Assembly (NCBI RefSeq): GCF_900113575.1
Contig: NZ_FOPV01000003.1
Location: 124,001 to 188,000, forward strand
Origin: Nitrosospira sp. Nsp14
GTDB taxonomy: Bacteria; Pseudomonadota; Gammaproteobacteria; Burkholderiales; Nitrosomonadaceae
Direction: 5' to 3'
DNA length: 64,000 nt
Shown here: positions 1 to 64,000 of the stretch, one piece after another
Layout: each line of letters begins with the position of its first letter
Position numbering within the stretch: position 1 is the stretch's first letter
Notes under the pieces: generated by a model
Database searches by the model: none
The model's input: only the letters and a program-made list of their open reading frames with translations
What the model was told of the DNA's origin: nothing
Program-made: the position numbers and the translations under genes

Positions 1-2
1 TC

Positions 3-1229
3 GCACTACGGCACAACCCGGAGCTGGCTGCCTTCGATAAGGAAATCCGCGCATTGGAAGGGGCGACGGTGCAAGCCGGGTTGCTTCGGAATCCAGAACT
101 TGCCGTCAATATCGAGAATGCCGGGAATATGGGCGGCGTGCCAAGAAGCAGCACAACCGCAGGCGCAACACTGAAGGAAACCGTCGAGCAGCAGGACCTG
201 ATTATCCGCCTCAACCAACTGGTCGAGCTTGGCGGCAAAAGGGCTGCGCGGGTTAATGCGGCGTTGCTCGGTCAGGAAGTCGCGGGCAAGGAGTTCGAAG
301 CGAGACGCCTGGAGCTCATCGCTCGGGTAGCGAATGTATTTACCGAAGTGCTTGCCGGCCAGGAACAGTTACGGCTGGCGGAGGAAAGCCAGCAACTGGC
401 GCAGCGGGTAGTTGATACGGTTGCAAGACGCGTGCAGGCAGGCAAAGTACCCCCTATCGAGGAAACGAAGGTTGGGGTGGCGTTTTCCGCCACACGGATT
501 GCCCTGGGGCAGGCGCAGCGGGAACTCTCGGCGGCCCGTCAGCGCTTGGCGCTGCTGTGGGGTGAATCATCGCCTGACTTCGGTCAGGTGCTTGGCGACC
601 TGGAATCATCGATGACCCTGCCTAATCTGGCAACGCTCTCGGAGCGCGCCCTGTCCAGCCCTATGGCGGATCGCGCAAGAAAAGGGATAGAACATCGCAA
701 AGCGCTGCTCGAGGTGGAGCAGACACGACGAGTTCCAAATATCACCGTTGGCGGCGGCATGATCAAGCACTGGGAATCCGGCGGAACAACCGCGACGGTC
801 GGGATTTCGATGCCGCTACAGTTGTTCGACCGAAACCAGGGAAACCTCCTCGAAGCGCATCAACGGGTGGATAAGGCACTCGATGAGCAGGCCGCCACCG
901 ACCTGCAGCTTAAGACAGAACTAGTGCAAGCTTATGAGGCCCTGGCTGCGGCACAGAACGAAATCGCGATATTGCGCGGCGAAATATTGCCAGCCGCGAA
1001 GAGCGCATTCGAAGTAACAAATAAAGGCTACGAGCTGGGTAAATTCAGCTTCCTGGAAGTGCTGGATGCGCAGCGTACCTTGTTTCAAAACCAGATCATG
1101 TACGTGCGCGCAGTCGCCAATCACCGCCGCCTCGTCAACGAGCTCGAGCGTTTAACCGCGGCGCCGATCAACACCCTCTCTAACCGGCTGCCGGTTAAAA
1201 ATGGAGTGGTGGACGACTATGAGGAATAA
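3..1229 (+). CDS. czcC: CzcC-like outer-membrane efflux protein (TolC family), 5' end missing
   Basis: Outer-membrane channel of a tripartite heavy-metal efflux pump. The frame is open to the left edge, and residues encoded from base 3 (ALRHNPELAAFDKEIRALEG) already match the start of the first TolC coiled-coil repeat. The gene therefore begins before the window, and the TTG at 54 is not its start. About 408 residues are visible: two repeats of long helices (for example the QAQRELSAARQRLALLWGE region) and a second NxGYELGKFSFLEVLDAQRTL segment typical of the CzcC/CusC group. It ends 3 bases before the adaptor gene, so the three pump genes form one operon. Family assignment is firm; metal specificity is inferred from the partner RND protein. 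Confidence 0.93.
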   Translation, partial: ALRHNPELAAFDKEIRALEGATVQAGLLRNPELAVNIENAGNMGGVPRSSTTAGATLKETVEQQDLIIRLNQLVELGGKRAARVNAALLGQEVAGKEFEARRLELIARVANVFTEVLAGQEQLRLAEESQQLAQRVVDTVARRVQAGKVPPIEETKVGVAFSATRIALGQAQRELSAARQRLALLWGESSPDFGQVLGDLESSMTLPNLATLSERALSSPMADRARKGIEHRKALLEVEQTRRVPNITVGGGMIKHWESGGTTATVGISMPLQLFDRNQGNLLEAHQRVDKALDEQAATDLQLKTELVQAYEALAAAQNEIAILRGEILPAAKSAFEVTNKGYELGKFSFLEVLDAQRTLFQNQIMYVRAVANHRRLVNELERLTAAPINTLSNRLPVKNGVVDDYEE

Positions 1230-1232
1230 ACT

Positions 1233-2762
1233 GTGAGACTCAAAAATCGGCTCTTTCCCATCATCGCCGTGGTTGCCATCGGCGTCGCCCTCGGCGGTCT
1301 GATCCTCCGGTCAGACAAGACCGCGCCGCCGATCTCGACTGATTCCGCCAATGCCCGGTCGGAAACGGGTGGCGAAACAGATCGACCAGGCGACGAAGGC
1401 AGTTCTCCATATCATATCGGACCCCGGGGGGGAAAGCTGTTCACGGCGGATGGTTTCGGGGTGGAAATGACGATCTTTGAAAAAGGCGTGCCGCCCCAAT
1501 TCCGACTCTATCTGTACGAAAACGACGAACCGCTTCCACCGTCCGCCGCGAAGGTCGCCCTGACGCTGGCTCGGCTCGGCGCCCCTGCAGAGATACACCA
1601 TTTCAAGCCCGAAGCGGACTACCTGCTCGGCGATCAGATCGTTGTGGAACCTCATTCGTTCGACATCATTATCGCTGCGGAAAGGAACGGCAAAACCTTT
1701 AACTGGAAATATAGCCAAGTCGAATTCAGAGTGGAAATGCCTGATGAAATGCTGAAAAGCACCGGCGTCGAGATACTTACCGCCGGGCCCGCAACCATCA
1801 AGCCCATCCTGAAGCTCCCCGGAGAAGTCGTTTTTAATGAGCATACCATTGTCCAGGTAGTGCCGCGCCTGCCCGGCATCGTGACCGCCGTTTATGGCCA
1901 TCACGGCATGCAGATGAAAAAGGGAGAGGTTATGGCCGTTATCGAAAGCCAAATGTTGGCGGAATTACGCAGCCAGCACCTGGTTGCGCAGAAACGGTTG
2001 ACGCTTGCGCAAACCACCTACGAACGCGAAAAGAAGCTGTGGGAAGACAAGATCTCGGCAAAACAGGATTATCTCGCCGCGCAGACGCAACGGAGCGAGG
2101 CGGAGATTGCCCTGGATCTGGCGGCTGTTAAGTTGCGCTCGTTAGGAGTTAGACCCGAGGCAAAACCTTCTGAAGAAAATCTGGCTCGCTATGAGATCCG
2201 CGCGCCCATTTCGGGGCTTATCATCGAGAAGGCCATCGCGCTCGGACAGACGCTCAGGGAAGACGACCGTATCTATACGGTCGCCGACGTCTCGACCGTG
2301 TGGGTGGCGCTCACGGTTTATCCCAAAGACCTTGCGGCAATCAACGTCGGCCAGAAGGCAACCATCAAGGCAACAGCCTTTGACCTTGTCGGCGAAGGCG
2401 AAATTACCTATATCACCACCCTGATCGGAGAGCAGACACGCACGGCCACGGCGCGGGTCGAGCTGGAAAACAAGGATGCCAGCTGGCGTCCGGGGATGTT
2501 CGTGAACGCGGAGCTGGCAACCGAAGCAATCGAGGCGCCGGTCGCCATTACGGCGGATGCCATTCAGACCGTAGGCGATTGGACCGTAGTGTTCGGCCGC
2601 TACGGTCGATACTTCGAAGCGCGTCCGCTGGAACTCGGCGTCAGCGATGGCAAGATGATAGAAGTGTTTTCAGGTTTTCATGCGGGCGAACGCTACGCGG
2701 CAGGCAATAGCTTCGCCATCAAGGCAGAGCTGGGAAAGTCTGGAGCCAGTCATGACCATTAA
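1233..2762 (+). CDS. czcB: CzcB-like periplasmic adaptor (membrane fusion protein)
   Basis: Periplasmic adaptor joining the inner-membrane RND pump to the CzcC channel. The GTG start lies 3 bases after the czcC stop. Residues about 6-26 form an uncleaved signal anchor, followed by an N-terminal extension of CzcB type (to about 190). Then come the biotinyl-lipoyl-like segment (VVPRLPGIVTAVYGHHGMQM), an alpha-hairpin (roughly 245-310), the second lipoyl half (APISGLIIEKAIALGQTL) and beta-barrel domains. The protein ends in a short histidine-bearing tail (ASHDH), common in CzcB proteins and possibly metal-binding. Length (509 aa) fits CzcB rather than the shorter CusB. Confidence 0.93.
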   Translation: MRLKNRLFPIIAVVAIGVALGGLILRSDKTAPPISTDSANARSETGGETDRPGDEGSSPYHIGPRGGKLFTADGFGVEMTIFEKGVPPQFRLYLYENDEPLPPSAAKVALTLARLGAPAEIHHFKPEADYLLGDQIVVEPHSFDIIIAAERNGKTFNWKYSQVEFRVEMPDEMLKSTGVEILTAGPATIKPILKLPGEVVFNEHTIVQVVPRLPGIVTAVYGHHGMQMKKGEVMAVIESQMLAELRSQHLVAQKRLTLAQTTYEREKKLWEDKISAKQDYLAAQTQRSEAEIALDLAAVKLRSLGVRPEAKPSEENLARYEIRAPISGLIIEKAIALGQTLREDDRIYTVADVSTVWVALTVYPKDLAAINVGQKATIKATAFDLVGEGEITYITTLIGEQTRTATARVELENKDASWRPGMFVNAELATEAIEAPVAITADAIQTVGDWTVVFGRYGRYFEARPLELGVSDGKMIEVFSGFHAGERYAAGNSFAIKAELGKSGASHDH

Positions 2763-2815
2763 CCAGTACATGCCTCAACGCCGCCGGACGTTACGGGTCC
2801 GCGCAGGTACGAATC

Positions 2816-5800
2816 ATGATTGAACGCTTGTTACGAATATCCATACGGCAGCGCGGCCTGGTACTGTTGGCAGTAGCAGCCATGGCCCTGCTTGGAATCT
2901 ACAGCTACCAAAAGCTGCCCATCGACGCGGTGCCGGACATAACCAATGTACAGGTTCAAATCAATACGCGCGCACCGGGTTATTCACCCATAGAGGCGGA
3001 ACAGCGCATTACATTTCCCATCGAAATGATCATGGCAGGCCTCCCCAATCTCGAATACACCCGTTCACTTTCGCGCTATGGCCTGTCACAGGTCACGGTA
3101 ATTTTCAGGGATGGCACCGATATCTACCTTGCGCGGCAGCTGGTAAGCCAGCGTATCCAGGAAGCAAGCGACCGATTGCCTGTGGGCATTGAGCCCATGA
3201 TGGGACCTATCTCCACCGGGCTGGGCGAAATTTTCATGTGGACCATCGATGCCGCGATACATGCCCGGAAAACAGACGGTACGGAATATAAGCTGACCGA
3301 TTTGCGCGAAATTCAGGACTGGATCATTCGCCCGCAGATGCGCACGGTGCCAGGTGTGACGGAAGTCAATACCGTGGGCGGATACGTCAAACAGTTTCAT
3401 GTGGCCCCTTACCCGGAAAAACTTATTTCGTTCGGGATGACGCTCCAGGACGTCATCGATGCGCTCGGGCGCAACAATCTCAATGTTGGTGCGGGTTATA
3501 TCGAAAAAAGCGGCGAACAGTACCTGGTTCGACTGCCTGGGCAGGTAACAAACCTAGATGAGATCGGCAACATCACGCTCGGCTCGAGGCTGGGGATACC
3601 CATACGCATCAGGGATGTGGCCGATATCCTGATAGGCAAGGAACTGCGCACGGGCGCGGCGACGCAGAATGGCGAAGAAGTGGTGCTGGGCACGGCGCAC
3701 ATGCTTATGGGCGAAAACAGCCGCACCGTCGCGCAGGCAGCTGCGAAAAAACTCGCGGAGATCAACCGCGGCCTGCCTGAAGGCGTGTCCGCCACGGCCG
3801 TCTATGACCGCACCACGCTGGTGGATAAGACCATTCGAACCGTCGGCAACAATTTGCTGGAGGGCGCCGCCCTGGTAATCGTGGTTCTGTTCTTGTCGCT
3901 GGGTAACCTGCGCGCGGCGTTCATCACAGCCCTCATTATCCCGCTGTCGATGCTGTTCACACTGAGCGGGATGGTGGCGAACGAGGTAAGCGCTAATCTG
4001 CTGAGCCTGGGCGCGCTTGATTTCGGCGTCATCATCGACGGCGCCGTCATTATTGTCGAAAATTGCATGCGGCGTCTGGCACATGAACAATCCAGGCTGG
4101 GGCGCGAACTCACTTTGGTGGAGCGCGTGGCAATCGTCTTCGACGCCTCCACGGAAGTACGTCGCGCTTTGCTCTACGGCCAGGTCATCATCATGGTTGT
4201 CTACCTGCCCGTCTTTTCGCTCAGCGGCGTGGAAGGCAAAATGTTTCACCCCATGGCCTTCACGGTCATGTTGGCGCTGGTGGGCGCGGCAATTCTCTCG
4301 CTGACTTTTGTTCCCGCCGCAGTTGCGCTTTTTCTCACCGGCAAATTGGTGGAAAAGGAGAGTCCGGCGGTGACATGGGCAAAAAATATCTATTTGCCAG
4401 CGCTGAATTTCGCGATGGACAACAAGGCATTGATTGTGACCACGGCGGTGGTGATCGTGATGCTAGCCGGCCTGTTGACAACCCGCATGGGAAGTGAATT
4501 CCTGCCCACGCTTGATGAGGAGGACATCGCGCTCCACGCCATTCGCATTCCCGGGACCAGCTTAACCACTGCGATCGAGATGCAAAACGAGCTGGAGAAA
4601 ACTATCCGGGCGTTTCCAGAAGTAAAACGGGTATTTGCCAAGATCGGTACCGCCGAAATCGCCACCGATCCGATGCCACCCAATGTCGCCGACATTTTTG
4701 TCATCCTGAAACCCCATTCCGAATGGCGGGAGCAGTACGCTACCAAATCAGAGCTGATAAAAGCGCTGGAGCAGGCAGTTCGTAAGGTGCCTGGAAACAA
4801 CTATGAATTCACCCAGCCGATACAGATGCGTTTTAACGAATTGCTATCGGGTGTGCGGGCGGATGTCGCGGTCAAAGTGTTCGGCGATGATATGGATACG
4901 CTTTTCGCCGTGGCTGGGCAGGTCGAAGAGATTCTTGCAACAGTTGTCGGGGCTGCAGATGTAAAAATCGAGCAACTCACTGGGCTTCCCGTACTGACGA
5001 TTAGGCCGGACCGCGCAAAACTTGCGCGCTACGGTTTGAACATAGCGGACGTACAGGATGCCGTTGCTGTTGCCGTTGGCGGACGTAATGCCGGCACCAT
5101 CTTCGAGGGCGACCGCCGATTCGAGTTGCAAGTACGGCTTCCGGAACAGCTCCGCGGCGATATTGAGTCGCTCAAGCGCCTGCCGATCGGCCTCCCGACA
5201 ATCCCCATGCGCAACACGGCGGAGGGCCCGGCGGCGGCGCCGCACACTTACGTGACGTTGGGAGAGGTTGCAAGATTCGAAGTGGTACAGGGCCCCAACC
5301 AGGTCAGTCGGGAAAATGGAAAACGCAGAGCAGTTGTTACGGCGAATGTCCGCGACCGCGATCTCGGCTCCTTTGTCAGCGAAGCTGAAGCGCTTATTGC
5401 CAAAAAGGTACAGATTCCGCCCGGATACTGGACCACATGGGGGGGCCAATTCGAACATCTGATCCTCGCGGCCCAACGCCTCCAGATCGTGGTTCCCGTT
5501 GCTCTGGGACTGGTATTTCTGCTGCTGCACGGCATGCTGGGAAATTTCCGCGATAGCCTGCTGGTGTTTACAGCAATTCCTTTAGCTCTCACGGGGGGCA
5601 TATTGGCGCTGTGGTTGCGAGACATTCCATTATCCATTTCTGCCGCGGTCGGATTTATCGCCATGTCGGGCGTAGCTGTACTGGACGGATTGGTCTTGAT
5701 AACGTTTATCCGTGACCTGCGGGCCCAAGGCTATACCCTCGACGACGCCATACAAGCGGGATCTCTACTCAGGCTGCGTCCGGTTTTGATAACCACGTGG

Positions 5801-5998
5801 GTGGAAAGCCTCGGCTTCCTCCCGATGGCGCTAAGCACCAGCACGGGCGCGGAAGTGCAGCGGACTCTAGCCACGGTCATGATCGGCGGCACCCTATCTC
5901 AGTCGCTGCTGACGCTGCTGTTATTGCCGGTGCTGTATCGTCTGACACATGGAAGGAACGATCTAATTACCGTTAAGCGCGTTTCCGGAACTTCGTGA
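2816..5998 (+). CDS. czcA: CzcA-like heavy-metal RND efflux pump
   Basis: Proton-driven inner-membrane pump (1060 aa) of the heavy-metal-efflux RND family. The N-terminus (MIERLLRISIRQRGLVLLAV) leads into TM1. The TM4 signature is DFGVIIDGAVIIVEN, with its first Asp at residue 402; this DFG...DGA...EN pattern is the one described for the Co/Zn/Cd (CzcA, HME1) subclass rather than the Cu/Ag CusA subclass. Two large periplasmic loops and a second TM block (VVPVALGLVFLLLHGMLGNF to the C-terminus) are complete. It lies 53 bases after czcB, with no gene between. No intact regulator adjoins the operon inside the window. Subclass from the motif is established knowledge; the actual substrate is inference. 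Confidence 0.95.
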   Translation: MIERLLRISIRQRGLVLLAVAAMALLGIYSYQKLPIDAVPDITNVQVQINTRAPGYSPIEAEQRITFPIEMIMAGLPNLEYTRSLSRYGLSQVTVIFRDGTDIYLARQLVSQRIQEASDRLPVGIEPMMGPISTGLGEIFMWTIDAAIHARKTDGTEYKLTDLREIQDWIIRPQMRTVPGVTEVNTVGGYVKQFHVAPYPEKLISFGMTLQDVIDALGRNNLNVGAGYIEKSGEQYLVRLPGQVTNLDEIGNITLGSRLGIPIRIRDVADILIGKELRTGAATQNGEEVVLGTAHMLMGENSRTVAQAAAKKLAEINRGLPEGVSATAVYDRTTLVDKTIRTVGNNLLEGAALVIVVLFLSLGNLRAAFITALIIPLSMLFTLSGMVANEVSANLLSLGALDFGVIIDGAVIIVENCMRRLAHEQSRLGRELTLVERVAIVFDASTEVRRALLYGQVIIMVVYLPVFSLSGVEGKMFHPMAFTVMLALVGAAILSLTFVPAAVALFLTGKLVEKESPAVTWAKNIYLPALNFAMDNKALIVTTAVVIVMLAGLLTTRMGSEFLPTLDEEDIALHAIRIPGTSLTTAIEMQNELEKTIRAFPEVKRVFAKIGTAEIATDPMPPNVADIFVILKPHSEWREQYATKSELIKALEQAVRKVPGNNYEFTQPIQMRFNELLSGVRADVAVKVFGDDMDTLFAVAGQVEEILATVVGAADVKIEQLTGLPVLTIRPDRAKLARYGLNIADVQDAVAVAVGGRNAGTIFEGDRRFELQVRLPEQLRGDIESLKRLPIGLPTIPMRNTAEGPAAAPHTYVTLGEVARFEVVQGPNQVSRENGKRRAVVTANVRDRDLGSFVSEAEALIAKKVQIPPGYWTTWGGQFEHLILAAQRLQIVVPVALGLVFLLLHGMLGNFRDSLLVFTAIPLALTGGILALWLRDIPLSISAAVGFIAMSGVAVLDGLVLITFIRDLRAQGYTLDDAIQAGSLLRLRPVLITTWVESLGFLPMALSTSTGAEVQRTLATVMIGGTLSQSLLTLLLLPVLYRLTHGRNDLITVKRVSGTS

Positions 5999-6572
5999 GC
6001 ACCACCATCTTGACAGTACCGTATGCGCAGCTCGCTCACAGCACGGCCGATCTTGCGGCGCAAAAGCGAGCGCAGCGTGGTCCCATCCGCGTAGCCCACC
6101 TGAGCAGCGATGAGTTCAATACTGTCGTTGCTCGTCCTTAGGCGATGAACCGCGTGCTCTACACGAAGATCCTGAAAATAAGAGAGCAGCGATTTCCCGA
6201 GCACCGCCCGCAGCCGGCGTGAAAGTGTCCTCTCGCTGGGACCAACGGCAGAGGCTGCTTCGCTAAGGGAAAAGCCTTTGCTCAACTTATGCCGCGCCCA
6301 GCGCTCGAACCGTTCAACGCCGGATCCGCATGCGCGAGATGATCAGGAATCGCGAAAATCGACTGCGACCCTCGCGGCTCAATCAGCAGAAACCGGGCGG
6401 TTAGTCCCGCGATTGCCGGGCTGCTACGCCTGATGAGCCACAGCGCCAGATCAACATATGCCAGTGCGGCGCCAGCGGTTACGAAGCCCGAAGAACTGAC
6501 CACCATGCGTGAAAACTGACGCACAGCTTGCAAGCATGTTAGGGCACGACGTCCGCTTGTGGCTATCCCCAA
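5899..6572 (-). pseudogene. Decayed GlxA/AraC-type transcriptional regulator
   Basis: Two minus-strand fragments make one broken gene. Bases 6572-6282 encode the end of a DJ-1/PfpI-like domain (VSSSGFVTAGAALAYVDLAL ... FAIPDHLAHADPA). Bases 6320-5899 encode the AraC-type double helix-turn-helix (SERTLSRRLRAVLGKSLLSY, IAAQVGYADGTTLRSLLRRK). In a GlxA-family protein these are continuous; here HADPA must jump by one base near 6319-6324 to continue as VERFERWARHKLSKGF. The amidase-like N-terminus is also missing and the segment before VSSSGF looks shortened. The 3' end overlaps the czcA 3' end by 100 bases. Pseudogene is the best reading unless the single base is a sequencing error. Confidence 0.8.
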
Positions 6573-6683
6573 AAATCATTCTCCGATCGAAACGGAAAAA
6601 CAGGTAGATTGTTTGATTCCTTTGTTAAAGGGTGGAGCAAAGCCAACGGCGAGCAACCCTCCGTCCAACCGGTCGATTTAGGT

Positions 6684-6689
6684 TAAAAT
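6684..6689 (+). promoter_or_regulatory. Possible -10 of the DUF2863 gene
   Basis: TAAAAT (in GGTTAAAATG) lies 29 bases upstream of the DUF2863 ATG. A clear -35 partner is not seen; low confidence. Confidence 0.3.
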
Positions 6690-6717
6690 GCTTTTTTAAC
6701 GGCCACGAACCCATCTT

Positions 6718-7923
6718 ATGAAAAAGTCCCGTGTCCCTCATCGCACCAAGTCTCCACGAGTTGTCCAGGAACTTTCACGGCTCGCGGCGGGACTGGCCGC
6801 TTCGGGCAGCCGCATTGAAGATGCATTCTGGGAAAACCGGCTTGCGGCAAAGATACACGCCCAGCTACGCACGGCTGACGATCAGAATCTGGAAGCGGCG
6901 CTGGACCAGCTCTACGATACCGATCCCGCGGGCTACAGCGAGTTTATTTATGCAATTGAGGCCGCAATTGAATGCACAATATTGACGCGCGATGACCGCA
7001 GCTACGATATGCTAATGTTCGCGGTGCCGGTGCTCACTTGGTCACGCTTCTCGATCCCTTCCGGTCCGATAGCGGCATCCGTACTGGCAAGCTTTCGTGT
7101 GCAGCTACAAACGCATGTGCTAGCAGCGGATGTTCGGTTTGCGCTCGCTGACTGCCTGTTCAGCCCAGACCAATTGCCCCGCGGCTATCACCTGACACAC
7201 GAATTAGCGGCCAAACTCTGGGCCGCGGCGTTGACGGGAGAACGGGACCTGCACATGAATCCGGCCCAGCTCGCTGAGACGGGGCGTTTTCTCTCGGATA
7301 CCCGCTATCTTCTGGGCGCAATCGCGACGCCACAGGGAAACCCAATGTTCCGCTGGCAGCAGGCTGACCAACTCGGAGGCAGCGCGGGTGGTTCCCGACG
7401 TTCAAAAGACGATATATTGCATGAATGGCAAACACAGGGGGCGGAAGTTCTGAGGCCCGCGTTTCAAGGCTGCGCGTTTGAATTGCTGATGCCAGACGGA
7501 TTTTTCTCCGCCTGGCGCATGGCTGACCGACTGGCGCGGCCGTATTCCATGCATGCCACCATCGATTTCCTGCAGACCACCCTCAATATTTCTCCGGACA
7601 AGCTGCGGGCGGTTGTTGCGCCTTTCTACGATCAATGGCTGGAGGAGTATCGGGTAGGCTTCACACTTAAGGATCGCGACGACATACTCTACGGCATTGT
7701 CTGGGCACTCGTCGGGGATGAAGATGAAAATAGCGACATTGTCTCGCAAATCGAAGCGACATTGCGCGAATGCGGCGTTACCCACACCACGCTGTTGCAG
7801 ACCCGTTTCCTGCTGGAGTATTGCGAAGAATGCGGCGCTCCGCTATTTCCAAACCCGGAAGGCGAAGTCGTCCATGCGGAGTTTCCAGAAGAAGGCGAAG
7901 CGGCACCTATACACTTGCACTAA
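6718..7923 (+). CDS. DUF2863 family protein
   Basis: Conserved protein of 401 aa with no known function. I recognise the DUF2863 family by the N-terminal stretch [18 protein letters not shown], the [21 protein letters not shown] segment and [16 protein letters not shown]. The family is seen in betaproteobacteria. No signal peptide or membrane segment is visible, so it is probably cytoplasmic. The C-terminus carries a [15 protein letters not shown] motif resembling half of a zinc ribbon, then an acidic tail. The ATG at 6718 is preceded by a possible -10 (TTAAAATG, near 6683-6690). It stands alone: glxA remnant before, msrB after. Confidence 0.82.
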
Positions 7924-7979
7924 AAACGCATCCTCAAGGACGTGTGTCAGCGTGACCTTACACGTGGACGCAGCTAATC

Positions 7980-8398
7980 ATGACGGACAAGATCATCAAA
8001 TCCGAACAGGAGTGGCAGAAACAGCTTACCCCTCAGCAGTACCAGGTTTGCCGGCAAAAAGGCACGAACGTGCCTTTACCGGGGCATATTGGAACAGCCA
8101 CGAGCGCGGGACATATCGCTGCGTCTGCTGTGGGGCTGCGTTATTTGATTCGAATAGCAAATTTGATTCCGGTACCGGCTGGCCCTCGTTCTGGCAACCG
8201 CTGGAACCGGATAACATTGCGGCCAGGGAAGACCATAGCTTTTTCGCACATCGGACCGAGGTGGTCTGCGCGCGTTGCGATGCCCATCTGGGGCATGTAT
8301 TCGACGACGGACCCGAACCCACAGGTTTGCGCTATTGCATCAATTCAGCATCACTCAAGCTCGACCCGTATAATAAGGCTGATAACAAGCTAGAATAA
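7980..8398 (+). pseudogene. msrB: Methionine-R-sulfoxide reductase MsrB, interrupted by a frameshift
   Basis: MsrB reduces methionine-R-sulfoxide in proteins. The N-terminus ([20 protein letters not shown] ... CRQKGT) is read from the ATG at 7980, but the rest ([19 protein letters not shown] onward) lies in another frame. The join is at about 8065-8069 (ggcacgaacgtg), where one missing base would restore GTERAFTG. Downstream all key features are present: zinc-binding CVCC and CARC pairs, GTGWPSFW, and the RYCINSASL segment with the catalytic Cys. The gene is therefore intact apart from one base. Either a recent inactivating deletion or a base-calling error; without correction the product would be nonfunctional. 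Confidence 0.8.
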
Positions 8399-8438
8399 TT
8401 AATTCAGTTAACTATTGCGCAGACGCAGCGGGCTATCT

Positions 8439-8984
8439 ATGAAGTTTCTTTTCGATCTCTTCCCAGTCATTCTGTTTTTCGCGGCGTTCAAGATCTATGG
8501 CATTTACACCGCTACGGCGGTCGCGATCGCCGCCACGTTCGGACAAATCGGCTGGGTATGGTTTCGCCACCGCAAGGTCGACACCATGCTTTGGGTGAGT
8601 CTTGTCATTATCGTCATCTTCGGCAGCGCGACACTCATTCTTCAAGACGAGACCTTCATCAAGTGGAAGCCGTCGGTACTCTACTGGCTGTTCGCGGCCA
8701 CCCTGCTTCTGGCCCATGCGATTTTCAAGAAGAATTTGATTCGCGTAATGATGAAGGAGCAGATTGCGCTTCCCGAGCCAATATGGGCGCGACTCAATGC
8801 CAGCTGGGCAGCATTTTTTGCGTCGATGGGCGCGGCGAATCTCTATGTCGCTTTCAATTACTCCACAGAAACCTGGGTTAATTTCAAGCTGTTTGGTTTC
8901 ATGGGCCTGATGCTCGTGTTCGTCGTAGCACAAGGATTATTACTTGGAAAATATATGGAAGAAAACGAGGATAAAGAAATATGA
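8439..8984 (+). CDS. yciB: Septation protein A / YciB family inner-membrane protein
   Basis: Integral membrane protein of 181 aa in the YciB/IspZ family, implicated in intracellular septation and envelope biogenesis. The frame is open further upstream, but the start [18 protein letters not shown] is the family N-terminus, so the ATG at 8439 is chosen. About five membrane segments are visible, with the conserved [14 protein letters not shown] and [16 protein letters not shown] segments. It overlaps the following yciI-like gene by 4 bases (ATGA), the same order (yciB then YciI/BolA/parvulin) seen in many betaproteobacteria. Confidence 0.92.
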
Positions 8985-9286
8985 TGCCGTACGCGATACA
9001 GGGCGAAGACGTGTCGGATAGTCTGGAAAAAAGGATGGCGGTTCGCCCTGCGCATCTTAAACGCATCAAGGCATTGCAGGATGAGGGCCGACTGATTTTG
9101 GCGGGACCGCATCCCGCCATCGATAGCCCCGATCCCGGCCCTGCGGGATTTTCCGGTAGTCTGATCGTGGCCGAATTTGAATCCCTTGAAGCGGCGCAAA
9201 CCTGGGCAGACGCCGATCCCTATGCCACCTCGGGTGTATTTGCGAAAGTCACCGTAAAGCCTTTCAAAAAAGTAATGCCGGCATAG
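8981..9286 (+). CDS. YciI family protein
   Basis: Small (101 aa) cytoplasmic protein of the YciI/YCII ferredoxin-like fold. Visible: [22 protein letters not shown] and the closing [20 protein letters not shown], both typical of the family. The usual conserved His of the RPAHL motif is present (within the first 30 residues). The ATG overlaps the yciB stop codon (ATGA), indicating translational coupling. Biochemical role in most organisms is unknown; some homologues have weak hydrolase or dehydrochlorinase activity, which cannot be inferred here. Confidence 0.88.
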
Positions 9287-9291
9287 ATCCG

Positions 9292-9570
9292 ATGAGCGAT
9301 ACGACTGATTTGATCAGGCAGAAGCTCGCTACACTTGAACCGGCGAAAATAGACATCATTGATGACAGCGCCAAGCATGCAGGACATGCAGGCGCCAGAG
9401 GCGGAGGGGGACACTACTCGGTCATTATTGTTTCCTCCCAATTCTCGGGCAAGACAGCGTTGGCACGGCACCGGCTGGTGTATGACACGCTGCGCGAGTT
9501 GATGCACAAGCATATTCACGCACTCAGCGTAAAAGCGTATACTCCCGAAGAATCCGATTTGATCCACTGA
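9292..9570 (+). CDS. BolA family protein
   Basis: Protein of 92 aa with the BolA/IbaG fold (class II KH-like). Visible: the EPAKIDIIDDSAKHAGHAGA helix-loop with the conserved HAGH, GGHYSVIIVSSQFSGKTALA, and RHRLVYDTLRELMHKHIHAL, which is the family signature RHRxVY..L...... HAL. BolA proteins partner with monothiol glutaredoxins in iron-sulfur trafficking. The gene begins 5 bases after the YciI gene and precedes the parvulin by 12 bases, so it sits in the yciB operon. Confidence 0.92.
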   Translation: MSDTTDLIRQKLATLEPAKIDIIDDSAKHAGHAGARGGGGHYSVIIVSSQFSGKTALARHRLVYDTLRELMHKHIHALSVKAYTPEESDLIH

Positions 9571-9582
9571 CAAGGAAGCCAC

Positions 9583-10380
9583 ATGCATTTTACAAAACTT
9601 TCCCGATTAACGGCGGTGGGCATTTGTGGCCTGATTGCCGCGACAACTGTTCAGGCTCAATCCGGCTCATCCCTGGCCAAGGTAAATGGTGTGGCGATTC
9701 CTCAGTCGCGCCTCGAATTCATCGTAAAGGCGCGAACCCTTCAGGGCCAGCCGGACAGTCCTGAAACCAGGAAAACCTTGCGTGAGGATCTGATAACGGA
9801 AGAAGTGATCGCTCAGGAAGCATTGAAAAAAGGGCTGGACAAGGATCCGGATTTCATTACCCAGCTTGAGATGGCGCGCCAGACAGCGCTCGTCAGGGCC
9901 TATCAGGTCGATTACATAAAAAATCATCCAGTGAGCGACGAGGAGCTGCGCAAGGAATATGAAGCAGTGAAAGCCCAGATGGGCGACAAGGAATACAAGG
10001 CACATCATATCCTGGTCGGTTCGGAAGCAGAAGCGAAGGACATCATCGTTCGTATTAAAAAAGGCGAGAAGCTGGAGAAGATTGCGCAGGAAAAATCCCT
10101 CGACACTGGCAGCAAAGCCAAGGGCGGCGAACTCGAATGGAGTCCTGCGGCAAGCTATGTTCAGCCGTTTGGTGAAGCCCTGACCAAGCTAACCAAGGGC
10201 AAGCTCACCGAACAGCCTGTGCACACCAACTTTGGCTATCACGTCATCCGGCTGGATGATGTGCGCCCCTTGAAAGTCCCGCCATTCGAGGAAATAAAAC
10301 AAAACTTGGCGCAGCGTGTATTGCAACGGCAATTTGCCGCATCAGTCAACGACCTCCGCGCGAAAGCCAAGGTGGAATAG
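9583..10380 (+). CDS. Periplasmic parvulin-type peptidyl-prolyl isomerase
   Basis: Exported PpiC/SurA-like foldase (265 aa). A signal peptide is clear (residues 1-25, ending TTVQAQ). The N-terminal SurA-like helical region carries VNGVAIPQSRLEFIVKAR. The rotamase domain (about 140-235) contains KAHHILVGSEAEAKDII, the SLDTGSKAKGGELEW loop and NFGYHVIRLDDVRP. It would assist folding of outer-membrane and secreted proteins. The preceding bolA gene is 12 bases away, and a strong terminator follows 16 bases after the stop, so this is the last gene of the yciB operon. Confidence 0.92.
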   Translation: MHFTKLSRLTAVGICGLIAATTVQAQSGSSLAKVNGVAIPQSRLEFIVKARTLQGQPDSPETRKTLREDLITEEVIAQEALKKGLDKDPDFITQLEMARQTALVRAYQVDYIKNHPVSDEELRKEYEAVKAQMGDKEYKAHHILVGSEAEAKDIIVRIKKGEKLEKIAQEKSLDTGSKAKGGELEWSPAASYVQPFGEALTKLTKGKLTEQPVHTNFGYHVIRLDDVRPLKVPPFEEIKQNLAQRVLQRQFAASVNDLRAKAKVE

Positions 10381-10396
10381 TTCCGGAAAATCACAA

Positions 10397-10440
10397 ACCG
10401 GCTTAAAAAAGGCAGCTTCGGCTGCCTTTTTTAAGCCGGT
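10397..10440. terminator. Bidirectional rho-independent terminator
   Basis: A perfect inverted repeat: 20-bp arms with a 4-base TTCG loop. The arms contain AAAAAAGGCAGC and GCTGCCTTTTTT, so a run of T follows the GC-rich core on both strands. It lies between the parvulin gene (plus) and alr (minus), which converge here, and can stop transcription from both. Confidence 0.95.
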
Positions 10441-10468
10441 CATCTATTTGTTGGCATTGCATGCGGAA

Positions 10469-11542
10469 CTATGTGACTTTCTGCATTCGGGGCGCCAGCG
10501 CGCACATCAGCTCATAGGCGACCGTACCAGCCGCCTGAGCCACCTCATCAACAGGCATACCCCGCCCCCAAAGTACTACCGGGCTCCCCACCCCCGCGTC
10601 CTGGATTTCGCTCAGATCCACATGCAACATATCCATGGACACGCGCCCGACGACACGCGTGCGCCTCCCGTTCACCAGCACCGGGGTGCCGGTAGGCGCA
10701 TGGCGCGGATAGCCGTCCGCGTACCCGCCCGCCACGACCCCGACTTTCATCGGGTTCCCCGGTCGAAAAGTATGGCCGTAGCCGACTCCTTCACCAGGTT
10801 TGAGGATTTGCACGGCAATTATTTTGCTGGATACGGTCATTGCCGGCCGCAGATCCAACTCTGCGGCCGACGTCCCGGCGAGCGGCGAGGCGCCGTACAG
10901 CATGATGCCGGGCCGAACCCAATCAGCGTGTGTTTCGGGATAGCGCAAAACAGCGGCGGAATTAGCCAATGAACGCGGCAAGCGCCATCCCTTTCCTGCG
11001 CTGTTGAAACGTTCAACCTGACTGAACACGCTTTCTCGCTGCTGCGACTCGTCGGCACAGGCAAAATGCGTCATGAGCGTAATCTGACCTACGGCCGGAT
11101 GGGAGCGGAGCGCCTCAACCGCAGCGGAAAATTGCTGAAGCGAAAACCCCAGACGGTGCATGCCGGTGTTGAGCTTCAGAAAAACATCCAACCTGCCCGG
11201 CAACCGGCACGCTGATAGCATGGCGATCTGTTCGCGATTATGGATGACGGTGCTTAATCGATATTGCTCGATCCAGGCTAATTCCTCCATGTCGAAAAAA
11301 CCTTCAAGCAATAGGATAGTATGCCGGTAGCCCGCTTCCCGCAGACGCACGGCAGCATCCAGTTCGAGCATGGCGAACCCGTCTGCGTTCGCCAGCGCCT
11401 CGGCAGCGCGCAACAGCCCATGACCATAAGCATCCGCTTTGATGACCGCCATCACGCGGGAACGGGGCGCGTGATGGCGAACGACGGATAAGTTATGTTC
11501 GAGCGCAGAGAGATCGATGAGTGCCTGAAGAGGTCGCGGCAT
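10469..11542 (-). CDS. alr: Alanine racemase
   Basis: PLP enzyme interconverting L- and D-alanine for peptidoglycan (357 aa, usual length). The PLP-binding lysine is in MAVIKADAYGHG (K35) and the catalytic tyrosine in GEGVGYGHTFR (Y255). Also visible are LKLNTGMHRLG and the C-terminal beta-domain motif GRVSMDMLHVDL. The ATG at 11542 gives the classic start MPRPLQALIDLSALEHNL. It is divergent from lplT (162 bases between starts) and terminates at the shared hairpin. Confidence 0.96.
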   Translation of the reverse strand: MPRPLQALIDLSALEHNLSVVRHHAPRSRVMAVIKADAYGHGLLRAAEALANADGFAMLELDAAVRLREAGYRHTILLLEGFFDMEELAWIEQYRLSTVIHNREQIAMLSACRLPGRLDVFLKLNTGMHRLGFSLQQFSAAVEALRSHPAVGQITLMTHFACADESQQRESVFSQVERFNSAGKGWRLPRSLANSAAVLRYPETHADWVRPGIMLYGASPLAGTSAAELDLRPAMTVSSKIIAVQILKPGEGVGYGHTFRPGNPMKVGVVAGGYADGYPRHAPTGTPVLVNGRRTRVVGRVSMDMLHVDLSEIQDAGVGSPVVLWGRGMPVDEVAQAAGTVAYELMCALAPRMQKVT

Positions 11543-11662
11543 GGGGATCGGCAGATTAAAAAATTTCTAATGTCAGGACTGAATCGTGACCATCACCGTT
11601 GGTGGCATTGGCAGTTTCATGATATAAATTTTTCTCTTCAGGATAGCGATGGATGACCATTG

Positions 11663-11668
11663 TATAAT
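11663..11668 (+). promoter_or_regulatory. Possible -10 of lplT
   Basis: TATAAT, 37 bases before the lplT start, in the gap between divergent alr and lplT. The -35 is weak. Confidence 0.45.
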
Positions 11669-11704
11669 TCACGCCTGAGCTGAAAGCGTAATTGGGAGAA
11701 CAAG

Positions 11705-12979
11705 TTGAAACGCGGATTTTATACTATCATGGCGGCGCAGTTTTTCTCTTCGCTGGCGGATAATGCGCTGCTGGTGGTCGCCATCGCCCTTCTGGTTGAA
11801 CTACACGCGCCCGCGTACCTGACGCCGATGCTCAAGTTTGTATTTGTTCTGTTTTATGTAATTCTCGCGCCTTTTGTCGGAGCTTTCGCCGATTCCATGG
11901 CGAAAGGACGCGTGATGTTCATTAGCAACACTATCAAGATCTTGGGCTGCAGCCTGCTCTTTCTGGCGTCGCATCAGTACTTCGCCCTCGCGGCATATGC
12001 AGTGGTGGGCTTGGGGGCGGCTGCGTACTCCCCTGCCAAGTACGGGATACTTACGGAACTGCTGCCGCCGGAGAAGTTGGTCATCGCAAATGGCTGGATC
12101 GAAGGATTAACAGTGGCTTCCATCGTGCTGGGCACCGTATTGGGCGGGCTACTGATCTCACCCGCGATCTCCTCCGCGCTGCTGGCGTTCGACTTTCCTC
12201 TGATCGAGACAGGTGTCGATACCATCCCGGAAGCGGGTATTCTCCTCATCGCCATATTTTATAGCACTGCGGCCATATTCAACCTGTATATTCCTAATAC
12301 GGGCGTGGATCACCGCATTCTGAAGAAAAACCCGATGTTTTTGATGCATGAGTTCGGGCACTGCATGAAACTGCTGTGGACAGACAAACTTGGCCAGATT
12401 TCCCTCGCCGTGACGACCCTGTTCTGGGGCGCCGGGGCAACCCTCCAATTTATTGTATTGAAATGGGCCGATGCAGCGCTAGGCTACCCTTTAAGCAAGG
12501 CGGCGCAGCTGCAGGGTGTGGTTGCCGTCGGGATCGCGGTTGGCGCGGTGCTTGCCGCACGCATTGTATCGCTGCGCCAATCCGTGCGCGTGATCCCGCT
12601 CGGCATCGCGATGGGCATCGTGGTTATGGCGATGACCCTCGCGCACGATTTGTGGATCGCCATCGGGCTTTTGATGTTGATTGGCGGATTGGCTGGATTC
12701 TTTGTGGTGCCAATGAACGCATTGCTACAACATCGCGGGCATATTTTGATGGGCGCAGGTCACTCCATCGCTGTGCAGAATTTCAATGAGAACCTGAGCA
12801 TCCTGGCAATGCTGGCGCTCTATGCCTTATTGGTAAGCTTTGACGTCCACGTTTACACCGTAATCGTTCTGTTTGGTCTTTTCGTCGCGGTGATTATGAC
12901 GGTGATACGTCAGTGGCACCTGCGCAACCAGAGCATTGAGGACTCGCTGCATCTGATCGGCGCTCATAAGGGCCACTGA
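11705..12979 (+). CDS. lplT: Lysophospholipid transporter LplT (MFS)
   Basis: Twelve-helix major-facilitator protein (424 aa) that flips lysophospholipids into the cytoplasm for re-acylation. Diagnostic: N-terminal AAQFFSSLADNALL, GAFADSMAKGRVMFISN, and GLAGFFVVPMNALLQHRGH. The TTG start at 11705 follows a GGGAGA ribosome site; no in-frame ATG lies nearby. A TATAAT at 11663-11668 is a plausible -10. In E. coli lplT is followed by the acyltransferase aas; that partner is not adjacent here, where convergent TPM genes follow. Confidence 0.9.
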   Translation: MKRGFYTIMAAQFFSSLADNALLVVAIALLVELHAPAYLTPMLKFVFVLFYVILAPFVGAFADSMAKGRVMFISNTIKILGCSLLFLASHQYFALAAYAVVGLGAAAYSPAKYGILTELLPPEKLVIANGWIEGLTVASIVLGTVLGGLLISPAISSALLAFDFPLIETGVDTIPEAGILLIAIFYSTAAIFNLYIPNTGVDHRILKKNPMFLMHEFGHCMKLLWTDKLGQISLAVTTLFWGAGATLQFIVLKWADAALGYPLSKAAQLQGVVAVGIAVGAVLAARIVSLRQSVRVIPLGIAMGIVVMAMTLAHDLWIAIGLLMLIGGLAGFFVVPMNALLQHRGHILMGAGHSIAVQNFNENLSILAMLALYALLVSFDVHVYTVIVLFGLFVAVIMTVIRQWHLRNQSIEDSLHLIGAHKGH

Positions 12980-13045
12980 GGGTTCACTGCGGGAGCGCGA
13001 CCACTGAACTTTCCGGTCCTTAAAACGATTTGCTAATTCCTTACG

Positions 13046-13546
13046 CTAAAGGATAACAGGGCTGTCGGACAGCTCATTTTTCTGCTCCTTCTGTTCTGCT
13101 GGGAAATATTCCCGCAATTGGGCACCGACAGCGCCGATTCCGGCAATCACTCCTGATTCGAACTTTCCCTGACTGAATGCATTTTCCATTTCGTGGCAGA
13201 TGCACTCCCACTTGTCCCTGCCAACTTTGCCGTTGATGCCCCTGTCGGCGACGATTTCCACATCCCGGTCAGCGACGAGCAAATAGATCAGCACTCCGTT
13301 GTTTTGCTCGGTATCCCAAACGCCGAGCTGGGAAAAAACCTCTATCGCCCGCTCCCGCGCTGATTGATCCTTAAGTAAGGGCAGCAAGTTCAATCCGGGC
13401 TCCACCGCAAACCGGATTTCTCCACCGTGAGCGATTTCAGATGTCTCGATGGCTTGCTCGATCGCTAACAGTGCAGAATCGGGGAACAAGCGCCGCAGCG
13501 TCACCCGTCCGGTAGCAAGATGACGCAGGATGCGTGCGAAATTCAT
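13046..13546 (-). CDS. TPM-domain protein (short form)
   Basis: Protein of 166 aa with the TPM fold. Seen: ALLAIEQAIETSEIAHGGEI, SARERAIEVFSQLGVWDTEQ, NGVLIYLLVADRDVEIVADRGI and a C-terminal GVIAGIGAVGAQLREYFPA. No signal peptide or C-terminal anchor is visible. It starts right after the stop of the larger TPM gene (adjacent coordinates 13546/13547), so the two are translationally linked. Function in this family is unsettled; some TPM proteins are acid phosphatases or photosystem/secretion-associated. Confidence 0.87.
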   Translation of the reverse strand: MNFARILRHLATGRVTLRRLFPDSALLAIEQAIETSEIAHGGEIRFAVEPGLNLLPLLKDQSARERAIEVFSQLGVWDTEQNNGVLIYLLVADRDVEIVADRGINGKVGRDKWECICHEMENAFSQGKFESGVIAGIGAVGAQLREYFPAEQKEQKNELSDSPVIL

Positions 13547-14437
13547 CTACCATCTCCCCGAGGCACCGCCGCCACCGAACCCGCCTCCGCCACCGCTGAA
13601 CCCGCCGCCACCAAATCCCCCGCCACCCCTGCCGCCCATGCCTCCGCCATAACCGCCATACCAGCCGCCCCGCCCACCCCGCGAAATTCCTCCACTAGAG
13701 TTGCCGAACAACGTCAGAAAGAAAGCAAAAACAGCAATCATTACGCCGATGAGAATGGACGAAAATACGAGCCAACCTATGACTCCCGCCGCAGCACTCA
13801 TTAGGGTCGAACCGATCATGCGCCCGAATAATGACTGCAGGATTTTGCCGACAACAATGAGTGCGATGAAAATGAAAATAATATTATCCAGCACGACGTT
13901 CATTCCGGCCGGGCTGGTATTGCTGCGTCTTGACTGAGGCGCGGGCAGCGGTTCCCCTTCGATCACGCTCATTATCCGCTCGACGCCGGCGCTAATGGCA
14001 GTTGCAAAATCGCCTTGCCTGAGCATGGGAATAATGGTTTCTTCGACGATGCGCTTGGCCACGGCATCCGGCAGCACGCCTTCCAGGCCATACCCCACTT
14101 CGATACGCAAAGTTCGGTCCTGCTTTGCAATGACCAGCAGAACCCCATCATCAATGCCCTTTCTTCCCAACTTCCAGGCTTCGGCGACACGAATCGCATA
14201 TTGCTCGATGGTTTCGGGACGAGTAGTGGGAACGATCAGGACGGCGACCTGGCTACCCTTTCTCGCCTCGAATGCAGCGAGTTTTTTCTCCAGCTGCGCC
14301 GTCTCCGTCGGGGAAAGCGTGCCGCTCAGGTCGGTGACACGGGCCGCGAGTGGCGGCACTGCAACTTCCGCCATTAACAGGGAGGTGGAGAAAAACAGTG
14401 CGACGAACGCGAGAATTCTTCTTCCAGTTAGAGTCAT
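13547..14437 (-). CDS. TPM-domain membrane protein (YgcG family)
   Basis: Exported, membrane-anchored TPM protein (296 aa). Signal peptide at residues 1-23 (ending LLMAEVAVP), TPM domain roughly 30-160 (VTDLSGTLSPTETAQLEKKL; VLLVIAKQDRTLRIEVGYGL; DAVAKRIVEETIIPMLRQG), then two hydrophobic segments (about 185-245). The C-terminus is a glycine-rich tail (GGGGFGGGGFSGGGGGFGG), a hallmark of YgcG-type proteins. It lies between lemA and the short TPM gene, a LemA-TPM-TPM arrangement widespread in bacteria. Molecular role unknown. Confidence 0.9.
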   Translation of the reverse strand: MTLTGRRILAFVALFFSTSLLMAEVAVPPLAARVTDLSGTLSPTETAQLEKKLAAFEARKGSQVAVLIVPTTRPETIEQYAIRVAEAWKLGRKGIDDGVLLVIAKQDRTLRIEVGYGLEGVLPDAVAKRIVEETIIPMLRQGDFATAISAGVERIMSVIEGEPLPAPQSRRSNTSPAGMNVVLDNIIFIFIALIVVGKILQSLFGRMIGSTLMSAAAGVIGWLVFSSILIGVMIAVFAFFLTLFGNSSGGISRGGRGGWYGGYGGGMGGRGGGGFGGGGFSGGGGGFGGGGASGRW

Positions 14438-14583
14438 GACGGAAAGGCTGAAATATCCTGATAAGGTACTCCGGCTTGGGAACCGGCCAGCGCAGCGGGA
14501 AGCAAATTTGACCTAACTACTTGAATACGATACCAAGCCACGTCATCGCGGACGCCGGACTGAACCAGCTTCAAGGTCTTCGT

Positions 14584-15177
14584 CTATGGCCTGCTGAAAT
14601 CGACCTTGGGTGCAGTGGATATTTCTTTCTCGTTTTCCACAGCGAAGCTAGGCTTAACCTTGAACCCGAATACCATTGCGGTAAGATTGCTCGGGAACGA
14701 GCGCACTACGACGTTATATTCCTGCACGGCCTTGATGTAACGGTTACGCGCAACAGTGATACGGTTCTCGGTACCTTCCAGTTGCGCCTGTAGTTCTCGA
14801 AAGTTAGCATCGGATTTAAGTTGCGGATAATTCTCCGCGACCACAAGCAAACGCGACAGTGCGCTCGACAGTTCACCCTGCGCGCTCTGAAATTTTGCGA
14901 ATGCCTCCGGGTCGTTGATGAGTTCAGGTGTGGCCTGGATACTGCCGACCTTGGCACGGGCATTGGTCACGCCCAGGAGCACGTCCTTTTCCTGGGCAGC
15001 AAAGCCTTTCACTACGTTTACGAGATTCGGAATGAGATCCGCACGTCGCTGATACTGATTCAGGACTTCCGACCAGCTCGCCCTGATCTGCTCATCCGTG
15101 GACTGCAAGGTATTGTAGCCACATCCACTCAGGGTCAGAGCAAGAAGCAACGCCGCAGTCCGCAGCACATTATTCAT
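14584..15177 (-). CDS. lemA: LemA family lipoprotein
   Basis: Helical LemA protein (197 aa) with a lipoprotein signal peptide: hydrophobic run then lipobox LTLSGC, so it should be acylated and membrane-tethered. The body shows YQRRADLIPNLVNVVKGFAA and the closing EYNVVVRSFPSNLTAMVFGF, both family signatures. It is followed by the YgcG-type TPM gene after 146 bases on the same strand; lemA-ygcG pairs are common. Role unknown. Upstream udg ends 58 bases away, so the whole tsaB-TPM series could be co-transcribed. Confidence 0.93.
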   Translation of the reverse strand: MNNVLRTAALLLALTLSGCGYNTLQSTDEQIRASWSEVLNQYQRRADLIPNLVNVVKGFAAQEKDVLLGVTNARAKVGSIQATPELINDPEAFAKFQSAQGELSSALSRLLVVAENYPQLKSDANFRELQAQLEGTENRITVARNRYIKAVQEYNVVVRSFPSNLTAMVFGFKVKPSFAVENEKEISTAPKVDFSRP

Positions 15178-15235
15178 AGTTTCGTCCCGGCAGGCGGTTC
15201 CACATAAAGCAAGTTCTTGAATAAACAGATGGGGA

Positions 15236-16018
15236 TCAATGTCCGGATTGCAATAGCTGGTTCATCGTACTTCTGGCGAAGCACAAATCCTCCCACACCA
15301 TCGCCTTGCCTGGCAGGTTCCGGAGCAGGTATGCGGGATGGTACGTGACGATGACCGGTATATCGAGATATTTATGCACCTTGCCCCGCAGGCTGGCAAG
15401 ACTGGCACTGGTATTCAGGAGATTGCTTCCTGCGATTTTTCCCAGCGCGATGATAAGTCTGGGACGTATCAGTTCGATCTGCCGTGCGAGGTAAGGCTCG
15501 CAGCTCTGCGCTTCGACGGGGGTGGGTTCGCGGTTCCCCGGCGGGCGGCATTTTACAATATTGGTTATAAAAACATTGCGGCCACGTTTCAGATCAATAG
15601 CAGCCAGCATGTTGTCAAGCAATTGGCCAGCCAGCCCGACGAAAGGCTCTCCAGTCGCATCTTCCTGGGCGCCGGGGCCTTCTCCCACGCACAGCCAGTC
15701 CGCGTTTGGGTCGCCGACCCCGAATACCGTACGGGAGCGCGACTCGCACAATGGACATGCAACGCAACCGGCCACGCTCGTCTGAAGCCCCTCCCAACCC
15801 ATCCGCAGAATTTTTGCGCGCCGGTCTTCCCACTGGTCGACATGCGCGGTATGGATTTCCGCAGGGCCTGCCCCGACAGCAGGAATCTCGGTACACGCCT
15901 GATTGAGTTGAGCCGCCTCAGGCGCATTAGCTTCCCTGATCCGCCACAATGGAGTCAAGCCCAGCTCATTGAGCACCAGCTCGCGCCTCGCACGCCTGGC
16001 ATCGCTTTTAGCACTCAT
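15236..16018 (-). CDS. Uracil-DNA glycosylase, family 4 (Fe-S)
   Basis: Removes uracil from DNA. The frame is open far upstream, but the ATG at 16018 overlaps the rimI stop (ATGA) and begins a sensible product of 260 aa. Family 4 features: cluster-type cysteines (SVAGCVACPLCESRSRTVFG), GEGPGAQEDATGEPFVGLAG, ITNIVKCRPPGNREPTPVEA, and a C-terminal VTYHPAYLLRN with the active-site His. The N-terminal 90 residues (including RRARRELVLNELGLTPLW) are variable and probably cover SPO1-type extensions. Third gene of the tsaB-rimI-udg run, an order common in betaproteobacteria. Confidence 0.92.
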   Translation of the reverse strand: MSAKSDARRARRELVLNELGLTPLWRIREANAPEAAQLNQACTEIPAVGAGPAEIHTAHVDQWEDRRAKILRMGWEGLQTSVAGCVACPLCESRSRTVFGVGDPNADWLCVGEGPGAQEDATGEPFVGLAGQLLDNMLAAIDLKRGRNVFITNIVKCRPPGNREPTPVEAQSCEPYLARQIELIRPRLIIALGKIAGSNLLNTSASLASLRGKVHKYLDIPVIVTYHPAYLLRNLPGKAMVWEDLCFARSTMNQLLQSGH

Positions 16019-16476
16019 AGCACCAGTTCCATCACCAGCGAATCTTCGCGCCCTCCCATGGCGGGATAATAACCCCTGCGTTTGCCGATCTGCTTGAATC
16101 CGAGCCGCTCGTATAGCCGCGCAGCCGCACGGTTGGACTCCCGCACATCCAGGAACATGGTCCGCGCGAGCCGCTCTTTGGCAAGGTGAATAAATTCCCG
16201 CAGCAGTCGCTCGCCCCAGCCTTTCCGTTGCGATCCTGCCGCGATACTTAGTGTCAGCAGATGACCTTCTTCGGCTCCAATCGTCATTACGCCGTACCCG
16301 AAAATCTCCCCGCCTTGTTCCAGAACCAGGCAATGATAGCCGGAGTCGATCGAGTCGCTGAAGTTACCGCGGGTCCAGGGAAAAAGAAAAACTTCACGTT
16401 CAATCGCGACCACCGCATCAAGGTCGGCCGGAACCATTCGCCTGGTTCGCGGCATTTCCTGCAATTGGGCACTCAT
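16015..16476 (-). CDS. rimI: Ribosomal-protein-alanine N-acetyltransferase RimI
   Basis: GNAT acetyltransferase (153 aa) that acetylates the N-terminal alanine of ribosomal protein S18. Acetyl-CoA binding motif A is LSIAAGSQRKGWGERLLREF; the C-terminal part MFLDVRESNRAAARLYERLG is the RimI signature, followed by FKQIGKRRGYYP. It overlaps tsaB by 4 bases at its start and udg by 4 bases at its end, so all three are translationally coupled. Confidence 0.94.
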   Translation of the reverse strand: MSAQLQEMPRTRRMVPADLDAVVAIEREVFLFPWTRGNFSDSIDSGYHCLVLEQGGEIFGYGVMTIGAEEGHLLTLSIAAGSQRKGWGERLLREFIHLAKERLARTMFLDVRESNRAAARLYERLGFKQIGKRRGYYPAMGGREDSLVMELVL

Positions 16477-17141
16477 CGCTCTTTCTCCTTCAGCGCCACC
16501 TTGTTTCTGACATAAAGTGGAGCGGCAGCGGCGGGATTGACACCCAGCCCTGCTGCGAATCTCGGCGCCGCCAGCTCTACCATCGCCCGCGCATTGGGTC
16601 GTAGTCCCCTTAAAACGTCGCGAAGTTGTCCCTCGTAGTGGGCGCGCAAAGCTTCATCATACAAATCAAAACCGCTGCCGCAACCCGTCCATTCGATACC
16701 CTGAACAAGAGGCGCAGTGCCTGGCAGGCACAGAGCGGGCTCACTGATCGATTTCCATCCTTCCGCCGTTTTTTCATATGCCGCATGATAAATCTCCCTC
16801 ATACGAGCGTCCAGCGCAGCAAGGACAAACGGGCTCCCGGTCTCCTGCGCCAAGGCTTCCAGCGTGCATATGCCGATTACCGGTAAACCGCCACCCAAAG
16901 CCAGACCCTGTGCTACGCCGCAGGCGATGCGCAAGCCCGTGAACGACCCCGGCCCTGCACCGAAGGCGATACCGTCCAGCTGCGCCAATGTCAGACCGGC
17001 CCCGCTTAGTATCCGCTTTACCATTGGCAGAATCAGTTCCGAATGGCGTTGTCCGGCAAGAATTTCTTGGAAGGTTAGTTCGCCTTCCAGCAACGCAACA
17101 GAACAGTATTCTGTGGAGGTATCGATGGCGAGAATTTTCAA
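16473..17141 (-). CDS. tsaB: tRNA threonylcarbamoyladenosine biosynthesis protein TsaB
   Basis: Partner of TsaD in making t6A at position 37 of ANN-decoding tRNAs (222 aa, ASKHA fold). Visible: MKILAIDTSTEYCSVAL, HSELILPMVKRILSGAGL, IAFGAGPGSFTGLRIACGVA and a conserved ICTLEALAQ. As usual for TsaB the zinc ligands of TsaD are absent. First gene of the tsaB-rimI-udg operon; its start faces the host-attachment-type gene, with a 128-base gap between the two. Confidence 0.95.
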   Translation of the reverse strand: MKILAIDTSTEYCSVALLEGELTFQEILAGQRHSELILPMVKRILSGAGLTLAQLDGIAFGAGPGSFTGLRIACGVAQGLALGGGLPVIGICTLEALAQETGSPFVLAALDARMREIYHAAYEKTAEGWKSISEPALCLPGTAPLVQGIEWTGCGSGFDLYDEALRAHYEGQLRDVLRGLRPNARAMVELAAPRFAAGLGVNPAAAAPLYVRNKVALKEKER

Positions 17142-17269
17142 CGTGTGTAAAAAAAATGCAAAATTGGGTTGATTTTATGATCGATTTGGATGGACACTTA
17201 TACTGCGAATGCTGTCCTGATTAAGGCTGAGTCGCATCCTTCCACTTTATCATATCGCATGGAGGAGTC

Positions 17270-17710
17270 ATGAGCATCACATGGATTCTCGTCGCAAACG
17301 CAAGCGCAGCTTATCTTTACGCAAACTACGGACCAAAGAAGGGACTACAAAAACTCAAGGAATTCAGGCACGACGCCAGCAGGGAAAAACGGGTTGATCT
17401 TGTTTCCGACCGCCCGGGACACAACAGAAATAATGGCAATGGCCGCGGCTCTTACCTACCCGCCACCGATCCAAAACAACATGAAGCTCAGAATTTTGCC
17501 TGCCGCCTTGCACGCGAACTTGAGCACGGACGCACCGCCAACAGTTACCACCGCTTGATCCTCGTGGTGTCAGCGCCATTCATCGGCCTGATCAATAATA
17601 ATCTGGGCAGCCACGTGCGCAACCTGGTCAGCGATACCTTTGAAAAGGATTACACTCGAACCAGCGAGAGAAATCTGGCGAGACGTCTGGAAACCTGCAT
17701 TTATCTCTGA
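17270..17710 (+). CDS. Host attachment family protein (AtsE-like)
   Basis: Cytoplasmic-looking protein of 146 aa matching the 'protein required for attachment to host cells' family. Seen: TWILVANASAAYLYAN, the FACRLARELEHGRTANSYHR helix, LILVVSAPFIGLINNNLG and a terminal YTRTSERNLARRL. The family name comes from a plant-associated Agrobacterium gene; members are widespread in free-living proteobacteria, so host interaction should not be assumed. The fold is related to release-factor-like (baeRF) proteins. A GGAGG ribosome site precedes the ATG. Transcribed alone, convergent with thpR. Confidence 0.83.
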   Translation: MSITWILVANASAAYLYANYGPKKGLQKLKEFRHDASREKRVDLVSDRPGHNRNNGNGRGSYLPATDPKQHEAQNFACRLARELEHGRTANSYHRLILVVSAPFIGLINNNLGSHVRNLVSDTFEKDYTRTSERNLARRLETCIYL

Positions 17711-17713
17711 TAT

Positions 17714-18283
17714 TTATTCCAGCGACCAGCGGCCAACGGGAGCATAAACAGAGCCGCCGCTGGTCTGTTCCGATTTAACCAGCAACCATTCCCTCGCCTG
17801 CCAGGCAATCGGCGCCGGCAACTCAGGCAAATTCCGGCATAACGCGTTTCTCATCAACGTGATGTGCGGCGCATACGGTCTGCGCTCCACCGAAAACCCG
17901 GCATTGGAGACCCCATCTTCCAAGATGCTCACCAGCTGGATAAGTTCTGCGGGTAATTCCCGGGGCGCCAGATACACGATGTGGTTGTGTTTCCAGTAGC
18001 CGATTTCTTCGATAGTAAAATCAAAAGCACTCATCCCGGAATTCCTGATCCCATCAGCAACCTGACTTAGCGCTGGAAGCCTCCCGGCATCAACGTCACC
18101 CAGAAACACCAGCGTGAGATGGATGTTTTGCAGTTTCGTCGTGCGGCCGCCGCAGAGCGCATCCAGCCGCAACTGTTCCACCACGCTACCCAGTCGCTTT
18201 TGAGTTTCGGGGTCGGGCCATATCGCGAAAAAAACACGAACTGGCCGCGGCCCGATCGGGTTAATTTCCTCAGCTATCGGCAT
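17714..18283 (-). CDS. thpR: RNA 2',3'-cyclic phosphodiesterase (ThpR/LigT)
   Basis: Two-histidine (2H) phosphoesterase of 189 aa. Both catalytic motifs are visible: HLTLVFLGD and HITLMRNAL. The N-terminus [20 protein letters not shown] is typical. It opens 2',3'-cyclic phosphate ends of RNA and in vitro can ligate tRNA halves. It overlaps ispF by 14 bases. Relevant because an RNA 3'-phosphate cyclase and an MJ1316-domain protein occur elsewhere in the window (44976-46386), although not in the same operon. Confidence 0.9.
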
Positions 18284-18767
18284 GTTCCATGCGCATAATC
18301 AGGCATACCGCTTCAGCCTCAATCCCTTCGCCGCGTCCCACGGGGCCTAACCGCTCGGCGGTCTTGGCCTTGACATTGATGTCTCCCGCTTTCATCCCGA
18401 GATCCTGGGCAATATTGCCCACCATTGCGGGGATGTGCGGCGACATTTTTGGGGCTTGAGCGATAATGGTCGCATCAATATTAACCACCTTATACCCGTG
18501 CTCAGCCAACAGGCGCCCCACGCGTTGCAGCAGCACGCGACTATCGATATTCTTGAATCGCGGATCGGTGTCTGAGAAATGACGCCCAATGTCGCCCAGC
18601 GCGGCTGCTCCAAGAAGCGCATCGCAAATGGCATGGAGCAGCACGTCCGCGTCTGAATGTCCGAGCAGGCCCTTTTCGTGGGGGATATTGACGCCACCGA
18701 TGATAAGCTTACGTTCTTCGGCCAGTTGATGCACATCGAAACCTTGCCCGATTCTGAATTTGCTCAC
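18270..18767 (-). CDS. ispF: 2-C-methyl-D-erythritol 2,4-cyclodiphosphate synthase
   Basis: MEP-pathway enzyme (165 aa, trimeric). Metal ligands D11 and H13 lie in [31 protein letters not shown] gives the third His. [20 protein letters not shown] is the C-terminal signature. It follows ispD by 64 bases on the same strand, forming the usual ispD-ispF pair that feeds isopentenyl diphosphate synthesis. Confidence 0.96.
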
Positions 18768-18831
18768 TATTCCTCTCTCTACTCCGCTTCGGCCAGCCCG
18801 TACGTAACCGCAGCCTCAGCCGTCTTAATTA

Positions 18832-19527
18832 TCAAGGGTTTTTAAGTATCAATTCCGCCAAGGCCAGGTCCTGGGCATAGGTCACTTTCAGGTTGCGTGC
18901 ATCGCTCAAGACGAGCTTGGGGTGAAAGCCGAGCGCCTCGATTGCACCCGCATCGTCCGTCATCGCGGCGCCGCCGCTCATGCTCAAAGCCTCCAGCAGT
19001 AACCTGTAACGAAACATCTGGGGAGTTTGCGCCTGCCATAACTTATCCCTGGGTTCCGTGCGTTCAACTCGGCCCTGGGCATCGCTGCGCTTCAGCGTAT
19101 CGGCCACCGGAACAGCGAGCAACCCGCCTACCTCATCGTCGGCCAGCTCATCCATCAATTTGTTGAGCTGTTTGCTACCCAAGCAAGGTCGCGCCGCATC
19201 GTGCACCAGTACCCAGTCGTTATCCCCAATGGGTGACACTGCGCGCGCAGCGTTAAGACCGTTAAGTACGCTTTCGGCTCGCGTCGCGCCCCCACATTGG
19301 AGAACAACCAGCTTGGGCGAAAATTCCGACCAGTCGTACCGTACCCATTCGCTATCGACGGGTGCAAGCACTACGAAAACAGCGGATATTCGTGGGGAGC
19401 TGCAAAGGGTGCGCAAGGTGTGGGAAATCATGGGCCTGCCAGCCAGGCGCAGGTATTGTTTGGGTAATTCGTCCCCCATGCGGGAGCCGTAGCCGGCCGC
19501 AGGGATGAGTGCATAGAAATTCAACAT
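18832..19527 (-). CDS. ispD: 2-C-methyl-D-erythritol 4-phosphate cytidylyltransferase
   Basis: MEP-pathway cytidylyltransferase (231 aa). The nucleotide-binding start [20 protein letters not shown] and [12 protein letters not shown] are diagnostic; [19 protein letters not shown] follows. The frame opens at 19608, but the ATG at 19527 ([12 protein letters not shown]) matches the family N-terminus and is chosen. Upstream zapD ends 86 bases away; downstream ispF. Confidence 0.95.
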
Positions 19528-19613
19528 GGTCAAACTGAGAAATGAGTGGAGATAGCAGATAACCCGGGCGGACTGTGATGGAAGAATTCGACGGTACGGG
19601 ATGACCATCCACT

Positions 19614-20369
19614 CTATAAGTTACAGAACGTCAACTCGAACGCTACATCTTCTTCAAATATTTTTGTTTTCTGTTTCGCACCGGAGATGACGAAGCGAAT
19701 ATTGAGCGCATACTTGTTTGCGCTGATTTCCGGCACGCAAGGCAAACCCTCGTCCACCTTCAGGCACAACATATGGGCTACGCGCCCCGACCCCATTTGC
19801 TGAAACATGCCCTTGCGGGCGGTATAACAGGAAGTTTTACCGCTGTTTCGGAGCAGATGCAAAACGATACTGAAACCGTTTTGCAGCGGCAGCAAAGGCG
19901 TCAGCCATTCGTTGAGATCAGCACGACGCGCTTCCGGGTCCTGATGCAGCCAGTAATGATAGGAAGGAAGGTCGAACTCGCATGCGCCGCCAGGTATGCC
20001 CACACGCTGCTTGATGCTCATCAACCACTCATTGTCACGCATGTGCTCCCCAATCTTGCCTGGCATGTTGAGCATGCTTTGCGAGGCCGCCTGAATGTTA
20101 TCCATTACCTGGTTTAATACGCCCTCCGCGACCGCCGGACTCCGGCGAAGCACCTCCAAGGCGTGCTTCTGGCGCTCCAGTTCCTGCAAAATGTCCGATT
20201 TCATATCAGCGCGACTCGTTACATCGAGAATTTCAAATAAGGTCACGAGTGCGGAGTGATGCTCAAAAGTGTCGTCCCGGGCGGAAAAGAAGGATACCTT
20301 GTCGAATAGGTCCTCGAGCCGCAGTAACGTGCGGATGCGTTCATTAAGAGGGTGTTCGTAACAAATCAC
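19614..20369 (-). CDS. zapD: Cell division protein ZapD
   Basis: Cytoplasmic FtsZ-bundling protein (251 aa; DUF1342). Visible: [20 protein letters not shown] at the N-terminus, then [20 protein letters not shown], and the beta domain with [20 protein letters not shown] and [10 protein letters not shown]. It follows coaE by 109 bases; the coaE-zapD neighbourhood, with pilD upstream, is conserved in beta- and gammaproteobacteria. Confidence 0.95.
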
Positions 20370-20478
20370 GATTGCAGGTCAGAGACTGGGTAACTGAGGA
20401 AGGATATGCGATATTGCGGTATAAAACAGAATTTTACAACCAGATTGGTCCCAATAAATGTCAAGCGCGGACAGGAAC

Positions 20479-21081
20479 TCAACAGGGGGCCAAAGCGAGA
20501 TATTTCCGATGCATGGCGTCCACTTGCCGCTCCAGCTGAGACAAATCCGCGTCGTTGAAAATCACGTCATCCGCCCGTGCCAGACGTTCCTGGCGCGACA
20601 TCTGTGTAGCCATAATGGCGCGCACGGTCTTTTCGTCCATGCCAGCGCGAGCCGTGGCGCGGCTAATTTGAGCACATTCGCTGCAATCCACTACAAGCAC
20701 GCGCCGAATCATTCCATGGTAACTCCCGGTCTCAAGCAACAGCGGCACAACGATTATGGCGTAAGGTGTAGAGAGCAGTGCCACGTGGTGCGCTACCTCA
20801 GCTCGAATGAGAGGATGCAGGATGCCTTCGAGTTTGAGCCGGGCATTGCTATCGCGAAATATCAGCTCGCGCATCTCTCCACGATCCAGTCCTCCGTCAC
20901 GAGTGATGAGACTTTCGGAAAAAGCCTGCCGAATCGAGGCAATCGCGGTTCCTCCCGGCTGAGTAAGCTGATGCGAAATCGCATCCGTATCCACGATACC
21001 TGCGCCCCGCGCCGCAAAAAGCGCAGCGGTGGTCGTCTTACCGCTGCCAATGCCGCCCGTCAGGCCAATTACTGAAGACAT
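20479..21081 (-). CDS. coaE: Dephospho-CoA kinase
   Basis: Last step of coenzyme A synthesis (200 aa). P-loop IGLTGGIGSGKTTTAALFA, the VDTDAISHQLTQPGG segment, HPLIRAEVAHHV, and the lid RMSRQERL-type motif (ATQMSRQERLARADDVIFND) are all present. It starts 2 bases after the prepilin peptidase stop, so the two are in one operon, the standard pilD-coaE arrangement. Confidence 0.96.
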   Translation of the reverse strand: MSSVIGLTGGIGSGKTTTAALFAARGAGIVDTDAISHQLTQPGGTAIASIRQAFSESLITRDGGLDRGEMRELIFRDSNARLKLEGILHPLIRAEVAHHVALLSTPYAIIVVPLLLETGSYHGMIRRVLVVDCSECAQISRATARAGMDEKTVRAIMATQMSRQERLARADDVIFNDADLSQLERQVDAMHRKYLALAPC

Positions 21082-21083
21082 TG

Positions 21084-21944
21084 CTAAATCCAGCTGAAAT
21101 AAATGTGATTAATTTCGTTACCCCATAGCAGCGCTACCATGGCTCCACCTGCAAGAAACGGACCAAACGAAATGGGAACGTGGTATTCATGTCTCGCAAC
21201 CAGCACCAGGCTTGTCCCCACGACGACGCCGGCCACCGAGGAAAACAAAATCACCAACGGTAGCATTTGCCACCCCAGCCATGCACCGATTGCCGCCAGC
21301 AGCTTGAAATCGCCCTGCCCCATACCTTCCCTTCGAGCTATCAATTTATGCCCTTGATATATCAGCCATAACGAAAGATAACCCGCAACGGCGCCGACGA
21401 CTGCAGACTGGATGTTCGTAAAGCCGTCACCCACATTAACCAGTAAGCCGCACCATAATAAAGGCAAGGTGATGGCATCCGGCAATAGCTGAGTATCGAT
21501 ATCGATAAACGCCAGCGCGATCATCGCCCAGGTAAAAACCAAAGCGGCGCAAGCAGCAAATCCAAAACCGAAATGCCATGCAATGAAGGCGCTGAGAACG
21601 GCGGTCAATAGTTCCACGGCTGGATAGCGCGCAGAAATAGAGATGCCACATTGAGAACAGCGGCCCCTTAAAACCGCGTAACTCACGAGGGGGATGTTTT
21701 CAAGCGCGCCTATTCTGACGCCACAATGGGGGCAGGCGGAACGGGGAATGACAATATTATAAGGAGGCAATGCCTCCACTGGTTCGCCCCGCAACTCGGC
21801 ACAATCCCGTCGCCAGCGCTGCTCCAGCATTTTAGGCAACCGGTAAATGACCACGTTCAAAAAGCTGCCCACCATCAGCCCAAAGAGGGCACAAAAGGAA
21901 ATAAAAAAAATCTGGGAGCTTTGCAAGCCTTCTAACAGGGACAT
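21084..21944 (-). CDS. pilD: Type IV prepilin peptidase / N-methyltransferase
   Basis: Inner-membrane aspartic protease (286 aa) that cleaves and methylates type IV prepilins and type II secretion pseudopilins. N-terminal domain: LMVGSFLNVVIYRLP, and two zinc-binding CxxC pairs (CPHC, CSQC). Catalytic aspartates lie in LAFIDIDTQLLPD and the GMGQGDFKLLAAIGAWLG motif (GxGD). About eight membrane segments. No pilB or pilC lies upstream; a CorC-type gene does. Confidence 0.94.
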   Translation of the reverse strand: MSLLEGLQSSQIFFISFCALFGLMVGSFLNVVIYRLPKMLEQRWRRDCAELRGEPVEALPPYNIVIPRSACPHCGVRIGALENIPLVSYAVLRGRCSQCGISISARYPAVELLTAVLSAFIAWHFGFGFAACAALVFTWAMIALAFIDIDTQLLPDAITLPLLWCGLLVNVGDGFTNIQSAVVGAVAGYLSLWLIYQGHKLIARREGMGQGDFKLLAAIGAWLGWQMLPLVILFSSVAGVVVGTSLVLVARHEYHVPISFGPFLAGGAMVALLWGNEINHIYFSWI

Positions 21945-22098
21945 TAATAAACCTATAGCCCAACTCCGGGAGGGTAGCCGCAGAGGTGCTTTTTGACAGT
22001 TGGTGACGCTTGCGCCTGGGCGCCAGTCCGATTGCTAACCAAGTCTTGCGAGAGTATTTCTCCACGAATCCCTGGCGGGTTGAGAATCCGGTGACCTA

Positions 22099-23385
22099 CT
22101 AACCTCCTTGCGCAGGGCCGGCTGGCGCAACTGGAAAGATCCGCACGACCTTGACTACTCGATCCTGCGTCTGAATGATCTCTACCGGATAACCCGCGAT
22201 TTTAAGGCTGGTTCCGGCCTCCGGTATATCCTGGAAGTATTCGAGAATAAGACCATTGAGCGTCTTCGGGCCGCCCAAAGGCAGGCTCAGTCCGAGTTTG
22301 CGATTGAGGTCGCGAAGCAGGCTGCTGCCTTCCACAATTATGCTGCCGTTTTCCTGCTTGAGGAACGCAGCATGAGATGGGGCATGCGTGGTGAATTCCC
22401 CGATAATTTCTTCAACAATGTCGTCAAGCGTAACCAATCCCATCCACTCGCCGTACTCGTCAACGATAAGTCCCACCCGCTCACGGTTTTCCTGGAATAA
22501 TTGCAACTGTGAAAACAGCGGGGTGCCGGACGGAACGAAATACGGCTCGCGCGTGATTTTGCCGAGTGTCGCCGCGCTGATCTCGCCGCTTCTCATCTGG
22601 TTTAGCACCTTCCGCGCGTGAATTATCCCCACCACGTTATCCAGCGTTCCTCGATATACCGGCAAGCGCGTGTGATGACACGTGAGCAGCTGGTTGAGAA
22701 CGGTTTCGTCATCGGCATCGAGATCTATAGCCTCGATCTGACCACGCGGCACCATCACGTCGTCAACGGTGATCGTTTCCAGATCGAACAGGTTGAGCAA
22801 CATGCTCTGGTGTTTCTTGCGAATGAAGTGCCCGGCTTCCAGCACCATGGTTTTGAGTTCTTCCACACTAATCTTCTGTGTCGCATCCTCGGCCTGCGGG
22901 TTTAAGCGCAAAACCGTGAGCAATAACTTGACGAACAGGTTGATAAACCAGACGACGGGATAGAAAAGCTTCAGTAGCGGGGTCAGCACATAGCTGGATG
23001 CCAGCGCGATGCGGTCAGGATACGCGGCCGCAATCACCTTGGGCGTAATCTCGCTGAACACAAGAATCGCGAAGGTGACGGCCACCGTTCCCAATAGAAG
23101 CGCCAGATCGCTGTGTCCAAAGAGCACGGAGACAATAACCGCCACCAGCGTGGCCGAAGCCGCGTTCAATAAATTATTCCCAAGCAGTATCACGCCGAGA
23201 AGCCGGTCGGTATTCTCCAGGAGCCGGGTAGTCAAACGTGCACCACGGTGTCCCTCTTTCGCAAGATGCTTCAACCGGTAACGGTTGAGAGCCATCATGC
23301 TGGTTTCGGAAAGGGAAAAAAAGGCCGACAAAATCAACAGGACAGCCAGAACTGTCAGCAGCACATACAGCGGCAACTCTTCCAA
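22099..23385 (-). CDS. HlyC/CorC family membrane protein (CNNM domain, CBS pair)
   Basis: 428 aa protein with an N-terminal DUF21/CNNM membrane domain (four helices; SAFFSLSETSMMALNRYRLK), two CBS domains (about 205-325, with DDVMVPRGQIEAIDLD and GLIVDEYGEWMGLVTLDDIV) and a C-terminal CorC_HlyC domain (about 340-420). Closest in architecture to CorB/YfjD and bacterial CNNM magnesium exporters. Older annotation as haemolysin is misleading. It is on the strand of pilD, 154 bases upstream of it, and 329 bases downstream of ypjD. Confidence 0.9.
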   Translation of the reverse strand: MEELPLYVLLTVLAVLLILSAFFSLSETSMMALNRYRLKHLAKEGHRGARLTTRLLENTDRLLGVILLGNNLLNAASATLVAVIVSVLFGHSDLALLLGTVAVTFAILVFSEITPKVIAAAYPDRIALASSYVLTPLLKLFYPVVWFINLFVKLLLTVLRLNPQAEDATQKISVEELKTMVLEAGHFIRKKHQSMLLNLFDLETITVDDVMVPRGQIEAIDLDADDETVLNQLLTCHHTRLPVYRGTLDNVVGIIHARKVLNQMRSGEISAATLGKITREPYFVPSGTPLFSQLQLFQENRERVGLIVDEYGEWMGLVTLDDIVEEIIGEFTTHAPSHAAFLKQENGSIIVEGSSLLRDLNRKLGLSLPLGGPKTLNGLILEYFQDIPEAGTSLKIAGYPVEIIQTQDRVVKVVRIFPVAPAGPAQGG

Positions 23386-23714
23386 AGGGAAACGCCTCTA
23401 TGCAAAAAGAAAGGGAGAGAGCAAGATACAGGTTACAAGGGGAACGCATCGCCGCGCCCCGGCAGCGCCGGCGGAGCAGTGGCTCTCGGGGAGATATAAA
23501 GTCCTGCAGCAGGAGCACGTCCCGAGGTTTTTCCACTTCGCCCCATCCCTGGGTGATTGCGATCCGCCGTCGCGCCTTGGTGGCTCTGCCCTCGCCGCTT
23601 TTGCTGCAAGCGTAGCAACGAGCGTAACAATGCAGACCGCTGGGGAAGCCCTCGCGATTGTCCTAATTTTACGCAGTGTGCAAGCGGAATAATGCGGGTC
23701 CTTGGCCCAATCCC
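23386..23714. other. Non-coding gap between ypjD and the CorC-type gene
   Basis: A 329-base gap without a convincing gene on either strand. Short open frames here have no recognisable content. It is GC-rich with several imperfect hairpins (for example around 23455-23480). A leader RNA of the CorC-type gene or a small RNA is possible, but I could not match it to 6S RNA, SRP RNA or a known magnesium riboswitch. Confidence 0.5.
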
Positions 23715-24542
23715 TTAGCGCCGCAAAATCACTTCCAGCACGAATTTGCTGCCGAGATAGGCGAGAAACAGGATAATAAATCCGGCAAGCGTCCAACGGA
23801 TGGCGATACGTCCGCGCCAGCCATAAAATTGGCGACCCGCCAACAGAGCAGCGAATACACACCAGGAAATGATGCCGAATAACGTCTTGTGAGTGAATTT
23901 GAGCGGTTGGCCGAATACCTCTTCCGAAAATACAATCCCACTGATGAGCGTCAACGTCAGCAGTATGAATCCCACCCATATGACACGGAACAGCAAAGTT
24001 TCCATTGTCAGAAGAGGCGGGAGATTGGTCATTACCGTGGGCATCGCCGGATGATGCAAGCGATGTTCCACCACTGCCATCAGCAGGGCATGAAGCGCGG
24101 CAATGGTAAGGAGGCTATAAGCAAGCATCGCGATCGAGATGTGCGCCTTGAAGGCAGGCAGTTCCGTGTTCGCCAGTGGTCTCAGGGAAGGAAACACAAG
24201 CGGAAGCAGAACCGCGACAGCGGCGACCGGCGCGACCAGGGTTTGTAGCCCTTCCAGGCGGTAGAAAAAACCCGATACCCAGTAAATTACAGCGGTGAGC
24301 CATACAATGGAAGAAACCGCGCTCCCGACGCCAAAGTTTAACCCGGCGCCAGCAAATATCGAGTCATAAAGCGTATACCCATGAAGCACGAGGGGCGCGA
24401 GAATGACGTAACGTTCCCATCCAGCCGTTATGACTGGACCGCCCGCTAATTTCGCAGGCGCGTTCCACCGCGTGCGCCAGAAGTGCCACCCGATGAGGGC
24501 ATACAGCAGGAAGGCGGCGAGATACGCTAGAATACCGGACAT
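23715..24542 (-). CDS. ypjD: CcsA/YpjD family cytochrome c assembly-like membrane protein
   Basis: Eight-helix inner-membrane protein (275 aa) of the CcmC/CcsA superfamily, of the short type called YpjD in proteobacteria. Visible: VLHGYTLYDSIF, ELPAFKAHISIAMLAYSLLT, and FTHKTLFGIISWCVFAALLA, in which the conserved histidines HxH-type haem/haem-handling positions lie. It is divergent from ffh (starts 66 bases apart), which is the standard ypjD-ffh arrangement. Real function of YpjD is unproven. Confidence 0.88.
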   Translation of the reverse strand: MSGILAYLAAFLLYALIGWHFWRTRWNAPAKLAGGPVITAGWERYVILAPLVLHGYTLYDSIFAGAGLNFGVGSAVSSIVWLTAVIYWVSGFFYRLEGLQTLVAPVAAVAVLLPLVFPSLRPLANTELPAFKAHISIAMLAYSLLTIAALHALLMAVVEHRLHHPAMPTVMTNLPPLLTMETLLFRVIWVGFILLTLTLISGIVFSEEVFGQPLKFTHKTLFGIISWCVFAALLAGRQFYGWRGRIAIRWTLAGFIILFLAYLGSKFVLEVILRR

Positions 24543-24607
24543 TGATATTGCGGGCTAAAGCAGGAGTCCGTTTAGTCTACACGAATTTTTCTAGAGAGGC
24601 ATTTTGC

Positions 24608-25957
24608 ATGTTCGACAATCTTACCAACCGGCTCTCCGGGGTTATCAAAACGCTCAAGGGCGAAGCACGGTTAACGGAAAACAATATTCAGGATGCATTG
24701 CGCGAAGTGCGCATGGCGCTGCTGGAAGCGGATGTCGCTTTGCCGGTAGTCAAGGAATTCATTGCGAGGGTCAGGGAAAAAGCAGTCGGCAAGGAAGTGG
24801 TTAGTAGTCTTACACCGGGTCAGGCTCTCGTCGGGGTCGTCCACCACGAACTGATCGCCCTCATGGGCGGAGAGAAGGCTGACATTAACCTCTCTACTGT
24901 TCCGCCAGCAGTAATCCTTATGGCCGGGCTGCAGGGAGCCGGAAAAACGACCAGTAGCGGGAAGCTGGCAAAGTGGTTGATGGAACAGAAAAAGAAAAAG
25001 GTGATGCTCGTTTCCTGCGATACCTACCGTCCTGCCGCGATCCAGCAACTGGCGTTGCTCGCGGAGCAGACGGGTGCGGATTTCTTCCCGGTCCAGCAGG
25101 GGCAACAGCCGAAAGAAATAGCGAGGGCGGCGCTGAATTTTGCACGTACGCATTTCCATGACGTCATGATCGTTGACACTGCCGGACGCCTGGCGATTGA
25201 TGAAGCAATGATGCAGGAGATTCGCGACCTGGAAACGCTTTTGAACCCCATCGAAACGTTGTTTGTCGTGGATGCCATGCAGGGACAGGATGCCGTCAAC
25301 ACTGCCCGCGCATTTGCCGAGGCACTGCCGCTGACAGGGGTCATTCTGACTAAACTTGACGGCGATGCCCGTGGCGGCGCGGCGCTATCGGTGCTTCACG
25401 TCACCGGCAAACCCATCAAATTTGCCGGTGTCGCGGAAAAATTGGCGGGACTGGAGCAATTTCACCCCGATCGGATGGCGTCGCGCATCCTGGGCATGGG
25501 AGACGTGCTGGGGTTGATCGAGGAAGCACAGCGGGGCGTGGATCAGCACGAGGCGGAAAAACTCGCAAGAAAGATGAAATCGGGCAAAAGCTTCGATCTG
25601 AACGATTTCAAAATGCAGTTTCAACAGATGAGAAACATGGGTGGCATGGGCGCCGTCATGGACAAGCTACCCGCCCAACTGAGCCAGGCTGCCCAGAATG
25701 TGAAAATCGACGACAAGGTGATGGGCCGCACCGAAGCCATCATCAATTCAATGACCCCTCAGGAGCGCGCCAAGCCCGAAATTCTGAAGGCATCGCGGAA
25801 ACGCCGCGTCGCCAGCGGAGCGGGCGTTACTGTACAGGAAGTCAACCGCTTGCTGTCGCAATTCGAGCAGGCCCAGAAGATGATGAAAATGATGAGCAAG
25901 GGAGGGATGACGAAAATGCTCCGGGGCTTGAAAGGGATGCTGCCCGGAATACGGTGA
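24608..25957 (+). CDS. ffh: Signal recognition particle protein Ffh
   Basis: SRP GTPase (449 aa) targeting nascent membrane proteins to FtsY. The frame is open from 24542, but the ATG at 24608 gives the conserved start MFDNLTNRLSGVIKTLKG. G-domain motifs: AGLQGAGKTTSSGKLAKWL (P-loop), DTAGRLAIDEAMM, TKLDGDARGGAAL. The M domain is methionine-rich (FQQMRNMGGMGAVMDKLP; MMKMMSKGGMTKMLRGLKG), binding signal sequences and 4.5S RNA. Convergent with the DUF192 gene. Confidence 0.97.
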   Translation: MFDNLTNRLSGVIKTLKGEARLTENNIQDALREVRMALLEADVALPVVKEFIARVREKAVGKEVVSSLTPGQALVGVVHHELIALMGGEKADINLSTVPPAVILMAGLQGAGKTTSSGKLAKWLMEQKKKKVMLVSCDTYRPAAIQQLALLAEQTGADFFPVQQGQQPKEIARAALNFARTHFHDVMIVDTAGRLAIDEAMMQEIRDLETLLNPIETLFVVDAMQGQDAVNTARAFAEALPLTGVILTKLDGDARGGAALSVLHVTGKPIKFAGVAEKLAGLEQFHPDRMASRILGMGDVLGLIEEAQRGVDQHEAEKLARKMKSGKSFDLNDFKMQFQQMRNMGGMGAVMDKLPAQLSQAAQNVKIDDKVMGRTEAIINSMTPQERAKPEILKASRKRRVASGAGVTVQEVNRLLSQFEQAQKMMKMMSKGGMTKMLRGLKGMLPGIR

Positions 25958-25980
25958 AGATCATTCCGTGTGACGACGGA

Positions 25981-26418
25981 TCACTCGGCTGCAGGTACTT
26001 TGTCCAGCCCTGTCACCTTGGTACCCGCCTTGATATTTCTGGCGGTAAACCAGCCGATATTCATCTCAAGCGCATACTTTGCCGAGCCAGCGGAACGATG
26101 TGCCGTTGCCGTGCGGGGCATCATGCCGGCGATGTTGAGGACCACCCCTCTTTCATCCAGGAAGGCGACACTCAACGGAATATCCGTATTCATCATCCAC
26201 ATGCTATGCGGTCCAGCCTGGGGAAATACAAACAGCATGCCGCTATTTTCAGGCAACGATTGACGAAACATCAGTCCACGCGCCCGCGCAGGCTGAGTAT
26301 GCGCAACCTCTACGTTTAACACATGACCGGAGACCTCGAGTTGGCGTAACGCCGGTTCCGCGGCTACAGGCCCTGCAAGCAGAAAACAAAACAAAAAGGC
26401 CGAGAGCCGACGCATCAA
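25981..26418 (-). CDS. DUF192 exported protein
   Basis: Small secreted protein (145 aa) with a cleavable signal peptide ([18 protein letters not shown]). The DUF192 domain is recognised from [38 protein letters not shown] and [20 protein letters not shown]. Function unknown. It overlaps the dut stop by 4 bases (ATGA) and is the last gene of coaBC-dut-DUF192. Confidence 0.9.
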
Positions 26419-26867
26419 TGGTTCCCTGTACTGCCGAAGCCGTTTGAACCCCGGTGACTTTGCTCGAATTCATCTACTACGTTAAAAGCGACTTGCACCA
26501 CCGGCACCACGACGAGTTGTGCGATCCGCTCCAACGGATTCAACAAAAACGGAATCTTCCCACGGTTCCAGCAGGACACAAGTATCTGACCCTGGTAATC
26601 GGAATCGATCAAGCCGACGAGATTCCCCATCACGATCCCATGTTTATGACCCAGACCGGAACGGGGGAGCACGAGCGCCGCCAGGCCTGGATCGGTGAGG
26701 TGTAGGGCGATGCCGGTGGGGATGAGGCTGGCCTCCCCCGGCTCGATGGTCATTACATGTTCGATGCACGCGCGCAAATCAAGCCCGGCGGAGCCAGGCG
26801 TGGCGTAAGCGGGCAGCAACCGTTCCAGACGCGAGTCCAAAACTTTCAAATCTACTTTTTTTAACAT
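26415..26867 (-). CDS. dut: dUTP diphosphatase
   Basis: Trimeric dUTPase (150 aa). The five family motifs are in order: [53 protein letters not shown] and the C-terminal [10 protein letters not shown]. It cleaves dUTP to dUMP and keeps uracil out of DNA. It overlaps the coaBC stop by 7 bases; coaBC-dut is a common proteobacterial pair. Confidence 0.97.
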
Positions 26868-28075
26868 GGTCCCGTTAAGTTGTTTTTCTCGTGCAGTAAC
26901 GCGATATGTTGGACCAGACGCCGAGCCTGCACAAGCTTCGGCGCTTTCGGTAACAGATGTTTCCCCGAATCGTCGAGCAAGGTCAGTTCACATTCCTCCG
27001 ACCCGATGGTATCCTGGGCAAAATTAGCAGCCAGCAGAGGCAACTTCTTCTTGCGGCGCTTTGCCTCAGCGTTCTCCTCCAAATTTTCAGTTTCCGCAGC
27101 AAATCCGACGCAAAAAGGCGGCTGGGGAAGACTCGCCGCGTACTCCAGGATATCCGGGTTCGGCGTAAGCTCCAATGTAATATTGTTACCCGTCTTCTTG
27201 GTTTTCTGCCCGCTGGTGGTTTTTGCGCGGTAGTCGGCCACTGCCGCCACGCTGACAAAAATATCCACGTCCGAAATCTGATCTTTTACAGCAGCAAGCA
27301 TCTCTTCAGCGCTGGTGACGCTGACAAGCTTCAAGGCTGAGGGGGGTGTTAAACACACCGGGCCGGAAACGAGAATGACATCGGCACCTGCTTCCACTGC
27401 CGCACGGGCTACCGCATAGCCCATCTTTCCGGAACTTAAATTGGTAATTCCCCTGACCGCATCGATAGCCTCGTACGTAGGGCCTGCCGTGACAAGCACC
27501 CGCTTGCCCTGTAACAGTCTGGGTCCAAAAAAAACGCGTACGGACGCGGCAAGTTCATGTGCTTCGAGCATTCGCCCCATGCCGGTCTCGCCGCACGCCT
27601 GGGCGCCACTACCTGGCCCAAGTATTGTTACGCCGTCGCATCGAAGCGTATCGATGTTGCGCTGAGTTGCCGCATTTTCCCACATTTGCCTGTTCATCGC
27701 CGGCGCAACCAGCAACGGGCAGTCGCGCGCAAGACACAGGGCAGAGAGCAGGTCATCGGCAAGACCATGCGCGAGCTTGGCAATAAAATCCGCACTTGCC
27801 GGTGCAACCAGAATCGCGTCTGCATTACGCGAGAGGTCGATATGCGCCATGCCATTGGGAATGGCCTCGTCCCAGAGCTCGGTCAGTACGGGCTTACCGG
27901 TCAATGCCTGCAATGTCGCTGTGCCGACGAATTTGGAGGCCGAACGGGTCATCACCGCCTGAATGTCGACGCCGGCATGCATGAGAAGCCGCGCCAGCTC
28001 AGCGGCCTTATATGCCGCCACGCCGCCGGTCAGCCCCAGAACCAGCTTGATCCCGGGTAAGAACGTATCAGTCAT
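26861..28075 (-). CDS. coaBC: Bifunctional phosphopantothenoylcysteine decarboxylase/synthetase
   Basis: Coenzyme A biosynthesis (404 aa). The N-terminal flavoprotein CoaC domain has [14 protein letters not shown], the catalytic His in [32 protein letters not shown] and [15 protein letters not shown]. The CoaB domain (from about 185) shows [32 protein letters not shown] and the lysine-rich [13 protein letters not shown] loop. It is divergent from radC. With coaE in this window, two of the CoA genes are present. Confidence 0.96.
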
Positions 28076-28190
28076 ATCGCAAGGAATCGTATTGCCAAGA
28101 AGCCGGAGTTTAACCTAGAACCCTCATTTCATTACAGAGACGGCGCGATCTGCCGATAATACCTTAATAGACGCAGCGAACTAACACATC

Positions 28191-28865
28191 ATGGCAATTT
28201 CAGACTGGCCCGAGTCGGAACGTCCCCGTGAGAAACTCCTGAAAAATGGCGCCGCCAACCTTTCTGATGCGGAACTTCTGGCGATATTCCTGCGTACGGG
28301 CATGGCCGGAAAAAGCGCAGTCGATCTGGCGCGGGAACTCCTTATGGAGTTTGACGGTTTGACGGGGTTATTTTCGGCGGATCAATCAGCATTCTCCGAA
28401 GTACGCGGCATGGGGCCGGCAAAATACGCCCAATTACAGGCAGTGCTGGAAATGGCGCGGCGAGCCCTGGCAGAGAAAATGAAAAGTGGAGACGCCATGA
28501 GTTCACCACAATCGGTACGCGACTACCTGCGTCTCACCCTTCAAGGCAAGAAGTATGAGATCTTCGTAGGGATTTTTCTCGATGCACAGAATCGGACTAT
28601 CGCCGCGGAAGAACTGTTCAAAGGGACCCTTACCCAAACGAGCGTATATCCGCGCGAGGTGGTGAAAAGAGCTCTTCATCATAATGCCGCAGCGATAATA
28701 TTCGCCCATAACCATCCGTCGGGTCTCGCGGAACCGAGCCGCGCGGACGAGATCCTGACTCAATCGCTGAAGCAGGCGCTTGCGCTGGTGGATGTAAACG
28801 TGCTGGATCATTTTATTGTTGGCGCTGGATCGGTCATGTCGTTTGCTGAGCGCGGATTGATATGA
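28191..28865 (+). CDS. radC: RadC/JAMM-domain DNA repair-associated protein
   Basis: 224 aa protein with an N-terminal helix-hairpin-helix-like UPF0758 region ([34 protein letters not shown]) and a C-terminal MPN/JAMM domain ([19 protein letters not shown], giving the zinc-binding HxH...D). Name is historical; a direct role in recombination repair is disputed. Divergent from coaBC; ends 58 bases before rpmB, which has its own promoter. Confidence 0.95.
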
Positions 28866-28895
28866 TTGAGGAAATGCTCCAATTCGGGTTATAAT
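28866..28895 (+). promoter_or_regulatory. Probable sigma-70 promoter of rpmB-rpmG
   Basis: A perfect -10 TATAAT at 28890-28895 and a -35-like TTGAGG at 28866-28871, spaced 18 bases, lie directly upstream of rpmB and overlap the radC stop region. A GGAG ribosome site follows at about 28911-28914. Confidence 0.7.
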
Positions 28896-28923
28896 ATTTG
28901 TTTAGGATTTTGGAGCGTATATC

Positions 28924-29160
28924 ATGGCACGAGTATGTGAAATCACCGGGAAGAAACCTGTTACCGGTCACCATGTTTCCCATGCCAACAACAAGACCAA
29001 GCGACGCTTTCTACCCAATCTGCAGCGCCGCCGTTTCTGGGTTGAGAGTGAGAACCGCTGGATCAGCCTCCGCCTGTCAAACGTCGCCCTGCGCACCATA
29101 GACAAGAACGGTATTGACGCGGTGCTGGCTGAGATGCGCGCCCGTGGCGACCGCATTTAA
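28924..29160 (+). CDS. rpmB: 50S ribosomal protein L28
   Basis: 78-residue L28: [20 protein letters not shown], then [18 protein letters not shown] and the C-terminal [20 protein letters not shown]. Standard proteobacterial length. No zinc CxxC pairs are present, so it is the C-minus form. Followed after 45 bases by rpmG in the usual rpmB-rpmG order. Confidence 0.98.
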
Positions 29161-29205
29161 ACCATAAGGCTATTTCCAGGCTGGGGAATATAAGGACAAA
29201 TTATT

Positions 29206-29361
29206 ATGCGAGAAAAAATAAAGCTTGAATCTTCCGCGGGAACAGGGCATTTCTACACGACCACGAAGAACAAACGTACCACTACGGAGAAGATCGAAAT
29301 TCTGAAATTTGATCCGGTAGCGCGCAAGCACGTCAAGTACAAGGAAACGAAACTCAAGTAA
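29206..29361 (+). CDS. rpmG: 50S ribosomal protein L33
   Basis: 51-residue L33, C-minus form (no CxxC): [57 protein letters not shown] precedes the ATG by about 10 bases. The stop codon lies inside a 19-base tandem duplication described separately. Confidence 0.97.
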
Positions 29362-29390
29362 CATCTGTCGCGTCAAGTAACATCTGTCGC
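29354..29390. repeat. Tandem 18-base duplication across the rpmG stop codon
   Basis: The 18-mer TCAAGTAACATCTGTCGC occurs at 29354-29371 and again at 29373-29390, one base apart. The first copy contains the last codons and TAA of rpmG; the second is downstream. The protein is unaffected. Looks like a replication-slippage duplication. Confidence 0.9.
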
Positions 29391-29464
29391 ATGAAACGCG
29401 GAAACGGATAAGCCTCGGTAAATCCAAGCAGACTCACAGCAAAGTGTCAAAGTGTTTGGCCATA

Positions 29465-29491
29465 AAAAAACCCGCCGTCGGCGGGTTTTTT
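29465..29491. terminator. Bidirectional rho-independent terminator
   Basis: CCCGCC/GGCGGG stem with a GTC loop, flanked by A6 and T6 tracts, so it works on both strands. It separates rpmG (plus) from the desaturase gene (minus), which converge here. Confidence 0.93.
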
Positions 29492-29510
29492 ACTTAAATC
29501 TTTTGTTTAG

Positions 29511-30674
29511 CTATGCATAGCACCGCAGTCTACGGGAGAAATTTTGCAGCACTTCAATGCCGCTTTCCTCCGCACGGTGGCACCAATCCTCTAACTGCTT
29601 CACCAGTTCATCCTTGGACATGGTCGAGCGTTGCCATACTGCAGCGAGTTCCTCACGCATCTTGTAAACCTTATCCAGCGTCGTAGTCTTGCTCAGCACC
29701 AGATTCAGCTTTATGCGCTCGTCTTCCTGCAAAGTTCTGGAATCTGCAAGCACCCATCGTTTAAGGGTGGAGCGGTCAACGCCTAGAGACGCGTCTTTTA
29801 GATGGTCAATTTCCTTCGCGAGGGTATGTTTCAGAGACTGCGCATACTTTGCCAGGACTTCGTAGCGATGGGAAATGACCGCCTGCAGCGTATCCAGGTC
29901 GCATTTCGTTTTTGCTGCATCCAGCCGTAGTTTTGGCGCGACCTTCTTGACCTGAGCCAGTCCCAGCGACTTAAGTATGCATATGTACATCCAGCCGATG
30001 TCAAACTCATACCATTTATTGGACAAACGGGCGGACGTGGCATACGCATGATGATTGTTGTGCAATTCCTCCCCACCGATAAGAATCCCCCAGGGAACAA
30101 CATTACGGCTGGCGTCTTCCGCCTGAAAATTGCGATAACCCCAGAAGTGACCTACGCCGTTGATGATACCGGCTGCAAAAATCGGAGCCCATGCCATCTG
30201 TATGGCCCAGATTGTCAACCCCATGGGGCCGAACAGAATGATATTGATGATCAGCATCAGCGCGACGCCTTTACGGCTGTGCTTGTCGTAGAGATTCCTC
30301 TCCAGCCAGTCGTCCGGGGTTCCATGACCATATCTTTCCAGCGTTTCCCTGTTCTTCGCTTCCGCCCGGTAAAGTTCCGACCCTTCTCTCAGAACCTTCC
30401 GAATACCAACAATCTGGGGGCTGTGGGGATCATCCACCGTTTCGCACTTGGCATGGTGCTTGCGGTGTATTGCTGTCCACTCCTTGGTCACCATGCCCGT
30501 GGTAAGCCACAGCCAGAAACGGAAAAAATGGCTGGGCAAGGGATGCAGTTCCAGCGAACGGTGTGCCTGATGGCGATGTAAATATATCGTGATGCTGGCG
30601 ATTGTTACATGGGTAAGACCCAGAATAACCAGAACATAGCCCCACCAAGGCAAGTCCACAAGACCTAAAGTCAT
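29511..30674 (-). CDS. Acyl-lipid/acyl-CoA delta-9-type fatty acid desaturase with C-terminal extension
   Basis: Membrane di-iron desaturase (387 aa). Histidine boxes: HRHQAHR, HRKHH and HNNHH, in the right order and spacing, between four membrane segments. It introduces double bonds into membrane fatty acids. The frame opens at 30752, but MTLGLVDLPWWGYVLVILGL from the ATG at 30674 is the family start. Beyond the desaturase core (after about residue 280) is an extra helical region of some 110 residues (ending WCHRAEESGIEVLQNFSRRL). This is known from DesA-type proteins of Pseudomonas/Nitrosomonas and resembles transposase helical tails. Confidence 0.9.
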   Translation of the reverse strand: MTLGLVDLPWWGYVLVILGLTHVTIASITIYLHRHQAHRSLELHPLPSHFFRFWLWLTTGMVTKEWTAIHRKHHAKCETVDDPHSPQIVGIRKVLREGSELYRAEAKNRETLERYGHGTPDDWLERNLYDKHSRKGVALMLIINIILFGPMGLTIWAIQMAWAPIFAAGIINGVGHFWGYRNFQAEDASRNVVPWGILIGGEELHNNHHAYATSARLSNKWYEFDIGWMYICILKSLGLAQVKKVAPKLRLDAAKTKCDLDTLQAVISHRYEVLAKYAQSLKHTLAKEIDHLKDASLGVDRSTLKRWVLADSRTLQEDERIKLNLVLSKTTTLDKVYKMREELAAVWQRSTMSKDELVKQLEDWCHRAEESGIEVLQNFSRRLRCYA

Positions 30675-30867
30675 GAAATTACAACCTTTTTTTGAGTAAG
30701 TTGCGGAAGAAAAACCAAACGGAAATGTAATGAAAAATGAGCGATTAGTCAAGAAATACTATCATCTACGACATTCATCATGACGCTGGAACGGATCCTA
30801 GAAACCCAGCAGATGGACAGGGCGGTCATTAGGAAGAAGTAGCTCTGGACTTAGGTAAAGACTGGGC

Positions 30868-31458
30868 TTACGCGTGTTGGTTCAATAATCTCTTGAAGTC
30901 GATATGCGGCGATTCGACAGTAACCGCTTTCAGCGTTCTTCGCATCTGGCCGAGCGCAGCGGTATGTCGATTCCCGGACATCGCGGCACTGCAGTCCGCT
31001 GGAACAAGAATATCAAAGCCGCGCAAATATGCGTCATTTGCGGTGAATAAAACGCATGAATCAGTGGTGAGTCCACAAAGAATCAACTGTCGCGCCCCCA
31101 GATCCCGCAGCAAAAGGTCCAGCGGTGTTTGAAAAAACCCCGAGTGTCTGGGCTTGAGAACAAAATAATCGTCCCGTTGCGGTAAAAATTGCTTGACCAA
31201 GGGCGCGCCGCGTATGCCATCTCTCATACAACTCGACACGAGATGCTTGAAGTCGGACTGCCACTGGCCAAAATTGTCATTCACATATAAACAGGGCACG
31301 CCATTGCTTTTCGCCTCGAGCTTCAGCCGCGCAATATTCCCAGCCACAGGCACGGCGGTGGCAGCGAGCTTGTCTCCATCCTGAAATTCGAGATCATTAA
31401 TGACATCGATCAGCAGGAGTGCGAGATCGCATTTATGGAGCACGCATTCATCGTTCAT
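30868..31458 (-). CDS. Isochorismatase-family cysteine hydrolase
   Basis: Alpha/beta hydrolase of 196 aa. Catalytic triad candidates: Asp in LALLLIDVINDLEF, Lys in FVLKPRHSGFFQTPL, and Cys in LILCGLTTDSCVLFTANDAY, so the nucleophile is present. Substrate cannot be told: this superfamily includes nicotinamidase, N-carbamoylsarcosine amidase and plain isochorismatase; the metal-binding residues of nicotinamidase are not obvious. It stands alone, 54 bases before the DUF2269 gene. Confidence 0.87.
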   Translation of the reverse strand: MNDECVLHKCDLALLLIDVINDLEFQDGDKLAATAVPVAGNIARLKLEAKSNGVPCLYVNDNFGQWQSDFKHLVSSCMRDGIRGAPLVKQFLPQRDDYFVLKPRHSGFFQTPLDLLLRDLGARQLILCGLTTDSCVLFTANDAYLRGFDILVPADCSAAMSGNRHTAALGQMRRTLKAVTVESPHIDFKRLLNQHA

Positions 31459-31512
31459 CGCTGGATCAGCTTCCTCATCATTTTACGCACGCTCAAACAC
31501 AGCCATCGTGGG

Positions 31513-31977
31513 TCATACCGGCTTGGCCACCATGAGGTAAAACACGACCACCAGCGCAAAAAACGCAGGAATGCCGAGCGCAATCCAGAGGCGGAAGTAG
31601 CGCCAATACAAATCTGGTAAATGGCTTTTGCGGTCGCTTGCCTCAGCCGCCAGCCGCTGCATTCTTATTTGCAACCACACCACCGGTATCCAGCAGGCCC
31701 CGGCTATAACGTATAAGCCTATCGACCAGGATATCCAGCGGGCTGTTAATGGGATATCCGCGAGGAAGACGAGGTAAAACCCGGTAAGGGGCTGAATAAC
31801 AATTGTGGTTGCGGTGAACAGCCAGTCCGCTGTCACTACGTTTTTCCCCACGGCAGCCACGATCGGGGGGTTCCTCGTCCGACTCGCGCAAATCATATAA
31901 TAGGCCGTGCCGATACCCGTGCCAAAGAGTAAGGTTGAAGAGAGAATATGAAGCCATTTCGCCATAATGTATTCCAT
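31513..31977 (-). CDS. DUF2269 family membrane protein
   Basis: Four-helix membrane protein (154 aa). Seen: MAKWLHILSSTLLFGTGIGT, NVVTADWLFTATTIVIQPLT and the C-terminal AFFALVVVFYLMVAKPV. The ATG at 31977 overlaps the stop of the SDR-DoxX gene (TAATG); a second ATG at 31965 is an alternative. The pair SDR-DoxX plus DUF2269 recurs in proteobacteria and is probably translated together. Function unknown; a role in membrane redox chemistry is only a guess from the partner. Confidence 0.87.
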   Translation of the reverse strand: MEYIMAKWLHILSSTLLFGTGIGTAYYMICASRTRNPPIVAAVGKNVVTADWLFTATTIVIQPLTGFYLVFLADIPLTARWISWSIGLYVIAGACWIPVVWLQIRMQRLAAEASDRKSHLPDLYWRYFRLWIALGIPAFFALVVVFYLMVAKPV

Positions 31978-33248
31978 TACTGCTTTTCCAACTCGTACAG
32001 CACCAGTATTGCCGCCAGGATAGGCAGGTTTTTTATCAACGGCCCAAACGGATGCAACCAGAATTCGGGCAGATAAAAAGTAATGGTGACGGTATAGACA
32101 GCGATCAGTGTCGTCTGCGCTATCCATAGAAACTTTCGGCGCTGCAAAAATAGAGTTCCAAGGCCAAATGCAATATCCAGGGCGGCGGCGCCATAAAGTG
32201 CCACGGGCGCGAGGCCGCCAGTAATTCCCACTCGTGCGAGCAACTCATAGCTCTCTTCCACCGGGTACACTCCCATCGATACGACACCTGCCACCAGCCA
32301 GACGGCGGCGAGCGATATCCGCAGGACGAGCTGCAGCCAAGCCATCATCCCTGACACGCGCAATTCCTCCGCGCTCCAGCGGGATGTGAATTCACTCACC
32401 CGCCTGGGGTCGCGCCCGAGAAGTTCGCTCGTCGCGCCCGGATCAGCCGTGTTACCCCGCTGAAGCATCCGCCATGTGTCGAGATCGAGCATTCCTTTTC
32501 CAGACCATTGACTCATTTGCGCAGAAAAATCGATCAAGCGCGCAGGAATGTGCAAAAACTTTCCCGGACCCAACCCCATGGAATGCCGCAATTCATCCAG
32601 ATATCGCTGCAATGTAAGAGGTTCGGGACCAACAAGCGGGACACGCTGACCTTGATAGCGATCGGTTTCCACCAGCCTCACCACCGCTTGGGTCAGGTCG
32701 TCGATGTGTATGGGCTGTATGGCCTGGTCGCCGGTGCCCGGCAACGGAATCAGAGGCAAGCTTGCTATCATATTGAACAGCCGGGCGCTCGTCCCGCCTG
32801 GTCCGTATACAAGCGACGGCTGCACGATCACCGCGTTGTTTGATGAAGCCAGCAGGGCGTCATCCGCAGCTTTTTTGCTGAGATGATACTGGCTGCTCGC
32901 CTGCTCATCGGCACCCAAGGCGGATATCTGCACAATCCTTACTCCGGCGGCGGCCGCGAAAAGGGCGCGCGGCGCGCGGTCATGAAGGGCTTCGAAGGTC
33001 TGGGACCCGTGTTCCCGCAAAATTCCCACTGCGTTGACAATGACATCTATACCCCCCAACCGTCTTTGCCAGACGACGGGATCGAAATCGCGCGTGTAAT
33101 CAGCTGGAACACAGCGGAACTGGCGCCATCGCCCGGTGGACGGACATTTTCTTACCGCGCACCTGACTTCGTGCCCAGCCTCAGCCAGCGCCTCAGCAAT
33201 GTGGCTGCCGATGAAACCGCTCGCGCCTGTAATCAACACCGTTGCCAT
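31977..33248 (-). CDS. NAD-dependent epimerase/SDR fused to DoxX-like membrane domain
   Basis: Two-domain protein (423 aa). Residues 1-285: extended-type short-chain dehydrogenase with TVLITGASGFIGSHIAEAL (Rossmann GxxGxxG), SALGADEQASSQYHLSKKAA (YxxxK: Y in SQYHLSKK) and VQPSLVYGPGG. Residues about 305-423: four membrane helices of a DoxX-like/SURF4-type domain (VLRISLAAVWLVAGVVSMGV to the end). Related to NDUFA9-like atypical SDRs. Overlaps the DUF2269 gene. Substrate unknown. Confidence 0.9.
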   Translation of the reverse strand: MATVLITGASGFIGSHIAEALAEAGHEVRCAVRKCPSTGRWRQFRCVPADYTRDFDPVVWQRRLGGIDVIVNAVGILREHGSQTFEALHDRAPRALFAAAAGVRIVQISALGADEQASSQYHLSKKAADDALLASSNNAVIVQPSLVYGPGGTSARLFNMIASLPLIPLPGTGDQAIQPIHIDDLTQAVVRLVETDRYQGQRVPLVGPEPLTLQRYLDELRHSMGLGPGKFLHIPARLIDFSAQMSQWSGKGMLDLDTWRMLQRGNTADPGATSELLGRDPRRVSEFTSRWSAEELRVSGMMAWLQLVLRISLAAVWLVAGVVSMGVYPVEESYELLARVGITGGLAPVALYGAAALDIAFGLGTLFLQRRKFLWIAQTTLIAVYTVTITFYLPEFWLHPFGPLIKNLPILAAILVLYELEKQ

Positions 33249-33345
33249 TTTTGGATATTTTGAGCTTCACCCTTTGCCCTACAATACGAGCAGGTAATGC
33301 CGCGCGCGTATCATAAGAGACAAAAAATAAGCTATATTTTTAACC

Positions 33346-33843
33346 ATGAACGGTCCCCTAACGCGCTGGAAACATGCCTTTGGAAACGCGCTCGTTTCCG
33401 GTACGGTGGCGAGCATCACGTCAACAGTCGCGCTTTCGATGCTGGGCAAAGCCGAATTGGACAGATCGGCAGCGCCCCTCAACGGCCCGAGTCAATGGAT
33501 ATGGGGGCGGCACGCCCCGTATCAGAACCAGTTCAGCCTTCGCTATACGATCGTCGGCTATTTGATACACCATTCGGCCTCTGTTTTTTGGGCAACCTGG
33601 TATGAGAAATTACGCCAACGCCTGCCGCCTGCCCGGAACGCTATGGCGGTGCTGGCACCCGCCGCCGTAATAACGACGGCCGCTTACACCGTCGACTTTC
33701 ACTTCACTCCACAGCGACTCACGCCTGGATTCGAGCGCCGCCTCTCGAAGCGATCGCTGCTTACTGTTTACGCGGCGTTCGCTCTCGGCTTGGCGGCGAC
33801 AGCGTTACTAGACCATTATTCAAGATCCCGTGAACCCGCCTAG
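33346..33843 (+). CDS. Hypothetical membrane protein
   Basis: 165 aa protein with roughly three to four hydrophobic segments (NALVSGTVASITSTVALSML; YTIVGYLIHHSASVFWATWY; VLAPAAVITTAAYTVDFHF; LLTVYAAFALGLAATALLDH). I do not recognise the family. The GPSQWIWG and RLTPGFERRLS motifs look conserved. It faces away from the SDR gene with 97 bases between them, and no clear ribosome site precedes the ATG. Probably a real inner-membrane protein. Confidence 0.6.
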   Translation: MNGPLTRWKHAFGNALVSGTVASITSTVALSMLGKAELDRSAAPLNGPSQWIWGRHAPYQNQFSLRYTIVGYLIHHSASVFWATWYEKLRQRLPPARNAMAVLAPAAVITTAAYTVDFHFTPQRLTPGFERRLSKRSLLTVYAAFALGLAATALLDHYSRSREPA

Positions 33844-34271
33844 TCAAAAAAGCAATATCACTACAGTATTCACGCTGCCGATAAACCGGCAATAGCGCTG
33901 CGACCCTCTTGGGCAATCGTGCCCAAAACACCGGTCTGGCCCAGGACCGCCCCATGCCCGGGGAGGCCTTCACTTTACTGAAACGTAAAGCCGGGGAATG
34001 TGCGTTATCGCACTGAAAGAAAGACTGTAGCCCGGCTATTATGATCTTTGCGTACTGGCTCTTTGCGTACTGGCGAATGCAGGCCCGCTCCAGATTAACT
34101 ATCGGCAAACACCGATATAGCGCGTCGGCGCTGCTGCCCGGATAGTGCATCCAGTCGTATTTCGCCTCAGCACAACACCGCTTGACGGTCGACGCCGCCA
34201 AGCTCGCCGGGGGTTCATTCCGCCAGATTGTCCATTCTAAGACCAACCAAGACCAACCTCACTCGCCGAGC
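33844..34271. other. Intergenic stretch with short tandem duplications
   Basis: 428 bases without a supported gene. A minus-strand open frame spans it (33761-34246) but its translation has no family resemblance. The sequence CTTTGCGTACTGG is duplicated at 34046-34058 and 34061-34073, and a 10-base unit (AAGACCAACC) is repeated near 34240-34257. These look like slippage duplications. Confidence 0.55.
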
Positions 34272-34805
34272 ATGATCGACTGGTCCAATCTTTTTGGCTT
34301 TTCAGTTAATCCAGCCGAGATGGTGATAAGGGGAACAGTCATCTACTGGTTCATATTCCTGCTGTTCCGATTTGTCCTTCGGCGCGACATCGGTGCGATC
34401 GGCATTGCCGATGTGATGCTGGTTGTCCTGATTGCAGATGCCGCAAGCAATGGGATGTCTGGAGGCTACGATTCAATTACTGATGGCTGCGTTCTTGTCG
34501 CCACCATTGCTGGATGGAATTACCTGCTGGACTGGATGAGTTTTCACTTCCCCGCAATCCGTCGACTGGTCGAACCGCCGCCGCTGGCTCTCATACGCGA
34601 CGGCAAACTGCAACGCAAAGCCATGCGGCAGGAGTTAATAAGTTCTTCTGAATTGGAAACGAAACTGCGCGAACATGGCATTGAAAAACTTGACGATATA
34701 AAAGTGGCTTATCTGGAAGACGATGGCGAAATCAGCGTATTGCGCCGCGACGGCCAAGAGCCGGAACAACCCTCCCGCAGATCACCGGGTAAAAGCCCGG
34801 TATAG
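34272..34805 (+). CDS. DUF421/YetF-like membrane protein
   Basis: 177 aa protein: N-terminal three membrane helices (IRGTVIYWFIFLLFRFVLRR; GIADVMLVVLIADAASNGMS; GCVLVATIAGWNYLLDWMSF) followed by the small cytoplasmic domain with PPPLALIRDGKLQRKAMRQE and the GIEKLDDIKVAYLEDDGEIS strand-helix that defines DUF421. The frame opens at 34182, but the family start is the ATG at 34272. Homologue YetF affects spore/envelope traits in Bacillus; role here unknown. Confidence 0.87.
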   Translation: MIDWSNLFGFSVNPAEMVIRGTVIYWFIFLLFRFVLRRDIGAIGIADVMLVVLIADAASNGMSGGYDSITDGCVLVATIAGWNYLLDWMSFHFPAIRRLVEPPPLALIRDGKLQRKAMRQELISSSELETKLREHGIEKLDDIKVAYLEDDGEISVLRRDGQEPEQPSRRSPGKSPV

Positions 34806-34918
34806 CGAACTTCTGACACGTTGGACCCTACCAGTATCTTCGTCCTTCCGATGCGCTACCCGGCCTCACCTCATTACCGGCCGTTCTTTCCTTACCATTC
34901 AGGCGACGCAAGGAAGCA

Positions 34919-35707
34919 ATGGATCCCATTGAGCACGAGCAAGCGTTAGGGTTCGCTCAATATCTGGCCGATGTTGGAGGCCGGATCGCACGCCGGTATT
35001 TTCGCGGCCCTCTGGAAATTTCCTGCAAGCCCGACCAGAGCCCGGTCACAGTGGCGGATTTTGAAATCGAGTGTACGCTTCGTCAGCTTATTCGCGAACG
35101 ATACCCTCATCATGGCATTATTGGGGAGGAATACGGCAGCATGCGTGCCGGCGACTACAACTGGGTGATAGACCCTATAGATGGCACCGGGAGTTTCGCC
35201 ATGGCAAATCCCCTCTTCGGCATTCTTATTGGTTTGGTCTTTCAGAATGAGCCCATTATCGGGCTGATCGATCTTCCCGCATTGAAAGAACGATGGATCG
35301 GAGATAGAAAATTTGCGAAATTCATTGATCGTGACCAAGTTCGCGTGGTCAAAGCAAGTCACTGTCATCTCATCGAAGAGGCGCGGCTTTATTTGAGCAC
35401 GCCTCATCCGGCTCCTCATGCTGAAGCGAATCTGATAGATACCCTATGCCAGCGCGCGGCCGTGGCATACCGAGGGTGCGATTGTTATGCGTATGGTTTG
35501 CTCGCCTCCGGGCACTGCGATCTGGTGGTGGAATCCGGCCTCGAACCCTGCGATTACCTCCCCTTGATTCCGGTAGTTACAGGGGCCGGTGGGTGGATAA
35601 CGGACTGGAATGGCCGCGCGCTCGGCTTGGCTTCAGGTGACCGGGTACTTGCGGCGGCAACCAAACCCTTACTTGATGCGGCGATCGATGCGCTGGCCAC
35701 ATCATGA
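34919..35707 (+). CDS. Inositol-monophosphatase family phosphatase (HisN-like)
   Basis: Mg-dependent, Li-sensitive-type phosphatase (262 aa). Metal-binding motifs: IIGEEYG (Glu), WVIDPIDGTGSFAMANPLF (DPIDGT) and a C-terminal LEPCDYLPLIPVVTGAGGWI in place of the usual WD.A. Inositol-type enzymes read WDxAA; histidinol-phosphatase HisN-type read (C/W)D..AL, so this could be histidinol phosphatase or a sugar phosphatase. AAGGA precedes the ATG by 5 bases. No histidine genes adjoin. Confidence 0.86.
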   Translation: MDPIEHEQALGFAQYLADVGGRIARRYFRGPLEISCKPDQSPVTVADFEIECTLRQLIRERYPHHGIIGEEYGSMRAGDYNWVIDPIDGTGSFAMANPLFGILIGLVFQNEPIIGLIDLPALKERWIGDRKFAKFIDRDQVRVVKASHCHLIEEARLYLSTPHPAPHAEANLIDTLCQRAAVAYRGCDCYAYGLLASGHCDLVVESGLEPCDYLPLIPVVTGAGGWITDWNGRALGLASGDRVLAAATKPLLDAAIDALATS

Positions 35708-35900
35708 CGAAAAAATTGCGTCTCCTGCTCGATTCACGTCCGTTGTTCAAATGACATCGTATCGATAGCGTTGCGGAGTCGACCAGGATGCTTTCGTACT
35801 TTTACTGGCAGGGTTTAATACGTGCGATGCCGCACTGAACGCGTGGCTAGGTGAACGTAACATTTTTCATTGTCGCCAAACCCGGACGAGGAAAGCACTC

Positions 35901-36362
35901 ATGAAATCCCTTCGAATATTTTCCGCGTTCCCGGCTCGCTCGGTGAAATGCGCGTCGGTATTTCTTTTTGCAAGCATTGCTGGCGCGATTCAAGCGCAAG
36001 TCCCACCCTCAACTACCAACCCGCCTGGGCAGAGTCAGGGCAGCGCCATTATCGGGCAGCCTCCGGGACCGGAGGGAATGGGCGGTCCCTTCATCGGGCA
36101 GCCGACGCCGGGCGGTCACACAGGCTCTACTCTGCCCGCGCCGCCTACCAGCGGATCAAGGATTACACAACCGCGACCTCTACCCCCACCTTCACCTTCA
36201 CCTTCACCTGGGCAGGGTCGTGCCGGCTCTACGGTTATTAGCGATCCTGCAAAGGACAAACTGGACCGGGCGAACAGAGAAGCGGCGGACATCGATCGTG
36301 ACGGCAGACTGAGCCCGGAAGAGGCTGCCAGAATCCCGCCGGGAACGCCGCTTCCAAGATAG
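35901..36362 (+). CDS. Exported proline/glycine-rich protein with EF-hand-like end
   Basis: 153 aa secreted protein. A signal peptide is visible (ending IAGAIQAQVPPS). The middle is low-complexity: repeated IIGQPPGP / FIGQPTPG units and a PLPPPSPSPSPGQGRAG stretch encoded by a hexanucleotide repeat (CCTTCA) near 36185-36210. The C-terminus DIDRDGRLSPEEAARIPPG is a single EF-hand-like calcium loop (DxDxDGxLxxxE). GAGGAAAG precedes the ATG. Family not recognised; an envelope or calcium-binding role is inference. Confidence 0.7.
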   Translation: MKSLRIFSAFPARSVKCASVFLFASIAGAIQAQVPPSTTNPPGQSQGSAIIGQPPGPEGMGGPFIGQPTPGGHTGSTLPAPPTSGSRITQPRPLPPPSPSPSPGQGRAGSTVISDPAKDKLDRANREAADIDRDGRLSPEEAARIPPGTPLPR

Positions 36363-36593
36363 GAAAACAGGAAACCGATTAGCCGATTACTCAGCGGATT
36401 TTTCGCCCATAACAGCTGCACAGCTGCGGTCCACTACCGGACCGTCATTCCAAGTTACGTCCACTAGTGAGACGTCATATCGCCTCCTAAATTGCACCAT
36501 GTCTTCAACGCGCATCAGTTTGGATCGTTGAAGGATTAGGACCGGCGCAAATGTACGTTAACGCACAGTGCGCCTACCCGAAAACCTCGATTA

Positions 36594-39500
36594 TTGCGGG
36601 ATTACTCTCCCGATCAATTGCAGTCTACGGCTGCGCAGCTTTTTCACGGCACACCGATGAAGGCGACGTACAACGAAATTTTCTCATCCTACTGGCAGGC
36701 GGGTTACGAAGGCGCGGATCACGTCAATGGTACCGGATTGCCGCTATCGATGAACGATATTACCCGCCATGCGACCCTCGCTTATGACGATTATTTGTTA
36801 TTAAATGACTTCGACATCAGAACGGTGCGCGAAAGCGTGGGATGGCGGCTCGTGGAAAAGGACGGGCATTTCGATTTCTCATCCATTGAGGCGCGCGTGC
36901 GCGCGGCCGAGGAGCTTGGGTTACAGGTTATCTGGACACTATGTCATTACGGCTGGCCAGATGATGTCGATGTGTACTCCCCTGCATTTATTGACCGGTT
37001 TGCCAACTATTGTCATCACGTGGTCAAGTACCTCGAATCGCGCTCCAATCAGCATGCCGTAAATATCTATTCGCCCATAAACGAGATCTCGTTTGCCAGC
37101 TGGGCCAGCGCACGAATTGGATTTATGCGCCTAGATCTGCATGGCGACGATGGCACGGAAATGAAACGCCAGCTCGTGCGCGCCACATTGAAGAGCTGTG
37201 AAGTGATCTGGGAAATTAACCCCTCAGCGCGCATCCTGCATTGCGATCCGCTGATACATGTTATCGCTCCAGATGACCAGCCCGATCTCGGCGATTACGC
37301 CGCGATGCAACGGGAATCTCAATTCGAGGCGTGGGATATGCTTTGTGGCCAGCGAGAGCCAGAGCTGGGCGGAGCGCCGCAATTCCTGGATCTCGTGGGT
37401 GTGAATTACTATCACAGCAACCAGTGGCAGACCGACGGCAACGTCATTCATAACCTTTGGTGGCATCTCGATCATCCCTACCGGGTGCCGCTGTATAGCC
37501 TGCTGATGGAAGTGCAAGACCGCTATCGCCGCCCGATACTGCTGGCTGAAACCAGCCATGTCGGGAGTGGCCGCGGCGCATGGATCAAGGAAGTGGCACG
37601 CGAAGCAGTAATGGCTCAACAACGGGGGGTCGAGCTGCACGGTATTTGCCTGTATCCGATAGTGGACCGGCCTGATTGGGACGATCCTTACCGATGGCAT
37701 AAAAGCGGCTTGTGGGAAGTGAACATTCATGGTGAAGAAGAAAAATGTTACCAACGTGTTCTGTCACAACCCTACGCCGCGGGTCTGCGCGAGGCCCAAC
37801 GTCTGATAAAAAGCTTTTCTACTCATTATCCTAAAACTCTAGCCACACCCACTATTCAAGGAGCCGCAATGACCACCATTATCGTTTTTTCTCACCTCCG
37901 TTGGGACTTCGTGTATCAGCGGCCACAACACCTGCTGTGCCGGATGGCTGAAAACTACAAGATTCTGTTCATTGAGGAACCGATCTTCCACGAGCATGAC
38001 AGCTTCCTCGAAACTTCCACCCCGGCGCCGCACATCACGGTTCTAAAACCCCATACGCCGGTCGCCGCCCCTGGTTTTCATGATGAGCAATTGCCTCATC
38101 TGATAAAACTGATGCGGCAGTTCGTGGCAAACGATGAGCCGCATATGGCGTGGTTTTATACGCCAATGGCCTTGCCGCTGCTGCAGGAACTGGACCCCAC
38201 GCTGGTAGTGTACGATTGCATGGACGAGCTGGGGTCTTTCAAGAACCCGCCGAAGCAGATGCTCCAGCGCGAGAATGCGCTGTTCAAGGTAGCCGATCTG
38301 GTGTTCACCGGCGGCCCGAGCCTGTATCGTACAAAACGGGAGCGCCATCCAAACGTGCATTGCTTTCCCAGCAGCGTTGACCTCGTGCACTTCGAACAGG
38401 CCCTCGATCGCAACAATATCCACCCGGCGCACGAAAATATCCCCGGCCCAAGGCTCGGCTACTATGGAGTGATTGATGAGCGAGTAGATCTCGAGCTTAT
38501 CGACGGTTTGGCTGAGGCACACCCCCGATGGCAGATTGTTCTGGTGGGGCCAGTGGTGAAAATCGATCCGGCCGCATTGCCCAGGCGCCATAACATCCAT
38601 TATCTGGGGCAGCAGCCCTATAAAGCGCTCCCACAGTTCCTCGCCGGCTGGAACGTGTGCCTGCTGCCGTTCGCGCTGAACGAAGCGACCCGCTTTATCA
38701 GTCCCACCAAAACCCTCGAGTATATGGCGGCCGAACTGCCAATCGTAAGTACGCCGATCGTTGACGTGCTGGAGCTCTATGGCGAAGTCGTTGCCATCGC
38801 AGACTCCCCGCAAGCTTTTATCAAAGCCTGCGAAAATGCGCTGCTGACCACGCCGGAGGAGCACACGCGCAACGTTCTCAGGATGAGAGAACTGGTATCG
38901 GAAACCTCATGGAACACCACCGCGGAAAAAATGCACGAACTGATACACCACACTCACGCGCAAAAGGAAAAATCGCTAAGCGAAGCACGGGCGGAGCGCA
39001 AGCCACAAACGCTTCCCCAACGCGAAATTCAACCGGAGCGCGCAGAACACCGGAAATACGTGATCATCGGAGGGGGACCTACTGGTTTGAGCGCGGCTTA
39101 TCATCTCGATGAGAACACCGTCTTGCTGGATAAGAACACGGCCGTCGGAGGCTGGTGCCGCTCGATCGAAGATAAAGGTTTCACCTTCGATCATGCCGGC
39201 CACATCATGTTTTCAAATGATCCGTATGTGCTGCAGCTCTATAAAATCCTTCTGGGCGATAATGTGCATTGGCAAAACCGGGAAGCCTGGGTGTACAGCA
39301 AAGGCGTCCACACTCGCTATCCATTCCAGGGCGCATTGCACGGCCTGCCCCCGGACGTCATCAAGGAATGCATTATTGGCGCAATGGAGTCACGCTATGG
39401 CGCGCTGAAAAATCAGAATCCGAAAAATGCGGCTGCCTGCGAAGGCGTTGACGGCGCGGCGGCCGTGCTTTCAGACTGCTGCGCTGATGGAACAGTGCCG

Positions 39501-40505
39501 GAGTCCGGCACAACCGTTCTGCGCCAGGAGATGACGAGCGCAAAAGGCCGGCCGGAAAACTTCGAGGAGTTCATTTACAGAATGTGGGGCGCAGGTATCG
39601 CGAAACACTTTGCCATACCCTACAACAGAAAGCTCTGGACTGTTCCGCTGACTGAGATGGAGACCTCCTGGCTCGGGGGACGGGTGCCTTTACCTGATCT
39701 CGAAGAAATCATTGAGGGGGCCCTAAGCCCTGTCGCAAAGCCGATGGGCCCGAATGCGCGGTTCGGATACCCCTTGCGCGGCGGTTTTCAAGCGATGATG
39801 TCCGGCTTTCTCCCGCATATTAAGGGAAAGATCGAACTCAACGCGGACGTGGTGAGCATCTCGCCGGAGAAGCATTTGCTGATGCTGGCTGACGGTCGCC
39901 AGTACAAATACGAAAATCTAATCAGCACAATGCCCCTGCCCGAATTGATCCGACGCATGGGTAACGAAGCGCCGGAGCCAATCAGAAAAGCGGCGGCGGC
40001 GCTTCGTCATGTATCCGTGCGTTGTGTCAATCTCGGCATCGGTCGCGAGAATATTTCGGAAAAGCACTGGATTTATTACCCGGAAGACACGATATTCCAC
40101 CGCATCTTCCTTCAGGGCAACGCAAGTCCACAGTGCAATCCGCCTGGTGGGTTTGGTCTCACCTGCGAAATATCCTACTCGCCCGCCAAACCTCTCCCCT
40201 GCGATGGGCAGGAACTGATCGACCGTTGCGTGGAGGATTGCATCAAGGTAGGCATGATGACGCCCGAGGACAAACTGATCACCGCCAACTTGGTTGATAT
40301 GCCGTACGCCTACGTGGTGTACGATCACGTCCGCAAGCAGAACGTCGAAACCGTCAAAAAGTGGCTTTCAAAGCGGGATATCGTCCTGTCGGGTCGTTAC
40401 AGCGAGTGGGAGTATTACAATTCCGACCACGCATTTTTAGCCGGCAAAAAAGCGGCGGAGATGGTCAAGCAGGTGAAGTTCCGCGAAAAAATGTATGTCA
40501 GCTAA
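36594..40505 (+). CDS. Tripartite fusion: GH1-like glycosidase, GT-B glycosyltransferase, UGM-like FAD protein
   Basis: One uninterrupted frame of 1303 codons joins three enzymes. Residues 1-about 405: glycoside-hydrolase family 1-like TIM barrel, with YSPINEISF (putative acid/base E164) and PILLAETSHVGSG (putative nucleophile E319). Residues 427-785: GT-B glycosyltransferase (SHLRWDFVYQRPQHLL, GYYGVIDERVDLELI, ISPTKTLEYMAAELPIVST with E709). A charged linker (786-820) leads to 821-1303: FAD-binding, UDP-galactopyranose-mutase/amine-oxidase-like domain (YVIIGGGPTGLSAAYHL; VGGWCRSIEDKGFTFDHAGH). The TTG at 36594 is the furthest start; the ATG at 36657 (MKATYNEIF) is at least as likely, and an ATG at 36551 with a better ribosome site lies in another frame. 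An internal ATG at 37869 has its own Shine-Dalgarno. Probably glycoconjugate or exopolysaccharide synthesis. Confidence 0.85.
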   Translation: MRDYSPDQLQSTAAQLFHGTPMKATYNEIFSSYWQAGYEGADHVNGTGLPLSMNDITRHATLAYDDYLLLNDFDIRTVRESVGWRLVEKDGHFDFSSIEARVRAAEELGLQVIWTLCHYGWPDDVDVYSPAFIDRFANYCHHVVKYLESRSNQHAVNIYSPINEISFASWASARIGFMRLDLHGDDGTEMKRQLVRATLKSCEVIWEINPSARILHCDPLIHVIAPDDQPDLGDYAAMQRESQFEAWDMLCGQREPELGGAPQFLDLVGVNYYHSNQWQTDGNVIHNLWWHLDHPYRVPLYSLLMEVQDRYRRPILLAETSHVGSGRGAWIKEVAREAVMAQQRGVELHGICLYPIVDRPDWDDPYRWHKSGLWEVNIHGEEEKCYQRVLSQPYAAGLREAQRLIKSFSTHYPKTLATPTIQGAAMTTIIVFSHLRWDFVYQRPQHLLCRMAENYKILFIEEPIFHEHDSFLETSTPAPHITVLKPHTPVAAPGFHDEQLPHLIKLMRQFVANDEPHMAWFYTPMALPLLQELDPTLVVYDCMDELGSFKNPPKQMLQRENALFKVADLVFTGGPSLYRTKRERHPNVHCFPSSVDLVHFEQALDRNNIHPAHENIPGPRLGYYGVIDERVDLELIDGLAEAHPRWQIVLVGPVVKIDPAALPRRHNIHYLGQQPYKALPQFLAGWNVCLLPFALNEATRFISPTKTLEYMAAELPIVSTPIVDVLELYGEVVAIADSPQAFIKACENALLTTPEEHTRNVLRMRELVSETSWNTTAEKMHELIHHTHAQKEKSLSEARAERKPQTLPQREIQPERAEHRKYVIIGGGPTGLSAAYHLDENTVLLDKNTAVGGWCRSIEDKGFTFDHAGHIMFSNDPYVLQLYKILLGDNVHWQNREAWVYSKGVHTRYPFQGALHGLPPDVIKECIIGAMESRYGALKNQNPKNAAACEGVDGAAAVLSDCCADGTVPESGTTVLRQEMTSAKGRPENFEEFIYRMWGAGIAKHFAIPYNRKLWTVPLTEMETSWLGGRVPLPDLEEIIEGALSPVAKPMGPNARFGYPLRGGFQAMMSGFLPHIKGKIELNADVVSISPEKHLLMLADGRQYKYENLISTMPLPELIRRMGNEAPEPIRKAAAALRHVSVRCVNLGIGRENISEKHWIYYPEDTIFHRIFLQGNASPQCNPPGGFGLTCEISYSPAKPLPCDGQELIDRCVEDCIKVGMMTPEDKLITANLVDMPYAYVVYDHVRKQNVETVKKWLSKRDIVLSGRYSEWEYYNSDHAFLAGKKAAEMVKQVKFREKMYVS
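37858..37871 (+). promoter_or_regulatory. Internal ribosome site and start at the GH1/GT junction
   Basis: AAGGAG at 37858-37863, 5 bases, then ATG at 37869, in frame with the fusion gene and exactly where the glycosyltransferase domain begins (MTTIIVFSHLRWDFVYQRPQ). It would give a separate GT-FAD protein of 878 residues as well as the full-length product. Confidence 0.65.
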
Positions 40506-40517
40506 TCAGAAAAAGCA

Positions 40518-40700
40518 GTGCGCGTCTTTGACACGATCATAGACGCGCATATCCATTGTTCCGGCGATGAAAAGACAGACGATGTACTACGGGCACTAGA
40601 TGAGACCGGGTAGATAAGACGGTCTTGCTTGCGCCTTTTTTTAACGGCAACCACTTCATGTATGACGGTGACTCGACGCGAACAGAGAGGGGAAAAGCCG
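40518..40700 (+). pseudogene. Amidohydrolase N-terminal remnant
   Basis: Starting at GTG 40518, 12 bases after the fusion gene, the frame reads VRVFDTIIDAHIHCSGDEKT, then DDVLRALDETG and a stop at 40611. The HxH (HIH) after beta-strand 1 is the amidohydrolase metal motif. If one base is restored at the GGG near 40608-40610, the frame continues as VDKTVLLAPFFNGNHFMYDG, a natural extension of the same family. After about 40700 the resemblance ends. It looks like a broken amidohydrolase-2-type gene whose remaining body is lost. The downstream open frame to 41083 (starting with TTG at 40625) is likely not a real gene. Confidence 0.62.
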
Positions 40701-41107
40701 CTCGAAAATGGGCCGGGGAGAAGTTCGAGCTCAGCGAACGTGTCAGTCAGACCAGCGAACTGCTAAGCTCCCTGGCTAAGATGCGGACTAAGACGCGATA
40801 TCACGGCGAACTGAGTATTGAAACGTGTGACGGCGACGTAAAAAAAGGCCCTCGAACTGTCTTCCATGGGAAATCAAAGTCCTCCCTACGACAGGAGGGC
40901 GGGCGTCGCAGGATGGAATGGGTCAACGGAGACGAAATAAGCCATCCTCTCCAGAAGCATGACAGGCAGACCAAGCCCATCCTCGCCGATAAGATCAGCG
41001 CTAGCTTGCTTGTGCATTTGGCCTCCCCGAGCTCGAAATCAGGTTATCGTGAATGCCAGGCTTGGGGGACGAAGGCTTATTGAGTGGCTTCTTAGCATTC
41101 TTTCAGG
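40701..41107. other. Unassigned stretch after the amidohydrolase remnant
   Basis: An open frame continues to 41083, giving charged sequence such as EKFELSERVSQTSELLSSLA with no recognisable family. I do not call it a gene; it may be diverged or rearranged DNA from the lost amidohydrolase. Confidence 0.4.
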
Positions 41108-41992
41108 TCAGGCGACGCGCAGCCCCTCTGCTTCCTCCGTCAACGGTTGCTTCCTCCGCGAACCGTGCGCCTGGGAATAAACCCGGGTAAATTCGGCCCC
41201 TAGCAAAAAGATCTGAGCGGAGTAATAAACCCACACCAGCACCACCACCAGCGAGCCCGCGGCGCCAAATCCCGAGCTGATGGCGCTCTTCCCTATATAA
41301 AGACCGATAAGGAATTTGCCTATGGCGAACAGGAGCGCGGTAACGGCCGCTCCTGCCCAGACATCCCGCCAGAGGATCCTCACGCGGGGCATGAACTTGT
41401 ACAGGATTGCAAAAACCGTTGTTGCCAGCGCAAAGCTGAAAGCGAAGTTGATCGCACCGGCAATAATCTCAAGATCCGAGAATAACGGGCCCCACCATTT
41501 GCCCAGCGCCGCCATTGCCGCGCTGAACACGAGGGAAACCATCATCAAAAAACCAATTCCGAGTATCATTCCGAAGGACAGCAGTCGCGACCGGACGACT
41601 GCCCAGACGCCGCCATTCTTATCCCGCTCTGGAACGCGCCAGATGCGGTCAAAAGCATCCTGGAGTTCGCTCAGTACCGTGGTCGCTCCGATCAGCAGCA
41701 ATACCGTCCCAACAATCGTTCCAGCCTTCCCCTCTTCGGGCGCGCTAACGCTTTCGAGAAGGCTCTGCACCGCACGGGCACCTTCATCCCCCATCAAGCC
41801 CCTCAGTTGCCCAAAAATTTCTCCACGTACGGCTTCTTCGCCAAAGACGAGTCCAGCGGTCGAAATGACGATCAGCAGCAACGGTGCGATGGAAAACATG
41901 GTGTAATAGGCGAGAGCCGCCCCCATGCTGGGCGCATAATCATCCAGCCATGAGGAAAAAGTCGCCTTGATCAAATTCCAGACTTGCGCCAT
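41108..41992 (-). CDS. YihY/BrkB family inner-membrane protein
   Basis: Six-helix membrane protein (294 aa). Seen: DDYAPSMGAALAYYTMFSIA at the N-terminus, LLIGATTVLSELQDAFDRIW, VRILWRDVWAGAAVTALLFA and SLVVVLVWVYYSAQIFLLGA, all signatures of YihY/BrkB (once mis-annotated as ribonuclease BN). The last residues (GSRKQPLTEEAEGLRVA) are cytoplasmic. Transcribed alone. Function uncertain; envelope transport suspected for the family. Confidence 0.91.
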   Translation of the reverse strand: MAQVWNLIKATFSSWLDDYAPSMGAALAYYTMFSIAPLLLIVISTAGLVFGEEAVRGEIFGQLRGLMGDEGARAVQSLLESVSAPEEGKAGTIVGTVLLLIGATTVLSELQDAFDRIWRVPERDKNGGVWAVVRSRLLSFGMILGIGFLMMVSLVFSAAMAALGKWWGPLFSDLEIIAGAINFAFSFALATTVFAILYKFMPRVRILWRDVWAGAAVTALLFAIGKFLIGLYIGKSAISSGFGAAGSLVVVLVWVYYSAQIFLLGAEFTRVYSQAHGSRRKQPLTEEAEGLRVA

Positions 41993-42164
41993 TTCACCAG
42001 CCGTTTTCTTCCTATTAATGACGAGGACCGGATGGGATACCAGATGGCTAATGAGAAATTTGTCCTACTTTGTCCAACTATGAACGTCGCACGTGAACGA
42101 AGACATCGATCAACGGCAAGCAGCCTGGTGATTAATGCCGGCCCAACGAGTCAGGACTGACCCT

Positions 42165-42497
42165 TCATGGGGTTTTGCTTTTATCCTGGTCAAGCCCGGC
42201 TCCAGGCTTCGCGTCCCCCTTCGCCCGTTGCTTATCGGCACTTGTATCCATTTTTTTCCCGGCGTCACTTTTATGAGGCTCACCTTCTTTAATAACTCCA
42301 TATGGCTGACCCGTAGGAGTTTCACCGCGCTTATACTGTTCGCCGCCAGATTGACCAGATTTGGTCTCGCCCATAGGTGTGCTTTGGGCATAAACCAGGG
42401 GTGCAGAGAGGACCATTATCAACCCCGCGATGCTGATGGTCAGTCCGACACCCAAGGGTTGCTCCCCTATCTTTCTGGATATCGATGAAGTATTCAT
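42165..42497 (-). CDS. Small exported low-complexity protein
   Basis: 110 aa with a signal sequence (GVGLTISIAGLIMVLSAPLV ending YAQSTP) and a hydrophilic mature part rich in Gly, Lys, Asp and Gln (SGQSGGEQYKRGETPTGQPY; KKMDTSADKQRAKGDAKPGA). A strong ribosome site (AAGGAG) sits 6 bases before the ATG. No family recognised; resembles small stress-related periplasmic proteins of environmental proteobacteria in style only. Confidence 0.65.
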   Translation of the reverse strand: MNTSSISRKIGEQPLGVGLTISIAGLIMVLSAPLVYAQSTPMGETKSGQSGGEQYKRGETPTGQPYGVIKEGEPHKSDAGKKMDTSADKQRAKGDAKPGAGLDQDKSKTP

Positions 42498-42691
42498 GGT
42501 GGCTCCTTAATCTGCTCCAGCAATATTGCTGTGCAGAAAACTATATACCACTGCGTCCAGTTTTTCGGTGCGCTAGCGCACCGGAATGGGCTAAGAGCAG
42601 CCCATCGACCTGCCCGGCTAGACCGTGCAGCGCCGCATATCGGCAACGAAAACTGAGTACGTCTTCAACCGCTTGCCATGATCCAAGAAGA

Positions 42692-43078
42692 CTAGGGCGG
42701 CTCCTCCGCGACACGCTCGCAGGTAAAGGTCCATACCAGGCGGGATGAGGTGACCTCGCCAAGATGGTTCACGTTTGAGATTGATTTTTCCGAGATCAGT
42801 TTGTAAGGGGCCCTACACAGGTTTTTGGCGTCGCTATCCAGCCACTCCGAAGTGTACGCTTTAGCACCCACGCTTCCGTCATACATGGTCGAAATGGAGT
42901 ACGTTCCCTGTCCATCCTCTGCCTGATCCGTTTTGGCTCCCGAAAAGGGACTGCATCCCGCCAGAAACATCATTGCAAACAGGAAATGCGTCCTGCTTCT
43001 CGTGCAAGACGGATTTGCTTCAGGTGATCTGAGAACGCGGCAGGAAAGGTCGCGCAGCTGATGGATTCGAGCAAACAT
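42692..43078 (-). CDS. Putative lipoprotein
   Basis: 128 aa with lipobox FLAGC at residues about 38-42 after a short hydrophobic run (HFLFAMMFLAGC). The long N-terminus suggests that the true start may lie inside (near residues 19-25) at an alternative codon. Mature part contains two cysteines (AKNLCRAPYKLI and TFTCERVAEEPP) and may form a disulfide. No family recognised. It follows the tyrosinase gene on the same strand after 18 bases and could be co-transcribed. Confidence 0.58.
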   Translation of the reverse strand: MFARIHQLRDLSCRVLRSPEANPSCTRSRTHFLFAMMFLAGCSPFSGAKTDQAEDGQGTYSISTMYDGSVGAKAYTSEWLDSDAKNLCRAPYKLISEKSISNVNHLGEVTSSRLVWTFTCERVAEEPP

Positions 43079-43096
43079 CTCGATCTCTAAGGGGTC

Positions 43097-44584
43097 TCAA
43101 CTTTTAACAGTAATGTTATAGGGGCCCGTGCCGGCTGGGCTGTAATGCCTGACCTGAATGAAATATGCTCCCGGTGCAAGACTCGCCACGATCCTGGAGT
43201 TGGTGCCCGGACCGCTATCATCGTCCTGGGCGATGAGGGTATTCGGATTGACGGGACCGTACAATGTAATGAAGCAGTCAGTGCTGCCAGCAGTTTCGAT
43301 GGTATAGCTGCCGGAATTCGCGGCGGTGAATGTGTACATATCTCGCTCGTTTCCTGCAGAAATCGCCCCGGCTACGGCTGGACCATTCACCGCGATAGTG
43401 GGGACAGCAGGCTGCCCTGCCGAGGCGCTGACGGAAATACTGTAATTTCCAGTGGACGAACTGCTGTAGTGCCGCAACCGCACATAATAGGTGCCTGCCG
43501 ACAAATCTCTAGCAATGCGCGAATTCTGACCGGTTCCACTGTCGTCATCTTCGGTAATGAACACTTCCGAATCGTCGGGCCCGTACAGGCCCATCACCAC
43601 GTCCGTCGTGCCTTGTGTTTCGATGACATGGTTGCCGGCGGCTGATACCTCAAAAGTGAATATGTCAACCTCCCCTGCCCGACCGATCGAGGCGGAGACA
43701 GGGGGCGCACCGATGGTCAGCGCAACGCTCTCCGGTGTAGTCGTCGGTTCGTTGTCATACGAGTAGTCAAGCGCATGATGGTTAAGTACGCTTCTCGGCG
43801 TGGGGGGCGTCGGTTCGCCGTCCCATGGCGGCATCGGGTCATCCAGCCCGTGTCCTGCAACCACCCCAGGCGTGCCGCTGGGTGGCAAATACATGCGGCC
43901 GGGATTCTCCGTTTGCCACTCGGCCCAAAGCCGATCGATGTTGCAATGGTGCAGCCAGAATACAGGATCGTTGGGTGACGACATGGCCATCATTGAGCCA
44001 CCAACCCACATGTGCCCCGGGTTGTGTATGACCCGTTCAAGCCGGTTGCGGAAGCTTGTGTTCACGTTGCTGCCCGCATTCCACGGAGGGGAGTCGTACG
44101 GCACGACGCTTTTAGCGGTGTCAACCGCCTGCTGCGTTGGCAACGACCCCATGGCGCCGAAAGCACGTGTAAGGAAGGCAGTCGTATCGCCCGGGTCGAG
44201 AACCGTGAGCGTCCATTCCCCGGTCAAAAAGGCAAAAGGCCCGGTGGTCACCTGCTGGCTGGCACCCGTGCCGTTGTCGCCCATGAAATTGGGACCCCAA
44301 ATCGAAGCGGTGGGTGTTCTGTCGACGGTCCAGTCCCAATATGGCAGGGACACACTTGCATCGATCTCCTGAAGCGCTCGTTCGAACCGGCGCAGATACT
44401 CCCGGTGCCAAGGCAGGAAGGCAGGTCCTCCATGGGCGGGATCGTTGGGGCCAGCGAGAAAAGCCGCACGGTGCTGAGCCACGAAGGCGTCATACACGCC
44501 ATTTGCCTTCAGCGCTTTTACCGCGACGACGAAGGCGGACTTTTCAGCCGGCGTCAGGCTGGACTGGTTCTTGCGGATACCCAT
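43097..44584 (-). CDS. Tyrosinase with two C-terminal PPC domains
   Basis: Type 3 copper oxidase (495 aa) oxidising phenols to quinones. CuA ligands: H38, H51 and H60 (GGPAFLPWHREYLRRFERAL). CuB ligands: H187, H191 (HNPGHMWVGG) and the LHH at 212/213 in PVFWLHHCNIDRLWAEW. After about residue 290 come two bacterial pre-peptidase C-terminal (PPC) beta domains (292-388 and 397-495), each with a YGP...DDDSG...SRI core (DDDSGTGQNSRIARDL; DDDSGPGTNSRIVASL). No signal peptide is visible. The ATG at 44584 follows the MelC1-like stop by one base, so the two are coupled. PPC domains usually belong to exported enzymes, which conflicts with the lack of a signal. Confidence 0.92.
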   Translation of the reverse strand: MGIRKNQSSLTPAEKSAFVVAVKALKANGVYDAFVAQHRAAFLAGPNDPAHGGPAFLPWHREYLRRFERALQEIDASVSLPYWDWTVDRTPTASIWGPNFMGDNGTGASQQVTTGPFAFLTGEWTLTVLDPGDTTAFLTRAFGAMGSLPTQQAVDTAKSVVPYDSPPWNAGSNVNTSFRNRLERVIHNPGHMWVGGSMMAMSSPNDPVFWLHHCNIDRLWAEWQTENPGRMYLPPSGTPGVVAGHGLDDPMPPWDGEPTPPTPRSVLNHHALDYSYDNEPTTTPESVALTIGAPPVSASIGRAGEVDIFTFEVSAAGNHVIETQGTTDVVMGLYGPDDSEVFITEDDDSGTGQNSRIARDLSAGTYYVRLRHYSSSSTGNYSISVSASAGQPAVPTIAVNGPAVAGAISAGNERDMYTFTAANSGSYTIETAGSTDCFITLYGPVNPNTLIAQDDDSGPGTNSRIVASLAPGAYFIQVRHYSPAGTGPYNITVKS

Positions 44585-44585
44585 G

Positions 44586-44852
44586 TTATCTTCCCGCCTC
44601 TTCGTAATCGATGATCTTTTTCGCCAAATCGACGGGAGACGGTTGGGGGTCGAACGCAAAGCCGGATGCGATGTATGCGCCTGCGGAATTGCGCACAATA
44701 AAGACCCGCTTCCCGTCAATGGTCAGTTCAGGCTCATCTGCAGTTCGCCCCTGTTCTCCTGAAACTCGCGCATCGCTACGCGCCGCCAGCGCCTCCGCTC
44801 CTGTCAGGAGAATAATCTCGCGCCCTTTGTAATTTTCCCGTTGCTCCGCCAT
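44586..44852 (-). CDS. MelC1-like tyrosinase co-factor (caddie) protein lacking copper ligands
   Basis: 88 aa. The pattern YKGREIILL ... LTIDGKRVFIVRNSAGAYIA ... FDPQPSPVDLAKKIIDYEEA follows Streptomyces MelC1 (YKGRRIQ ... VFVDGxxLHVMRNADGSWIS ... YDPVPTPRAAARAAVDEL), the chaperone that delivers copper to tyrosinase. It ends one base before the tyrosinase ATG, the same order as melC1-melC2. Unlike MelC1 it has no signal peptide and contains no His, no Cys and no Met after residue 1; the HxM pair and the active-site-inserting Tyr appear as FIV and F. Similarity is judged from memory of the MelC1 sequence, so family membership is likely but not proven. Confidence 0.7.
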   Translation of the reverse strand: MAEQRENYKGREIILLTGAEALAARSDARVSGEQGRTADEPELTIDGKRVFIVRNSAGAYIASGFAFDPQPSPVDLAKKIIDYEEAGR

Positions 44853-44975
44853 TTTTTCCTCTCATTGTTGTGGTCCGGGGCCAGGCTGGACAAACCGGTA
44901 AGCCTGATGGTGATGTTTCAATATAGCCCATTTTGCCCATGTTATTCGCCGAACTAGCAGTCTGGATACATTCGG

Positions 44976-46013
44976 TCAGTCTAGCCCTGGCTCTGCCGTA
45001 ACGCAAATCAATTGCCCTGCCTGGCGAACCTGGAAGCGAACCGGAAGGAACTGCTCGAGCAGCCAAGCCGTTGTGATGCCATGGGATGAGAATGATCTGG
45101 TTAGAAACCGGGAGGCGCGGTCCGCTAGTGCCAGATAGATCAGCACCTGATCGGCGGCGTGCACATCGAGCGTCGCGCCAGATACAATTTCCTGCCGCAA
45201 GAACCGCCCCGCGGCGGCTCCAAGCTCTTCCGCACGCATGCCCCTTTGCGCGACCGCGGAGGCGCCCAATCTCGTATGCTCTGTTTGCCCAACCAGAACG
45301 ACCGCGCCGCCCGGGCCGATGGCTCTATTTCTGCCGAGCAGCTCAAACTCAACCCCTAGAGTGTAAAAAGGCGCGAGTTCTGTCAGTGCGGAATTCGCCA
45401 TGCGCTGGGAAACGTGGTTGGGCAGATTGGCAACGTGCGCAAAAACTTGGATGCCGGCTAACGTTCCAGGTGTATCCAGTACCAATGGTTGAAGAGATGA
45501 CGAGGGCTCCGCCTCCACAATTACCTCTCCTCCTCCGCGCGGATAATACCCGCGCCGCAATACGTCGATTTTTGCCCTGACACCCATGCCGGACATTAAC
45601 GGAAGCAGCACATGGCGAAAATAATCCAGCGGTGGCGATGCACGTACGTCTGTGCCGCCGGCGATATGCATACTTGTTCTTTCCGGGCACATGACGGCTA
45701 CAGGAAGGACTGCCTGTAGCACCAGCGTAATGCTGCCCGCAGTGCCGACTGGAAAATCGAATTGACCTCCCCGCAGCGGGCCAGGCCTGAACCAGATTTC
45801 ACGCGAGTAGAGTTCCAGGCCGTCCACCTCTGCGCCACAAAGCGATGCAACCGCTTTGACCGCGGCCAGATGTTGTGGCGCAAGACCGGGATTTGCGCGT
45901 CTGGCACGAATATTTCGCAAGTGCACCGGGCGACCGGTAATCGCGGCAAGCGCTACCGATGTGCGCAGCAGTTGTCCACCCCCTTCGCCATGCGCACCGT
46001 CAATTTCTTGCAT
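44976..46013 (-). CDS. rtcA: RNA 3'-terminal phosphate cyclase
   Basis: ATP-dependent enzyme (345 aa) that converts RNA 3'-phosphate to 2',3'-cyclic phosphate. N-terminal IDGAHGEGGGQLLRTSVALA and the catalytic His in GATLDVHAADQVLIYLALAD (H285, which takes AMP) are present, with RRGYYPRGGGEV in between. The frame begins at 46046, but the ATG at 46013 (MQEIDGAHGEGGG) follows a GAGG ribosome site and fits the family. It is divergent from the MJ1316-domain gene (starts 119 bases apart). No rtcB or rtcR is visible in the window, unlike E. coli rtcBA. Confidence 0.94.
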   Translation of the reverse strand: MQEIDGAHGEGGGQLLRTSVALAAITGRPVHLRNIRARRANPGLAPQHLAAVKAVASLCGAEVDGLELYSREIWFRPGPLRGGQFDFPVGTAGSITLVLQAVLPVAVMCPERTSMHIAGGTDVRASPPLDYFRHVLLPLMSGMGVRAKIDVLRRGYYPRGGGEVIVEAEPSSSLQPLVLDTPGTLAGIQVFAHVANLPNHVSQRMANSALTELAPFYTLGVEFELLGRNRAIGPGGAVVLVGQTEHTRLGASAVAQRGMRAEELGAAAGRFLRQEIVSGATLDVHAADQVLIYLALADRASRFLTRSFSSHGITTAWLLEQFLPVRFQVRQAGQLICVTAEPGLD

Positions 46014-46131
46014 CCCAGCCTCTTTCCCCTTTTGATGCAGTTGCAAGATAACGTCAACCGAGAATTTAAACTATTATCAACCTTGAGTATGAAGCGGAGG
46101 AGATTAAAAATGGGTGGCGACAGGGAAGATT

Positions 46132-46386
46132 ATGATTCCAATCCAGGACCTGCTTAACCGGATTCGCTGGGATGACGCCTTTGCGACCGGCTACTTCGTG
46201 ATTGGCTACCATGATCGCGTAAGCGGGGAAATCGTCCAGGTTCCGTTGCAGGATGTCGAGTTCGTTCAGGGCAACCATTTTTTCTTCCAGTTCACCGGGC
46301 CCAACGGCACAGTACGCGAGGTTCCCCTTCATCGCATCAGGGAAGTCTATAAGAATGGCGAGCTGATCTGGCATCGGGACCGTTAA
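46132..46386 (+). CDS. MJ1316 RNA cyclic-group end recognition (DUF504) domain protein
   Basis: Small protein (84 aa) made only of the MJ1316/DUF504 domain: MIPIQDLLNRIRWDDAFATG, YFVIGYHDRVSGEIVQVPLQ, and the C-terminal EVPLHRIREVYKNGELIWHR, the family signature. Such domains are proposed in the literature to recognise cyclic-phosphate RNA ends and are often linked to 2H phosphoesterases, RtcA or ligases. The ATG at 46132 has a good ribosome site (AGGGAAG); a GTG at 46114 would add six residues. It shares a divergent promoter region with rtcA, so a joint role in RNA-end repair is likely. Confidence 0.88.
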   Translation: MIPIQDLLNRIRWDDAFATGYFVIGYHDRVSGEIVQVPLQDVEFVQGNHFFFQFTGPNGTVREVPLHRIREVYKNGELIWHRDR

Positions 46387-46553
46387 GAAATCTGCAATGC
46401 GAAGACACCTGCAATCGCCGGAAGGATGACAAACGGGTTCGGCGCAGCCAATCGCTCCTCGCAATCCGACAAGGTTAAAATTATTACAGTCCGGGCTCCC
46501 CTCGCCGACGCCCGACGTATGACCGCTCGTATTGCTCAGATTCCCGAACAGAT

Positions 46554-47012
46554 ATGCTGATCCATAAAATCGTCTCGGGTGGCCAAACGGGGGTCGACCG
46601 CGCGGCTCTTGACTGGGCCATCGCGCATGGCATAGAGCACGGCGGCTGGTGTCCGGCTGGGCGGCGGGCGGAAGACGGGGTAATCCCAGACGTGTATTCC
46701 CTGCAACAAACGCCGGGGCGCAGTTACCGCCAGCGCACCAGATGGAACGTGCGCGACAGCGATGCGACCCTGATCATCACTCCCGAGACAGAGCTGACGG
46801 GCGGCTCGCTGTTCACGCAGGAATGCGCCAGGAATCGGGACCGGCCCTATCTTCACGTTTACCCATCTGATGAATGGCGCGAATGGATCAGGACTTTTCT
46901 CAAAACGAACCCCATTCGGATATTGAATGTGGCAGGACCGCGCAACTCAAGCGCAAAAAACCTCCAACCATTTGTCCATGAGGTGCTGGATGAAGCACTC
47001 AGGACCCGTTGA
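46554..47012 (+). CDS. Putative molybdenum carrier / LOG-related Rossmann protein
   Basis: 152 aa protein of the 'putative molybdenum carrier' family (PF12694-type). The start KIVSGGQTGVDRAALDWAIA is diagnostic, followed by HGGWCPAGRRAEDGVIPDVY, RTRWNVRDSDATLIITPETE and LNVAGPRNSSA. Homologous to lysine-decarboxylase-like (LOG) and molybdenum cofactor carrier proteins; the ligand here is unknown. It converges with putA, 17 bases away. Confidence 0.87.
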   Translation: MLIHKIVSGGQTGVDRAALDWAIAHGIEHGGWCPAGRRAEDGVIPDVYSLQQTPGRSYRQRTRWNVRDSDATLIITPETELTGGSLFTQECARNRDRPYLHVYPSDEWREWIRTFLKTNPIRILNVAGPRNSSAKNLQPFVHEVLDEALRTR

Positions 47013-47029
47013 AAGTAGCTGATCGTTGC

Positions 47030-50000
47030 TCAGGCATCGAGCATCATCAAGGTCGCGTTGCCGCCGGCAGCCGTCGTATTCACTGTCACGACGCGCTCTA
47101 CGGTCAAACGGTACAGCGGGAAATTTCTCTCGTCCGACAAGATCAGCGGCACCAGCGCTCCGTCACGCGCGGCAAGTTCATTTCGCAACCTGTGTGCGTC
47201 CTCGGATGGACCGGAATGAAGCACCGCGGCCAGGGTGACCATAGTGGCCAAGGGCGCGCGGATCCAGTCCGGATCGATCCGAATCTGTTCGCGCACCGCC
47301 AGGGGCAGCGTATCCAGCAGGGTAGCGGTCCACGATCCGCCGGCAAGTACAACACGATTGCCGGTCGCAAGCAGCGCCGCAACCTGCCGAAGCTGCGCGG
47401 CCTCATCGTTGGCGACGCAGACAACTTTGCCCCGTGGCGCGAACTTGAGTGTATTACTCTCCCCCGTCGGTCCCTGCAAGGGGATGCTGTGCACCAGCGG
47501 CGTGCGATCGGCATACTCCATGCAAAGTTCGGCGAGTGCGCCGCGGCCGTTCTGCTGCGCCCATTCCGCAAGCGCTTGCAAGGGAGCCGGGGTAGCGTTC
47601 ACCTTCACCCGCCGGCCGCCGATAAGCGCCAAAGACAACGGCGCCTGCCTCAGCAGACGGTACAGGTAAAGGGGCCCGCCGGCCTTGGGCCCAGTGCCGG
47701 ACTTGCCTTCGCCGCCGAAGGGCTGCACGCCTACCACCGCCCCGACCATGCTGCGGTTTACGTAGATATTTCCAACATGCGTGTGCGCGGCAACAAAATC
47801 GATGGTTTCGTCGATCCGACTATGAATACCGAGCGTGAGCCCGTAGCCAGTCGCGTTGATACGTCGGACCAGACCGTCCAGTTGACCATGCCTGAAACGT
47901 ACAACATGAAGTATCGGCCCGAACACTTCGCGTTCCAGTTCCGAGATATCGTCGATCTCAATCAGCGTTGGCGGTAAGAAAGTACCGGTGTTGCAATTCT
48001 CCGGCAGCGGCAACTGGAAGATCTCGTGACCTGCCGCGCGCATTTTGTCGATGTGCACAAGCAGCGTGTCACGCGCCTGGGCGTCGATAAGTGGACCAAT
48101 ATCGGTGTCAAGGCGGGCTGGATCACCCAGCACGAGTTCCCGCATGGCATCCTTCAGCATCTGCAACAGGCTGTCGGCAATGTCTTCCTGCAGGCACAGC
48201 ATGCGTAACGACGAGCAGCGCTGGCCGGCGCTGTCGAACGCAGACACCAGCACGTCCTGCACCACCTGCTCCGGCCGCGCTGACGAATCGACCACCATTG
48301 CGTTTTGGCCGCCGGTCTCGCCAATCAGGGGAATCTCCTCGCCACGCGAGCGCTGGGCGAGCGATCGATGGATGAGCTGTGCAACCTCGGTGGACCCGGT
48401 AAAGATCACCCCGCGCACCCTCGCGTCGCCGATGAGCTGTGTGCCCACCGTTTCCCCACCCCCTGGCAGAAGTTGCAATGCCGCGCGCGGGATACCGGCC
48501 TCGTGCAGCAACTTTACCGCAGCTGCCGCGATCAGCGGGGTTTGCTCGGCTGGTTTTGCAAGCACGGTGTTGCCTGCGGCAAGCGCGGCGCTCACCTCAC
48601 CCATGAAAATCGAGAGCGGAAAATTCCAGGGGCTGATGCAGACCACCGGCCCAAGCGGCTCGGCCTGGTCAACATTTTCAAACCGGTTTCGCATCTGCTG
48701 CGCATAATAACGGCAGAAGTCCGCCGACTCGCGCACCTCGGCAATTGCATTCGGAAGGGACTTTCCCGCCTCTCGCACGGCAAGACTGATCAACACGGCG
48801 CAGTGTGCCTCTAGCAGATCTGCCGCCCGCTCAAGCAGGGATGCGCGAAAATCCGGAGCTGTTGCTCCCCACTGTGGCGCAAATGCCTCTGCCGCCGCCA
48901 GCGCCGCCTCCACCTCACCCGGGCTCGCCTCGATCACCGCGCCTACCCGGTCGACCTGATTGGCGGGGTTGACGACGGACAACTGCTCGCGGTCTGAAAC
49001 CCTAACACCGTCGCAATTGCTGTCTGCGAGCATCGGCGCCGCTCGCCACTGCTGTGCCTGCAACACAGCCAATTCGGACGCGAGCAGGGAAAGCGCGTGC
49101 TCGTCGCTCAAATCGATGCCGGATGAATTTCTGCGTTCGGCGCCGTACAGGTCGCGCGGCAGGGGAATGGCTGGATGGGGATGAATGCCCTCTTGCTCGA
49201 TCCGGGTAATTGGATCAGCCGCCAAGTCGTCCATGCTTACATTCTCGTCCACCAGCTGGCTTATGAACGACGAGTTTGCGCCGTTTTCGAGCAGGCGCCT
49301 TACCAGGTAGGCAAGCAGCGTCTTGTGACTGCCCACGGGCGCATAGATGCGGCACGGCTTGTCGTGTTGATCCACGCCGACCACCTCGTCATACAACCTC
49401 TCACCCATGCCATGCAGGCACTGGAATTCATAGTCGTGGTTGCCTGCATCCTGCGCCATTTGGTAAACCGCCGAAAGCGTTTGGGCGTTGTGCGTCGCAA
49501 ACTGAGGGTAGACCGCATCCGGCGCGCCCAGTAATTTCTGTGCGCATGCCAGGTACACGGCGTCGGTGTGTATCTTGCGCGTATAAACTGGATAGCCTTC
49601 CAATCCTTCCACCTGCGCGCGCTTGATTTCCGCGTCCCAGTAGGCGCCCTTGACCAGCCGCACCATGATCCTGTGGTTGCTGCGGTGCCCGAGATCAACT
49701 ATCCAGTCGATCACAAATGGGCAGCGTTTCTGATAGGCCTGAACGACGAATCCAATGCCATTCCATCCAGCAAGCTCCGGATCGCGCGCGAGCGCTTCCA
49801 GTAAATCAAGCGAGAGGTCCAGGCGGTCCGCTTCCTCGGCATCGATGTTCAGCCCGATATCATAGCGCTTCGCCAGCAGCGCCAGCGACTTCAGCCGCGG
49901 CAGAAGCTCGGTCATCACCCGCTCGCGCTGGGAGCGCCCGTAGCGGGGATGCAATGCCGAAAGCTTGACCGAGATCCCGGGCCCTATATAGACACCCCGT

Positions 50001-50716
50001 CCGCCGCTCACCTTGCCGATCGCGTGGATCGCACCTTCGTAGGAGGCGTAATAGCGGGCGGCCTCGGCCGCGGTCAGGGCGGCTTCGCCCAGCATGTCAT
50101 ACGAATAACGGTAACCGCGTGCCTCGCGCTCGGGGCTGCGCTCGAGCGCTTCCGTGATGGTTTCCCCGGCTATAAACTGCTGCCCCAGCATGCGCATGGC
50201 AAGGTCTACGGCCTTGCGGATCAAAGGTTCTCCACCTTTTTCGATCAGGCGCGCCAGCGCTGCCGTCAACCCGCTTTCGGCATGGGTCGACACCAGCTTG
50301 CCCGTGATCAGCAGGCCCCACGCAGCCGCATTCACAAACACCGACGGGCTGTGTCCGAGGTGAGCGCCCCAGTCGCCTTTACTGATTTTGTCGCGGATCA
50401 GCTTGTCGGCGGTTTCCGGGTCCGGAATGCGCAGCAGCGCCTCGGCCAGGCACATAAGCGCGATACCCTCCTGGCTGGACAGGGAAAATTCGTGCAACAA
50501 CGCATCGACGCCGAAGGATCGCGTGTGCTTCCCACGCACGGCGCCGATCAGGTTGCGCGCGTGCGCCTGTGCCTGGCAGCGGCTCGCCAGCGGCCAATGC
50601 ATCCGCGTCATCAGTTCGCCCACGCTTTGCGCCTCATCCTGCCGGTACGCGGCAGTGATCGCAGCACGCAGAGGCGGCTGTGTAGCAAAGAGCTCGGATT
50701 GAAGAGCAACAATCAT
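47030..50716 (-). CDS. putA: Bifunctional proline dehydrogenase / L-glutamate-gamma-semialdehyde dehydrogenase PutA
   Basis: Converts proline to glutamate in two steps (1228 aa). Domains: N-terminal helical arm (about 1-130), FAD-dependent PRODH barrel (about 150-475; GVYIGPGISVKLSALHPRYG, RLVKGAYWDAEIKRAQVEGL, ATHNAQTLSAV), then the aldehyde dehydrogenase (about 560-1030; ETGGQNAMVVDSS, catalytic Cys in AGQRCSSLRML, VGAVVGVQPFGGEGKSGTGP) and a C-terminal ALDH-like domain. There is no N-terminal ribbon-helix-helix, so this is not the self-repressing kind found in E. coli. An 8-bp hairpin (50727-50746) lies just upstream of the start. Confidence 0.95.
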   Translation of the reverse strand: MIVALQSELFATQPPLRAAITAAYRQDEAQSVGELMTRMHWPLASRCQAQAHARNLIGAVRGKHTRSFGVDALLHEFSLSSQEGIALMCLAEALLRIPDPETADKLIRDKISKGDWGAHLGHSPSVFVNAAAWGLLITGKLVSTHAESGLTAALARLIEKGGEPLIRKAVDLAMRMLGQQFIAGETITEALERSPEREARGYRYSYDMLGEAALTAAEAARYYASYEGAIHAIGKVSGGRGVYIGPGISVKLSALHPRYGRSQRERVMTELLPRLKSLALLAKRYDIGLNIDAEEADRLDLSLDLLEALARDPELAGWNGIGFVVQAYQKRCPFVIDWIVDLGHRSNHRIMVRLVKGAYWDAEIKRAQVEGLEGYPVYTRKIHTDAVYLACAQKLLGAPDAVYPQFATHNAQTLSAVYQMAQDAGNHDYEFQCLHGMGERLYDEVVGVDQHDKPCRIYAPVGSHKTLLAYLVRRLLENGANSSFISQLVDENVSMDDLAADPITRIEQEGIHPHPAIPLPRDLYGAERRNSSGIDLSDEHALSLLASELAVLQAQQWRAAPMLADSNCDGVRVSDREQLSVVNPANQVDRVGAVIEASPGEVEAALAAAEAFAPQWGATAPDFRASLLERAADLLEAHCAVLISLAVREAGKSLPNAIAEVRESADFCRYYAQQMRNRFENVDQAEPLGPVVCISPWNFPLSIFMGEVSAALAAGNTVLAKPAEQTPLIAAAAVKLLHEAGIPRAALQLLPGGGETVGTQLIGDARVRGVIFTGSTEVAQLIHRSLAQRSRGEEIPLIGETGGQNAMVVDSSARPEQVVQDVLVSAFDSAGQRCSSLRMLCLQEDIADSLLQMLKDAMRELVLGDPARLDTDIGPLIDAQARDTLLVHIDKMRAAGHEIFQLPLPENCNTGTFLPPTLIEIDDISELEREVFGPILHVVRFRHGQLDGLVRRINATGYGLTLGIHSRIDETIDFVAAHTHVGNIYVNRSMVGAVVGVQPFGGEGKSGTGPKAGGPLYLYRLLRQAPLSLALIGGRRVKVNATPAPLQALAEWAQQNGRGALAELCMEYADRTPLVHSIPLQGPTGESNTLKFAPRGKVVCVANDEAAQLRQVAALLATGNRVVLAGGSWTATLLDTLPLAVREQIRIDPDWIRAPLATMVTLAAVLHSGPSEDAHRLRNELAARDGALVPLILSDERNFPLYRLTVERVVTVNTTAAGGNATLMMLDA

Positions 50717-50726
50717 GTGAAAGTCG

Positions 50727-50746
50727 GCGGCTGCTCTCGCAGCCGC
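50727..50746 (-). promoter_or_regulatory. Hairpin in the putA 5' untranslated region
   Basis: GCGGCTGC, loop TCTC, GCAGCCGC: a perfect 8-bp stem, 10 bases upstream of the putA ATG, where the ribosome binding site would be expected and no clear Shine-Dalgarno is seen. Could influence translation or be an inverted-repeat operator; no direct evidence. Confidence 0.5.
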
Positions 50747-50986
50747 AGATCGTTCGTCATCAGGGAAGTTTGAAGCATGCGTTGCAGGTTAGTTCAGCCG
50801 CCGGCCCCTTTTTCACGCTCGCGGCAACCAGCGAATCCAAACTCCGGCCTCCAGGCATAGTGCGACGCCCTCCTCATCCACATAAATGTCGCACGACTGT
50901 AATACGCAGGTCATAGACAGGTAACAGGAAGGTCCTAGAATCCTTCTTGGCGATGGGAAATGTAACCAAATCAATAGAGGTGAAAA

Positions 50987-51325
50987 ATGACTTACGAGAA
51001 TGATGCGTGGGACCTGTCAGAGGAAGAAAAGGAATTAAGAGACGAGATCAGAGCAACAGCGGATGAAGCCGGGAACGAGGACGATGAGGAAGCGTTCCGG
51101 AAAATAATCGATGCGGTCGAGAACCATGACGGCGACATCAACCTGCTATATTCCGGCACCGGAATGTATTTGCTTGGCATGACATTCGGGTGGACAGCAC
51201 TTCGTGTCGTCCACACCAGGAAAGCCGTCCTCAACTACAAAGAAGTTCTCGGCATCACAACGCACTCGCTCACGTTTCCCCACGGCGGCTCGTTTCCCCA
51301 CGGCGCCTATAAGGCCGCCGCATAA
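50987..51325 (+). CDS. Small acidic hypothetical protein
   Basis: 112 aa. N-terminal half very acidic (LSEEEKELRDEIRATADEAG; NEDDEEAFRKIIDAVENHDG); middle hydrophobic stretch (LLYSGTGMYLLGMTFGWTAL) may be one membrane helix. The last 20 residues come from a short tandem DNA repeat (GTTTCCCCACGGCG, near 51274-51304) encoding TFPHGG SFPHGA. A GAGGTG ribosome site sits 6 bases before the ATG, which supports expression. No family recognised. Confidence 0.55.
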   Translation: MTYENDAWDLSEEEKELRDEIRATADEAGNEDDEEAFRKIIDAVENHDGDINLLYSGTGMYLLGMTFGWTALRVVHTRKAVLNYKEVLGITTHSLTFPHGGSFPHGAYKAAA

Positions 51326-51709
51326 TTCCAGCCCCAGCTCCCTGGGGTTTGGGCCGTTTGAGAATACTGAGCCATACCGAGCCCATACCGAGCCCCGGCC
51401 ATCATCGCGCAAAAGATGGGGCGGCGCAGGACCGACGTCGCCTCCACTGTCATGCCGGGCGGAGCATTGCTGTCGCCCGGAATACATTTATACCACCTCA
51501 TTTGTACCATATCCCATTCTGAAATACTGAACAAAACCAGATTTTCCCCCCTTTTCCGGCTCAAACCCAGCTCAAGCAGTGGTACACTTGTACTGCTGTG
51601 CTGAACTGGAGCTTGCACAGCTTCTTGTAATTTCCCTCGCAGTACGAGCGTCTGTTGCACAGCGCTCATTCTTTTAACTTCGCACGTCGAAATAAACTGG
51701 AGCTTGCTT
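51326..51709. other. Intergenic stretch upstream of the CAP-RTX gene
   Basis: 384 bases with no convincing gene. A minus-strand open frame (51723-51307) lacks any recognisable domain. A GAGCC(C)ATACC tandem repeat occurs at about 51371-51392. The AT-richer part (51505-51550) may hold the promoter of the secreted CAP-RTX gene. Confidence 0.45.
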
Positions 51710-53071
51710 ATGTCCCAAGTCAACGCCTATGAGCAGTACATGCTCGAACTCATCAACGCGGAACGCGCCAAGGTTGGCGCCCAGCCTCTTGCCTCTGATG
51801 GCGATCTCAATGAGTCGGCTGAAAACCATAGTGCCTGGATGATCTCGACAGACACTTTCTCCCACACCGGCGCCGGCGGGTCGAATCCTGGCGCCCGCAT
51901 GGAGGCCGCGGGCTACAACTTCACCGGCTCCTATGGCTGGGCCGAAAACATCGCCTGGATGAGCACCCGCTCCCCCGCAGGGCTGCAAAACGAAGTGGAG
52001 CAACTACACACCAACCTGATGAACTCCAGCGGCCACCGCGCAAACCTGTTGAATGACAGCTACCGCGAAATCGGAGTCGGGCTGGAAGTTGGCCAGTACC
52101 GTACCTACGAGGGCGCATTCGTCACGCAAAACTTCGCCCGTAGCGGATCCAATTCCTTCGTAACCGGCGTCGCCATCGGCGATGCGGACGGCGACAAGCG
52201 GTATGACATTGGTGAAGGCATGGGTGGCATCACTGTCAGCGCCAAAAACAATGCGACCAACACCGTCACGACCACTTCTACAAATGGCGCCGGGGGCTTC
52301 GAACTGTCGCTCGCCAGCGGAAACTACACGATCAATTTTTCCGGCAGCGGAATTGCCGCCACAACCAAGCAGGTCAATCTTGGCAGCAAGAATATAAAGC
52401 TTGACCTGATCAATCCCTCCAGCGGCGGCGGCGCGCCGACGGTTCCGGACGAACCAACGACGCCAACCACACCCACCACGCCGACTACCCCGACCATTCC
52501 AACAACCCCAACCACTCCCGTCCCCGGCACCATTTCCGGGACAGCACGATCCGAGAGCCTGTACGGAACTTCAGGCGATGATGTGATTTTGGGGCTCGAT
52601 GGCAGGGACAGGCTGTATGGCAGCGCCGGCAACGATAAGCTCGATGGCGGTAACGGCTCCGACCGGCTATACGGCGGTTCCGGCAACGATAGTGTCAACG
52701 GTGGCAGCGGCAACGATACCCTGGCGGGTAACAAGGGAACAGACACCTTGACCGGTGGAACAGGTGAAGATGCGTTTGTGTTTAATACCTCCTTCGCGGG
52801 CGCGATTGACAGTATTACCGACTTCTCGTCGGCAGACGACACGATCTACCTCGAGAACCGTATCTTTACCGGTCTTAGCAGCGGCGACCTGAATGCATCA
52901 GCGTTTTACATTGGCGCTGAAGCGCACGACGCCACAGACCGGATAATATACAACGCGGATACCGGCGGACTGTATTACGATGCCGACGGCACAGGTAGCG
53001 CGAATGCCCAACAGTTCGCGCAATTGACGGCTGAAATTAATCTCAGCAACGCAGATATCTATGTAATCTGA
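51710..53071 (+). CDS. Secreted CAP-domain protein with RTX calcium-binding repeats
   Basis: 453 aa, no signal peptide. Residues 1-about 145: CAP/SCP-like domain (YEQYMLELINAERAKVGAQP; ENHSAWMISTDTFSHTG; NSSGHRANLLNDSYREIGVG). Residues about 150-230: SdrD-B-like beta domain (AIGDADGDKRYDIGEGMGGI). Then a Pro-Thr linker (PTTPTTPTTPTTP type) and RTX nonapeptides (SAGNDKLDGGNGSDRLYGGS GNDSVNGGS), ending in the hydrophobic beta-roll tail LNASAFYIGAEAHDATDRII and a terminal NADIYVI. This is a type I secretion substrate; no ABC/MFP/TolC secretion genes lie nearby. The ATG at 51710 is used. A terminator follows at 53206. Confidence 0.9.
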   Translation: MSQVNAYEQYMLELINAERAKVGAQPLASDGDLNESAENHSAWMISTDTFSHTGAGGSNPGARMEAAGYNFTGSYGWAENIAWMSTRSPAGLQNEVEQLHTNLMNSSGHRANLLNDSYREIGVGLEVGQYRTYEGAFVTQNFARSGSNSFVTGVAIGDADGDKRYDIGEGMGGITVSAKNNATNTVTTTSTNGAGGFELSLASGNYTINFSGSGIAATTKQVNLGSKNIKLDLINPSSGGGAPTVPDEPTTPTTPTTPTTPTIPTTPTTPVPGTISGTARSESLYGTSGDDVILGLDGRDRLYGSAGNDKLDGGNGSDRLYGGSGNDSVNGGSGNDTLAGNKGTDTLTGGTGEDAFVFNTSFAGAIDSITDFSSADDTIYLENRIFTGLSSGDLNASAFYIGAEAHDATDRIIYNADTGGLYYDADGTGSANAQQFAQLTAEINLSNADIYVI

Positions 53072-53205
53072 TCAAGCGGGAACCGGGGTTGGAGCAGTTC
53101 ACGCCTCGGCTCCCCGCGACAATACCCCCGCAGTCTGATAGGCGGTGAATCTCAACGGCTGAGGCGAGATGGAGTTTTCTCCTCCACCCCGGCTATTCCA
53201 AATTT

Positions 53206-53231
53206 AAAAACCACCTTCGGGTGGCTTTTTT
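53206..53231. terminator. Terminator downstream of the CAP-RTX gene
   Basis: AAAAA-CCACC-TTCG-GGTGG-C-TTTTTT. A-tract and T-tract on either side make it functional in both directions. A sibling hairpin occurs at 54411, reflecting the duplication. Confidence 0.82.
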
Positions 53232-53281
53232 CACTCGTAAACCCTGAATGATTACTTGCCGTAAGACTTGAGACTTGAAAT

Positions 53282-53551
53282 CGTTTTTGCTGTGGCCGCA
53301 ACCAAGCTCACAGATCGTGGTCATCGGCGAGTCTGATCAGAATTTCCGCCAAATCCTCCCGCTGCCGCCATGCAAATATATTCCACCTTTCCGGAGCGTC
53401 CTGGATGAATGATAGTAGCGATAACGGAAGAAGGCGGTATCAGTGATCACAAGAGGCCAAGTAGCCGCTACGCCACAAGCTGAGGTGATCGCCCCAGCTC
53501 ACGCCGGGCAGCCGTGCCTTTCACAGGAAAATCGGCGCTTGTCGTGGAGGC
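53282..53551 (-). pseudogene. M28 peptidase C-terminal remnant
   Basis: On the minus strand this region resembles the 3' end of the intact M28 peptidase gene (54716-54427), covering the part that encodes GVSWSDHLSFWRSGYPALMI through the C-terminus. Differences include a missing stretch near 53510-53520, relative to the intact gene, and frame-disrupting changes, so it cannot encode a protein. Nothing upstream resembles the rest of the gene. Confidence 0.75.
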
Positions 53552-53641
53552 AGCTCATGCTGCCATTTATCTATTCGATGCGGAGCTTCTCTCGAATAAA
53601 GCCAAGCTCGGCTGCCTCGACCCGATCAAATCTTTCCACTA

Positions 53642-53908
53642 TTAATACTTCAAGTCCCTCGCTTTCTCGCGGGCATCCTGCTTAGTGTCTCGCTTGTCCT
53701 GTCGGCATTCCGCCCGGGTCTTCTCTTCTCCCGCACGACATTCAGCCTTGGTCTCTCTTCCCTCCTGGCGCGCGTCCTGCTTTATGTCCCGCCCTTCGCG
53801 GCGTTGTTCGCCTTGTTCTAATGCGTAGCTCGTTACAGGTGTTATCAACAATCCCATTGCGATGGCCAAGCTCGATACCACAACCTGAAAACCGGTTTTA
53901 CGATTCAT
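53642..53908 (-). CDS. Small exported highly charged protein
   Basis: 88 aa. Signal peptide at residues 1-29 (FQVVVSSLAIAMGLLITPVT ending SYALEQ). Mature part is a charged helix of repeats such as REGRDIKQDARQEGRETKAE, CRAGEEKTRAECRQDKRDTK, QDAREKARDLKY, with two Cys. The longer frame from 53968 is rejected because AAGGAG precedes the ATG at 53908. Sequence style is typical of small periplasmic proteins in environmental betaproteobacteria; family unknown. Confidence 0.68.
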   Translation of the reverse strand: MNRKTGFQVVVSSLAIAMGLLITPVTSYALEQGEQRREGRDIKQDARQEGRETKAECRAGEEKTRAECRQDKRDTKQDAREKARDLKY

Positions 53909-53994
53909 GTTCTTGCTCCTTGATATGAGATCTACTTCACGTTTACTGTCCAGACAAGCCCGCAACAACAGCTATGCCGGACCCCGACTCAAAG

Positions 53995-54036
53995 TCTTCA
54001 GCAAAACATCTTCAGCAAAACATCTTCAGCAAAACA
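53995..54036. repeat. Three perfect tandem copies of a 14-mer
   Basis: TCTTCAGCAAAACA occurs at 53995-54008, 54009-54022 and 54023-54036. It lies upstream of the small charged protein gene and next to the transposase fossil. Likely slippage; no coding content. Confidence 0.95.
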
Positions 54037-54092
54037 CTACTGAACCTCCATCCTGTTTATTCAGTATAGTACACAGAAAAAATAAACACTCT

Positions 54093-54303
54093 TTTTGCTG
54101 GTAGAAGCGGCCGATAAGCATGGCCTAGACATTCATGGGTACGTCTGGATGGCTAACCATATACGTCTATTGGCATCGCCCCAATTCCACAAGAGCAACA
54201 GCAAAGTCTTACAGTCGGTCGGGAGACACCACGTGCAGTACTTCGATTTCAACTATAGACGCACGGCACCCTATGGGGAGGACGTTACAGGGCGACCATC
54301 TAG
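54093..54303 (+). pseudogene. REP-associated tyrosine transposase (IS200-like) fossil
   Basis: Translation LVEAADKHGLDIHGYVWMAN then HIRLLASPQFHKSNSKVLQS and VGRHHVQYFDFNYRRT follows the TnpA_REP/RAYT pattern (HGYVLMPNHVHLL ... SLGRRYVQYFNxxYRRTGTLWEGRYR). The second His of the HUH metal motif is Arg (NHIRLL). After RRT the frame slips by one base; in the next frame it reads LWGGRYRATI and stops at 54303. N- and C-terminal parts are absent. It shares the neighbourhood with decayed peptidase DNA, suggesting mobile-element activity here in the past. Confidence 0.72.
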
Positions 54304-54410
54304 GCCTCGGCTTCCCTGCGACATCACCACAAGTAGCCTCTCAGCCGGTGCACCTCAACAGCTGGGGCGAGATGAAGCTTGCTCCTCCGCTCCGGCTATT
54401 CAAATTTAAA

Positions 54411-54432
54411 AACCACCCGCGGGTGTTTTTTT
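54411..54432 (-). terminator. Terminator downstream of the M28 peptidase gene
   Basis: On the minus strand AACACCCGCGGGTGGTTTTT gives a hairpin followed by T5, 22 bases beyond the peptidase stop. Paralogue of the hairpin at 53206. Confidence 0.75.
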
Positions 54433-54453
54433 GCTGTGGCGCTGCAATCAAGC

Positions 54454-55356
54454 TCACAGATTGTCATCATCGGCGAGCCTGATCAGCATTCTCGCCAGGC
54501 CCTCCACCACTGCCGCCATACGAGCATAGTCCAGCTTTCCCGGAGTGTCCTGGGACGAATGGTAGTGGCGATAACGGAAAAAAGCCGTGTCGGTGATCAT
54601 AAGGGCGGGGTAGCCACTACGCCAAAAGCTGAGGTGATCGCTCCAGCTCACGCCGGGCACCCAGCTGAAGGCAGCTGTGCCTTCCACGGGAAAATTGGTA
54701 CTCGTCTTGAAGGCGGCCAAGGCGCTGTTGAGCAGAGGGCGCGAGCGCAGGTTGGATACGAAGGCGATAAAATTTCCCTGGCTCGAACGACCGCGACCGA
54801 GAAAAGGCGGATACCGCTGGCTTCGCGGCTCATCGTTATAACATCCCAGCATTTCCAGGGAAAACATGGCGCGTATGTCCTCATTGCGCTGCCTTGCTGC
54901 CCGGGCATAAATCACACTACCCATTTTTCCCCAGTAGAAGAACGGTGCCTCCTCATTAACAAAAGCCACCAGGCGGATCGTGCGGCCGGGTCGGCAGACG
55001 TAGAGGCGACGGCCCAGTTCCAGCAGCGCGGCAACGCCGCTGGCGTTGTCGTCCGCGCCTGGGGAACCCCGCACTGTATCGTAATGTGCACCCATCAACA
55101 CCACCTGTCCAGGAAGGCGGGTACCGGGCAAAATAATGCTCAGGTTGGAACAGGGGACATCCATCACTTCATATGTCTGTGCTTCAACCACATACCCTTC
55201 CGCCTCCCAGCAGCTGCGGATATAGTCTCGCGCCTCCGCCAGCGATTGGGGCCGAAAGACATGACGCTCGCCAATCTCATGGGCCAGTTTGCGCACATGT
55301 GCTTCCAGGGCCGGGGCTGAGATGGGGGTAACGGCATCTTCATCACACGCAGACAT
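54454..55356 (-). CDS. M28 family zinc aminopeptidase-like protein
   Basis: Di-zinc peptidase (300 aa). Metal ligands: VVLMGAHYDTVRGSPGADDN (His, Asp), the catalytic base in FVNEEAPFF, and later residues in GTAAFSWVPGVSWSDHLSFW and YHSSQDTPGKLDY. No signal peptide, so cytoplasmic unless exported otherwise. The frame opens at 55416; the ATG at 55356 has the better ribosome site (AAAGGA), though the longer start (MTVQLVFQVPEAGG) cannot be excluded. It converges with nothing; its 3' end was duplicated and decayed at 53282-53551. Confidence 0.88.
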   Translation of the reverse strand: MSACDEDAVTPISAPALEAHVRKLAHEIGERHVFRPQSLAEARDYIRSCWEAEGYVVEAQTYEVMDVPCSNLSIILPGTRLPGQVVLMGAHYDTVRGSPGADDNASGVAALLELGRRLYVCRPGRTIRLVAFVNEEAPFFYWGKMGSVIYARAARQRNEDIRAMFSLEMLGCYNDEPRSQRYPPFLGRGRSSQGNFIAFVSNLRSRPLLNSALAAFKTSTNFPVEGTAAFSWVPGVSWSDHLSFWRSGYPALMITDTAFFRYRHYHSSQDTPGKLDYARMAAVVEGLARMLIRLADDDNL

Positions 55357-55552
55357 CAAAATTTCCTTTGGAAAACCGCCTGCCTCCGGCACTTGAAAGA
55401 CAAGCTGGACCGTCATACCTGTCGCTCATGCGAGGAGCCAGGAGGGTCCAGACACGACACCGAAAAAGCGAATCCCGCCTGAAGAACTAATATAGAAGAA
55501 CTTCCTTCATCCAGCCATTACCCTCTTCCAATACCGAGATACAGGAAAAAAG

Positions 55553-56095
55553 ATGAAAGACTGGAACGTGCTAGTGACCGTCGCACCCGGACCGGGGCGA
55601 AAATCCCGCCTCCTGCGCCGCTTGCGCGGCCTCGGCTGGTTTGAGCCGACCGAATTCAAGAACGTGTGTCTCGGCAATGTCGAGGACCGGACCCAGTTCC
55701 TGGAAACGCTTCGGATTGGCCGGGAAAACGACGAGCCGTGGCTGGCTGATCTCGCGCGCGCCATCCCGGTCGAGCAAACCTTTTCATTCATTCCCGAAAG
55801 CCTGACCGAACAAATGAAACAGGCAGCAGCACCGTTCGTAGGCCGCATGACGGACGGCACCTTTCACGTGCGGCTTGAGCGGCGCGGGCTCCCTGGGCAA
55901 GTAATGAGCCAGGAGGTGGAGCGCCAAGTTGGGGAACACCTGCTGGAGCTGGCAGAAACAGCCGGCAAGCGTCTGCACGTCTCATTCGCGAATCCGGACT
56001 ACATTGTGGCAGCGGAAACGGTAGGAAACCAGTGCGGCATCGCCCTGTTGGGCCGCACCCTGATCGACCACTTCCCATTTGTGCTGCCGCATTGA
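55553..56095 (+). CDS. THUMP-domain protein
   Basis: 180 aa protein with a stand-alone THUMP-like domain. Seen: WNVLVTVAPGPGRKSRLLRR, LGWFEPTEFKNVCLGNVEDR, and the RNA-binding core FVGRMTDGTFHVRLERRGLP followed by VSFANPDYIVAAETVGNQCG. THUMP domains bind the acceptor end of tRNA and normally accompany a methylase, deaminase or thiouridine synthase domain; here none is attached. Comparable proteins are TAN1-like. Divergent from the M28 gene (starts about 200 bases apart). Confidence 0.8.
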   Translation: MKDWNVLVTVAPGPGRKSRLLRRLRGLGWFEPTEFKNVCLGNVEDRTQFLETLRIGRENDEPWLADLARAIPVEQTFSFIPESLTEQMKQAAAPFVGRMTDGTFHVRLERRGLPGQVMSQEVERQVGEHLLELAETAGKRLHVSFANPDYIVAAETVGNQCGIALLGRTLIDHFPFVLPH

Positions 56096-56192
56096 ACGTT
56101 CGGATCCAGGGGTGCTGAAAACTTGTAATGGAGAGGTTCTACAATTCCTGCGGACACTTGAATACATGAGAAACTTGAATACGGGGGTGAGA

Positions 56193-56333
56193 ATGATTCA
56201 GCCAAATGTTACATGGGAAACGCCAGAGGAAGAGCAGGAAGAGGAGGACGAGGACCTGGAGGAGGAGAGGAAAATAACGGAGGAGAAAGAAGAGAAAGAA
56301 GAGGAAGAAGATGAGGACGACGAGGAGGTATAG
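56193..56333 (+). CDS. Very acidic mini-protein
   Basis: 46 aa: MIQPNVTWETPEEEQEEEDE followed by runs of Glu, Asp and Lys and ending DEDDEEV. A GGGGGTGA ribosome site 4 bases before ATG 56193 supports translation; the longer frame from 56079 overlaps the THUMP gene and has no site. It is 97 bases after the THUMP gene, so may be co-transcribed. Compositional bias alone would allow a chance frame (the region is a GAGGAAGA-type purine run), hence the caution. Confidence 0.45.
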   Translation: MIQPNVTWETPEEEQEEEDEDLEEERKITEEKEEKEEEEDEDDEEV

Positions 56334-56361
56334 CGCCGCTGGACGAACGCGTCGCGGTAGT

Positions 56362-56394
56362 GAGTGCGACGGCAGCCAAGCTGCCGTCGCACTC
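56362..56394. terminator. Shared hairpin between convergent genes
   Basis: Perfect 15-bp stem (GAGTGCGACGGCAGC/GCTGCCGTCGCACTC) with a CAA loop. There is only a weak T-run afterwards (GATTTC). It lies between the THUMP/acidic genes (plus) and the PEP-CTERM gene (minus). Confidence 0.75.
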
Positions 56395-56413
56395 GATTTC
56401 CCCGTGACAGGAA

Positions 56414-57811
56414 TTATTTCGCTGACATCTTCCTGCGGCGTGCTACCGCTCCGAGCAAGCCAAGACCTGCCAGCAGCATGGCATAGGTTTCGGGTTCCGG
56501 CACGGCGGAGATCATGATGGTGCTATCCGCCAGGCTATCGGGGTGCTGAATATTTACGTAAGCGACATTGGGATTGAACTTGTCGAAATAAAGGCCCGTG
56601 GGTTCCGCGCCTATGGTGGACATGGATGCCCAGCGCCCCAAAGACTCGGCCACGCCGTCGTTGTTAGTGTCCCGGGCAAACCAGATGTCGGCCATTCCAC
56701 CAGGCTGGTCCTCGACAATGTAAATATTACCGGCCGCGTCGATCGCCAGGTTATCCGGGCTCGTCAGCGTCGTACCGACTGCCGCGCCGGTAGCCTCGTC
56801 TATCGTAGCGCCGCTCGCGGACAGGCTCATCTGATTTGAACCAAGGTTAAACGAATAAATTTCGTTCGTCGTGGTGGTTGTGAAGAATATCATTTGATCG
56901 CCGTTGGCCAGCGTTTTAATTTCCATATCCTCGGGCCGCTGGTAGTCGGTTCCATGCACGGCGTTCGCCGTCAACCGGCCGTCGATGCTTCCGTCCGCGT
57001 TGAGCACGGATACGCCGGCAAGAGCGCCGCCAGTGGCATTGGTAATAGGCGCCCAGGTGATCGCGCCAACCGCATTGGCATTGCTGCCGCCGTTGACCAG
57101 CATGGCAAAGGTCTGCCCGGCCGCGAAGTAGTCGTCACCGTTCGTCGCATTGGGATTGGCGGAAACATATTTGTAGATGCTGCCGCCATTCAGCTCATCG
57201 ATGAAGTAGAGGCTGTTGTCCTTGTCGAAAGCCAAGCCCTCATGCGATACGTGCGGCACGATGGACCGGCTTATAAAATGGGCATCGCTCGTGCCGGTGG
57301 CCGTCACGGGGTTGGTCAATTCGAACAGGCGGCCCTTGGTGCTGCCCGTGCCCCATGATTCTTCCGCAGTCAGGTAACCGCCCCAAGGCGCCCAACGTGA
57401 GGCGTCCCCGGAGACAAAGCCTTGCGTTCCGGGCGCAACGATGGTCCTGGTGGTTCCCGTCATCAAATCGATGCGCTGCACACCAGCCGTCGAGGTTTCG
57501 AAGGGGCTGAAGAGGTAACGGCCGGCGTTGGGGCCGGTCTCATTGGCGGTGATCATATCCCAGCTACCGCTGTTGGCTTCGCCAAGACCGAGCTGAGTGG
57601 TGCGGTCGGCGATCCGAGCCTGCGAGAAACCGGGCGAGGATAACTGGAACGGGGCAGACTCAGGCAATGACCCCGCCGGTACGCTGCTGGCCAGCGGCGT
57701 GAAATTGTCGAAACTTGTGGGCGCGGCCGTGGCTTGCGTGACTTGCGCGGCCCCGCCCATGACCAGGAGTGCCCCTGAAACAAGAATGCTCATTTTTTTC
57801 CGATGAAACAT
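56414..57811 (-). CDS. PhoX-like (DUF839) protein with PEP-CTERM sorting signal
   Basis: 465 aa exported protein. Signal peptide (ILVSGALLVMGGAAQVTQAT). The body has PhoX/DUF839-type beta-propeller strands: SGDASRWAPWGGYLTAEESW, HVSHEGLAFDKDNSLYFIDE, QRPEDMEIKTLANGDQMIFF, SPDNLAIDAAGNIYIVEDQP. The C-terminus is a PEP-CTERM signal: VPEPETYAMLLAGLGLLGAV then ARRRK, used for exosortase processing and release with exopolysaccharide. PhoX proteins are calcium/iron alkaline phosphatases, but catalytic residues have not been checked, so phosphatase activity is only possible. No exosortase gene is in the window. Confidence 0.87.
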   Translation of the reverse strand: MFHRKKMSILVSGALLVMGGAAQVTQATAAPTSFDNFTPLASSVPAGSLPESAPFQLSSPGFSQARIADRTTQLGLGEANSGSWDMITANETGPNAGRYLFSPFETSTAGVQRIDLMTGTTRTIVAPGTQGFVSGDASRWAPWGGYLTAEESWGTGSTKGRLFELTNPVTATGTSDAHFISRSIVPHVSHEGLAFDKDNSLYFIDELNGGSIYKYVSANPNATNGDDYFAAGQTFAMLVNGGSNANAVGAITWAPITNATGGALAGVSVLNADGSIDGRLTANAVHGTDYQRPEDMEIKTLANGDQMIFFTTTTTNEIYSFNLGSNQMSLSASGATIDEATGAAVGTTLTSPDNLAIDAAGNIYIVEDQPGGMADIWFARDTNNDGVAESLGRWASMSTIGAEPTGLYFDKFNPNVAYVNIQHPDSLADSTIMISAVPEPETYAMLLAGLGLLGAVARRRKMSAK

Positions 57812-58385
57812 GATAACTCCCCAATTGAGTTAAGAAATAGTCCTAGTTATGTACCGGCAGCCCCTGCTTCTGGCTGTTTACGCACGTACCGAATGCGGCT
57901 GCGCATATCCGGGGTTCCGAACTCCGTCTCAAGATAGACGGGCGGCCTTATCCTTGCGGCTTGCGGGTACGGGAAAAAATATAACTCGTGGATATGACGA
58001 ACAAGGCCTCGCCCGAAAGCTCTGCCATAGGCCATTTGGGGGTTGGGAGACTGTCGCTGATTGCGAACGGCAACACGGTCGCGTATGCGCACAGGTGTGC
58101 TATGGTGTATTTGAGATTCGACATGATTTCGCACTATGCGGAGGGACGTTGCCGTTGAGGTTGCGGTTGACGTCGAACAGGCAGTCTTCAGCGGATTCAG
58201 CATGTCACTTGATTGTAGTTGCTTGCGGGGATTGTTCAAATTCGAGGAGGAGCATTCATTGCATTGAGATGGCCTGCCCCGCGCACGCTTCCCACATTCA
58301 CAGGCGCATGTCTATCCAACACCAACGTTTTCTCTTTCTGGTGTGGCATGCGATATGAGAGTGAAGATTCCTGGAAGGGCAAATC
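57812..58385. other. Long gap before the (alpha/alpha)-barrel gene
   Basis: 574 bases. Open frames occur on both strands (57849-58358 plus; 58239-57847 minus), overlapping each other, with no recognisable family. I do not call either. Probably holds divergent promoters for the PEP-CTERM gene and the following gene. Confidence 0.45.
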
Positions 58386-59441
58386 ATGAACACGGCCGAG
58401 TTGCTCACGCAACGCCTGGAGCTCGTCTACCGGTGGTACGAGGGCATGGTCAACCCCGATACGGGGATGTTTGAGTATCTCTACCTCCCCCAGGCCGACG
58501 ACTTCGTCCGTGAGCGATCTCCCATTCGCGACATCGCCTCAGTATGGGATGTGGAAATGCTCAGCGGTGTGCTGAACAGGGGTGAACTTCAACCACTGGT
58601 CGAGAAGTCGCTGCGGCACTATGAGGATTACCTGGTGGAACGCGGCGACTTCATGATCCTCGATCCCAGCCGCCTGGAGGAACCTTCCTCCATCGCCCAC
58701 AGCGCCTTCATGATCCTGGCCCTGCTGCACGCCCCGCCGCCCCGCAGGAAGAGACAAATCGCGGCCCTCGCCGACGGCATACTTCGGCAGCAAAGACCAA
58801 ACGGCTCGTACAGGGTGTACTTTCACGACCTGCCGGACCATGGAGAGGAACTGTACGCGGGCGAGGCCCTGCTCGCCCTTCTGGAAACCTACCGGGAGCT
58901 ACAGGATGCGCGTTACCTCCAAAGCGCGGAACGCGGCTTCTCCTATTACGATACGCAGTACTTCCGGCGCGGCCGCGTAGCGGAGGACATGCTTGTCTTC
59001 TTCGCCAACTGGCAGTCCCAGGCCTGCCGCCCACTATTCGAATGCACTCAGAACGACGGGATCAAGCAGGACGTCGCGGACTACGTCTGCCGCATGCACG
59101 ACCAGATAATCAAGCGGGGTTTCTACGAGAACATCGAACGGCAACCCGCGGAGCACGTATCAGTGGAGGTAGCCTGCGCCCTGGAGGGTCTCAACGACGC
59201 CTATGCGTTTACGCACGCCTGGGACGATAAGCGCGCCGAACGCTATCAGCAGTGCATCTGCACCGGCTTGGCGTACTTGCTCAGGCTGCAATGCACTTAT
59301 GACGGAACGGAACGGGAACGCGGCGGTTTCGGCCTGACCTTGGAAAATCGAACGCAGCGGATCGACATCACTGGCCACGCCGCCAATGCCTTCATGAAGA
59401 TCGTAGAGAATGGCATCGATTGCACGTTGCCAGCGCCCTAA
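58386..59441 (+). CDS. Predicted (alpha/alpha) barrel protein, possible sugar-acting
   Basis: 351 aa, no signal peptide. Regularly spaced helical pairs with motifs such as RWYEGMVNPDTGMFEYLYLP, RDIASVWDVEMLSGVLNR, LADGILRQQRPNGSYRVYFH, LYAGEALLALLETYRELQDA and DITGHAANAFMKIVENG. Such repeats with QxxxGSY-type turns resemble six-hairpin glycosidase or terpene-cyclase-like alpha-toroids, often found near polysaccharide genes. Exact family not recognised. GAAGGG precedes the ATG. Next gene: isoaspartyl peptidase (171 bases). Confidence 0.75.
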   Translation: MNTAELLTQRLELVYRWYEGMVNPDTGMFEYLYLPQADDFVRERSPIRDIASVWDVEMLSGVLNRGELQPLVEKSLRHYEDYLVERGDFMILDPSRLEEPSSIAHSAFMILALLHAPPPRRKRQIAALADGILRQQRPNGSYRVYFHDLPDHGEELYAGEALLALLETYRELQDARYLQSAERGFSYYDTQYFRRGRVAEDMLVFFANWQSQACRPLFECTQNDGIKQDVADYVCRMHDQIIKRGFYENIERQPAEHVSVEVACALEGLNDAYAFTHAWDDKRAERYQQCICTGLAYLLRLQCTYDGTERERGGFGLTLENRTQRIDITGHAANAFMKIVENGIDCTLPAP

Positions 59442-59612
59442 ACATTCATAAGCGCGTCAATAATTCTTGTATTTCGCGCGAGGACTTTATTGTTCGGCCG
59501 TTCCAGGCATCCAGTGCTACCATCCCAAAATTCGCGCTCTCTACAACCCTCCCAAATTCCCCTTTTAAACAAACTCCCTCGGTGACTTTCCTGCACCCTC
59601 AGATTTTCAACC

Positions 59613-60599
59613 ATGACAGCACAACCAAACATGACTAAGGCGGAAACCTCGCCCATCCGTCTGGTGATTCACGGTGGCGCCGGAACTCTCACGCGTGCCC
59701 GGCTGAAAAAGGAGCGCGAGCAGGCTTATACGCAGGTACTTGAGCAATCGCTGACGGCTGGACATGCAGTGCTCGCAGCAGGCGGCAGCAGCATCGATGC
59801 CGTGATAGCCGCGATCGTGGTGATGGAAGACTCGCCGTTGTTCAACGCGGGCAAGGGCGCGGTGTTCAGCAATGCCGGCCGTATCGAACTTGATGCATCC
59901 ATCATGGATGGTTCCACGCTCATGGTAGGTTCCGTGGCCGGAGTCACGACAATACGCAACCCCATCCGCGCCGCGCGCGCGGTGATGACGCAAAGCGAAC
60001 ATGTGATGCTGATAGGCCAGGGTGCCGATGCCTTTGCCGCCGAACAGGGTCTGGAGATCGTGGATCCTTCCTATTTTTATACCCAATTCCGCTGGGATCA
60101 GTTGCAAAAAGCCATCGCCCAGGAACGCCTGCTGCGCGACCACGACGCGCTTTCCGACAAGCCCGACGCGGCCGAAAAGATGGATCAAAAACACGGAACG
60201 GTGGGCGCCGTGGCGCTGGATAGGCACGGCAATCTCGCCGCCGGCACCTCGACCGGGGGGATAACGAACAAGCGCTTCGGGCGTGTGGGAGACTCGCCCA
60301 TCATCGGCGCCGGAACCTATGCCGACAATCGTTCGGTTGCGGTATCCGCCACCGGCAGCGGAGAAATGTTCATTCGTACCTGTGCCGCCTTCAACACGGC
60401 GGCACAGGTAAGGTTGCTGCACAGCTCACTTATCGAGGCGGCGGATAATACACTGAAGGACGTTGCCGCCATTGCGGGAGATGGCGGCTTGATCGTCCTG
60501 GATGCAAAAGGCAACTATGCAATGCGTTTCAATACCAGAGGGATGTTCCGCGGCATTGTTGGCAACGATGGCATTGTGCGGGTGGAGATTTTCGAATGA
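59613..60599 (+). CDS. Isoaspartyl peptidase / L-asparaginase (Ntn hydrolase, type III)
   Basis: Plant-type asparaginase (328 aa) that self-cleaves before its nucleophile threonine: DQKHGTVGAVALDRHGNLAA, with T196 as catalytic residue. N-terminal IRLVIHGGAGTLTRARLKKE and GKGAVFSNAGRIELDASIMD belong to the alpha chain; RFGRVGDSPIIGAGTYADNR and SATGSGEMFIRTCAAFNTAA complete the active site. It removes beta-aspartyl linkages from damaged peptides and asparagine. The ribosome site before ATG 59613 is weak. Confidence 0.94.
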   Translation: MTAQPNMTKAETSPIRLVIHGGAGTLTRARLKKEREQAYTQVLEQSLTAGHAVLAAGGSSIDAVIAAIVVMEDSPLFNAGKGAVFSNAGRIELDASIMDGSTLMVGSVAGVTTIRNPIRAARAVMTQSEHVMLIGQGADAFAAEQGLEIVDPSYFYTQFRWDQLQKAIAQERLLRDHDALSDKPDAAEKMDQKHGTVGAVALDRHGNLAAGTSTGGITNKRFGRVGDSPIIGAGTYADNRSVAVSATGSGEMFIRTCAAFNTAAQVRLLHSSLIEAADNTLKDVAAIAGDGGLIVLDAKGNYAMRFNTRGMFRGIVGNDGIVRVEIFE

Positions 60600-60705
60600 G
60601 CTACAACTCGGGATGAATAAGCAGAGTTTAGGCTGGAATTCCTCAAAAATAGCGAAGCACCTTCTACAGCTTTTGTATAGTAAAGCCACAAACTGAAGAT
60701 AGATT

Positions 60706-62094
60706 TTATCGCCACTTTATTCGGACTGGAATGCCACCTTTGGGTCGCAGGGTTACCGCCATTTCAACCTCGGCTTCATCCTTGTTGAGCAACTGTAAAT
60801 CACAGTGCTGAACTATCATGCTTAGCAAAAACTGGGCTTCCATTAATGCAAAATGACTCGCGATACAGCTTCGCTCCCCTATCCCGAAAGGCATAAACGA
60901 AAACCTCCGATTCTGGGGTATTAAAAACCGTTCCGGGTCAAACTGCTCGGGTTGCGGCCAAAAATCGGCGTGATGATGAAGATTGAAGATACTGAATATC
61001 GCGGGTCTGCCGGCCTTTAAAAAATAGCCATCAACCTCGGTATCTTTATTAACTTTACGCAGCAGGATGCCAGCAGGTGGACGGAGGCGCATCGACTCAT
61101 TGAGTATGGCTCTCGTATAAACAAGCTGCTGCAAATCTTCGGCGCGCGGTATTTTTCCTTGCAGCAAGCTATCCAGTTCCTCATGCAGTGTAGCGAGTAC
61201 ATCGGGATGCCGCGCCAATAAATATAAGGTCCAGCTCAATAAATTTGCGGTGGTTTCATGCCCTGCGCTGAAAATGGTGATAACTTCATCACGGATCTGC
61301 CTATCAGTCATCCTTTCACCACTGCTGTCATCGCGTGCTTTTAACAGCACATCCAATAAGTCATTTTGTGCCGATGACGTCTTGCGACGTTGTTCGATGA
61401 TTCCGTAAATGACGTCATCAATTATTCCCAACGCCTGTCTGAATTTTTGATTGGCCGGGGTGGGTACATACAACGGGAGAGTCAACGGACTCACGATGGT
61501 TTTAGCGGCATACCTCAGTAAAGTTTCCAAAGATGGAGCGATACGTTCTATTTTGTCGAGCACGCTGGTGCTGAACATGGTCTGGGTGATGACTTCTAAT
61601 GTAAGCTTCGTCATTTCATTAGACAGATTAACCTGTGCGCCATCACCGAGTTGTCGCCATCGATCCAACATATTATTGCCAGCGGTGACCATTTGCGGCA
61701 GCAGCGTGGTTATGTTGCTTCTCTGAAAAACCCCCTGCATTAACCGCCGTTGTCTTTGCCATAAATCTCCCTGACTTGTTACTAATCCCTGACCTAAAAT
61801 CAACGCCAGACCTGTCGGTTTTTCAGGGTTGTAGATTTTTACAAAAACATCGCTTTGCTTGATCAAGGCTTGTTCAATCAGTTTTGGGTGACTGAATAGA
61901 TAAAATTGGCGGGTAGCCAGTCTGAAGCTGACCAAGTCACCATAATCTCGCTGCCAGTCACAAAGCGCTTGAAACGGATTCGCAATCATCTGACTTAAAT
62001 TGCCCAGCAGAAAATCGCCTTTGACCTGTGGAACTGTTTTGTTATGCGGCATCGCGAATATAGTTAGAAGTTTCAGTGACAGTTCCATTAGCAT
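60706..62094 (-). CDS. Cytochrome P450
   Basis: Haem monooxygenase (462 aa). Seen: TIFSAGHETTANLLSW (I-helix AGxET), ILNESMRLRPPAGILLRKVN (ExxR), FDPERFLIPQNRRFSFMPFG and the Cys-loop FGIGERSCIASHFALMEAQF. Bacterial class with PGP-like N-terminus (VPQVKGDFLLGNLSQMIANP). By eye its DNA is more AT-rich and its codons less GC-ending than most neighbours, which suggests transfer. No ferredoxin or reductase gene adjoins. An ATG at 62052 is a second start choice. Substrate cannot be guessed. Confidence 0.92.
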   Translation of the reverse strand: MLMELSLKLLTIFAMPHNKTVPQVKGDFLLGNLSQMIANPFQALCDWQRDYGDLVSFRLATRQFYLFSHPKLIEQALIKQSDVFVKIYNPEKPTGLALILGQGLVTSQGDLWQRQRRLMQGVFQRSNITTLLPQMVTAGNNMLDRWRQLGDGAQVNLSNEMTKLTLEVITQTMFSTSVLDKIERIAPSLETLLRYAAKTIVSPLTLPLYVPTPANQKFRQALGIIDDVIYGIIEQRRKTSSAQNDLLDVLLKARDDSSGERMTDRQIRDEVITIFSAGHETTANLLSWTLYLLARHPDVLATLHEELDSLLQGKIPRAEDLQQLVYTRAILNESMRLRPPAGILLRKVNKDTEVDGYFLKAGRPAIFSIFNLHHHADFWPQPEQFDPERFLIPQNRRFSFMPFGIGERSCIASHFALMEAQFLLSMIVQHCDLQLLNKDEAEVEMAVTLRPKGGIPVRIKWR

Positions 62095-62599
62095 TCAATT
62101 CAGCGTATGCATCAATCAAACGCAATAAGCCAAGCAAAAGCAAACTCACTGTCGGTTCTTGTCCAGTTCTCGCTATTCTGTTGCCCTCCAGCGGCAAATC
62201 AGTATAGCCGACATTGAAAGGCATCAAGCCTCGGCAGTGCTTGGATACCAAACGATGCAAAGGCGCCAGTGGAAGCGTGTTTTTGAACCGTGATAATGTT
62301 GAAGGAGAGAATGGAGCTTGACACCAATTCTCCTCACGCTCGCCCACACCAGACTCGCGCGTCAAACGAGCGGAGCTCGATTAGTCAAACCTCGCGACGG
62401 TTCTCATCCCAGTTCCCTCAAATTAAAAAGCCACCCGCTGGGGTGGCTTTTTAATTGTGGGGCAGCGTGTGTGTATTGAACAGCTATGATCGTAGGGGGA
62501 TATTCCTCACGCTATTCCCCACCCAACCAGAGCATGGCCTATTTATTTTGGAACGGATCAAAACATAAATACCCGTCGGATTATCCAAGGTTCGTAAAA
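62095..62599. other. Intergenic stretch upstream of P450
   Basis: About 500 bases with no supported gene. A minus frame (62365-62042) gives no recognised family. It contains the terminator at 62421-62456. Confidence 0.45.
62421..62456. terminator. Bidirectional rho-independent terminator
   Basis: AATTAAAAAGCCACCC - GCTG - GGGTGGCTTTTTAATT: perfect 16-bp stem, 4-base loop, A/T runs on both sides. About 145 bases past the stop of the minus-strand exported protein gene. Confidence 0.9.
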
Positions 62600-63067
62600 T
62601 CAAGGTGCACTCGCTGTTGCATAATTGTTTATCTTCTCGATATCACCAACCCTGCCGTATATAAAGGCCGCACAGGTCTGCGGATAGTGTGCTGCAACGG
62701 CCGATTTGGTGGTCGTAATTGTAACCGTGCGCCTTACATCCTGACCTTGAGGAAGCTGACCGAGGTGGCACGTGGCATACCCGTGGTCTTCCTCTCTAGG
62801 ACCGCTTCGCTTACAACTTCCCGGCCCTTGTAGTACCGTCATATCTATGATTTTTACTTCCAGAGGTAGCAGTACGATGACGTGGGTGTCAAAGGAGTCG
62901 TCATCGTTTCGATTATTGATTTCCGTAGTGCAGACGAAGCGGTCATCCGCAACCTCCGCGCGCACGAAAACAATATTCACGTCTGCGGAGTGTACCTGCG
63001 CGTAGGCGACCGTGTAGCCTGAGCACGCAAGACCGAGTAACGAGAGTGATACGAGCCTTTTAATCAT
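62600..63067 (-). CDS. Exported protein, DUF11-like
   Basis: 155 aa. Signal peptide: VSLSLLGLACSGYTVAYAQV. The mature part is beta-rich with IVFVRAEVADDRFVCTTEIN, THVIVLLPLEVKIIDMTVLQ, CHLGQLPQGQDVRRTVTITT, and a final DIEKINNYATASAP; this resembles the DUF11 (conserved repeat) fold (N..N.A...V near the end). Three or four Cys may form disulfides. AAGGGGA precedes the ATG. Role unknown, probably envelope or extracellular. Confidence 0.72.
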   Translation of the reverse strand: MIKRLVSLSLLGLACSGYTVAYAQVHSADVNIVFVRAEVADDRFVCTTEINNRNDDDSFDTHVIVLLPLEVKIIDMTVLQGPGSCKRSGPREEDHGYATCHLGQLPQGQDVRRTVTITTTKSAVAAHYPQTCAAFIYGRVGDIEKINNYATASAP

Positions 63068-63550
63068 GATTTCCCCTTAATGTGCAAAATTACAGAACGA
63101 AAATCGGGTAATCGCATACTTAATTAACTCACAGCACAGGTCGGGGCGAATCAATTTGAAGGCGCGGGAATTGTGCCGATGTGGCCAAAAAGATTTTCAA
63201 GAAGTATCACTGCTAAGCAGCAAGATTTCTTCTTATCCTTTAGGCACACGATAACTGCGCTTAACACAATTTTCTGTGATAAAACTCACTCCAGACAGGG
63301 ATTTCCCTTATGTTTATTGCCATGGACCTAGTCCGTAAAGCTAAGCTAGCCAGCAATGTCGGTTTTCGAACACGAGCAGCTGTAATCCCAGGGGAATAAA
63401 AGTAACGCGTAGCAGAGAACCAGTAACAGGAAGTTACTGTAAGGCGGCAGCTAAACCGAGAGCAGTTTTTTGAAGTTCCTTCTTGAATCGGGGTGGCAAA
63501 CTCGCGGGTATTATTGGTGGGGTTACCTCGGAGAGCTGAAAGGATAGGTA
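63068..63550. other. AT-richer intergenic stretch
   Basis: 483 bases between divergent genes. Only short frames, for example a 29-codon one at about 63310-63399 (MFIAMDLVRKAKLASNVGFR) without a convincing ribosome site. Probably promoters for both flanking genes. Confidence 0.45.
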
Positions 63551-64000
63551 ATGTACGCACATATTCGGCAGATGCTGGTTTTATGCGTCGGCTGCGTTAT
63601 TTCGTCTGCCGGCTACGCAGATGAGCGGCGAACACCCTCATGGCTGCATGAAGTTAAGCTCGGCGTGCTGCACCACGATACCAGTAGTTTGTGGAGCGGC
63701 TTCCGCCGTGAAAGCGGGGTGGATGTTAATCTCGAAGCAATTTTTTCGCCCCAGCTCAAAATTCTCGGAGGAGCCATTCGTCCCGCCTTTGGCGGTTCGG
63801 TGAATACGGCCGGCGATACCTCCAAGCTCTACGCCGGTATTCGTTGGCAATATGAACACATCAGCGGGATATTCTTCGGTGTGGGACTGGGCGGTGCAGT
63901 TCATAACGGCGATCTCCATTTACAGCACAATGACATGAAGGCCCTCGGGTCACGGATTCTGTTTCACATACCGATTGAAGCTGGATATCGTTTCGACGGC
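63551..64000 (+). CDS. PagL-like acyloxyacyl hydrolase (lipid A 3-O-deacylase), 3' end missing
   Basis: The frame runs off the window; 150 codons are visible. Signal peptide: MLVLCVGCVISSAGYADE. Then beta-strands alternating hydrophobic and polar: HEVKLGVLHHDTSSLWSGFR, VDVNLEAIFSPQLKILGGAI, SKLYAGIRWQYEHISGIFFG and VGLGGAVHNGDL, the small outer-membrane beta-barrel of the PagL / acyloxyacyl-hydrolase family, which removes an acyl chain from lipid A. The catalytic His-Ser pair of PagL would lie near the cut, so catalytic competence cannot be checked. GGATAGGTA precedes the ATG. Confidence 0.75.
   Translation, partial: MYAHIRQMLVLCVGCVISSAGYADERRTPSWLHEVKLGVLHHDTSSLWSGFRRESGVDVNLEAIFSPQLKILGGAIRPAFGGSVNTAGDTSKLYAGIRWQYEHISGIFFGVGLGGAVHNGDLHLQHNDMKALGSRILFHIPIEAGYRFDG

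Follow-up and report, generated by a model that had tools for sequence, protein, structure and literature searches.

A Nitrosospira gene joining a GH1-like glycosidase, a GT-B glycosyltransferase and a eukaryotic-type UDP-galactopyranose mutase probably encodes a galactofuranose transfer module

Our analysis of a 64,000-nucleotide window of the genome of Nitrosospira sp. Nsp14, a soil ammonia-oxidising bacterium, supports a model in which the product of one fused gene is probably a single-polypeptide, cytoplasmic module for galactofuranose (Galf) transfer, accompanied by GH2/Leloir recycling. We envision a scenario in which the C-terminal flavoprotein domain would convert UDP-galactopyranose to UDP-galactofuranose as a reduced-flavin mutase like the fungal and trypanosomal enzymes (UGM), and the middle GT-B domain would consume this rare donor where it is made, transferring Galf to an acceptor. 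The acceptor may be lipid-linked or a small glycoside, a guess from the MsbA-like exporters that adjoin some homologues. The GH1-like domain could act on the same glycoside, trimming or proof-reading it or shifting a glycosyl group to a second acceptor, and a separate furanosidase-group GH2 together with GalK, GalT and GalE could recycle galactose from the product. Domain identities, conservation, selection, the fusion series, the exchange of mutase types and the GH2-GalT-GalK link were computed.

The open frame on the forward strand at 36594-40505 spans 1303 codons (1321 from stop to stop), confirming the single stop-free frame of the preliminary description, and profile, structure-model and alignment evidence agree that one intact gene holds three enzyme domains. 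The residues named there (N163-E164, E319, E709 and the GGGPTG Rossmann loop) are all present. The start is ambiguous, being either the TTG at 36594, as listed, or the ATG at 36657 (residue 22); no clear Shine-Dalgarno sequence lies upstream of either, and similarity to most relatives begins at about residue 21-30. The features are as follows.

36594..40505, + strand: entire fused gene of 1303 codons counted from TTG, alternative start ATG 36657; full-length homologous fusions exist
36681..37778, + strand: GH1-like (beta/alpha)8 domain, residues ~30-395 (profile, AlphaFold model, Foldseek, invariant Glu)
37080-37085, + strand: predicted acid/base, N163-E164, aligned to GH1 NEP
37548-37550, + strand: predicted nucleophile, E319, aligned to GH1 ENG
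37779..37865, + strand: inter-domain linker 1, residues 396-424, fast evolving (dN/dS 0.57 vs 0.04-0.09 in the domains)
37866..38993, + strand: GT-B glycosyltransferase domain, TuaH-like, residues 425-800 (Pfam, NCBIfam, 80-member alignment)
38718-38720, + strand: E709 of the GT domain, invariant in 80 GT homologues
38994..39050, + strand: linker 2, residues 801-819 (pLDDT <50; disorder predicted at ~801-813)
39051..40502, + strand: eukaryotic-type UDP-galactopyranose mutase domain, residues 820-1303 (UGM structure matches, Foldseek, active-site residues)
39069-39086, + strand: FAD loop GGGPTG; G826, G828, P829, T830 and G831 invariant in 75 UGM homologues
39405..39545, + strand: variable disordered insert within the UGM domain, residues ~938-984 (pLDDT ~30; unaligned to UGM structures)
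40536..40819, + strand: remnants of two genes, outside the fusion; aa 2-42 of an amidohydrolase (40536-40658) continue into aa 333-377 of a GT4, its final part (40673-40819)

The C-terminal domain is homologous over its whole length to the UGMs of Trypanosoma cruzi (4dsg, 3.2e-50) and Aspergillus fumigatus (3ute, 8.7e-49), and a Foldseek search with its model finds the A. fumigatus enzyme at 2.5e-35. Structure predictions were made on two parts, GH1-like and GT-UGM, and the GT-UGM model has a pTM of 0.54, too low to give domain packing or a channel. With the residue roles known for UGM and in A. fumigatus numbering (chain offset 3), the equivalences are H870=H63, R896=R91, Y909/F911/Q912=Y104/F106/Q107, N1011=N163, W1015=W167, R1030=R182, N1054=N207, Y1161=Y317, R1170=R327, Y1240=Y419, R1268=R447, Y1274=Y453 and N1276=N457. 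The known active-site residues, which include the active-site His, two Arg that bind the diphosphate and a Tyr/Asn set, are kept and invariant over 75 homologues, the sole exception being Y334, which is replaced by Ala. Against the bacterial Glf model TIGR00031 the fusion protein scores 20.2 bits, far short of the curated cut-off of 303.75; none of 23 Nitrosospira genomes encodes a canonical Glf at the family cut-off.

Elsewhere the two mutase types replace one another beside the same GT. The GT occurs with a eukaryotic-type UGM at 77 loci, with a canonical Glf at 22 and with both at none; the eukaryotic-type loci were found partly with a UGM-containing query, which biases the 77:22 ratio and leaves the absence of the combination unbiased. 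Canonical Glf is fused to the GT or lies less than 270 bp away at 21 of its 22 loci, annotated examples being those of Comamonas, Azospirillum, Mesorhizobium, Deinococcus, Chryseobacterium and S. meliloti. Four GT loci have neither mutase, one of them truncated by a contig end. GH1-like and GT are kept with no mutase nearby at L111 and in the reduced genome G177 (L132). Since the GT is paired with either mutase type and never with both, the C-terminal domain almost certainly does the job of Glf.

The middle domain matches Pfam PF13692 (Glyco_trans_1_4; 7.5e-10, 39.7 bits against a cut-off of 27), and its closest named family is NCBIfam TuaH (NF047676; 3.4e-22, 78.9 bits), whose equivalog cut-off of 550 it does not reach. 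An E-x7-E acidic pair is the classic GT4 motif; the complete pair is absent from this domain, which has the second acidic residue only (KTLE709; K706-x-x-E709). The GT sequence does not by itself reveal the donor, TuaH being a remote relative.

The N-terminal domain belongs with GH1 by both fold and profile. Its profile matches GH1 glycosidases in the PDB (1.4e-17) and the best Foldseek matches of its AlphaFold model (pLDDT 94) are all GH1 beta-glycosidases (3.8e-18); the single sequence scores below detection with Pfam PF00232. With both catalytic glutamates (E164, E319) kept, and N163, E164 and E319 invariant across 66 GH-domain homologues, it is a catalytically competent-looking retaining beta-glycosidase. 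Several N. multiformis strains retain an intact GT-UGM while this domain is decayed, so it may be dispensable or needed only sometimes. Plant SFR2 is a GH1 enzyme that acts as a transglycosidase on galactolipids. By analogy, the domain may be not a hydrolase but a transglycosidase that performs a third synthetic step from carrier to final acceptor, a reading that we place a little short of even chances. It would suit a domain that has no signal peptide, holds both glutamates invariant, is fused to or beside the transferase at most loci, is fused in rhizobia to a different GT, and differs from GH1 hydrolases in its motifs near the sugar site (DNFEW to DRPDW, NEP to NEI). However, the sequence cannot separate GH1 hydrolases from transglycosidases, and the strains that lost the domain while keeping GT-UGM speak against this reading.

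The GH1-GT-UGM fusion is present at 39 of 81 examined loci, in Nitrosospira, Nitrosomonas, Oxalobacteraceae, Pantoea/Mixta/Erwinia and Xanthomonas; other loci have two-part fusions or separate genes (GT-UGM with a separate GH1-like gene, GH1-GT, or single genes). Database records label the homologues no more precisely than 'FAD-dependent oxidoreductase' or 'NAD(P)-binding protein'. The protein is therefore not the one-off it had seemed, the fusion being conserved at some 40 loci in several orders. Other phyla carry the same parts as separate neighbours or two-part fusions, so the Nsp14 fusion is, as these arrangements read, one stage of a fusion series. Separate parts in many related genomes had been held to count against the fusion; separate genes do exist, but fused and separate states coexist in a clear series and the fusion stands. 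Many bacteria that are not related to one another share the same trio, fused or neighbouring, so it probably represents a genuine galactofuranose pathway without prior description, not an oddity. The joining itself might be functionally neutral, with three enzymes of one operon having run together as stop codons were lost, and working independently without channelling. We lean against this possibility: the linkers are flexible and fast-evolving and unfused versions persist in many phyla, but fusion happened repeatedly and involved two different UGM families (GT-eUGM, GT-Glf, GH1-GT, GH1-GT-eUGM), which suggests that proximity is favoured.

The link to galactose genes bears on which sugar is handled. 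The methanotrophs Methylomagnum, Methylocaldum and Methylobacter have operons that combine GT-UGM and GH2 with galactose-1-P uridylyltransferase (GalT), galactokinase (GalK) and a GH1-like gene, and a GH2 of the furanosidase kind lies near 35 loci. The Nsp14 genome encodes GalE and, 150 kb from the fusion, a GH2-galT-galK cluster. Among the 23 Nitrosospira genomes GalT is present in 14 of 15 with an intact GT-UGM and in none of the other eight, and GH2 and GalT both occur in each of the 11 genomes that carry the full fusion; on an rpoB tree this co-occurrence amounts to three phylogenetically independent contrasts, which all agree but whose number is too small for significance. Among solved structures, the linked GH2 is closest to 7XYR (GH2_19; 6e-97) and 9J6N (8e-64), others except 7SF2 scoring at most 98 bits. 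These relatives, with the catalytic N396-E397 and E496 kept in NE and EFGG motifs, place it in the GH2_18/GH2_19 furanosidase group.

Of the two glycans first suggested, furanose- or deoxysugar-containing, the furanose pathway is the best reading, given the UGM active-site match, the Glf exchange and the galactose-gene link. A deoxysugar is disfavoured because the linked genes are GalK, GalT and a furanosidase-group GH2 and because canonical UDP-galactopyranose mutase substitutes for the C-terminal domain elsewhere. UGM relatives with other substrates exist, and a mutase acting on UDP-GalNAc, UDP-arabinopyranose or dTDP-fucose would put another furanose in the product; Y334, a ligand-contact residue of fungal UGM, is Ala here, and some homologues lie next to a GH1-RmlD protein, whose reductase domain is of the deoxysugar type. 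We regard this as improbable, since a Glf that passes the TIGR00031 equivalog cut-off replaces the domain elsewhere, GalK and GalT lie in the operons and the GH2 is closest to beta-galactofuranosidases.

Dozens of species have homologous full-length frames, some 1240-1420 codons long, and dN/dS against Nitrosospira sp. Nsp2 is 0.09 for GH1-like, 0.04 for GT, 0.05 for UGM and 0.08 overall; on this sequence evidence the fused frame is intact and under selection, not chance. Open frames on the opposite strand within it are shadows. Neighbouring genes have decayed in Nsp14, as has GH1 in the N. multiformis strains, but an error of sequencing or assembly, or ongoing decay of the gene, can be dismissed given same-size homologues in many independently sequenced genomes and the low overall dN/dS. 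The remnants at 40536-40819 reflect an internal deletion in Nsp14; the amidohydrolase and GT4 are intact 3' of the fusion in the relatives L033, L034, L036 and L057. Other neighbours (a Zn alcohol dehydrogenase, DUF421, an SDR) hint at general stress. An EcfG-like promoter pattern has five sites in the window and none near the fused gene, and EcfG is an alphaproteobacterial factor; a general-stress regulon was therefore dropped. A separate promoter scan near the gene gave nothing above chance.

Galactofuranose does not occur in mammals and is familiar mainly from pathogens, and to our knowledge few Galf transferases have been characterised. In the literature searched we found no description of the fusion, of UGM or galactofuranose in Nitrosospira or other ammonia oxidisers, or of Pantoea or Sinorhizobium UGM fusions. 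From the GT-UGM family one would expect Galf glycans in nitrifiers, methanotrophs, rhizobia, Acidobacteria, Deinococcus and plant-associated enterobacteria. Its two interchangeable mutase types offer a clean case of non-orthologous replacement within one pathway, and the natural fusion a one-protein test of direct hand-over of UDP-Galf to a transferase. We tentatively speculate, and think it rather unlikely in full, that these genes constitute a widespread bacterial Galf cycle without prior description, in which a new GT-B Galf-transferase family able to pair with either of the two distantly related mutase types, a GH1-type transglycosidase as third synthetic step and a return of galactose by a GH2 galactofuranosidase and Leloir enzymes operate together, the three synthetic activities joined as a channelling megaenzyme in several lineages.

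The fusion is a new architecture for a known kind of pathway. The Galf synthesis systems of mycobacteria (GlfT1/GlfT2) and Kingella (PamABC; PMC12269835) combine a UGM with a UDP-Galf-using Galf transferase, as would the fusion; however, their transferases are of the GT2 and GT111 families, and the proteins are separate, with no GH1-like partner and no such fusion. A. fumigatus UgmA and T. cruzi UGM (3UTE, 4DSG) share the fold and nearly all active-site residues with the C-terminal domain, which differs in being bacterial, C-terminal within a fusion, provided with the disordered insert and altered at Tyr334. Bacterial Glf occupies the equivalent position at its 22 loci, adjacent to this GT or fused with it, yet is a separate, only distantly related family. 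TuaH-type GT-B transferases serve another pathway, teichuronic acid synthesis, in other taxa. GH1 beta-glycosidases such as Bg10 (7BBS) and the ancestral GH1 (6Z1H) have the (beta/alpha)8 fold and both catalytic glutamate positions in common with the N-terminal domain, whereas the latter is only ~18% identical, has altered NEP, ENG and DNFEW motifs and is fused to a GT. The GH2 group active on furanosides includes the beta-D-galactofuranosidase of Streptomyces JHA19 (9J6M/9J6N; PMC12243196, PMC4560423). The linked GH2 shares the NE and EFGG motifs of the GH2_18/GH2_19 furanosidases but differs in that the stretch read shows no signal peptide and in that galactokinase genes adjoin it.

Our results provide strong support for a model in which a three-domain Nitrosospira protein very probably carries out, through its C-terminal domain, the mutase step that supplies UDP-galactofuranose (UDP-Galf) to its own glycosyltransferase (GT). 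The preliminary description of three enzyme signatures in one stop-free frame is borne out by an ORF of 1303 codons in which N163-E164, E319, E709 and the GGGPTG loop are all present. The gene and its neighbors in the window are:

29511-30752 (-), 413-aa ORF: fatty acid desaturase (residues 35-239) with an ISL3-type transposase end (residues 301-410), probably a desaturase cut off by an insertion sequence
31977-33248 (-): NAD-dependent epimerase carrying a fused DoxX-like membrane domain, then a DUF2269 membrane protein gene; several Nitrosospira keep this pair upstream of the fusion
36594-40505 (+), the fusion: GH1-like domain (residues ~30-395; profile and model matches to GH1), GT-B domain (residues ~425-800; Pfam Glyco_trans_1_4, remote TuaH similarity) and eukaryotic-type UDP-galactopyranose mutase (UGM) domain (residues ~820-1303; 4dsg, 3ute, Foldseek)
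40536-40819: amidohydrolase (aa 2-42) and GT4 (aa 333-377) remnants of a deletion in this strain, both genes being intact in relatives; a BrkB gene lies beyond
43097-44719 (-): ammonia oxidiser tyrosinase with a C-terminal PPC domain

A Zn alcohol dehydrogenase found upstream of the fusion in relatives is also absent from this strain. Translation could start at TTG 36594 or perhaps ATG 36657, with no clear Shine-Dalgarno sequence at either. The host is a 3.36 Mb Nitrosospira genome (window, C21:124001-188000) whose closest relative, Nitrosospira sp. Nsp2, encodes a 90% identical protein. The low dN/dS values between the two (GH1-like 0.09, GT 0.04, UGM 0.05) indicate that all three domains are under purifying selection.

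As a single sequence the GH1-like domain falls under the Pfam detection level. With a profile built from 47 homologues, GH1 glycosidases are the top solved structures (1.4e-17), and the domain's AlphaFold model (pLDDT 94, pTM 0.93) matches GH1 beta-glycosidases in Foldseek (3.8e-18); both catalytic glutamates align with those of GH1 and are invariant in 66 homologues. E709 of the GT is invariant in 80 homologues. The UGM domain matches 4dsg (3.2e-50) and 3ute (8.7e-49) in sequence searches against structures and A. fumigatus UGM in Foldseek (2.5e-35), and its active-site set is conserved except for one tyrosine, Y334 (A. fumigatus numbering), which is alanine. Disorder is predicted in the linkers and in a ~47-residue insert within the UGM domain.

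The best argument that UDP-Galf for the GT comes from the C-terminal domain is that two distantly related mutase families occupy the same place. This GT occurs with eukaryotic-type UGM at 77 loci, with the canonical bacterial mutase Glf at 22 and with both at none; the search query skews the 77:22 ratio but not the non-overlap. Glf is fused to the GT or lies <270 bp away in 21 of its 22 loci, and four GT places, one truncated by a contig end, have neither mutase. Annotated examples include GH1-GT followed by glf in Comamonas antarctica, a GT-Glf fusion with a GH1-like gene and an MsbA-like exporter in Azospirillum, and this GT with Glf in Mesorhizobium, Deinococcus, Chryseobacterium, S. meliloti and Caballeronia. 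The GT tree requires at least four changes of mutase type, and Variovorax, with eukaryotic-type UGM, is nested within the Glf branch. In none of the 23 Nitrosospira genomes does a canonical Glf reach the family cut-off. On a Sinorhizobium meliloti plasmid (locus L124:8947-16810), a set of three genes encodes multi-domain proteins: GT-Glf, a 1080-aa GT with oxidoreductase and Zn-dehydrogenase, and a 758-aa GT-GH1-like protein.

Sorted by ORF, 81 loci comprise 39 with GH1-GT-UGM in a single ORF, 16 with fused GT-UGM and a separate GH1-like gene, 11 with GT-UGM and no GH1-like gene nearby, five with GH1-GT, two with GH1-GT and a broken-off UGM, and eight further split states. The full fusion is mostly confined to one Beta/Gammaproteobacteria branch that includes Pantoea and Chimaeribacter plasmids, and it is rare: 398 genomes across Pseudomonadota contain one besides the window, plus three GH1-GT. 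Within Nitrosospira (n=23), 11 genomes have the whole fusion, four have GT-UGM with a decayed GH1-like domain and eight have none or relics. A 1.1 Mb reduced genome in the Pantoea branch (L132, G177:C5) keeps a GH1-GT fusion with no nearby mutase.

Linked genes point to galactose metabolism. Methylomagnum (annotated), Methylocaldum, a Methylococcales genome and Methylobacter carry GH2, GalT and GalK after GT-UGM, with a GH1-like gene at one end of this methanotroph gene set, and GH2 of this kind lies close to 35 loci. The window genome encodes GH2-GalT-GalK (C21:7127-11108, 58-65% identity to the Methylomagnum genes), as well as GalE and a GH1-RmlD protein accompanied by an ABC exporter. Of the 15 Nitrosospira with intact GT-UGM, 14 have GalT, as against 0 of the 8 others (n=23; Fisher 1.8e-5, kinship ignored); on an rpoB tree this link reduces to three independent contrasts, all concordant, a number too small for significance. 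Both GH2 and GalT accompany the full fusion in 11/11 Nitrosospira. The closest solved relatives of the Nitrosospira GH2, which retains the NE and EFGG motifs, are 7XYR, 7SF2 and Streptomyces beta-D-galactofuranosidase 9J6M/9J6N (329-218 bits; other GH2 enzymes <=98). 7XYR (GH2_19) and 9J6M (GH2_18) belong to a furanoside-specific group (PMC12243196), and the Streptomyces enzyme ORF1110 is Galf-specific (PMC4560423). GH1-like-RmlD-type reductase fusions also adjoin homologues of this GT (L143:6681-8867 in G000:C18, L087, L093, L097, L104, L130 and L137), and in Nitrosospira this protein lies near second GT copies.

We envision a scenario in which UDP-Gal from GalE, or from galactose recycled via GalK and GalT, would be converted to UDP-Galf by the C-terminal domain and then consumed by the tethered GT, which probably uses this donor. 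The GH1-like domain looks like an active retaining beta-glycosidase and shares the GT's compartment; it could next trim or transfer, any single role for it being tentative at best, and GH2 would return galactose. MsbA-like exporters adjoin some homologues, a hint that the acceptor could be a lipid-linked or exported glycoside.

UGM, GT-B and GH1 enzymes are well known, as are Galf pathways. As far as the open literature searched here shows, the three-part fusion, its GH1-like partner and the exchange between two mutase types are new, as is their association with a GH2 furanosidase and with enzymes of the Leloir pathway.
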